Below are positions 1 to 28,392 of a stretch of 28,392 nt of DNA, piece after piece. Numbering within the stretch: the stretch's first letter is position 1; each line of letters starts with the position of its first letter. Position numbers and translations under genes: made by a program. Under the pieces are notes generated by a model. That model made no database searches and was not told the DNA's origin. It was given only the letters and a program-made list of their open reading frames with translations. Where the stretch lies: positions 1-28,392 of IMG/VR virus record IMGVR_UViG_3300013102_000061. The stretch is one strand, 5' to 3'. The DNA comes from a virus.

Positions 1-1
1 A

Positions 2-229
2 GACTACACGGAAGCAGAATTCACCCAACTTGTGAGTGAAATCTGCAGCGCTAAAGGCGGAGAAGCTCATCAGGATAAGTTGCTGGAAAACTTCATTTCG
101 GTAAGTGAGCACCCTGAAGGTTCTGACCTGATCTTTTACAGTGAAGATAAGGACGCAACACCTGTCAAGATTGTCGCCGCTGTTAAAGCATGGCGCAAAG
201 CCCACGGTAAGCGTGGCTTCAAGTCATAA
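2..229 (+). CDS. Colicin-E/pyocin-type DNase immunity protein, 5' end outside window
   Basis: The frame is open from the left edge, starting Asp-Tyr-Thr-Glu-Ala-Glu-Phe. It matches the Im2/Im7/Im8/Im9 family nearly from Im9 residue 9 to the C-terminus: DYTEAEF, then EHPEGSDLIFY (Im9 has EHPSGSDLIYY), then a C-terminal VKAWRKAHGKRGFK block. Only about eight residues should be missing. In the family this four-helix protein binds the HNH DNase domain of its cognate bacteriocin and blocks it in the producer's cytoplasm. The helix III pair that contacts the DNase (Tyr54-Tyr55 in Im9) is Phe-Tyr here. The toxin gene is expected just left of the window. A terminator follows at once, closing that operon. 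A GTG at 32 is an internal codon, not the start. Identification is firm; cognate toxin and specificity are unknown. Confidence 0.92.
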   Translation, partial: DYTEAEFTQLVSEICSAKGGEAHQDKLLENFISVSEHPEGSDLIFYSEDKDATPVKIVAAVKAWRKAHGKRGFKS

Positions 230-234
230 ATTAT

Positions 235-259
235 AAAGCCTCCTCACGGGGGCTTTTTT
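235..259 (+). terminator. Rho-independent terminator after immunity gene
   Basis: A GC-rich stem AAAGCCTCC / GGGGGCTTT with a TCAC loop is followed by a run of six T. It lies 6 bases after the immunity stop codon. Confidence 0.85.
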
Positions 260-365
260 GTGACCATCACAAGGCGCATTTACGAGTGCGTCTGATGATG
301 CTTTTTCTTCACTAAGATAAATCCGATTGGTAATGTATCACCTCCACTTATGAAAAGGAGGTTGT

Positions 366-584
366 ATGTTAGATGGTTATTTTGGTGTAAGTAGCAGCTC
401 AGAAAATACTACTGAACGCAGGAAAAGGCTTTTAGCTGTACAGGCAGCAGTTGAGATTGTTAAAGCTTCCGTTAGCGCATCATCAGAGCACCCAAGAAGT
501 GATAGGGTTGAAGATAGCCTAAAGGGTGCAGCAGACAAGATCGAATATTTAGCAGATGCCATTCAAAAGGCGCTTGATAAATGA
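366..584 (+). CDS. Small hypothetical protein, 72 aa
   Basis: A very strong Shine-Dalgarno (AAGGAGG, 355-361) lies 4 bases before the ATG and a terminator follows the stop directly, so this is a self-contained small gene. The product is mostly helical, charged and without membrane segments or cysteines. It has a Ser-rich start (VSSSSENTTE) and a regular amphipathic C-terminal helix (roughly residues 46-72). It sits between the bacteriocin immunity gene and the terminase genes, a place where phages often carry morons. I do not recognise a domain and give no function. Confidence 0.7.
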   Translation: MLDGYFGVSSSSENTTERRKRLLAVQAAVEIVKASVSASSEHPRSDRVEDSLKGAADKIEYLADAIQKALDK

Positions 585-587
585 AAC

Positions 588-609
588 AACCGCCTCCGGG
601 CGGTTTTTT
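588..609 (+). terminator. Rho-independent terminator
   Basis: Stem AACCGCC / GGCGGTT with a short TCC-type loop, followed by TTTTT. It lies 4 bases after the stop at 584 and 22 bases beyond the end of the convergent minus-strand gene. Confidence 0.85.
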
Positions 610-630
610 ACTGGAGGCGGCAACTAATGC

Positions 631-801
631 TTAGGGTTTAGGTCGCTTTGGCGTAAGAGTAGGTTGTTTTTTAATAAAGTCTTTTATTATTTCATCTGCT
701 AACGGGCCCGTAATCAGTTTGCCGTTAAGGTAGACAGCAACAGGCTTACCGTCTACTACCTCAATGTCATATTCGATACCTTTGTATGTATGCTTTTCCA
801 T
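631..801 (-). CDS. Small hypothetical protein, 56 aa
   Basis: A leftward ORF converging on the preceding gene. Two in-frame ATGs exist. The inner one (799-801, MEKHTYKG...) has GGA about 7 bases upstream, while the outer one (811-813) has no ribosome-binding site, so I prefer the inner start. The product is Lys-rich with a short beta-rich core (YKGIEYDIEVVDGKPVAVYL) and a basic, Pro-rich C-terminus (TPKRPKP). No known domain was recognised. It is antisense to nothing and lies just before the terminase genes, which supports a real small moron, but the evidence is only the ORF and its signals. Confidence 0.45.
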   Translation of the reverse strand: MEKHTYKGIEYDIEVVDGKPVAVYLNGKLITGPLADEIIKDFIKKQPTLTPKRPKP

Positions 802-837
802 TAACGTTTCCATGTTTCATATATATGAGAAGAAAAT

Positions 838-1407
838 ATGGCACTCACCGACAAACAAGAAATGTTCTGTCGCGAGTACCTCATCGATTTGAACGCCACG
901 CAAGCGGCAATTCGGGCGGGGTATAGCGGCAACACCGCCCGTAAGATTGGTAGTGAAAACCTCACAAAACCAGACATCGCGCAACGCATCATTGACCTTA
1001 AATCAAGTCGAAACGAAAGGGTAGAGATTAACGCAGATTACGTGCTCCGACGCTTGGTTGAAATCGACGAGATGGATGTTCTCGACATCCTGAGAGATGA
1101 CGGTGGACTGAAGATGGTTCACGAATGGCCGAAGATATGGCGCACCACGCTGAGCGGGCTGGATATTCTCACTACCGTCACAAATTTCGATGAAACGACG
1201 ATGGAGAACATTCTAAAGAAAATTAAGTGGCCCGATAAAGTCAAAAACCTTGAGTTGCTAGGTAAACACATTAGCGTGATGGCATTCAAAGAGCAGGCGG
1301 CGCACGAGCACACTGGCAAGAACGGCGGCCCGATTGAAGTGGCGGCACTGACTAAAGACGAATACAAAGCTGCGCGGCGGGAGATGCTGGAGGATGACGA
1401 CTGCTGA
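838..1407 (+). CDS. Terminase small subunit (Terminase_2 / XtmA type)
   Basis: The small terminase subunit recognises the packaging site on phage DNA and hands it to the large subunit. The N-terminus (residues 2-50) holds the characteristic Terminase_2 helix-turn-helix: LTDKQEMFCREYL, NATQAAIRAGY, then a second helix ending KPDIAQRI. The rest is helical, with an acidic tail (EDDDC) that is common in this family and probably contacts the motor. The length, 189 aa, is normal. The ATG at 838 is preceded by GAGAAGAAAAT, a usable ribosome-binding site. It overlaps the large subunit gene by 14 bases, which fits translational coupling. Confidence 0.9.
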   Translation: MALTDKQEMFCREYLIDLNATQAAIRAGYSGNTARKIGSENLTKPDIAQRIIDLKSSRNERVEINADYVLRRLVEIDEMDVLDILRDDGGLKMVHEWPKIWRTTLSGLDILTTVTNFDETTMENILKKIKWPDKVKNLELLGKHISVMAFKEQAAHEHTGKNGGPIEVAALTKDEYKAARREMLEDDDC

Positions 1408-2866
1408 GCAGAAGAATTATGCGCGCCGGTTAGAATGTGAAGAGGATGGCCTGTATTACGCCCGCTACTTCTTTAAGCAGCGCACTGGCGGCAAGATGAT
1501 TGTTGCACCTCACCATGAGGCTATACAGCAGACGCTGGATCGCGTCATCAGTGGTGAGATAACCCGACTGATAATCAACGTGCCGCCCGGTTATACAAAA
1601 ACCGAACTGGCGACCATCAACATGATGGGCCGAGGGCTGACGCTCAATAACCGCGCTCGCTTCATGCATCTGTCGTATTCGCACAACTTGGCACTACTTA
1701 ACTCATCTACCGCACGCGGCATGATTAAGTCGAAAGCCTACCAGAGCATGTGGCCGATGGAGCTGCGCGATGACGCAGACAGCAAGGCGATGTGGTGGAA
1801 CGAGTTTGGCGGCGGAGTTTATGCATCATCCGCTGCCGGTCAGGTAACGGGGTTCCGTGCCGGTCATATGGAACCGGGCTGGCAGGGTGCATTAATTATC
1901 GATGACCCGGTTAAGCCTGATGACGCTTACAGTGAAACCGTTCGAGACGGCGTAAACAATCGCTTCAACGAAACCATCAAGTCACGTCTGGCGATTGAAA
2001 CAACGCCGATGATCGTGATTATGCAGCGTATTCATTATCACGATCTGAGCGGCTACTTGCTGCGGGGTGGCAGCGGCGAAGAGTGGCATCATCTGAATCT
2101 GCCGGTGATTATCGATAATAGCCAGTCATACAGCGCGCTTTATCCGGAAAACACTCACGCGATACCGATTGATCATGGCTTGCCAGATGGCTGGCTATGG
2201 CCGTTCAAACACAATGAAATTCATCGTATGTCGTTGTTCTCTCATCGTCGCACCGCTGAAGCTCAGTACATGCAGAAGCCTCGCCGCTTCAACGCTGAGG
2301 GTGCGCTGTGGAACGAGGCGATAATATCCGGCGCTCACGCGCTGCAAATCGCTTTAGAAGCAACACGTACCGTTATCGCGATTGACCCTCAGGCAGTGAA
2401 TAACGAAGACAGCGATGAAACCGGTATTGTAGCCGCCAGCTCATACGGAAAAGGCAATGAGCGCCTGTTCTCAGTCGATGGCGACTACTCCGGTAAGTTC
2501 TCACCAAACGGCTGGGCTAAAAAAGCAATATGGGCTTACAACGAGCACCTCGCCGAAGTGATAGTAATCGAAACCAACCAGGGTGGAGACATGGCTGAGG
2601 ATACATTGCGCAATGCGGGGTTTACCGGACGCATTATCCGTGTTCACGCCAGCAAAGGTAAATACGCCCGCGCTGAACCAATTTCTGCTTTGTATGAGCA
2701 GGGGCGGGTGGCACATCGCGGCAACCTCTACACGCTGGAAAATCAGCTCATGGAGTACGTGCCTGCCACCGCTAAAAAATCACCTGACCGCCTTGATGCG
2801 CTGGTCTGGGCCATCACCGAACTGTTCCAGCCGAAGGGCGTAACTGTAAGACCTTTCTCTGCCTAA
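1394..2866 (+). CDS. Terminase large subunit
   Basis: This is the ATP-driven packaging motor and headful/cutting nuclease. The N-terminal ATPase domain shows a Walker A-like loop (VPPGYTKTE, residues 63-71) and a Walker B strand (ALIIDD, 166-171). The C-terminal RNase H-like nuclease starts at the VIAIDPQA strand (about residues 333-340), with a later conserved Asp in KKSPDRLDALVWA near the end. This C-terminal pattern is typical of the family often annotated as phage terminase large subunit C-terminal domain (TIGR01630-like). At 490 aa the length is complete. It overlaps the small subunit gene and is followed 12 bases later by the portal gene. Confidence 0.95.
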   Translation: MTTAEQKNYARRLECEEDGLYYARYFFKQRTGGKMIVAPHHEAIQQTLDRVISGEITRLIINVPPGYTKTELATINMMGRGLTLNNRARFMHLSYSHNLALLNSSTARGMIKSKAYQSMWPMELRDDADSKAMWWNEFGGGVYASSAAGQVTGFRAGHMEPGWQGALIIDDPVKPDDAYSETVRDGVNNRFNETIKSRLAIETTPMIVIMQRIHYHDLSGYLLRGGSGEEWHHLNLPVIIDNSQSYSALYPENTHAIPIDHGLPDGWLWPFKHNEIHRMSLFSHRRTAEAQYMQKPRRFNAEGALWNEAIISGAHALQIALEATRTVIAIDPQAVNNEDSDETGIVAASSYGKGNERLFSVDGDYSGKFSPNGWAKKAIWAYNEHLAEVIVIETNQGGDMAEDTLRNAGFTGRIIRVHASKGKYARAEPISALYEQGRVAHRGNLYTLENQLMEYVPATAKKSPDRLDALVWAITELFQPKGVTVRPFSA

Positions 2867-2878
2867 CCGGAAATCATA

Positions 2879-4276
2879 ATGAGTAATGACGTTCGCAAGC
2901 GGTCTGCACAAATCGAGGCCATTGCCGGTTGCTGGCCGATGATCGCCGCTCTGCTGGGCGGCACCTCAGCCATGCGTGATGCGGGCAAAACATATCTGCC
3001 AAAGTGGCCCAATGAAGATGAGGGCTTTTATAAAAACCGCCTCGCTACGGCCACGCTGTTTCCGGCGTTCTCTCGCACCGTGGAGGTGCTCAGCGGTAAG
3101 CCATTTTCGCGCCCGATTTCATGGGATGAGAAGAAGGTGCCTGAGCGCATTCTGCAGATGTTCCCTGATATCGACCAGCAGGGTACCAACCTGCATTCTT
3201 TCCTGGCTGATATCTGCGAAGAGGTAGTTGCTAATGGCATCTGTGGAATTCTGGTTGAGCACCCGCCAACCGAAGGCAATCTGTCGGTAGCAGAAGAGAA
3301 GCGGCGTGGCCTGCGTCCTTACTTTGCGAAAATCGCGGCAAACAGCCTGCTTGATTTCGACTCGAAGCGCATCGACGGACGTGAAACTTTTACCATGCTC
3401 CGGTTTGTGGAGATGGTGAGCGAGCGCGATCCGGTAAATGAGTTTGTCGTGAAGGAAACTGAGCAGGTCAGGGTGCTGAATCCCGGACGCTGGCGCACCT
3501 ATCGTGAGAAGCCAAATGCAACTGGTGTAATGGAGTGGCAGCTGCATGAGGAGGGCAAAACCAGCCTGAATAAAATCACGTTTGTGCCTGTCTACGGTGA
3601 TAAGCGCGGGTTCATGCAATCCCGACCGCCGCTGGCACAGCTCGCCTTCCTCAACATCGAACACTGGCAGTCACGCAGCGATCAGCAGACTATTTTGCAT
3701 GTTGCCCGCGTGCCGATTCTCTTCGGCCGTAAGCTTGGTGATGCACCAATCACGGTAGGTGCCGCAAACGCGATTGTTTCCGATGAAGATGATGCCGACC
3801 TCAAATATGTTGAGCACACCGGCAAGGCCATTGAAGCCGGGCGTACCGACCTGCGCGACCTCGAAGATCTGATGCGTCAGATTGGCGCTGAGTTGCTTGT
3901 AATCAAGCCGGGACGGCAGACGGTAGCCCAGACCGTTGCTGATAATGAGGCGGGCACCTGCGCTTTACAGCGCATTGTTGGCGACCTCACCGATGCGGCT
4001 AATCAGGCGCTGCAGTATGCTGCGGAGTGGATTAAAGAAAAAGACGGTGGCACGGTCACCATCTTCAGAGACTTTGGGGCTGCCACGCTTGCCGAAGCCT
4101 CAGCAGCTCTGCTGATGGATATGAATGTCGCCAATGCACTATCAAACGAGACGCTGTTTAACGAAATGCAGCGTCGTGGACTGATAGACATTGAGCTGAA
4201 TTGGGCGGACGAAAAATCTCGTATCGATAAGCAGACGCCGCGCCCTGGCGATATCAAAACCACACTGACCGGCTAA
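2879..4276 (+). CDS. Portal protein (DUF4055 family)
   Basis: The protein has the start pattern of DUF4055 phage proteins (aromatic/Pro cluster CWPMIAALLGG, then YLPKWPNEDEGFYKNRL, then SGKPFSRP), and sits exactly where a portal belongs, between large terminase and scaffold/coat. Portals form the 12-subunit ring through which DNA enters the capsid and to which the tail attaches. The C-terminal half is helical, as expected for the portal stem and crown. At 465 aa it is full length for this family. Family recognition is good; the portal role comes from gene order and the usual assignment of DUF4055. Confidence 0.82.
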   Translation: MSNDVRKRSAQIEAIAGCWPMIAALLGGTSAMRDAGKTYLPKWPNEDEGFYKNRLATATLFPAFSRTVEVLSGKPFSRPISWDEKKVPERILQMFPDIDQQGTNLHSFLADICEEVVANGICGILVEHPPTEGNLSVAEEKRRGLRPYFAKIAANSLLDFDSKRIDGRETFTMLRFVEMVSERDPVNEFVVKETEQVRVLNPGRWRTYREKPNATGVMEWQLHEEGKTSLNKITFVPVYGDKRGFMQSRPPLAQLAFLNIEHWQSRSDQQTILHVARVPILFGRKLGDAPITVGAANAIVSDEDDADLKYVEHTGKAIEAGRTDLRDLEDLMRQIGAELLVIKPGRQTVAQTVADNEAGTCALQRIVGDLTDAANQALQYAAEWIKEKDGGTVTIFRDFGAATLAEASAALLMDMNVANALSNETLFNEMQRRGLIDIELNWADEKSRIDKQTPRPGDIKTTLTG

Positions 4277-4296
4277 TTGACCAGCCGGATGAATAC

Positions 4297-4325
4297 AGGC
4301 TCATGCTCACGCATGGGCCTTTTTT
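4297..4325 (+). terminator. Terminator-like hairpin between portal and scaffold genes
   Basis: Stem AGGCTCATG / CATGGGCCT (one T-G pair) with a CTCACG loop and a following run of six T. It lies inside the late operon, so complete termination here would silence coat and tail genes. Read-through or antitermination is implied. Confidence 0.7.
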
Positions 4326-4397
4326 ATTGCCGAAATCTGCGGATGCGGAACGGCGCAACGGGCCGGATGGCTCACCGATAAGGTTGGATAACCCGCT

Positions 4398-5150
4398 ATG
4401 AAACTGAAACTCGACGAGAACGGCAATGTGGTCGTATCCGATGGCAAGCCTGTCTATGTGCATGATGATGGCAAAGAGGTGGCTTTCGACGCTGCAGGAA
4501 CCGTACAGACGATTTCCCGTCTGAATGGTGAAGCAAAGTCACACCGTGAGGCTAAAGAGGCTGCTGAAGGCGCTTTGAAAGCGTTTGAAGGCATCTCCGA
4601 CCCCAAAGCGGCAATCAAAGCCCTCGAAACCATCAAAAACTACGACGACAAAAAGCTGGTGGATGCCGGTGAAGTCGACAAGGTCCGTGCAGAAGCGATC
4701 AAGGCAGTTGAAGAGAAGTATGCGCCCATCGTTAAAGAGCGCGACGACCTCAGCGGCCGACTGATCGCCGAGAAAGTGGGTGGAAGCTTTGCCCGATCGA
4801 AGTTCATTGCCGACAAGCTGAACATTCCGGCCGACATGGTGGAATCACGCTTCGGCTCAAGCTTCAAACTCGAAGGTGACAGCGTCATCGCTTACGACAA
4901 GTCAGGTAACAAGATTTTCAGCGCAAGTAACCCCGGTGAGCCGGCTGGTTTCGATGAAGCGCTGGGAATTCTCGTCGAACATTACCCGTACAAAGATCAA
5001 ATCCTCAAAGGCACCGGCGCATCTGGCGGCGGCTCCAATGGCGGCAATGGTAATACGGGCGGCAAAACAATTAGCCGTGCACAGTTTGAGTCGCTCAGTC
5101 CTCAGGACCAGAGCAGCCAGATCGGTGCTGGCGTCACTATTACTGATTAA
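4398..5150 (+). CDS. Probable scaffolding protein (DUF6651-like)
   Basis: The position immediately before the coat gene and the composition indicate the internal scaffold that guides capsid assembly. Residues 40-125 are strongly helical and charged, probably coiled coil. A Gly/Asn linker (residues 207-222) connects to a short acidic-neutral C-terminus. The N-terminus (about 1-40) has a small beta domain with the GNVVVSDGKPVYV pattern found in phage proteins annotated DUF6651. No protease motif is visible and no separate prohead protease gene is present, which resembles the P22 strategy of a reusable scaffold. The scaffold role is inferred from position and shape; confidence in a real gene is very high. 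Confidence 0.75.
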   Translation: MKLKLDENGNVVVSDGKPVYVHDDGKEVAFDAAGTVQTISRLNGEAKSHREAKEAAEGALKAFEGISDPKAAIKALETIKNYDDKKLVDAGEVDKVRAEAIKAVEEKYAPIVKERDDLSGRLIAEKVGGSFARSKFIADKLNIPADMVESRFGSSFKLEGDSVIAYDKSGNKIFSASNPGEPAGFDEALGILVEHYPYKDQILKGTGASGGGSNGGNGNTGGKTISRAQFESLSPQDQSSQIGAGVTITD

Positions 5151-5164
5151 CAGGAAAACCTTGA

Positions 5165-6289
5165 ATGGCTAACAACCTCACCGGCCTTATCCCTGATCTG
5201 TTCGCGGCGCGCGACATCGTTTCCCGTGAACTGACCGGTTTTATCCCTGCTGTAACGCTGGACCCTTCTGCCGAACGAGCTGCGGTGGGTGAAGCAATCC
5301 GCATCCCGATTGCACCCGCTGCTGCTGCGCAGGATGTCGTTCCCGGTCAGCTGCCACCAAACACCGGTGACCAGAACATCGGTAACACGCCATTCACCAT
5401 TCAGAAGTCTCGCATGGTTCCTTTCCAGTGGACCGGCGAAGAGCAGAAGGGTGTTAACAACGGCCCCGGCTACGCCAATATCCGCCGTAATCAGATTGCG
5501 CAGGCGATGCGTACTCTGGTGAATGAGATGGAATCAGATCTCGGCAAGCTCGCGCTCATCTCTTCTCGTGCGGCGGGTACTGCCGGTGTCACTCCTTTTG
5601 CGAAAGACCTGAGCGACACTGCACAGGTTCGTAAAATCCTCTCTGACAATGGCGCGCCGCTGAGTGAGCTGCAGGCCGTAATTGATACTACGGCAGGTGC
5701 GAATCTGCGCACGCTGGCTCAGCTTACTAAAGCGAACGAAGCCGGCACCGACGAGCTGCGTGCTCAGGGTACCCTGCTGGAACTTCACGGCTTCAAAGTG
5801 CGTGAATCCGCTGGCGTGGTTACGCATGCTCCGGGCACTGGCGCGAGCTATGTCACCAACGGCGCGCTGACCGTAGGCACCACCGTGATCCCGGTACAGA
5901 CTGGCACCGGCACCATCTTGGCTGGCGATATCATCACTATCGGTAACTATAAGTACGTTGTGACCAGCGTCCTGTCAGGTGGCTCTCTGACTATCGGCGC
6001 ACCGGGCCTGCGTGAGAATGTAGCGACCGGTGCCACCGTTACGCTGGCGGCCAGCTTTACGGCTAACTTCGCGTTTAGTCGTTCGGCCATCCTGCTAGCA
6101 ACCCGTGCGCCCGCACTTCCGCAGGAAGGCGATATGGCTGATGACCGCATCACCATTACCGACCCGCGTACCGGCATGGCGTTCGAAGTGTCAATGTACC
6201 GCCAGTACAAGCGCGTGCATTACGAGATTGCTGCTGCATGGGGCTGCGCCAACATCAAGCCTGAGCACACCGCACTGCTGCTGGGCTAA
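5165..6289 (+). CDS. Major capsid protein (P22 coat-like)
   Basis: This HK97-fold coat protein forms the icosahedral shell. The N-terminal part (LIPDLFAARDIVSRELTGFIP), the RIPIAP strand, and the long helix NQIAQAMRTLVNEMESDLG are typical of the P22 coat-like group rather than the HK97 gp5 group. Residues about 225-290 form an extra beta-rich segment (TVGTTVIPVQTGTGT to SLTIGAPGL) at a place where P22-type coats carry an insertion domain. At 374 aa it is a little shorter than P22 gp5. No N-terminal delta domain for cleavage is seen, in line with the absence of a protease gene. It starts 14 bases after the scaffold stop and is followed by a GNRA hairpin. Confidence 0.85.
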   Translation: MANNLTGLIPDLFAARDIVSRELTGFIPAVTLDPSAERAAVGEAIRIPIAPAAAAQDVVPGQLPPNTGDQNIGNTPFTIQKSRMVPFQWTGEEQKGVNNGPGYANIRRNQIAQAMRTLVNEMESDLGKLALISSRAAGTAGVTPFAKDLSDTAQVRKILSDNGAPLSELQAVIDTTAGANLRTLAQLTKANEAGTDELRAQGTLLELHGFKVRESAGVVTHAPGTGASYVTNGALTVGTTVIPVQTGTGTILAGDIITIGNYKYVVTSVLSGGSLTIGAPGLRENVATGATVTLAASFTANFAFSRSAILLATRAPALPQEGDMADDRITITDPRTGMAFEVSMYRQYKRVHYEIAAAWGCANIKPEHTALLLG

Positions 6290-6297
6290 TGCTTAAC

Positions 6298-6315
6298 CCG
6301 CCGGGAAACCGGCGG
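6298..6315 (+). other. Strong hairpin with GAAA tetraloop after coat gene
   Basis: A perfect 7-bp stem CCGCCGG / CCGGCGG closed by a GAAA (GNRA) tetraloop, without a T tract. It starts 8 bases after the coat stop codon. It is more likely an mRNA 3'-end stabiliser or partial barrier than a full terminator. Confidence 0.6.
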
Positions 6316-6334
6316 CGTCAATCCGGAGATAAAC

Positions 6335-6580
6335 ATGGCTAAGAAAGCTGACGGAACCGAAGGCAACACGCCAGAGGTAATCACCGAAGGTAGTGAAATT
6401 ACAACTGGCTCGTGTGCCGGAACTGAAACTGAACTACAGGCAGCAGCATCCGTTGCGTTTGTAACGATGGTGCGTGATCCGGAAGTTCACCCGGCACCGC
6501 ACACCGCTCAGGTGCATCCTGAAGAAGTGAAAAACTACTACTCAGGTGGCTGGGCGGTAAAACAGGAAGAGGCTGAATAA
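6335..6580 (+). CDS. Small head-region protein, 81 aa, unknown function
   Basis: A short acidic protein with a low-complexity N-terminal half (Lys-Gly-Thr-Glu rich) and a compact C-terminus containing EVKNYYSGGWAVKQ. Small proteins of this look, ending in an aromatic/Gly motif, often follow the coat gene in tailed phages. Its gene overlaps the next by one base (TAATG), so the two are translationally coupled. ATG at 6335 is preceded by CCGGAGATAAAC, a good ribosome-binding site. I cannot say whether it is a structural decoration, an assembly factor or other. Confidence 0.7.
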   Translation: MAKKADGTEGNTPEVITEGSEITTGSCAGTETELQAAASVAFVTMVRDPEVHPAPHTAQVHPEEVKNYYSGGWAVKQEEAE

Positions 6581-6972
6581 TGCTGACTGCCGGTCAACTT
6601 GTGGATGTGCGCCGATTTATGGGCTATCCGATGCAGGGTGATATTCCTGCCACGGATACCAGCGATATGGCTTACGGCTGGGTATCCTCAGGTGCCTGGC
6701 AGACGCTTTATCACCGCCTTTCAACGTTGAGCGCTGAGGAAGAGGCCGTGGTGGTGAACTATGTCACCACGTTAAAAACGCTCGAATCAGCCATTACTGG
6801 CGCGGGTGACAACCTCGATACGGATCAGGCGGCGGTCTGGAAGCGAAACACCAACGAAGTGCGCGACCGCACGCGGCTGTTCAATCAGTGGCGTCGCGAG
6901 TTGTGCGGCTTCATTGGCATCGCGCCCGGGCCTGCGCTTGGTAACGGGACCACGCAGATAGTCAGGTGCTGA
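6580..6972 (+). CDS. Putative head-tail connector protein
   Basis: A 130-aa, mostly helical protein, coupled to the previous gene by TAATG overlap. Its place, second after coat and before the tail terminator candidate, is the usual location of the first head-tail connector (gp6/gp15-like), which attaches to the portal after packaging. The N-terminus (LTAGQLVDVRRFMGYPM) and a central helical stretch with many charged residues (ESAITGAG to RTRLFNQWRREL) fit that fold class. No single diagnostic motif was found, so the role is inferred from order and secondary structure. Confidence 0.6.
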   Translation: MLTAGQLVDVRRFMGYPMQGDIPATDTSDMAYGWVSSGAWQTLYHRLSTLSAEEEAVVVNYVTTLKTLESAITGAGDNLDTDQAAVWKRNTNEVRDRTRLFNQWRRELCGFIGIAPGPALGNGTTQIVRC

Positions 6973-6973
6973 A

Positions 6974-7618
6974 ATGGATGCTGCAAAGCTGAGAGAGAAG
7001 GTTTATATCGGCTACGGAAAGGCGGCAAAGCGTATCGGGTATAGCGCCCAGCAGTATCGGGCAGCCAGCGCATTCAATCCTCTCGAAACTGATTCTCTGC
7101 AGACGCTGCCAGCTTCTTTCACCACGAATTTCACCTATAGCGCACCCAACAAATACGGACAGGCCACCTGGCTGGGCGTGTTCGACGGGCGCAAGTTTGC
7201 CCCAGGTGATTTTCTGGTATCGCCGGAAGATGGCACGTTCTTCGTGGCCGTTATGCAGACCACGCTGCCAATTTACTGTGTGCAGGTCAATCGCACTATC
7301 AGAGTGCTGAGAACGTCGCAGGCACCCGGCAGTGGCGGTGTGCAGGGTTACGGCGGCACAACGGCCGCAAATGAAGTGGCGATTATGTCTGGATGGCCTG
7401 CGAGCATTCTGCAGGGAACAAAAGGGGAGAAAAGCCCCGTCAATCTGCCCGCTTATGCCAAAACGCCATGGTACGCGATCCTGTTTCCGAACTTCGGCGA
7501 CATCGTTTTGCGCACCAGTGACATCATCACCGACGACATTGGCCGCCGATACGTCATTTCCAGCGCTGAGCTTACCGATATGGGCTGGCGCTTAACCGCA
7601 ATGCAGGCACTGGTGTGA
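6974..7618 (+). CDS. Putative head-closure / neck protein
   Basis: A 214-aa protein whose gene begins one base after the previous stop. The N-terminus is helical and basic (AKLREKVYIGYGKAAKRIG); the remainder looks beta-rich with many aromatic residues (QATWLGVFDGRKFAPGDFLV; RRYVISSAEL). The segment GDFLVSPEDGTFFVAVMQ has the shape of a small beta-barrel as in head-closure proteins. The order connector, closure, tail terminator matches typical tailed-phage neck genes. The function is inferred; there is no recognised family name. Confidence 0.6.
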   Translation: MDAAKLREKVYIGYGKAAKRIGYSAQQYRAASAFNPLETDSLQTLPASFTTNFTYSAPNKYGQATWLGVFDGRKFAPGDFLVSPEDGTFFVAVMQTTLPIYCVQVNRTIRVLRTSQAPGSGGVQGYGGTTAANEVAIMSGWPASILQGTKGEKSPVNLPAYAKTPWYAILFPNFGDIVLRTSDIITDDIGRRYVISSAELTDMGWRLTAMQALV

Positions 7619-7619
7619 T

Positions 7620-8441
7620 ATGGCTGATTCATCTGATGTAAGCAACACGATTGCCGGGATGATCGCCTCCACGGTGTACCCAAACGGCACATCGGAACCC
7701 AGCATCACCGGCTCTACCATCAAGATTTACCCTGGCTGGCCCGTCCCTAACGTGCTTCAGGAGGATATCAACGCCAGTGGTGCACATATATCTGTCTGGG
7801 CGCTACCGTCTGAAAGGAAGATTGGTAGTGAGTTAGGCAGGCCTTACCGGGTGGTTGAGAAGGGCGAGCCGCCGATGATTGCCACCGTTGACGGGTTAAT
7901 CATCACGTTGTCTGGCTCCGTTTCAGTGCCAACAAACGTGTATTTCCTGATTGATGGCGCTGGATATCACTATCCGGTGCAGGCGGGTGACACCATGACG
8001 ACTGTTGCCACTGCGATGGCGAACCAGATTCCGGGTGCGATCAGCAGCGGTGCCGTAATTACATTGGTAAGTGGTAGTTCTGTTATCGCTCGTACTGGCG
8101 GCGTTGGTACAGCGGTGCGTGAGCTGCGCAGGCAGGCAAAGGATTTCCAGATTACCATCTGGGCACCCACACCGGCCATGCGTGTGCTTATCGCATCAGT
8201 TGTTGACGCTATGCTGTCTGAATCCAGCAACATATCGCTGGGTGACGGTGCGCCATCAATGCTGTTTTACACCCGACAGTTTGATACCGACGCCAGTGAA
8301 AACTATCTGGTATACCGGCGCGATCTGATTTACACGGTCAATTTCGCCACCACTCAAACCATTGCTGCGCCGCAGGTCGTCGCGCCTGTTATGCACGTCA
8401 CTGACGCCTCTGGCAACCTGATTAAAACCCTTCTGGAGTAA
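7620..8441 (+). CDS. Putative tail terminator / tail completion protein
   Basis: A 273-aa protein located just before the sheath gene. The N-terminus (AGMIASTVYPNG, SITGSTIKIYPGWP) and C-terminus (FYTRQFDTDASENYLVYRRDLIYTV) have the pattern seen in phage tail-terminator-like proteins that cap the tail tube at the neck. A central segment (about residues 90-170) contains AGDTMTTVATAMANQIPG, a small domain also found inside Mu-like sheath proteins and baseplate proteins. That makes this protein longer than a plain 130-150 aa terminator. The role is inferred from position and general appearance. Confidence 0.55.
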   Translation: MADSSDVSNTIAGMIASTVYPNGTSEPSITGSTIKIYPGWPVPNVLQEDINASGAHISVWALPSERKIGSELGRPYRVVEKGEPPMIATVDGLIITLSGSVSVPTNVYFLIDGAGYHYPVQAGDTMTTVATAMANQIPGAISSGAVITLVSGSSVIARTGGVGTAVRELRRQAKDFQITIWAPTPAMRVLIASVVDAMLSESSNISLGDGAPSMLFYTRQFDTDASENYLVYRRDLIYTVNFATTQTIAAPQVVAPVMHVTDASGNLIKTLLE

Positions 8442-8443
8442 CC

Positions 8444-8656
8444 ATGGCTGACACCGATAGCTCGCAGACTGCAACTGCTGCAACTACCGCAGCGGCGACG
8501 ACCACTGCCGCAAAAAATGAAACGCTGGGATATATTCTCGTCGTTCGCATCGCCTTTGCTGATTATCAGATTGGCGAAGAAATCACAGATGTCGCCACCA
8601 TCAAAGAAATTCTTGGTGGTGATCAGGCTGTCTATGTGATTAAACGCGCCGCGTAA
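8444..8656 (+). CDS. Small protein, 70 aa, unknown function
   Basis: The gene begins 2 bases after the previous stop (TAACCATG). The first 25 residues are a low-complexity Ala/Thr tract (ATAATTAAATTTAA), followed by a compact C-terminal domain with GYILVVRIAFADYQIGEEITD and KEILGGDQAVYVIKR. Small proteins of the latter type are frequent before the sheath gene in myophages. The function is unknown. A terminator-like hairpin follows the stop. Confidence 0.65.
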   Translation: MADTDSSQTATAATTAAATTTAAKNETLGYILVVRIAFADYQIGEEITDVATIKEILGGDQAVYVIKRAA

Positions 8657-8676
8657 TTCACCTCAGTCTCAACCAG

Positions 8677-8701
8677 ACCCGCCTTAATGGCGGGTTTTTT
8701 A
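8677..8701 (+). terminator. Terminator-like hairpin upstream of sheath gene
   Basis: A perfect 7-bp stem ACCCGCC / GGCGGGT with a TTAAT loop and six T. It lies inside the late operon, 13 bases before the sheath start, and would need read-through or antitermination. Confidence 0.75.
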
Positions 8702-8713
8702 TTGGAGAAGAAC

Positions 8714-10270
8714 ATGCCGGTTTATCAAGCAGGCAGTCTGAACACCTCTGCGCTCACAGCACCTGATTTGTATGTGCAGGTGATTGCGCCGAAAACCCGC
8801 TATATCAATGGCGTGGCAACTGATGGACTTGGCCTTGTCGGTATTGGCAGCTGGGGACCGGTAAACAGCGCATTCCTGATTGGTTCCGACACCGATCAGG
8901 CGCTTTATCTGGGTTCACCTCAGGTGCGCAAATACGACCTGACTACTGCCGTAGCTATTTCGCTGCAACTTGGAGCATCTAATCTGCACTGTGTGCGCGT
9001 CACTGACGGTACAGACGTAGCTGCGAGTGTCGCACTCAAAGATGTTGCAAGCACACCAGCCACAGGCCTGACCCTCACAGCGATTTACACCGGCACGCGC
9101 GGCAACACGCTGCAGGCAGCAATCACTGCCGGTACGGCGGTTAACTCGTACAAATTGACGATTAACTTGCCGGGCCAGAGCGCTGAGATTTTCGATAACA
9201 TCACCGGCACGGGCCTTGCCCTCTGGCAGAATATCGTCAGCGCGGTAAACAACGGACAGACAAGCGTTCGCGGGGCCAGTCAACTGGCTGTTGCTAACGT
9301 GGGCGCCAGCACCGCACTGCCTGATGTGACCAAAACCTATACTATGGCAGGCGGCACCGATGGCGTGACAACCATCACTGATTCGACACTGCTCGGCACT
9401 GATGGCACCAGCACCACCCGTAAAGGGATGTATGCGCTGCGGGGCACCAATTCGCAAGTGATGAACCTTGTCGATCTGACAGACAGCAGCGCGTGGCCGA
9501 CTATAGCAACTTTCGCAACTGCTGAAGGTTCGTTTGCAATCAGTCAGGGCGCATCCGGCACCACATACTCAGCTCTGAGCACGCTGCTGAATAACGCCGG
9601 TATAGATGACTGGCATTTCAAAGCGATTGTGGGCGACTGGCCTTACTGGAAAGACACTGTCAACGGTGTGAATCGTATGATCGCTCCGGCAACGTTCGAA
9701 GCGGCCAATATTGCCGCCCGGTCACCGCATATCTCTACCCTGAACAAGCGCATCAGCAACATCATTGCTACTCAGCGCCAGTTAGCAAATCAGCCTTACT
9801 CGATCTCCGAAATCGGCGCTATCAACTCGGCACGATTGGACGTGATTACTAATCCATGTCCGGGCGGCAATTACTTCGGTATGCGTTCTGGACGAAACTC
9901 CAGTTCGGTGCAGAGTCAGAATGACGATACCTACACCCGCATGACCAACTACCTGTCACTGACCATTGCTGCGAGCTTCGGTGACGTAGTGGGCCAGAAC
10001 CATACCACTGAACTTCGACGCGAGACGAAGAGCACCATTGAGTCCTTCCTCTCAAACCTTGAACTACAGGGCATGATTGGCGATCCGAATGGCGGCGCGG
10101 CGTTCTCGGTGAAGATTGATGCATCGAACAACCCCGACTCACAGGTTGCGCTTGGCTACATGGTAGCTGACGTTCAGGTCAAATATCTGAACGTAGTGCG
10201 CTACTTCCTGGTGAATCTGGAAGGCGGCGGCAGCGTAACGGTCGCGGTATCTAATAACGCTTCAAGTTAA
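8714..10270 (+). CDS. Contractile tail sheath protein
   Basis: The 518-aa sheath subunit forms the outer contractile cylinder around the tail tube. Phage_tail_sheath features are: N-terminal YQAGSLNTSALTAPDLYVQV, an early GLVGIGSWGPVN turn, a middle beta domain with TAIYTGTRGNTLQAAI, and a C-terminal domain including GMIGDPNGGAAFSVKIDASNNPDS and a final KYLNVVRYFLVNLEGGGSVTV arm that links neighbouring subunits. I chose ATG 8714 because GGAGAAG lies 5 bases upstream; the frame also has an ATG at 8687, but that is inside the terminator loop and unlikely. This gene shows that the phage is a myovirus. Confidence 0.92.
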   Translation: MPVYQAGSLNTSALTAPDLYVQVIAPKTRYINGVATDGLGLVGIGSWGPVNSAFLIGSDTDQALYLGSPQVRKYDLTTAVAISLQLGASNLHCVRVTDGTDVAASVALKDVASTPATGLTLTAIYTGTRGNTLQAAITAGTAVNSYKLTINLPGQSAEIFDNITGTGLALWQNIVSAVNNGQTSVRGASQLAVANVGASTALPDVTKTYTMAGGTDGVTTITDSTLLGTDGTSTTRKGMYALRGTNSQVMNLVDLTDSSAWPTIATFATAEGSFAISQGASGTTYSALSTLLNNAGIDDWHFKAIVGDWPYWKDTVNGVNRMIAPATFEAANIAARSPHISTLNKRISNIIATQRQLANQPYSISEIGAINSARLDVITNPCPGGNYFGMRSGRNSSSVQSQNDDTYTRMTNYLSLTIAASFGDVVGQNHTTELRRETKSTIESFLSNLELQGMIGDPNGGAAFSVKIDASNNPDSQVALGYMVADVQVKYLNVVRYFLVNLEGGGSVTVAVSNNASS

Positions 10271-10277
10271 ACATAAC

Positions 10278-10298
10278 GGCCCTGTGTAAATCAGGGCC
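10278..10298 (+). other. Hairpin between sheath and tube genes
   Basis: A perfect 7-bp stem GGCCCTG / CAGGGCC with a 7-base loop and no T tract. It resembles the hairpin after the coat gene and may stabilise or process the late mRNA. Confidence 0.5.
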
Positions 10299-10315
10299 TA
10301 TTCTGGAGTAATAAA

Positions 10316-10747
10316 ATGCCTCAATTAGGGTACAGCTTAGGGCGCGATATTGCCGTGGATATCACCACGCCAGCCGGTAAATTGCGCCTGCCTAAAGTTA
10401 CAAAATTCACCTCCAAGCCCAACATCTCCACCAATAAAATCACAGCTCTTAATGGGGTCACTGATACCCTCCAAAGCCCCACAGGTTGGGAAGGGACCTT
10501 TGACTCCGAGCGAATGGATTCCACGCTTGACGATTTCTGGGCGCATTGGGAAGAAAACTATTTTAACGGCGTCGATCAACAGGCTGGTTCAATTACCGAA
10601 ACCATTACCGAGCCAAATGGTTCTGTGAGCGTTTACCGTTATGAGACTGTCTCCTTCCACCTGACTAACCCAGGTGATAAAGAAGGTGACAAAACTATCA
10701 AGCAGTCACTGGCATTCACTGCCAATCGCCGCAAAAAAGTGAACTAA
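10316..10747 (+). CDS. Tail tube protein
   Basis: A 143-aa protein directly after the sheath gene, the standard place of the inner tube subunit. It is beta-rich, with the tube-like pattern of paired strands (AVDITTPAGKLRLPKVTKF; NKITALNGVTDTLQSPTGWEGTF; GSVSVYRYETVSFHLTNPG; IKQSLAFTANRRKKVN). The last strand with a basic end is common to tube proteins that stack into hexameric rings. TGGAGTAATAAA precedes the ATG. The length is normal for myophage tubes. It is followed closely by the tail assembly chaperone gene. Confidence 0.8.
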   Translation: MPQLGYSLGRDIAVDITTPAGKLRLPKVTKFTSKPNISTNKITALNGVTDTLQSPTGWEGTFDSERMDSTLDDFWAHWEENYFNGVDQQAGSITETITEPNGSVSVYRYETVSFHLTNPGDKEGDKTIKQSLAFTANRRKKVN

Positions 10748-10756
10748 GGATAAAAA

Positions 10757-11128
10757 ATGGCAAAGGTAACAGTGCACGAAAATGACCAGCCGACAGCGGC
10801 GGTGGCAGAAGTAAAATCTAATCAGGTGAAAGACGCCAAAGGCCGTCTCATCAGCATGCGCGAGCTGGACCCGGTTCAGGAGTCCCGCCTGACCGTGGCA
10901 GTCGGCCCGGAAATGGCAATGAACGTGATGTATATGAACTTGTATGCTTTCCCGGTTGCTGCCGTAGCGGAAATTGATGGTGATGATTATCCGGTTCCGC
11001 AGAACCCTAAGCAGGTCGAAACCATGCTGGCCATCCTCGGTAAGCATGGACTTAAGGCTGCATCATCCTGGTTGCGCGAAAAGTCTAAAGAAGATGATGA
11101 GGCAACGGAAGCCGCAGCAAAAAACTAG
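10757..11128 (+). CDS. Tail assembly chaperone, short (unshifted) product
   Basis: A 123-aa protein in the slot between tube and tape measure genes where tail phages encode the G-like chaperone that coats the tape measure before tube polymerisation. It is helical, with a charged C-terminus (EKSKEDDEATEAAAKN). It ends at a TAG placed immediately after the slippery heptamer A-AAA-AAC (11119-11125), so this is the product of ribosomes that do not shift. In related systems (lambda G/GT, P2 E/E-E') both forms are needed in a fixed ratio. Confidence 0.85.
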   Translation: MAKVTVHENDQPTAAVAEVKSNQVKDAKGRLISMRELDPVQESRLTVAVGPEMAMNVMYMNLYAFPVAAVAEIDGDDYPVPQNPKQVETMLAILGKHGLKAASSWLREKSKEDDEATEAAAKN

Positions 11129-11310
11129 CGCAGAACCCCGAATTTGTTAACCAGTGCTGGCTGATGAAATCCGGGGTTCCTTTCAGCGTGATTTTCTCCG
11201 GCCTCAGCGAACTATTACCACATGAGCGAATCGCAATGGGTGTAGTTATGCGGGAGTTTGAGGGCGGTCGTTACAACTGGAATACAGGTAAATGGGAGGA
11301 GGCTAGCTGA
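10757..11310 (+). CDS. Tail assembly chaperone, -1 frameshift fusion product
   Basis: Reading A-AAA-AAC at 11119-11125 and slipping back one base gives join(10757..11125, 11125..11310), a 184-aa protein. The 61-codon extension has no start codon of its own. It reads LAQNPEFVNQCW, then GVPFSVIFSGLSELLPHE, and ends with GRYNWNTGKWEEAS, a coherent, aromatic-rich domain like the T part of GT proteins. A stem GAACCCCG / CGGGGTTC (11133-11140 with 11172-11179) begins 7 bases after the heptamer, an optimal distance for a stimulator, and a nested CCAG / CTGG hairpin lies in its loop. The extension stop overlaps the next ATG. The fusion T domain is thought to bind tube protein while the G part binds the tape measure. 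Confidence 0.9.
11119..11179 (+). promoter_or_regulatory. Programmed -1 ribosomal frameshift signal
   Basis: The heptamer A-AAA-AAC (11119-11125) in the correct zero-frame phasing is followed directly by a zero-frame TAG. After a 7-base spacer comes an 8-bp stem (11133-11140 / 11172-11179) enclosing a smaller 4-bp hairpin at 11151-11160. Confidence 0.88.
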
Positions 11311-11747
11311 TGGACCTTGATATGTTAGCGCGGGAGATGTCGTTCGCCTCCGCCAAAATTGCTGCTGAGATTGAGGTTGGTTTCCGCGTCATCGTGAAAG
11401 AGATAGAGGAAACGGCGCGAGAAGAGATTGGTGAGTATCAGCCGGCAGTCGGCCCGTTTAATGCCTGGTCACCTCTTGAGGAGGCAACCAAAACAGCACG
11501 CATGCGCTCTGGTTACTCTGCTGACGAACCACTACTACGCTCTGGCGGACTGAGGGATACCATAGAGAGTGAGGTTGTTGGACTGACCGCAATTGTTGGC
11601 ACGAAAAGCGAAATTGGTCTCTGGCAGGAAGTTGGAACAGATCGCGTTCCGCCGCGACCCTTCATCGGACCTGCTTATGTGCGTAAAGTTGACCCGTTAA
11701 TGGAGTCGATTGGACTGGCTATTTCAAAGGGATTCAAGGCTTACTAA
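11310..11747 (+). CDS. Tail completion / virion morphogenesis protein (HK97 gp10 / Mu gpG-like)
   Basis: The 145-aa product has the hallmark order of this family: an N-terminal helix, a central ADEPLLRSGGLRDTI motif, and a C-terminal EVGTDRVPPRPFIGPAY motif. Members of this family complete the tail end that joins the head. The gene overlaps the end of the frameshifted chaperone (TGATG). Finding it after the chaperone and before the tape measure is less usual than next to the neck genes, but is seen in some myophages. No ribosome-binding site problem is seen: GGGAGGAGGC lies upstream. Confidence 0.8.
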   Translation: MDLDMLAREMSFASAKIAAEIEVGFRVIVKEIEETAREEIGEYQPAVGPFNAWSPLEEATKTARMRSGYSADEPLLRSGGLRDTIESEVVGLTAIVGTKSEIGLWQEVGTDRVPPRPFIGPAYVRKVDPLMESIGLAISKGFKAY

Positions 11748-11972
11748 GTCATAGCCTTCTAATTAAGTTGCTTTTATTTATATTTTATGTAAAGTATTAG
11801 GTATGTCACGTAACAGACAACCATATTTTGCATCGCGGCGAGTTCGAATCTCCACGTATTGGCATCCTTAGACCCTACGTTAACTGTTTTGGCAGGTTAC
11901 TCTGCCTATAAATTGATAAAAAGTTATATTAAATCGAAAAAAACAAAACGTCTGGAAAATAAGGAGTTCTCT

Positions 11973-12089
11973 ATGAATGAAAGCACAAATAACTCACATA
12001 GCAATTTGTTTGAAACCACTATTTACAACGCATCTTGTGGGGTTCTAGGGAATGTCATTTACGAATTTGGAAAAGCGATGCCTGCTTAA
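11973..12089 (+). CDS. Small ORF, 38 aa, unknown
   Basis: ATG 11973 has an excellent Shine-Dalgarno (AAGGAG, 11961-11966) 6 bases upstream and the stop is followed at once by a terminator, so translation is plausible. The peptide (MNESTNNSHSNLFETTIYN... ending GKAMPA) has a polar start and a more hydrophobic C-terminus. The frame is open further upstream to a TTG at 11859, giving 76 aa with a basic hydrophobic N-terminal part (LAGYSAYKLIKSYIKSKKTK), but that start has no ribosome-binding site. No homologue recognised. Confidence 0.4.
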   Translation: MNESTNNSHSNLFETTIYNASCGVLGNVIYEFGKAMPA

Positions 12090-12092
12090 ATT

Positions 12093-12118
12093 AAACCCAC
12101 CGATTGGTGGGTTTTTTA
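12093..12118 (+). terminator. Rho-independent terminator
   Basis: Perfect 9-bp stem AAACCCACC / GGTGGGTTT with a GATT loop and a T run. It closes the small moron ORF. Confidence 0.85.
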
Positions 12119-12183
12119 TTTTGCATTAACTTGCGCCCTCTGCGTGCTAGTCTTTTCCAATCACACATGATGAAAGGAATTAG

Positions 12184-12534
12184 ATGAAAAGCTTGATGTT
12201 AGCGATTATGGTAGCGTTAGCTCTGCCGGCATCGGCCGCTCAAATGTTTAAATGCAGCCTCACTCACAACCTCGATAATGGTGATGGCGATCTTTCAGTA
12301 GAGATTCTCAGCCGTGATGCAGCAGTGTTGGATACCGGCACTACATTCACCTTCTCAACTGATGGCAAAAATAAGATCACTAGCCCTGAGCTACATTCAG
12401 TGAAGTCGGAAGATGGTGAGACAGTATTGGCCGCAAAACATAACAATCTTTTGTTCGTGAAGCTGAAAAACTCTTATGTTCTACGGAATGATAAAGAGGG
12501 GTATGTCTTTGGCGAATGCGTTCCGGACAAATAG
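12184..12534 (+). CDS. Secreted moron protein with signal peptide, unknown function
   Basis: The 116-aa product begins with a clear Sec signal: MKSL, a hydrophobic core LMLAIMVALAL, and a cleavage site PASAA before QMFKC, giving a mature protein of about 97 aa exported to the periplasm. The mature part is beta-rich and has two cysteines (in MFKCSLTH and GECVPDK), suggesting one disulfide. AAAGGA lies 7 bases before the ATG. The gene is bracketed by two terminators, typical of a moron expressed from its own promoter in the lysogen. A role in the cell envelope, such as superinfection exclusion or conversion, is possible but not shown. No family recognised. Confidence 0.75.
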   Translation: MKSLMLAIMVALALPASAAQMFKCSLTHNLDNGDGDLSVEILSRDAAVLDTGTTFTFSTDGKNKITSPELHSVKSEDGETVLAAKHNNLLFVKLKNSYVLRNDKEGYVFGECVPDK

Positions 12535-12551
12535 AAAAAACCAATTATTAT

Positions 12552-12575
12552 ACCCAGCTCAGGCTGGGTTTTTTT
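12552..12575 (+). terminator. Rho-independent terminator
   Basis: Stem ACCCAGC / GCTGGGT, TCAG loop and a run of seven T, just after the secreted moron gene and 22 bases before the tape measure start. Confidence 0.87.
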
Positions 12576-12597
12576 ATGTCCGTAAAACGAGGTTTCT

Positions 12598-15048
12598 ATG
12601 GATGTTCAGGCTTATCGCGTAGCCGTGCGACTCGCGCTTGATGACCAGATTACGCGCAATATGATGCAGGTTAGCCGTGACGCTATCGAACTGAATAAGA
12701 AGTTCGTTGAGATGGCAAAACACATCAAAGCAGTGACCAGCGCGACAAAGGAAGCTACTACTGCCATTCGTTCAATGAATCGTGCTCTAAGCGATCAATT
12801 TTCAGGCGCGTCGAGAGGTGCCCGCGAATATGCATCGGCGATGAGTAACGCTGCTAATAGCGCTCGAGAAGCGGCTGGTTCTGCTTCCCGCTTTAACCAG
12901 ACATCGTCAAGCAGTGCACTGCCATTCCTTGCGGGCGGATTGATTTCCAATGCCGGGAGAAGTGGTCAGTATATTCCCAGAGAAAATGGCTATGGTAACG
13001 CGGGGCTCATTGGCGGGAGGGTTTTTGACGGTGAGCTTGCAAGAAGAGCGCTGCCGCCAGTTCAGCCGCTAGGAATAGGCTATAACGGTAATGGTTTAGC
13101 TGCGGCTGGCGTACTTGCTTCTGGCGGCGGACGTGGTGGTTATGGTAATGCGGGCGGAATGCTGGCATTACCTTCTCCATCAGGCGGCGGAGCTGGCTGG
13201 AAAAATGGAGTTCCGCCTGGCGGCTGGGGTGGTGGTGGCTCTGGAGATGGTGGCGGCGGCGGCCGTGGTGGAAGTGGGGGCGGACCTGGCAGAAGCTCAC
13301 ACTCAGATGGCACGACTAATCTGGCAACAGGCTATTTAGGCTTTAAGCTGCTGGATGGATTCGTTGATGAGGCCGCCAAATATCAGACCATGACTGAGAA
13401 ATTTAATCAGTATGGGATGGGCGAGGCGGCTCGAAAGGATGCGGAGAGTTTCGCACAGACCACCAAAGTCCTTGGTACATCAACCACTGATATGCTGAAG
13501 TATTTCACTGAAGCGCAGGGTGTTTTTCGTGAATCTGGCGCTGCAACTCTCGATGAGCAGTTACGGGCAGCAAAAATGGCGGCTCCGGTTCTGGCTCGCA
13601 TTAACTTTGCATCTCAGGGGCTTGATGAGCACTCGAAGGAGATGACGACAGCGAAGCAAATGGACATGCTTCGCTTTGTGGAGACGGCAGGTGGTCTGAA
13701 AAGCCCGCAACGCTTCAATGAGTTGATGGATGCAGGTTTTAAGGCGATCCAGTCATCAGGCGGTAACGTCGACTTTACCCAATATCGTCAGTTTATGGCT
13801 AAAGCAGGCACGTCAGCCTTTAATCTGAGTAACAAGGCGCTGTTTGCGGAGCTTGAGCCTATCATAGGCGAGCTGAAAGGTAGCTCGGCAGGTGATGCTC
13901 TCATGACGTCCTACAACCGGCTAAACGGTATCATTAAGCTGCCAAATCAGGTCACTCACGATTTAATGAAGATGGGCGTATGGGACGCCAGCAAGATTGA
14001 GCTTAATAAAATGGGTGGCGTTAAGCGATTCCTTGGTAATCCTTTGATCAACTCGCAGTTGTTCAGCCAGTCCCCGGTTGATTACTACGAGAAAATGATT
14101 CTTCCGATCTACCGCAAGAACAATTACACCGAAGATCAAATACAGCGCGAGAACGCTCTTATTTTTGGCCGTACCGGTGGCAAAATGTTCAACCTCATAG
14201 ATAAGCAGCTGGCAACCATTCATCATTCTGTTGAGTCATATGGAATGGCGCGCGGTCTGAATGATGCCTACGGCGCAGTGGGCGGTACTTATAACGGTAA
14301 GGTTGTGGACTTCCAGAAGAAGTGGGAAAACCTGCAGCTGGTTATGGGCAAAGATGGAGGGTTGCTGGATACCTTCACCAAAGGCTTGGATGGCCTGACC
14401 ACTGTAATGCAGCGGATGACTGAAATTGCACATAAGCATCCTGAGTTGGCGAAGTTTGTCGCACAGGCCGCACTGGCAGTCACTGGCCTTGCTGCGGTTA
14501 GTGGTGGTTTCTGGATCGTCAAACATGCAGCCGGCGCATTGATATCTCCGCTTAAACTTGCTAGCTGGGGTATCGACCTGCTGATAGGTCGCTCTGCAAC
14601 AACCGGACTTACTGGACTTTCCACTGCTCTTGGTGGGCTTCCAGCGCTTATTACGGCTGTGATCGCTGCTGCACTTTACCCAACAAGCACCGCTTCTCAG
14701 ACTCAGGAAAACGCTGAGATTATGAGATTGGGCCGTCAGAATTCTGAGGATAGCGGCGTTACTTACAAGCCGTGGTCACCAACTCAGGCGGATTTTGATA
14801 AGCAACGTGCCAGCGAGCAATCCTACCGCAAAACAGGAAAGTATCCTGCTATCCCTCCAGTCAGTGGCAACAATGCTAATCAGCCAGTAAATCTGATGAT
14901 GACGCATGAGGGCCGTCAGGTGTTGGTGGCAACTGTGGTTAGCGGCATGAGCAAACAGGCCACTAAAGCCCCTGCATCTACCAGCGCCTACGACTCATCA
15001 ATGCTGATGGTCTATCCGGGTCAGGTAAGCAAAGCCTCAACTCAATAA
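12598..15048 (+). CDS. Tail tape measure protein
   Basis: The longest gene of the tail module and in the right place. It sets tail length and is ejected ahead of DNA. The 816-aa protein has a helical N-terminus with heptad-like spacing (residues 10-100), a remarkable Gly-rich tract (about 171-232, including runs of five Gly), a helical middle, and two hydrophobic stretches (about 619-640 and 679-694) that could cross the inner membrane during DNA entry. It is short for a myophage tape measure, so a short tail is expected. No lysozyme or peptidase motif was seen. ACGAGGTTTCT precedes the ATG. Confidence 0.88.
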   Translation: MDVQAYRVAVRLALDDQITRNMMQVSRDAIELNKKFVEMAKHIKAVTSATKEATTAIRSMNRALSDQFSGASRGAREYASAMSNAANSAREAAGSASRFNQTSSSSALPFLAGGLISNAGRSGQYIPRENGYGNAGLIGGRVFDGELARRALPPVQPLGIGYNGNGLAAAGVLASGGGRGGYGNAGGMLALPSPSGGGAGWKNGVPPGGWGGGGSGDGGGGGRGGSGGGPGRSSHSDGTTNLATGYLGFKLLDGFVDEAAKYQTMTEKFNQYGMGEAARKDAESFAQTTKVLGTSTTDMLKYFTEAQGVFRESGAATLDEQLRAAKMAAPVLARINFASQGLDEHSKEMTTAKQMDMLRFVETAGGLKSPQRFNELMDAGFKAIQSSGGNVDFTQYRQFMAKAGTSAFNLSNKALFAELEPIIGELKGSSAGDALMTSYNRLNGIIKLPNQVTHDLMKMGVWDASKIELNKMGGVKRFLGNPLINSQLFSQSPVDYYEKMILPIYRKNNYTEDQIQRENALIFGRTGGKMFNLIDKQLATIHHSVESYGMARGLNDAYGAVGGTYNGKVVDFQKKWENLQLVMGKDGGLLDTFTKGLDGLTTVMQRMTEIAHKHPELAKFVAQAALAVTGLAAVSGGFWIVKHAAGALISPLKLASWGIDLLIGRSATTGLTGLSTALGGLPALITAVIAAALYPTSTASQTQENAEIMRLGRQNSEDSGVTYKPWSPTQADFDKQRASEQSYRKTGKYPAIPPVSGNNANQPVNLMMTHEGRQVLVATVVSGMSKQATKAPASTSAYDSSMLMVYPGQVSKASTQ

Positions 15049-15058
15049 CGGAGTATCC

Positions 15059-16048
15059 ATGTCTTTCACAAGCGCCCTGAATAACTTCGCGCAGGGGTTA
15101 GATCCGACCGTCGCCCGCCTGGTGCTCGGAGATTTCGAGTTTCTTGATTTCGAAGTCCCTGAGCGCCTTGCGCTGCCCGGTCGGCAAAAGACAGTTCTGC
15201 ATCAGATGGTCGGTGGAAAGCGCGTCATTGACGTTCTGGGCGTCGAGTATGACCCTCTGGCATGGTCAGGTGTCATTACCGGCTCTCAGTCAGGTGAACG
15301 TGTTAAAGCCCTTGAGAGGATGCGCGACGCTGGTGAGAAATTAACCCTGACGCTGGATGATTACAGCTATTCGGTTGTCATCACCGCATTTACGCCAGTG
15401 TATGAGTTCATTTATCGCAGGCCTTACACCATTGAAGTGGCAATAGTCGCGAACAATGCTTCCCCGCTTAAAGTTGATGCGCTGACTGGTGCACTACAGG
15501 GGCTGCTGGACAGTGATATCGGGCAGGCTATGGGCCTGTCTGACATCATTGATGTCTCGACAGTGGCCAGCGCAGTTACCACGGTACAAAGCGCCGTAAA
15601 AGAGGTTACCGACTTCGCCCATGCTACCGTTGAGCAGGTGCAGGCGGTTGTCAGGCCGATTATCGCTGCACAGACCATCGTTCAGCAGCAGTTATCGCAG
15701 CTTGAATCTGCAGCTAGCGACATTACCACTCTCGGTGGGCTGGTACCCGGCAATCCGATATCCACTACAGTGAGTAACTTGCTCAGTCAGGCCGATCAAA
15801 GCACACGTATTCCGGCACTATATAGCCTTCAGAATGTGCTCGGTCGCCTGAATAAAAATGTGAGTTCAGGTCAGACAGCGGATGGCGTGCGAACTGTTAC
15901 TCAGTCTGGAGGCAATCTCTACCAGGTAGCCTCCGACCAGTACGGTGATGCTTCGCTATGGAGCAGCATAGCTTCTGCTAACGATCTGACTGACCCACAA
16001 CTGAGCGGCATCAACACACTGACTATTCCAGCCAACCCGACGAGTTAG
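15059..16048 (+). CDS. Baseplate/tail hub protein with C-terminal LysM-like segment
   Basis: The 329-aa protein follows the tape measure gene. The N-terminal half (about 1-140) resembles the DNA-circularisation/gpN-like group (RQKTVLHQMVGGKRVIDVLG, YDPLAWSGVITG, then EFIYRRPYTIEVAIV). The C-terminal 50 residues (GGNLYQVASDQYGDASLWSSI to INTLTIP) form a LysM-like motif, as in small T4 gp53-type baseplate proteins. A long Ala/Val helical stretch links them. It likely attaches the tape measure and hub to the baseplate. Family assignment is moderate; the structural role is well supported by context. Confidence 0.72.
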   Translation: MSFTSALNNFAQGLDPTVARLVLGDFEFLDFEVPERLALPGRQKTVLHQMVGGKRVIDVLGVEYDPLAWSGVITGSQSGERVKALERMRDAGEKLTLTLDDYSYSVVITAFTPVYEFIYRRPYTIEVAIVANNASPLKVDALTGALQGLLDSDIGQAMGLSDIIDVSTVASAVTTVQSAVKEVTDFAHATVEQVQAVVRPIIAAQTIVQQQLSQLESAASDITTLGGLVPGNPISTTVSNLLSQADQSTRIPALYSLQNVLGRLNKNVSSGQTADGVRTVTQSGGNLYQVASDQYGDASLWSSIASANDLTDPQLSGINTLTIPANPTS

Positions 16049-16050
16049 CC

Positions 16051-17166
16051 ATGGACGTAAACAACCCGATAGTTGAATCCAGCGCCCGCCATATCAGCGG
16101 GCGTTGTCGTTTAAATGGCACTGAAGTTCCGTTTGTCGCATTTAGCGTGGAAAGCAATTCGTTCCGGGGAGCATCGACGTTTGACCTGACACTGGCAATT
16201 TCCGCATTGCCGGCCAGCATGCAGATGCTCAACTGGTGGGCGGTTCAGACGACGATTAAGGTCGAGCTGTACGCGTCAATCATCACGCAGTCTGGCACTG
16301 ATGAGAAGAAGCTAATCGCCGGTAATATCGATAACTGGCATTACGACCCGGCGCGCTTCGAGATTTCAGCTGATGGCCGCGACTTCACCGCTCTGCTAAT
16401 TGATGCTAAATCAGCCGGTGAAAGCTTCAAGAACTACACCAGTTCGCAGATAGCAACAATGCTTGCGCAGCGCCATAGTCTGACGCCGGTCGTCACTGCT
16501 ACCACGCAACGTTTTGGTGAGTTTTACCAGATTGACAGTGCGCACCTTACCGGCGAACAGACAGAGTGGGACCTTATCACCACGCTGGCGGGCATTGAGA
16601 ACTTCTCAGTGTATGTTGACGACGACAATCTCTATTTTGAGCCGATTAAAGACCAAGCGAAGACTGATAATTACGTCATTCGCTGGCAGCCGCCCGGCGT
16701 ACTGGCTTATCCGCAGTGCAATACCTCGGATGACCTGTCATTTTCCCGCGCGCTAACGATTTCCAAAGGTGTGACTGTCGAGGTTCTGAGCTGGAATGCA
16801 AAGCGGAAGAATAAGCAGTTCATTGCCTCATATCCGAAGGCTGCGAAAGGCACTACGCCGGGTAATTCCACAGCGAAAACTCAGGTCTACCGGGTTATCC
16901 GTAATGGCTTGTCACCTGAATCAGCTTATGGGCTGGCGCAGACCATTTACCGCAATGTGGTGCAGCATGAGATGAAGTTCAGCGGCTCTACGGCGGGAGA
17001 TAATCTTTTGACGCCGCAGACTCTGGTGAGAATTGAAGGGACGCAAAGCCCGTTTGACCAGCTTTACTGGTGTGACAGCGTGCGCCGGTCATTAAGTTGG
17101 GAAAATGGTTATACGATGAGCCTGACGGGAAAGAATCACAGCCCGGCGCTGGAGGTGACGCAATGA
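16051..17166 (+). CDS. Baseplate hub protein (gpD / Mu gp44-like)
   Basis: The 371-aa protein carries the features of tail hub proteins related to P2 gpD, Mu gp44 and T4 gp27: several beta-barrel sections (KLIAGNIDNWHYDPARFEISADGRD), then a helix QIATMLAQRHSL, the EQTEWDLITTLAGIENFSVYVDDDNLYFEP motif typical of this family, and a C-terminal domain (LVRIEGTQSPFDQLYWCDSVRRSL). It forms the trimeric ring at the tube end, carrying the spike. Its stop overlaps the spike start (ATGA), so the two are coupled. Confidence 0.85.
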   Translation: MDVNNPIVESSARHISGRCRLNGTEVPFVAFSVESNSFRGASTFDLTLAISALPASMQMLNWWAVQTTIKVELYASIITQSGTDEKKLIAGNIDNWHYDPARFEISADGRDFTALLIDAKSAGESFKNYTSSQIATMLAQRHSLTPVVTATTQRFGEFYQIDSAHLTGEQTEWDLITTLAGIENFSVYVDDDNLYFEPIKDQAKTDNYVIRWQPPGVLAYPQCNTSDDLSFSRALTISKGVTVEVLSWNAKRKNKQFIASYPKAAKGTTPGNSTAKTQVYRVIRNGLSPESAYGLAQTIYRNVVQHEMKFSGSTAGDNLLTPQTLVRIEGTQSPFDQLYWCDSVRRSLSWENGYTMSLTGKNHSPALEVTQ

Positions 17167-17762
17167 GAGCATTGCTTAACGCGATGTCGGGCGCAGCACA
17201 GCAGACATCGGCAGGTGACAGCGGAACGCGACAGGGAATCATCACTGCCTACGACCCGGCAAGCTATGTGGTTAAGGTTCAGTTGCAGCCAACAGGAGAG
17301 GAAACGGGCTGGATACCGCTCAGCTCTCCGTGGGTGGGTAGTGGGTGGGGGCTGGCGGCGGGCCCTATGATCGGCGCTGTTGTTGAGGTGGAATTTGATT
17401 CCGGCCTCATGGGTGCTGGCATGGCTGCAGGGCAATATTACAACGATATTGACCGCAGCCCTGGTCCGCCGTCTGGTGAGTTCTGGCTGGTACACAGCAG
17501 TGGCTCGCTGCTGAAATTCATGAACAGCGGTGAGGTGCTACTCAGCGCAAAGGCAAAAATTACCTACGACGCGCCAGCGCACCACTTCACCGGTGGTGAC
17601 GTGACGATGGATAACAACCTCATTGTTGTGAAAGATATCAGTGACAACAATGGCACTTACGGCACGGTGCAGAAGATTCGCATCACCTATAAAGGCCACA
17701 CTCATCCTGAAAATGGCGACGGCGGCGGTACTACCAGCAAGCCAAACCAGCAACTCTCATAG
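17163..17762 (+). CDS. Baseplate spike protein (gpV / Mu gp45-like)
   Basis: The 199-aa membrane-piercing spike. The N-terminal OB-fold region (GIITAYDPASYVVKVQLQPTGEETGWIPL) is followed by SSPWVGSGWGLAAGP, a beta-helix-like stretch (SSGSLLKFMNSGEVLLSAKAKI; FTGGDVTMDNNLIVVKDI) and a C-terminal GHTHPENGDGGGTT. In P2/Mu-type spikes such an HxH near the tip binds a metal ion, here His179 and His181. ATG 17163 overlaps the hub stop and gives a normal N-terminus; the frame is open upstream, but that part overlaps the hub gene and lacks a ribosome-binding site. Confidence 0.87.
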   Translation: MRALLNAMSGAAQQTSAGDSGTRQGIITAYDPASYVVKVQLQPTGEETGWIPLSSPWVGSGWGLAAGPMIGAVVEVEFDSGLMGAGMAAGQYYNDIDRSPGPPSGEFWLVHSSGSLLKFMNSGEVLLSAKAKITYDAPAHHFTGGDVTMDNNLIVVKDISDNNGTYGTVQKIRITYKGHTHPENGDGGGTTSKPNQQLS

Positions 17763-17771
17763 CGGTGACAC

Positions 17772-18137
17772 ATGTACGACATTTACCACTATACGGGCGG
17801 TGACCTGAGCACCTCGCCTGCGGGCGATCTTCGGCCTGTCACCGGAACGGAAAGGGGAAAGCAGCGAATACTACGCCGCCTGATGACCAATCCCGGCGAA
17901 TACGTTTTCCATCCGGACTATGGCGCGGGGCTGGGACAAAAGGTTGGGCAAAACGTCAATCTCAACGAATGGAAGGCGCTTATCAGCGGCCAGATGCTGC
18001 TTGAGGAAGCGGTAGCATCAAACCCTGCGCCATCCATCAGCCTGTCACTCATCGAGGGCGGGGTCAGCGTCTCAGTAAAGTATACCGACGCAACCTCCGG
18101 CACACCGGAAACTCTCAGCTTTGACGTAACGAGGTAA
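17772..18137 (+). CDS. Baseplate wedge protein (gp25 / gpW-like)
   Basis: The 121-aa protein has the gp25-like lysozyme-fold core, with the conserved pattern RGKQRILRRLMTNPGEYVFHPDYGAGL that marks this family, and ends with SVKYTDATSGTPETLSFDV. It forms part of the baseplate wedge that triggers sheath contraction. Its place between spike and J-like genes is the usual order in P2/Mu-type baseplates. Confidence 0.87.
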   Translation: MYDIYHYTGGDLSTSPAGDLRPVTGTERGKQRILRRLMTNPGEYVFHPDYGAGLGQKVGQNVNLNEWKALISGQMLLEEAVASNPAPSISLSLIEGGVSVSVKYTDATSGTPETLSFDVTR

Positions 18138-18140
18138 AAC

Positions 18141-19268
18141 GTGGCATCACTCAATACTAAAACTTTCGCCACACTGGTCAGCGATCAGGTTACTGCGATG
18201 CAGGCTAAAGCCGCTGGTCTCGTCGACCTAGCAATAGGAAGCATCCTGCGCGCGCTGGCCGAATCGAATGCTGGCGTTGCGATGTGGATTCAGCAGCTTA
18301 TAGTGAATCTTCTGGTGGTAACCCGCGCAGCCACTTGCTCGGGCGATGATCTGGATTCATGGATGGCTGATTTCAGCTTCACTCGGCTCTCAGCAGTACA
18401 GGCGACAGGTCAGGCGACGTTCAGCCGGTTTACGGCAACGAATCAGGCGCTAATTCCTGTCGCGTCAGGCGTGACCACTACAGACGGTACCCTGGCTTAT
18501 TCTGTAATTGCAGACACGACTAATACAGCGTACGACTCCACGCAGTCCGGATACGTGATTGCCGCCGGGGTGAGCTCTTTGTCAGTCCCTGTACAGGCAG
18601 ATACCGCTGGTGCGGCGGGTAATGCGCAGGCTGGCACAATCACCGTCATCTCTGGCTCAATCCAGTATGTGGACACGGTGACAAACATTGCCACGTTTGT
18701 GAACGGTGAGGATGCAGAGTCAGACGATGATTTCCGCGCCCGGTTCGTGCTCTGGATTGCTTCACTTTCCAAAGCGACAAAGGCCGCGATTGGCTATGCA
18801 CTGAGCAGCATGCAAAGCGGCGTCACATATACCCTGACCGAGAATTACGCCTACAACGGCACCGCGCAGCCCGGCTATTTTTATGCGGTTGTTGATGATG
18901 GAAGCGGCACACCATCCAGCACATTTATCAGTCAGGCGTATGCAGCTATTGATGCTGTGCGTGGGTTCACCATTGCGTTTGGCGTATTTCCTCCAACAGT
19001 AGTAACGGCGAATGTGGCGCTGGTCATCACTACGGACTCATCAGGCGATCATGCCACCATCGTTGCGCTGGTTCAGGCGGCAATTCAGGAGTATATCGCC
19101 AGCCTGTCGCTGGGCCAGTTACTGGCTTATACGCAACTGGTCAAGGTGGCCTATGGTGCCAGCTCGCTTGTAACGAACGTCACGTCTCTTACACTAAATT
19201 CCGACACCGCCGATCTGTCTGCTTCCGCAAAGCAGGTCATTCGCGCTGGCACAATCTCGGTGAGCTAA
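18141..19268 (+). CDS. Baseplate assembly protein J-like
   Basis: The 375-aa protein starts with GTG, with GAGG about 9 bases upstream. The N-terminus FATLVSDQVTAMQAKAAGLVDLAIGSILRALAES is the family signature. The middle contains GEDAESDDDFRARFVLWIASLSKATKAAIGYAL, the conserved EsdddfRaR region of Baseplate_J proteins. The end is a beta-rich arm (TSLTLNSDTADLSASAKQVIRAGTISV). It makes the wedge scaffold connecting hub to fibres. Confidence 0.9.
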   Translation: MASLNTKTFATLVSDQVTAMQAKAAGLVDLAIGSILRALAESNAGVAMWIQQLIVNLLVVTRAATCSGDDLDSWMADFSFTRLSAVQATGQATFSRFTATNQALIPVASGVTTTDGTLAYSVIADTTNTAYDSTQSGYVIAAGVSSLSVPVQADTAGAAGNAQAGTITVISGSIQYVDTVTNIATFVNGEDAESDDDFRARFVLWIASLSKATKAAIGYALSSMQSGVTYTLTENYAYNGTAQPGYFYAVVDDGSGTPSSTFISQAYAAIDAVRGFTIAFGVFPPTVVTANVALVITTDSSGDHATIVALVQAAIQEYIASLSLGQLLAYTQLVKVAYGASSLVTNVTSLTLNSDTADLSASAKQVIRAGTISVS

Positions 19269-19931
19269 ATGGCAACAGGCGATCAAGACGACATTTATAA
19301 GCGCTTGAAAGGGCTACTTCCTCCCGCCTGGTTTGGCGACATCAGCCCGCTTCTGACTGGCGTAATCACTGCCTGTGCTAACGCGCTGGCATGGTGTTAC
19401 TCACTTTATCTTTATGCAAAGCTTCAGACGCGTATTAGTACCTCCACAGGTGGCTGGCTGGATGTGACAGCATTCGATTTTTTTGGGAAAAGCCTGCAGC
19501 GTGCTGCAGGTCAGTCGGATGATCTTTTCAGAAACCAGATAAAGATAAACCTTTGTCGTGAGCGTGGAACGCGACAGGCCATTATCGATATTCTGAAAGA
19601 CCTCACAGGCAATACACCTGCCATCTTTGAGCCACAGCGCCCACTGGATACGGGTTCATATGGCGGCCCGATGATTGGATACGGCGTTACGGGTGGGTAT
19701 GGCTCTCTGATGATTCCCTATCAGGCATTTGTTATTGCTTACAGGCCAAAAGGCACGGGCATTCCCTACGTTGCTGGATATCAGACAACGCCAGCGGGAT
19801 ACAATAGCCCGTCGAGAGGACAGTATGCTTCACAGGAAATGGTTACAGGAAAAGTCACGGATGCGCAGGTCTACGAAGCCGTAGCAGCAGTGAAAATGGA
19901 AGGCACTATCGTCTGGGTTAAAATGCAGTGA
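19269..19931 (+). CDS. Baseplate/tail protein, DUF2313 or gpI-like
   Basis: The gene starts directly after the J-like stop (TAAATG). The 220-aa product begins DDIYKRLKGLLPPAWFGD, the pattern of phage tail protein I/DUF2313 proteins (Mu gp48-like), which join wedge and tail fibres. The middle helix SDDLFRNQIKINLCRERGTRQAIIDILKDLTG is typical. The C-terminal part is Gly/Tyr-rich (GGPMIGYGVTGGYGSLMIPYQAF) and differs from plain gp48 proteins. It closes the baseplate series and is followed by a terminator. Confidence 0.8.
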   Translation: MATGDQDDIYKRLKGLLPPAWFGDISPLLTGVITACANALAWCYSLYLYAKLQTRISTSTGGWLDVTAFDFFGKSLQRAAGQSDDLFRNQIKINLCRERGTRQAIIDILKDLTGNTPAIFEPQRPLDTGSYGGPMIGYGVTGGYGSLMIPYQAFVIAYRPKGTGIPYVAGYQTTPAGYNSPSRGQYASQEMVTGKVTDAQVYEAVAAVKMEGTIVWVKMQ

Positions 19932-19936
19932 CATGA

Positions 19937-19964
19937 GGCCCCTTAAGTAAGTGGGCCTTTTTTG
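19937..19964 (+). terminator. Rho-independent terminator after baseplate genes
   Basis: Stem AGGCCC / GGGCCT with an 11-base loop, followed by a T run. Late transcription must pass it to reach the tail fibre gene at 24435. Confidence 0.75.
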
Positions 19965-20018
19965 TGGCTGATGACTATCAGGCGCGGAAGGCGAGATAAC
20001 TGGCGAAAGGGTGAAGAA

Positions 20019-20038
20019 AACCCGGCCGGAGCCGGGTT
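20019..20038 (-). terminator. Terminator of the minus-strand Ntn-hydrolase-like gene
   Basis: Perfect 8-bp stem AACCCGGC / GCCGGGTT with a 4-base loop. Read on the minus strand it is followed by TTTTC, and it lies 5 bases after the stop of the minus-strand gene at 20043. Confidence 0.75.
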
Positions 20039-20042
20039 AAGC

Positions 20043-20801
20043 TTAAGCTGATTCTTCTTCACGAATTCTGTTAATGGCTTCAGCTAGTTTCTTGCGCGAT
20101 TTATCGTCCCAATCTTGTGTTGGGCGACCAATTGGTGCGCATGGTGTGATTGAACCATTTACAAGCATTTGACGAACATCAGCAACTTCTTGTGCACTGA
20201 TAGAAACGTGTGGCGATTGTGGGTTTTTGGTGTCCATTATAAGCCCCCTCTGCAATAGAGCTTGATTAACTTCACTTATGGCATGAACGGTGTTTTCTAA
20301 GTCAGCCTTAGCACTGAGAAAATCAATAAATCTTACCGTCCCACCGGAATAAGGGTCGACTGTTTTTGCTGAGTCGATTGCTGTTCTTGCACAATGACTG
20401 TGCAACCAGTTTTGTGCGGCCGACCCGCTACCGGAACCTGAAAAAACAGCCTTTAAATCGTTAGTATCTTGACACTTAACAACGAGCTTGTCGCCTTTAT
20501 CAAAAACGACCTCGTTAGTGGTTTTTTTGACGATATGAAGGCAAACCGATTGCCCAGTAGGCAATACGACAGGAGGCTCCTGATTAGAGAGGTCCCCTGA
20601 CCACCATATCTTCCACTGCTCAATCAAAAATCCGTCGCCGGCAAGCGTCATAACAAAATCATTTCGATCTGCGATTTTACCGAATCCCGTATCGTCAATG
20701 TATAGCACATGACCGTCATATCCGCGCTGGCTTAAATCATAGGACCAGCGAGAGTCACTGGCAACAAGGTGGTTCACCCTGTCATAAACAGTAGTGGTCA
20801 T
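20043..20801 (-). CDS. Proteasome/HslV-like Ntn-hydrolase homologue
   Basis: The 252-aa protein is not a usual phage structural gene. Residues 2-160 follow the proteasome beta/HslV plan. Met1 is followed by Thr2-Thr3-Thr4, where Thr2 would be the N-terminal nucleophile after Met removal. VASDSR (13-18) corresponds to the Asp17 strand, GKI (41-43) to Lys33, VMTLAGDG (50-57) to the IAGFAGG strand, and SGSGSGSAA (121-129) to the GSG/Ser129 turn. AIDSAKTVDPYSGG (141-154) corresponds to the Asp166 region. The C-terminal third (about 160-252) is helical, charged and outside the core fold. GGACGAG lies upstream of the ATG. The gene has its own terminator and is opposite to the late genes, as expected for expression in the lysogen. 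Substrate unknown; whether it is an active protease is not shown. Confidence 0.72.
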   Translation of the reverse strand: MTTTVYDRVNHLVASDSRWSYDLSQRGYDGHVLYIDDTGFGKIADRNDFVMTLAGDGFLIEQWKIWWSGDLSNQEPPVVLPTGQSVCLHIVKKTTNEVVFDKGDKLVVKCQDTNDLKAVFSGSGSGSAAQNWLHSHCARTAIDSAKTVDPYSGGTVRFIDFLSAKADLENTVHAISEVNQALLQRGLIMDTKNPQSPHVSISAQEVADVRQMLVNGSITPCAPIGRPTQDWDDKSRKKLAEAINRIREEESA

Positions 20802-21148
20802 AGATGCTCGTCCATTAACATTGGTCGGAGAATTTACAGGATTCTAGGTAAAAATCTAATTCATAAAACTTATCAAAACGTTATTAATGAATGACATTTT
20901 CATCGAAGCTACGCAACTCATTGAAAAATGGATTTCTACAATATGGTGTCGGCACTGATTCACAAAACTTTAAGAAAATTACCATCCAAAAGTCATATGC
21001 GGTGACATTAAGAAGAATCCTAATAAATTTTTATCCGGAATGATATCCTGATAGATGATCAGTGCTTATGTTTTTGCTATCTCGATGTATTCACAAACGT
21101 AAAATTCTTGGTTAGGATTTATCTGATCTTTACTAAGGGGTGAGTTTG
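20802..21148. other. AT-rich divergent intergenic region
   Basis: 347 bases between two divergent accessory genes. It is strongly AT-rich and must hold promoters for both. A TAGAAT hexamer lies on the minus strand upstream of the Ntn-like gene, but without a clear -35 box. Only very short ORFs occur (23-25 codons from 20889 and 20930), without good ribosome-binding sites. No terminator or repeat was seen. Confidence 0.5.
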
Positions 21149-21517
21149 ATGAAAATGAAGATACGTAGTATTCATGGACACGGTAAGGCCGATGAAGAGT
21201 ATGTTGTTCTAGATGTGATTGAAGATTGTAACGCTAGTTACTATATGGTTTCTGACACAACTTACACGGCAGATGGCAAAATTTCCAATAAAACGCGGCA
21301 TAATTTTTGGTTCAACCCTAAAGAACTTAGCGCTGGAGATGTTGTTTACCTATATACCAAAGTTGGCAAAAACGCTTCATCTGAAAGACCAAATGGGACT
21401 AAGACTCATAAGTTTTATTGGGGGCTGAAGGTTCCAGTATGGAATGATGATGGTGATGGAGCAATCCTGTTTGAAATTAAAACATGGAAGACCAAGAAAG
21501 TTTCTGATACCAAGTAA
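21149..21517 (+). CDS. Moron protein, 122 aa, unknown function
   Basis: AAGGGG lies about 8 bases before ATG 21149, so I prefer it to the in-frame GTG at 21140. The product is soluble and beta-rich with many aromatics: MKMKIRSIHGHGKADEEYVVLDV, then a DTTYTADGKISNKTRHNFWF segment, and at the C-terminus THKFYWGLKVPVWNDDGDGAILFEI. I have the impression that proteins of this pattern occur in other enteric prophages as uncharacterised genes, but no function can be stated. It has no signal peptide and no membrane segment. A shared terminator follows. Confidence 0.72.
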   Translation: MKMKIRSIHGHGKADEEYVVLDVIEDCNASYYMVSDTTYTADGKISNKTRHNFWFNPKELSAGDVVYLYTKVGKNASSERPNGTKTHKFYWGLKVPVWNDDGDGAILFEIKTWKTKKVSDTK

Positions 21518-21519
21518 TC

Positions 21520-21545
21520 AAAAAGCCCACTCAGGTGGGCTTTTT
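21520..21545. terminator. Bidirectional terminator between moron and CI-like regulator
   Basis: Perfect 11-bp stem AAAAAGCCCAC / GTGGGCTTTTT with TCAG loop. The A and T tracts on both sides make it work in both directions. The stop codon of the minus-strand regulator (21531-21533) lies in the loop. Confidence 0.85.
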
Positions 21546-22337
21546 GTTGCGTAGCAGATATAAAATTTCATCAACTTTTGATTCTATTCCTGAAACTCTT
21601 CGTTCAAATTCATGGGTTTTTATGCTTGGCTCCGGCTCATAAACATCTCTTGAAAGCGTGTTTTTAGACTGCCTTAAGTTAGCTTTTCCGCTCTGATTTA
21701 TTGTTATTTGAGCGTGGACAGCTACCCCAAGAATCCGAAATGACTCGTAGTGTATGGCAGGATACTCCGGATTAAGAGATTTAAGGAAAAATATGCCTTG
21801 ATCCTTAAAATATTGCCTAAAAGTCAAAAGCTTTTCTTCATAGATGCCACACAGAACAAAATCACCATTTCCAGCAGTCACGTCTGGGTCGAAAGTAACT
21901 ATTGTGCCGTCAGGGAAACTTAACCCTTTCTGCGAATCCATCGAGTCGCCCTCAATCATTACCGCAAACGCGTTTTCTCCTGCATCCAATGGCGCTGGAA
22001 TAAAATCAATGATGTTTGCATCATCAAGGAATGACGAATTGGGTTCAAGGTTGACCTGCATATGGTTGATGACGGGGATTTCACGAAGAGTAATGGTTTT
22101 CCTGACATTACCTATTTCTGGAGCATGACCACTACCATTAGCAAGCCACTCGCTTGACGCACCCAACGCAGCGGCGAGGTTATGTAGAGCTTTAAGTCTC
22201 GGCTTCGCTTCGCCACCTTCATAGGCAGCAATTTGACGACGAACAACCCCTACCTTCTGTGCTAATTCATCCTGCGTCATTCCAAGTGCTGAGCGCGCTA
22301 GAGCAACACGTCTAGGAAAAGAATCATCAAAGTTCAT
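21531..22337 (-). CDS. CI/LexA-type regulator with inactivated self-cleavage module
   Basis: The 268-aa protein has an XRE helix-turn-helix (about residues 9-65; MTQDELAQKVGVVRRQIAAYEGG) and an S24-like C-terminal domain (about 85-205). The regular Ser is present (EGDSM, Ser132). At the site where CI-type repressors have Ala-Gly, the aligned residues are Val95-Asn96 (in IPVINHMQVN), 37 residues before Ser132, as in LexA and lambda CI (35-38). At the catalytic Lys position (lambda CI TFKKL) it has Arg174 (TFRQY), 42 residues after Ser132. Both losses argue against RecA-stimulated self-cleavage. A C-terminal extension ends with a possible coiled coil (FERRVSGIESKVDEILYLL). Start: ATG 22335-22337 with AGGTG about 8 bases upstream. 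It is divergent from the Arc-like/Ant genes, the place of mnt in P22. Confidence 0.85.
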   Translation of the reverse strand: MNFDDSFPRRVALARSALGMTQDELAQKVGVVRRQIAAYEGGEAKPRLKALHNLAAALGASSEWLANGSGHAPEIGNVRKTITLREIPVINHMQVNLEPNSSFLDDANIIDFIPAPLDAGENAFAVMIEGDSMDSQKGLSFPDGTIVTFDPDVTAGNGDFVLCGIYEEKLLTFRQYFKDQGIFFLKSLNPEYPAIHYESFRILGVAVHAQITINQSGKANLRQSKNTLSRDVYEPEPSIKTHEFERRVSGIESKVDEILYLLRNKKPT

Positions 22338-22339
22338 AA

Positions 22340-22347
22340 GTGCGCAC
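22340..22347. promoter_or_regulatory. 8-bp perfect palindrome before the regulator gene
   Basis: GTGCGCAC lies 2 bases upstream of the minus-strand start codon, where a bound regulator could affect its own expression. Only the symmetry is seen. Confidence 0.3.
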
Positions 22348-22357
22348 CTAGAATGCA

Positions 22358-22386
22358 TTGACACACAAAAAATCGAGGATAATAAT
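22358..22386 (+). promoter_or_regulatory. Near-consensus sigma70 promoter for arc-like/ant operon
   Basis: TTGACA at 22358-22363, a 17-base spacer, and AATAAT at 22381-22386 (5 of 6). It directs rightward transcription toward the Arc-like gene about 50 bases downstream. Its strength implies a need for tight repression in the lysogen. Confidence 0.8.
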
Positions 22387-22392
22387 CATCCT
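22376..22392. promoter_or_regulatory. Candidate operator overlapping the -10 box
   Basis: Inverted repeat AGGAT-N7-ATCCT (17 bp) that covers the -10 box of the rightward promoter. A repressor dimer bound here would block it. A second imperfect symmetric site, TCTGT-N14-ACAGA at 22405-22428, lies between promoter and Arc-like gene. Which protein binds which site is not known. Confidence 0.55.
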
Positions 22393-22436
22393 GCAAATTG
22401 CGAGTCTGTGAGTTTTAAAGACAACAGAGGTGAATA

Positions 22437-22610
22437 ATGGAACAGGTAACAGGAAAGGGCAAGCAGATCTCTTATCGCCCACGCCCGGAAGTCCGCGAGT
22501 TTCTCGAGAAGAAAGCCGGAGAAACGTATCGCTCAGTACAGGGGATGATGGATTACTTTATGGATCAGGTTATGGAGATGGAGAGGAAAGGTGAGCTTAA
22601 CATCCAGTGA
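22437..22610 (+). CDS. Arc-like ribbon-helix-helix repressor, 57 aa
   Basis: The product has the Arc fold pattern. The strand QISYR (residues 10-14) corresponds to QFNLR of P22 Arc, keeping the outer DNA-contact residues Gln and Arg and changing the middle Asn to Ser. It is followed by PEVREFLEKKAGE (helix A), the TYRSVQ turn (RSVN in Arc), and MMDYFMDQVMEMERKGE (helix B). In P22, Arc dampens expression of ant and mnt after infection. AGAGGTG lies 6 bases before the ATG, and the gene precedes the antirepressor, exactly like arc-ant. Length is near that of Arc (53 aa). Confidence 0.85.
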   Translation: MEQVTGKGKQISYRPRPEVREFLEKKAGETYRSVQGMMDYFMDQVMEMERKGELNIQ

Positions 22611-22617
22611 ATACAGT

Positions 22618-22652
22618 GAAGCCCGGAAGTGCGCTAACACTAACCGGGCTTC
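22618..22652. promoter_or_regulatory. Stem-loop in the arc-ant intergenic region
   Basis: A perfect 9-bp stem GAAGCCCGG / CCGGGCTTC with a 17-base loop, between the Arc-like stop (22610) and the ant start (22683). There is no T tract. In P22 the same interval encodes the antisense sar RNA that lowers Ant synthesis. The hairpin could be part of such an RNA, an attenuator, or a translational control element; which one cannot be told from sequence. Confidence 0.55.
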
Positions 22653-22682
22653 TAATGTCAGTAACTTTCGGAGCAACTAACA

Positions 22683-23525
22683 ATGAACAGTATAGCAATT
22701 ATCGAAGCAGTAAACACCACTTCTCTGCCGTTTCATGGTCAGCACATCATCACCGCTATGGCTGCTGGTGTGGCATATGTGGCTATGAAGCCGATCGTTG
22801 AAAATCTGGATATGAGCTGGTCTACGCAAGTAAGAAAACTCATGGCGCAGACGGATAAATTCAACTGTGTTCATATGAACATGGTTGCGAGTGACAGAAA
22901 GTTGCGCGAGCTTCTTTGCATTCCTCTTCAGAAGCTAAACGGATGGCTATTCAGCATCAACCCGGCAAAGGTGCGTGACGACATTCGTGCTCGCCTGGTG
23001 CGTTATCAAGAAGAGTGCTTTACCGCTCTTCACGATTACTGGACTAAAGGTGCAGCGATCCGCAAGCCGGAGACCACCGTTGATGACCGCACGCCACTCC
23101 GAGGCATCGTTAATCGCATCATGGGTAAGTACGGCATGACCTATCAGGCCGTTTACAAGCTCGTGCATAAAGAGTTTGGTGTGAAGCACATTGATGAGCT
23201 TACTGCCAAACAGACTATAGAGGCAGTTGAATACTTAGCTGGAAAGGTAATTGAAGGTGAGTTTGTTGGGAAAGAAACACTGCCAGCTATTAACTTCAAC
23301 TTTGAAATGTATGTTCACAATGTGAACGTGGCATGCATTCACCTGGAGGAAGTCAGAAAATTGTGGAAAGGGCAGCTTGCCCCTGCGTTACGGCTGATTG
23401 AATCACCACTGGCAGTAAGGTTAGAGGACAGAATTTCTGACGCAGGAGCGATTGTTAATGGCTTACGAGGCGCTCTTGAGCGAGCTTCTGGATTTAAGGG
23501 GTTGCGGACTTTTGGCAGGGAGTAG
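22683..23525 (+). CDS. ant: P22 Ant-like antirepressor
   Basis: Residues 1-122 match the N-terminal domain of P22 Ant almost block by block: MNSIAIIEAVNT, SLPFHGQ, ITAMAAGVAYVAMKPIVEN, LCIPLQKLNGWLFSINPAKVRD, and VRYQEECFTALHDYW. Ant binds phage repressors and inactivates them, allowing lytic growth. The C-terminal part differs from P22: a central section (about 135-195; PLRGIVNRIMGKYGMTYQAVYKLVHKEFGV) resembles ORF6C-type domains of other antirepressors, followed by a helical tail. At 280 aa it is slightly shorter than P22 Ant (about 300). GGAGC lies upstream of the ATG at 22683. Transcribed with the Arc-like gene. Confidence 0.9.
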   Translation: MNSIAIIEAVNTTSLPFHGQHIITAMAAGVAYVAMKPIVENLDMSWSTQVRKLMAQTDKFNCVHMNMVASDRKLRELLCIPLQKLNGWLFSINPAKVRDDIRARLVRYQEECFTALHDYWTKGAAIRKPETTVDDRTPLRGIVNRIMGKYGMTYQAVYKLVHKEFGVKHIDELTAKQTIEAVEYLAGKVIEGEFVGKETLPAINFNFEMYVHNVNVACIHLEEVRKLWKGQLAPALRLIESPLAVRLEDRISDAGAIVNGLRGALERASGFKGLRTFGRE

Positions 23526-23539
23526 CTCTAAAAGAAAAA

Positions 23540-23559
23540 CCGCCAGTGGCTGCTGGCGG
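23540..23559 (-). terminator. Terminator-like hairpin, active mainly on minus strand
   Basis: Perfect 7-bp stem CCGCCAG / CTGGCGG with a 6-base loop, between the two antirepressor genes. Only the minus-strand reading has a T tract (TTTTTCTTTT). No minus-strand gene lies upstream of it, so it may end an antisense transcript or act as a partial barrier. Confidence 0.5.
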
Positions 23560-23591
23560 CTTACATCAACTAAACGATTAGGTATCAATCA

Positions 23592-24335
23592 ATGCTTACA
23601 GATAATTTAGCAGTACGCGGATCTGTTGTCACGGACAAAACTATCGATAGTCAGTCGTTGCTCGAAATGGTTAATGCTGCTCGTAAAGAGTGCGGAGAGC
23701 CAGTGGTGCGCAACAACAAGTTCCTTGAAAAAATCGAAGATGAGCTTGAAGGAGAGTTTTACACCAAAAGTGCAAAACCGTCTGGCAGTAACGGCGGCCG
23801 GCCAGTTGACGTAATTGGGATGACGATGAAGCAGGCACTTCGTGTGGCGGCTCGGGAATCAAAAGCAGTTCGCCGTTCTCTCGTTGATAAACTGGAGGCA
23901 ATGAGCCAACCAACGTTTGACCCGATGGTAGCTCTCAACGATGCGGAGTTCTTGCGCGGCACGCTACTTTCATACAGTGAAAAGGTTATCGCTCTTGAAC
24001 ACAAAGTCGAAGAGATGAAGCCAGATGTGGAAGCCTTTGACCGAATCGCTAAAGCAGATGGCAGCATGTGTATTACCAACGCAGCTAAACATCTTCAGGT
24101 GCAGCCAAAGTTTCTCTTCAAGTTGATGTCGGAGAATCATTGGATTTATCGCCGCGCTGGCGGGAAGACCTGGCTGGCATATCAGGATCGCATTCAGTTC
24201 GGTGTTCTGGAACACAAGATAACAACAGTTGAGCGTTCTGACGGAAGTGAGAAGGTAGTTGAACAAATTCTCGTTACTGCTAAAGGGCTGACCAAACTTT
24301 CTAAAATGCTTGGCGTGACCGGAGTGGCTGCTTAA
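23592..24335 (+). CDS. KilAC-domain antirepressor
   Basis: The 247-aa protein has a KilAC (ANT) C-terminal domain at about 132-242: ALEHKVEEMKPDVEAFDRIA, SMCITNAAKHLQVQPKFLFKLMSENHWIYRR, and VEQILVTAKGLTKLSKML. The N-terminal part (about 17-105) is a different module with LLEMVNAARKECGE, NNKFLEKIEDEL and GMTMKQALRVAARESKAVRRSLVDKLE, similar to Rha/phage-regulatory type N-domains. Proteins of this build act as antirepressors or repressor-like regulators. It follows ant with 66 bases between them, so the same operon is likely. Having two unrelated antirepressors in tandem is uncommon. Confidence 0.85.
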   Translation: MLTDNLAVRGSVVTDKTIDSQSLLEMVNAARKECGEPVVRNNKFLEKIEDELEGEFYTKSAKPSGSNGGRPVDVIGMTMKQALRVAARESKAVRRSLVDKLEAMSQPTFDPMVALNDAEFLRGTLLSYSEKVIALEHKVEEMKPDVEAFDRIAKADGSMCITNAAKHLQVQPKFLFKLMSENHWIYRRAGGKTWLAYQDRIQFGVLEHKITTVERSDGSEKVVEQILVTAKGLTKLSKMLGVTGVAA

Positions 24336-24345
24336 TCGGCGGACC

Positions 24346-24392
24346 ATTTCGCCAATCAGCCGAAATCCCGGCCAATCTCCCGAAATTTCGGG
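24346..24392. repeat. Cluster of palindromes after the antirepressor operon
   Basis: An inverted repeat ATTTCG-N9-CGAAAT (24346-24366) is followed by a perfect 14-bp palindrome CCCGAAATTTCGGG (24379-24392). The hexamer CGAAAT/ATTTCG occurs in each, and GCCAATC appears twice (at 24351 and 24371). It may be a protein-binding region. Confidence 0.5.
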
Positions 24393-24399
24393 ACATCCC

Positions 24400-24422
24400 A
24401 ACCCGCCCAGGCGGGTTTTTTT
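24400..24422 (+). terminator. Rho-independent terminator after antirepressor operon
   Basis: Perfect 8-bp stem AACCCGCC / GGCGGGTT closed by two bases plus a T run, just before the tail fibre gene. Confidence 0.82.
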
Positions 24423-24434
24423 ATGGAGAAATAA

Positions 24435-26048
24435 ATGGATCGTCAGATTGTTTACCCGGGTGCTATCCCGCTCGAGACAGACCTGCTTAACACCAATAAG
24501 TACGCCATGATGGGGCTGGCAAAGCTCGCCGCCGCGATGATGGGGTCGAATACCTATCTGCATGGTCTGGCCTGTACTCCATCATCACCAGCCTCAATGG
24601 TGGTGAACGTGGCTAAGGGTCAAATTTATAGCCTGCAGAACGTGGACGGTACCGCTTACTCTTCACTGGCAGCAGATACTACAAACACTATCCTGAAGCA
24701 GGGCGTAGTCCTCAACTCAACCGCCTTCACGCTGACTGCACCGACTACGGCAGGGCAGAGTATCAATTATCTTGTTCAGGTTACGTATAGCGACACGGAC
24801 TCCGGTGCGACCGTTTTGCCTTATTACAATGCGGCTAACCCGTCCGTAGCTTACAGCGGTCCGAATAACGCGGGCACCGCTCAGAACACAGTCCGTTCTG
24901 GTGTTTGTACTGTTGCTCTGAAAGCTGGCGTGGCAGCCACTACCGGCACACAGACAACGCCTTCGGTTGATACGGGCTATACAGCCGCCTGGGTTATTAC
25001 GGTCGCTCAGGGTGCCACTACCATCACCGCCTCAAACATTGCGATAGCAGCTAATGCACCCTTCCTGCCGACAGCAGGTATCTTTTCAGCCGTTCAACAG
25101 GGAACTCTGACTTACGCTGCAGACATCGGCGCGGCCAATGCCTATGTGGCTTCATTCTTGCCAGCACTGCCATCGCTCACTGATGGCATGCGTGTAACCT
25201 TTAAAGCTAAAACGGCCAACACTGGCGCATCAACATTAGCGGTGAATGGCGGCTCTACTTACCCGGTTTATTCTCATGCTCACCAGGCGCTTCAGGGTGG
25301 AGAGTTAATTGCCAACGGTCTGGTTGAGGTTGAGTGGAATAGCACGCTTACGGCTTGGGTACTTTGCGGCAATAGTGGCGGTGCATTACCTGTAGCTGCT
25401 GCTACTCAATCAAACCATGCTTTGCAGCTCGGGCAGGCAACGGGTCGCTTACTCAGGGCGCCACAAATATTCAACGCTTCTGGCACATACACACCTTTAA
25501 ACGGAACGAAACTAATTCGCGTACGGGTCTGGGGCGCAGGGGCAGGTGGACAAGGGATGAGCGCTGTGGATACGAGCTATACATCTGGTGCTGCCGGAGC
25601 CTTTGCAGAATCGTTCATAGATGTATCTGCCATTACGTCCTCTATTTCGGTTGTGGTAGGGGTTGGTGGGAGTTCAGTAGCCGCTGGGTCAAGCTCATAT
25701 GGAGGGGTTGGCGGTGACAGTTCATTTGGCACATATATCACCTGCACTGGTGGAAAAACAAATGCCTCTGGAACTACAGGCGGCGTAGCCACAGGAGGCA
25801 CTGTTTTCAACGTATCTGGGCAAACTGGTCAAGGTGGCAGATATGTTTCTTCATTAACATCAATCATTGGTGGCACAGGTGGAAGCGCATTTGGCGCTTA
25901 CAGTGCATTGCCGCACTCTTCAATACCCGGAGATACAGGTGGTTATCCTGGAGGAGGTGGAGCTGTGGGGTGTTTCGTATCTTCTTCCACTAGCTATGCG
26001 TCAGGTGCGGGCGCATCAGGTCGAGTTATTATTGAGGAGTATGCATAA
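24435..26048 (+). CDS. Tail fibre protein with glycine-rich tip
   Basis: The 537-aa protein is the receptor-binding fibre. The N-terminus (MDRQIVYPGAIPLETDLLNTNKYAM) is the attachment part. The middle is repeated beta structure rich in Thr/Ala/Gly. The last 190 residues have many Gly-rich loops (GAGAGGQG, GGVGGDSSFG, GGTGGSAFG, PGGGGAVG) and end GASGRVIIEEYA, a pattern of Gly-rich receptor-binding tips. GGAGAAATAA precedes the ATG. It is the last structural gene and is separated from the baseplate by the moron/immI block. Confidence 0.85.
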   Translation: MDRQIVYPGAIPLETDLLNTNKYAMMGLAKLAAAMMGSNTYLHGLACTPSSPASMVVNVAKGQIYSLQNVDGTAYSSLAADTTNTILKQGVVLNSTAFTLTAPTTAGQSINYLVQVTYSDTDSGATVLPYYNAANPSVAYSGPNNAGTAQNTVRSGVCTVALKAGVAATTGTQTTPSVDTGYTAAWVITVAQGATTITASNIAIAANAPFLPTAGIFSAVQQGTLTYAADIGAANAYVASFLPALPSLTDGMRVTFKAKTANTGASTLAVNGGSTYPVYSHAHQALQGGELIANGLVEVEWNSTLTAWVLCGNSGGALPVAAATQSNHALQLGQATGRLLRAPQIFNASGTYTPLNGTKLIRVRVWGAGAGGQGMSAVDTSYTSGAAGAFAESFIDVSAITSSISVVVGVGGSSVAAGSSSYGGVGGDSSFGTYITCTGGKTNASGTTGGVATGGTVFNVSGQTGQGGRYVSSLTSIIGGTGGSAFGAYSALPHSSIPGDTGGYPGGGGAVGCFVSSSTSYASGAGASGRVIIEEYA

Positions 26049-26254
26049 TGAGTTCTTGTGCAGTAATTCAAAATGAAAAAAATGAAGTTTTAAACACAAT
26101 CGTTGCAGATCCGGATTTCGAAATCGAAGGATTTTACTTAATAGAATATGATTCAGATATAGTCTTCTGTCAGAAAGGTATGTTTTATAATGAAAAGGAT
26201 AATCTTTTTTATGATGAAGAAGGTTTTAAGCATATAAATGGCACTGAAGTGTAA
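26048..26254 (+). CDS. Small protein coupled to tail fibre, 68 aa
   Basis: The ATG overlaps the tail fibre stop (TAATG), so it is translated with it. The product is very acidic (many Asp/Glu) with a hydrophobic-aromatic core (IEGFYLIEYDSDIVFCQKGMFYNEKD). No recognised tail-fibre assembly domain, but the coupling argues for a role with the fibre, for example as a small chaperone. The function is otherwise unknown. Its composition is AT-rich compared with the fibre gene. Confidence 0.7.
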   Translation: MSSCAVIQNEKNEVLNTIVADPDFEIEGFYLIEYDSDIVFCQKGMFYNEKDNLFYDEEGFKHINGTEV

Positions 26255-26262
26255 ATTGAAAA

Positions 26263-26281
26263 GCCCGTCATTTCGACGGGC
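26263..26281 (-). terminator. Terminator of the minus-strand acyltransferase gene
   Basis: Perfect 7-bp stem GCCCGTC / GACGGGC with ATTTC loop; on the minus strand it is followed by TTTTC. It overlaps the end of the acyltransferase reading frame (stop at 26268) and lies 8 bases after the end of the convergent small gene. Confidence 0.7.
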
Positions 26282-27299
26282 GAGTCATTGCTTTTTGAAC
26301 TCTATGCCTGAAAGTCTCTATATTTCTCTCAAAAACATAGTAAATGATTGCACCTAATAACAATGAGGCTATTATTGATAGAAGCATCATAGGTATGCTG
26401 TTAGTGTATTTTTCTGCAAGCTGAGTCAGCACAAACCAATGAGCTAGGTAAGTTGAGAAACTATGGTTCCCAATTTTACGCATTAGCGAACCTGAAAGAA
26501 TATCTGATGTTATGCCTGTATCTGATACTGATAAAAAGATAAAAATAGCCCAGGCAATGCTGATGGATAGGTAACTTGTCGCAAGGTTTGGTACGATAAT
26601 CCTGCCTGTTATAAGGTTGCAAAAAGATGGGATTATTAATAACAACAAAAACATTAAGGCAAATATGTAAAAGCCATATTTGCGGGGTGGAGTATTAAGA
26701 TTCCTTATAATATAAGATAAAAGGATTCCTACTATGAAGCTAGATATATACCAGCGGGTTTCTATAGAGTTTTCCTGAAGTAAGCTAGCAGGGTAAAAAT
26801 ATCTAAATGCAGTAGTCATTAAAGTTGCTAAGAGCACAACCGAGAACACCCCGAATCGATTTTTAATGGCTTGGAGTGCTATCAATAATATCGGCAGTAT
26901 GAAATAAAACTTAAATTCTACTGGGATAGTCCAAAGGTGTGCAAAACCTTGCTGAAAAGCCAAGATATTTCTTAGTTTTTCTGCATCATAATAGCCCAAG
27001 TAAAAATAGAAAACTGAAGCTATAAAAAATAGCGGCAATATCCTTAAAGCTCTACCAAAAAAATATTCCGAGACGGATTTTATATTTAATCCATTTTTTA
27101 AAAACTTATTTGTAAGTAAAAAAGCACTAAGAACAAAAAATAGCCACACACCTATTTTCCCCGTTCCTCCTAAATAAGGTCTCGTAGCTGGTATGAACAT
27201 AACTAACGCATGGGCAACCAGAACAACCAGCACTGCTAGTCCCCTGATCCCATCGGCTGCCGGAAAATGGCCTGCTAAATTGCCTCTTTGCTCTGTCAA
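26268..27299 (-). CDS. Membrane acyltransferase (OafA/Acyl_transf_3 type)
   Basis: The 343-aa product has about ten hydrophobic transmembrane stretches. The N-terminal signature is ADGIRGLAVLVVLVAHAL (including R and the catalytic-type His in VAHA), followed by GKIGVWLFFVLSAFLLTNKF, typical of Acyl_transf_3 membrane O-acetyltransferases. These transfer acetyl groups to O-antigen or other surface sugars, so serotype conversion and receptor blocking by the lysogen are likely. The gene is clearly AT-rich compared with neighbours. The start I give is TTG (27297-27299); the first ATG lies at residue 34, after the motif, so a non-ATG start is needed. Acceptor sugar unknown. It is transcribed against the late genes, as usual for conversion morons. 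Confidence 0.87.
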   Translation of the reverse strand: MTEQRGNLAGHFPAADGIRGLAVLVVLVAHALVMFIPATRPYLGGTGKIGVWLFFVLSAFLLTNKFLKNGLNIKSVSEYFFGRALRILPLFFIASVFYFYLGYYDAEKLRNILAFQQGFAHLWTIPVEFKFYFILPILLIALQAIKNRFGVFSVVLLATLMTTAFRYFYPASLLQENSIETRWYISSFIVGILLSYIIRNLNTPPRKYGFYIFALMFLLLLIIPSFCNLITGRIIVPNLATSYLSISIAWAIFIFLSVSDTGITSDILSGSLMRKIGNHSFSTYLAHWFVLTQLAEKYTNSIPMMLLSIIASLLLGAIIYYVFERNIETFRHRVQKAMTRPSK

Positions 27300-27365
27300 A
27301 ATTACACCATGTTTTGTTGGTTTAAGATTTTCCGCATACTTTGATTAATAAGTAGCTGAGCGTCA

Positions 27366-27389
27366 AATAAAAAAGCCCGGCGACCGGGC
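27366..27389 (-). terminator. Minus-strand Rho-independent terminator
   Basis: Stem GCCCGG / CCGGGC (27375-27389) with a three-base loop. Read leftward it is followed by TTTTTTATTT, a strong T tract. No annotated minus-strand gene lies to its right, so it may terminate an unannotated leftward RNA. Confidence 0.75.
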
Positions 27390-27535
27390 AATGACTCAAC
27401 CGCGCCTCTCTGAGCAAGCTACGGGGTGGGTAATTTGAGGTTAGTCACCCGCAACCGAAGCCGCCAGCCTAAATTTTCAGCGCCATCAATGGCTTTACAA
27501 AACTGTGAGCCGTTTCGGCTTGATCAAATCCACTG
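27366..27535 (-). ncRNA. Candidate SOS-linked small RNA (speculative)
   Basis: A minus-strand TTGACA (27566-27571), an 18-base spacer and AGTAAT (27542-27547) would start leftward transcription near 27535. A strong terminator lies at 27366-27389, giving an RNA of about 170 bases without an ORF of note. The LexA box lies within this promoter. No RNA family recognised. Confidence 0.3.
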
Positions 27536-27545
27536 ATCGATATTA

Positions 27546-27561
27546 CTGTTTATCCATACAG
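27546..27561. promoter_or_regulatory. LexA box
   Basis: Perfect CTGT-N8-ACAG core, in context TACTGT...ACAGTG, located 10 bases before the ribosome-binding site of the gene starting at 27585. It implies SOS control of the two following genes and possibly of a leftward transcript. Confidence 0.85.
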
Positions 27562-27584
27562 TGTTTGTCAAAGGAGGATTTAGC

Positions 27585-27824
27585 ATGCCGCGCGACTATG
27601 AAATCAAACACGCATTTATGAACGCTATGAGGCGAGAACCGGGTATGGGCGTCATTGTCACGACACAGGAGTTTGTCCATCAACTGGAGAGGCTTAACTG
27701 GCACTTCAGTCTGCGTGAGGCGAACCAGTGGATTAAGGCCAATACGGTGACGTTTCGCGATGCGTCGACGCAGGAGGGTGAGGCTAAAACCTACAAACAG
27801 TTCAACCCGAACGGGGGAATCTGA
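27585..27824 (+). CDS. SOS-regulated small protein, 79 aa, unknown function
   Basis: ATG 27585 follows AAGGAGG with a 7-base spacer, so I prefer it to the earlier in-frame codons, which overlap the LexA box. The product (MPRDYEIKHAFMNAMRRE, then TTQEFVHQLERLNWHFSLREANQWIKAN) is basic and helical with a possible winged-helix or helix-turn-helix look. As far as I recall, proteins of this pattern sit before UmuD-like genes in enteric prophages, but no function is known to me. The LexA box and the tight spacing (1 base) to the UmuD'-like gene mean co-expression during DNA damage. Confidence 0.8.
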   Translation: MPRDYEIKHAFMNAMRREPGMGVIVTTQEFVHQLERLNWHFSLREANQWIKANTVTFRDASTQEGEAKTYKQFNPNGGI

Positions 27825-27825
27825 T

Positions 27826-28149
27826 ATGGGCTTCCCATCACCGGCATCGGACTATGTTGAAACGCGTATCGACCTGAACAAAATCCTGATGCCTCATCCG
27901 ACCCATATGTTCATGATTGAGACGCCGATCGGATTCGCTATTATCGACAGGACGGTTCATGGTAAATCAGGAGATAAAGTGGCATTCCAGTTTGGCGAGT
28001 TCCCGCAGCTGGGGAGATTGTTCACTACGGGGATTATCACCTCAGATGGCGAGACGATTGACGGAGAGGGCATGGACGGCATCATTGTGCTGGGGAAAGT
28101 GACGGCTGAGGTTGTGTCCGTACATGAGCACAGCAGGCCGATAATTTAG
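27826..28149 (+). CDS. UmuD'-like protein lacking catalytic residues
   Basis: The 107-aa product begins MGFPSPASDYVETRIDLNKIL, matching E. coli UmuD from Gly25 onward (GFPSPAADYVEQRIDLNQLL), that is, exactly at the Cys24-Gly25 cleavage point. So it encodes an already processed UmuD' form, like HumD of phage P1. The region with the catalytic Ser (ASGDSM) is deleted and the Lys region (TVKKL) reads QLGRL, so it cannot be a protease. UmuD' proteins work with UmuC in translesion synthesis (polymerase V). I chose ATG 27826 with GGGGGAA upstream; the frame is open earlier, but that would add unrelated residues from within the previous gene. No umuC gene follows. Confidence 0.85.
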   Translation: MGFPSPASDYVETRIDLNKILMPHPTHMFMIETPIGFAIIDRTVHGKSGDKVAFQFGEFPQLGRLFTTGIITSDGETIDGEGMDGIIVLGKVTAEVVSVHEHSRPII

Positions 28150-28392
28150 CCGTAGCACACATGTAGCACAAAAAAATACCGCAAATCACCTCAAAACCAC
28201 CACGACGGCAGTTTGTGACTTGCGGTATGTCTCTGTAAAACCACGCTTCAACGCACATCAACCTGACTGGCTAAATATTCAAAGTGAAATTATGAATATG
28301 CAGGTTTAGTGAGCTGATTCCGCTGAACAAGGCACGCCTGCGTGGAAGTGGATTAGGGTAGTGGGTTGCCAGCATCAAGGCCGATCCCTTTG
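28150..28392. other. Non-coding right end; possible attR region
   Basis: 243 bases without a convincing ORF. It has an inverted repeat with 14-base arms and one mismatch (28176-28189 / 28215-28228, core ATACCGCAA / TTGCGGTAT) and the direct repeat above. In lambdoid prophages attR follows the late/conversion genes. The core site and the flanking host gene could not be identified, so this remains a suggestion. Confidence 0.35.
28152..28170 (+). repeat. Short direct repeat GTAGCACA x2
   Basis: GTAGCACA at 28152-28159 and again at 28163-28170, just after the UmuD'-like gene. Repeats of this kind are common near integrase arm sites. Confidence 0.4.

Follow-up and report, generated by a model that had tools for sequence, protein, structure and literature searches.

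The immI region of phage P22 (mnt-arc-sar-ant, BK000583) is located in the late region before the tail protein gene, and its leftward repressor Mnt, a ribbon-helix-helix (RHH) protein, is encoded divergently from the arc-ant operon across a gap of 90 bp between the two starts. P22 Ant is reported to act against C2 and the repressors of L, lambda and 21, and cleavage of the repressors of lambda and P22 takes place at an Ala-Gly dipeptide, catalysed by a Ser/Lys dyad when RecA is active (PMC3121763). The 'ant morons' of P22-like phages are highly variable; a 2008 comparison of these phages described HS-1 (E. coli HS) and CUS-3 as lacking arc, so that control there must differ from that in P22 (PMC2629481).

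The window analyzed here was the whole of IMG/VR record IMGVR_UViG_3300013102_000061 (28,392 nt), a 28-kb virus fragment whose main immunity region lies outside it. Between positions 21531 and 24335, one minus-strand gene was followed from left to right by three plus-strand genes. All four frames were open at the coordinates given by an earlier, sequence-only reading, and domains were matched. The module was flanked by baseplate genes and by a tail-fibre gene at 24435, in agreement with the late-gene setting proposed in that reading. As in P22, a divergent repressor faced an arc-ant type operon across a gap (about 100 bp in the window), and a putative sar-like element lay at the P22 position. 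However, the leftward repressor was of the CI type (HTH + S24) instead of the RHH protein Mnt, the Arc-like protein came from another lineage, the operators differed and a KilAC gene was added. The module is a variant of P22 immI, and it is real and recurrent.

A CI alignment was built from the closest relatives of the regulator and used to search viral and genome collections; these matches, together with E. coli, phage and plasmid matches, were grouped at 90% identity. The resulting CI-type family comprised 49 clusters from Enterobacterales phages and prophages. The CI-type gene stood opposite an Arc-like gene in 49/49 clusters, so the gene order, which might have been unique to this virus, was recurrent. 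The partner was detected by script in 46 clusters and rescued by eye in three, including locus L034 with its early stop codon. In 25 of these 46 clusters, the divergent gap measured 99 or 100 bp, and the overall range was 86-121 bp. The same divergent pair with a near-constant gap in all of the independent clusters indicated that the arrangement is more than chance. Antirepressor-type domains were found downstream of the Arc-like gene in 46 operons, i.e., in nearly all clusters; the first downstream genes carried Bro-N (24), P22_AR_C (9), KilAC (8), P22_AR_N (7), KilA-N (4), ORF6N (4) and Rha (4), several domains being possible per protein. Hosts in the records included E. coli, Yersinia, Serratia, Pantoea, Xenorhabdus, Morganella, Klebsiella, Tatumella, Rosenbergiella and Gilliamella, and an Arsenophonus phage-plasmid was also among them. 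A JEP4-like E. coli type was present in 28 of 5,426 complete genomes and another E. coli type in 8. Searching genome contigs with a single sequence gave no matches, and the alignment-based search of genome contigs gave 17 loci. No matches were obtained when phages were searched by tblastn with the 57-aa Arc-like protein; recurrence was therefore established from the CI side.

The regulator gene at the Mnt position (21531..22337, minus strand) encodes a 268-aa protein with Pfam matches to HTH_3 and Peptidase_S24, placing it outside the RHH Mnt family. The conserved ATG at 22337 is most likely its start, in preference to a GTG at 22364. The protein shares a 434-type HTH and an S24 C-terminal domain with the CI (C2) repressors of lambda, P22 and 434. 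Unlike them, it has Val-Asn in place of the cleavage Ala-Gly, an Arg in place of the catalytic Lys (the Ser is kept) and an extra C-terminal helix, and its gene faces Arc-like and antirepressor genes, not cro. The Ala-Gly dipeptide was kept in 8/8 reference CIs used for comparison and was found in 0/49 CI-type proteins; a Gly at the second position was likewise found in 0/49. The catalytic Ser was present in 36 of the 49 and the Lys in 32; both were retained in 29/49, and for these members the loss of cleavage is deduced from the missing dipeptide only. Having lost Ala-Gly, and in the window also the catalytic Lys, the CI-type protein should escape RecA-driven removal, which would explain how it can take the role of Mnt. 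The earlier reading had the class of the regulator right and missed the loss of the RecA-dependent cleavage site.

The CI-family profile of this protein, with the lambda repressor as its top PDB match, is also what would be expected of an ordinary prophage repressor that sits in the late region by chance. Such an origin is very improbable, as a second S24 match lay far from the late-region gene in 30 of 34 related records, and the partners of the late-region gene are an Arc-like protein and antirepressors. The distant main S24 repressor kept [Ala/Cys]-Gly, Ser and Lys in 31/31 phages read (some of them near-identical to each other), whereas the immI protein of the same phages did not. These residues predict that the main repressor is SOS-sensitive and the immI CI-type repressor SOS-blind, as Mnt would be. 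Structure prediction placed the C-terminal helix of the window protein at residues 239-264. In Mnt, a C-terminal coiled coil serves oligomerisation, and by analogy this helix could do the same.

The intergenic region (22335..22436) contained the promoter that had been claimed at 22358-22386: Pant (plus strand) reads TTGACA-17-AATAAT and matches the consensus at 11 of 12 positions. A score of at least 10/12 was reached by 46% of the family compared with 3.4% of shuffles. A 17-bp pseudo-palindrome over the -10 element, AGGATAATAATCATCCT (22376..22392), is a lineage-specific candidate operator; no consensus palindrome common to all members fitted the intergenic regions of the family. The -35 sequence in the window, TTGACACA, fits Arg33 of the CI-type recognition helix. 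Across the family, Arg33 was accompanied by TTGACACA or TTGACATA at the -35 element (TTGACA) in 20/20 clusters, and a non-Arg residue was accompanied by TTGACT in 13/18, five non-Arg proteins deviating (Fisher 1.6e-6, uncorrected for kinship). Residue 33 changed eight times, and on a tree built with the helix left out the independent pairs pointed in the same direction in 6/6 cases (p about 0.03). The downstream words TGTG and TGAG followed the same split as the -35 block. Residue 33 aligned with Gln28 of 434 CI, a base-contacting position. Intergenic similarity tracked the CI HTH (beta 0.43) and C-terminal domain (0.42), not the Arc-like protein (0.06). Co-inheritance alone is not proof of binding because adjacent DNA may travel together through recombination. 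The covariation supports the view that the CI-type protein binds directly to the -35 element of Pant, and a putative site inside this element means that the bound protein should repress; we infer that Pant is repressed by the CI-type protein.

Activation by the same protein was weighed against repression. Linear plasmid phages carry XRE/TF-small-protein modules, and TF-activated, SOS-independent modules are on record (PMC10432266); both systems combine divergent XRE genes with antirepression, so the CI-type protein might likewise activate the divergent antirepressor operon and open an SOS-independent route to induction. This is improbable here, given that a promoter as close to consensus as Pant should not need an activator and that the covarying base lies within the -35 hexamer, where bound protein would block polymerase. 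The LexA-controlled Gifsy antirepressor system resembles the module in joining a non-cleavable repressor to antirepressors. However, in that system it is the main repressor that resists cleavage, and the antirepressor is under LexA control; no LexA box was found at 22335-22436 with up to one mismatch allowed.

The first gene of the ant operon (22437..22610, plus strand) encodes a small, 57-aa RHH protein of the Arc type, assigned to phrog_10182 (labelled unknown function). Taken alone, this protein matched Pfam RHH_5 at E 0.0023, below the cut-off. In the PDB, the family profile matched permuted Arc (pArc) at 3e-4, Arc at 0.005 and Mnt at 0.015, a distant relationship, and the family was graded, with a Pfam Arc match at E<=0.1 in 14 of 36 members. 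AlphaFold predicted two RHH helices (17-30 and 34-50) with a mean pLDDT of 84 and no strand assigned; in a Foldseek search with this model, Arc structures ranked first, none significantly. The gene had earlier been called arc-like, and by profile it is indeed a distant Arc relative, but of a lineage different from the Arc usually paired with Mnt.

A putative sar-like antisense RNA (22615..22681, minus strand) was located between the Arc-like gene and ant. Its match to Rfam RF00262 was weak: at 28.6 bits (E 0.0099), it fell short of the gathering score of 43. The hairpin retained six compensated pairs over 12 loci of both the Mnt and the CI type, and the promoter-like sequence TTGCTATACT upstream of it was conserved across the same 12 loci. 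This conserved element had been overlooked when the interval was first read. The gene that follows (22683..23525, plus strand) had been called ant-like, and its product carried a P22_AR_N domain (3e-41) with 59% identity to residues 1-198 of P22 Ant, which makes it an ant homologue. A second antirepressor-type gene with a KilAC (ANT) domain (5e-32; 23592..24335, plus strand) was next, and a terminator-like hairpin lay 3' of it (24400..24417, plus strand). KilAC after ant had been taken as the mark of a hybrid module. This was ruled out by the Mnt-type Erwinia phage Midgardsormr38, which has the same ant-KilAC block at 79% DNA identity.

The similarity to Midgardsormr38 covered sar-ant-KilAC and began 5 nt past the stop codon of the window arc gene. 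Unlike the window, Midgardsormr38 carries Mnt-like and classical Arc-like RHH genes upstream of the shared block. Near-identical prophages likewise held either an Mnt + Arc or a CI + Arc-like cassette at the same site. In the E. coli prophages L014 and L015, both flanks of the swapped block were 95-98.7% identical; the block consisted of CI, the intergenic region and the Arc-like gene in L014, and of a classical Arc and a truncated Mnt-like gene in L015. L005 (CI-type) and L016 (Mnt-type) shared the KilAC gene, together with a portion of the antirepressor, at 83-84%. In L010 and L012, the Arc-like protein was identical and CI and the intergenic DNA were different. Together, these four comparisons indicate that the two regulators and the operator are usually exchanged as one unit, and sometimes CI and the operator alone. 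The proposal of a P22 immI-like switch with Mnt replaced thus holds in that a CI-type protein recurrently occupies the Mnt position; it needs correction in that CI, operator and Arc-like gene usually move together, so that more than Mnt is exchanged. Decay was evident at L034 (Arc-like stop at codon 3), at L015 (the truncated Mnt-like gene) and in E. coli HS (an IS3 insertion), which would fit a decaying remnant devoid of regulatory function. We consider it quite improbable that the module as a whole is such a remnant, because the window genes were all intact and the promoter, spacing, sar stem and helix/operator covariation were kept across diverse relatives.

We therefore favor, with a probability of roughly three in four, a P22 immI-type secondary immunity module ('ant moron') in which the role of maintenance repressor falls to a CI-type protein that cannot cleave itself. 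The module, its recurrence, the swaps, the lost cleavage residues, the helix/operator covariation and the conservation of the sar-like element are read from the sequences compared; repression, antirepression and timing are what we infer from them. In a lysogen, the CI-type protein would sit on operators overlapping the -35 element of Pant and keep the arc-like, ant and KilAC genes silent. During the SOS response it would not be removed by RecA, and Pant would stay off whatever the fate of the main CI, as under Mnt. Upon new infection of a cell without the CI-type protein, Pant would fire; Ant, and probably the KilAC protein, would inactivate the CI/C2-type repressors of resident prophages, and Ant would then be limited by the Arc-like protein and sar RNA. 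Because the lock on ant belongs to the CI family, self-inactivation is possible: Ant of the same operon or of another phage might inactivate the lock, giving a self-amplifying, SOS-independent trigger and cross-induction of incoming or co-resident phages. We regard such a loop as conceivable but unlikely. No such loop would arise in P22, whose Mnt belongs to the RHH class while Ant acts against CI-type repressors.

The family thus consists of CI-type repressors that have apparently lost SOS cleavage while occupying the Mnt position, and it offers a natural collection of matched helix/operator pairs usable for DNA recognition studies. The favored mechanism predicts prophages with a silent antirepressor that could induce their neighbors. 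For annotation, many genes that lie in the late region of enteric prophages under the label 'S24 peptidase' or 'LexA family protein' probably encode locks dedicated to an antirepressor. No earlier account of a CI-type immI was found in the open-access literature searched.

The E. coli phage JEP4 and the HS-1 'ant moron' of the E. coli HS prophage had the same CI-type/Arc-like/antirepressor order as the window, with a CI 45% identical to that of the window. They differed from the window in an antirepressor of the Rha/P22AR-C type and in a catalytic Ser->Ala change instead of Lys->Arg, and JEP4 further retained a separate Mnt-like gene. Inspection of CUS-3 for the CI-type/Arc-like module did not reveal it; mnt genes were present. 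In E. coli HS, both the CI-type gene and the Arc-like gene were present, the latter annotated as hypothetical, and the pair sits where the 2008 comparison saw an antirepressor without arc.

The CI N-terminal domain and operator of L047, a related locus from Enterobacterales phages and prophages, resembled those of the window, while its CI C-terminal domain and Arc-like protein resembled those of L008, a pattern of domain shuffling. In L034, another related locus, the Arc-like gene was interrupted by a stop at codon 3 (about 5870-5900); the module was apparently intact apart from this early stop. In the P22-like E. coli prophages L008 (2156-5717) and L011 (2150-5717), the CI-type module stood in tandem with a second immI-type module, of Mnt/Arc/ant composition, whose Mnt-like gene was adjoined by a ClpP-like protease gene.

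A gene at window 21140-21517 (plus strand) adjoined the regulator on its left; family searches with its 125-aa product returned no confident family. Further left, amid late genes, the gene at 20043-20801 (minus strand) gave a weak hit (E 8e-12) to phrog_1040, the family of HslV peptidases. Beyond the tail fibre gene, an acyltransferase gene matching Acyl_transf_3 was located at 26268-27299 (minus strand), possibly with a role in O-antigen modification. At the right end of the window, a short gene assigned to phrog_3893 and a gene for a UmuD-like protein (phrog_3469) occupied 27561-28149, immediately downstream of a perfect LexA-box-like match, CTGTTTATCCATACAG (27546-27561), indicating that this umuD-like pair of the prophage is likely under SOS control.
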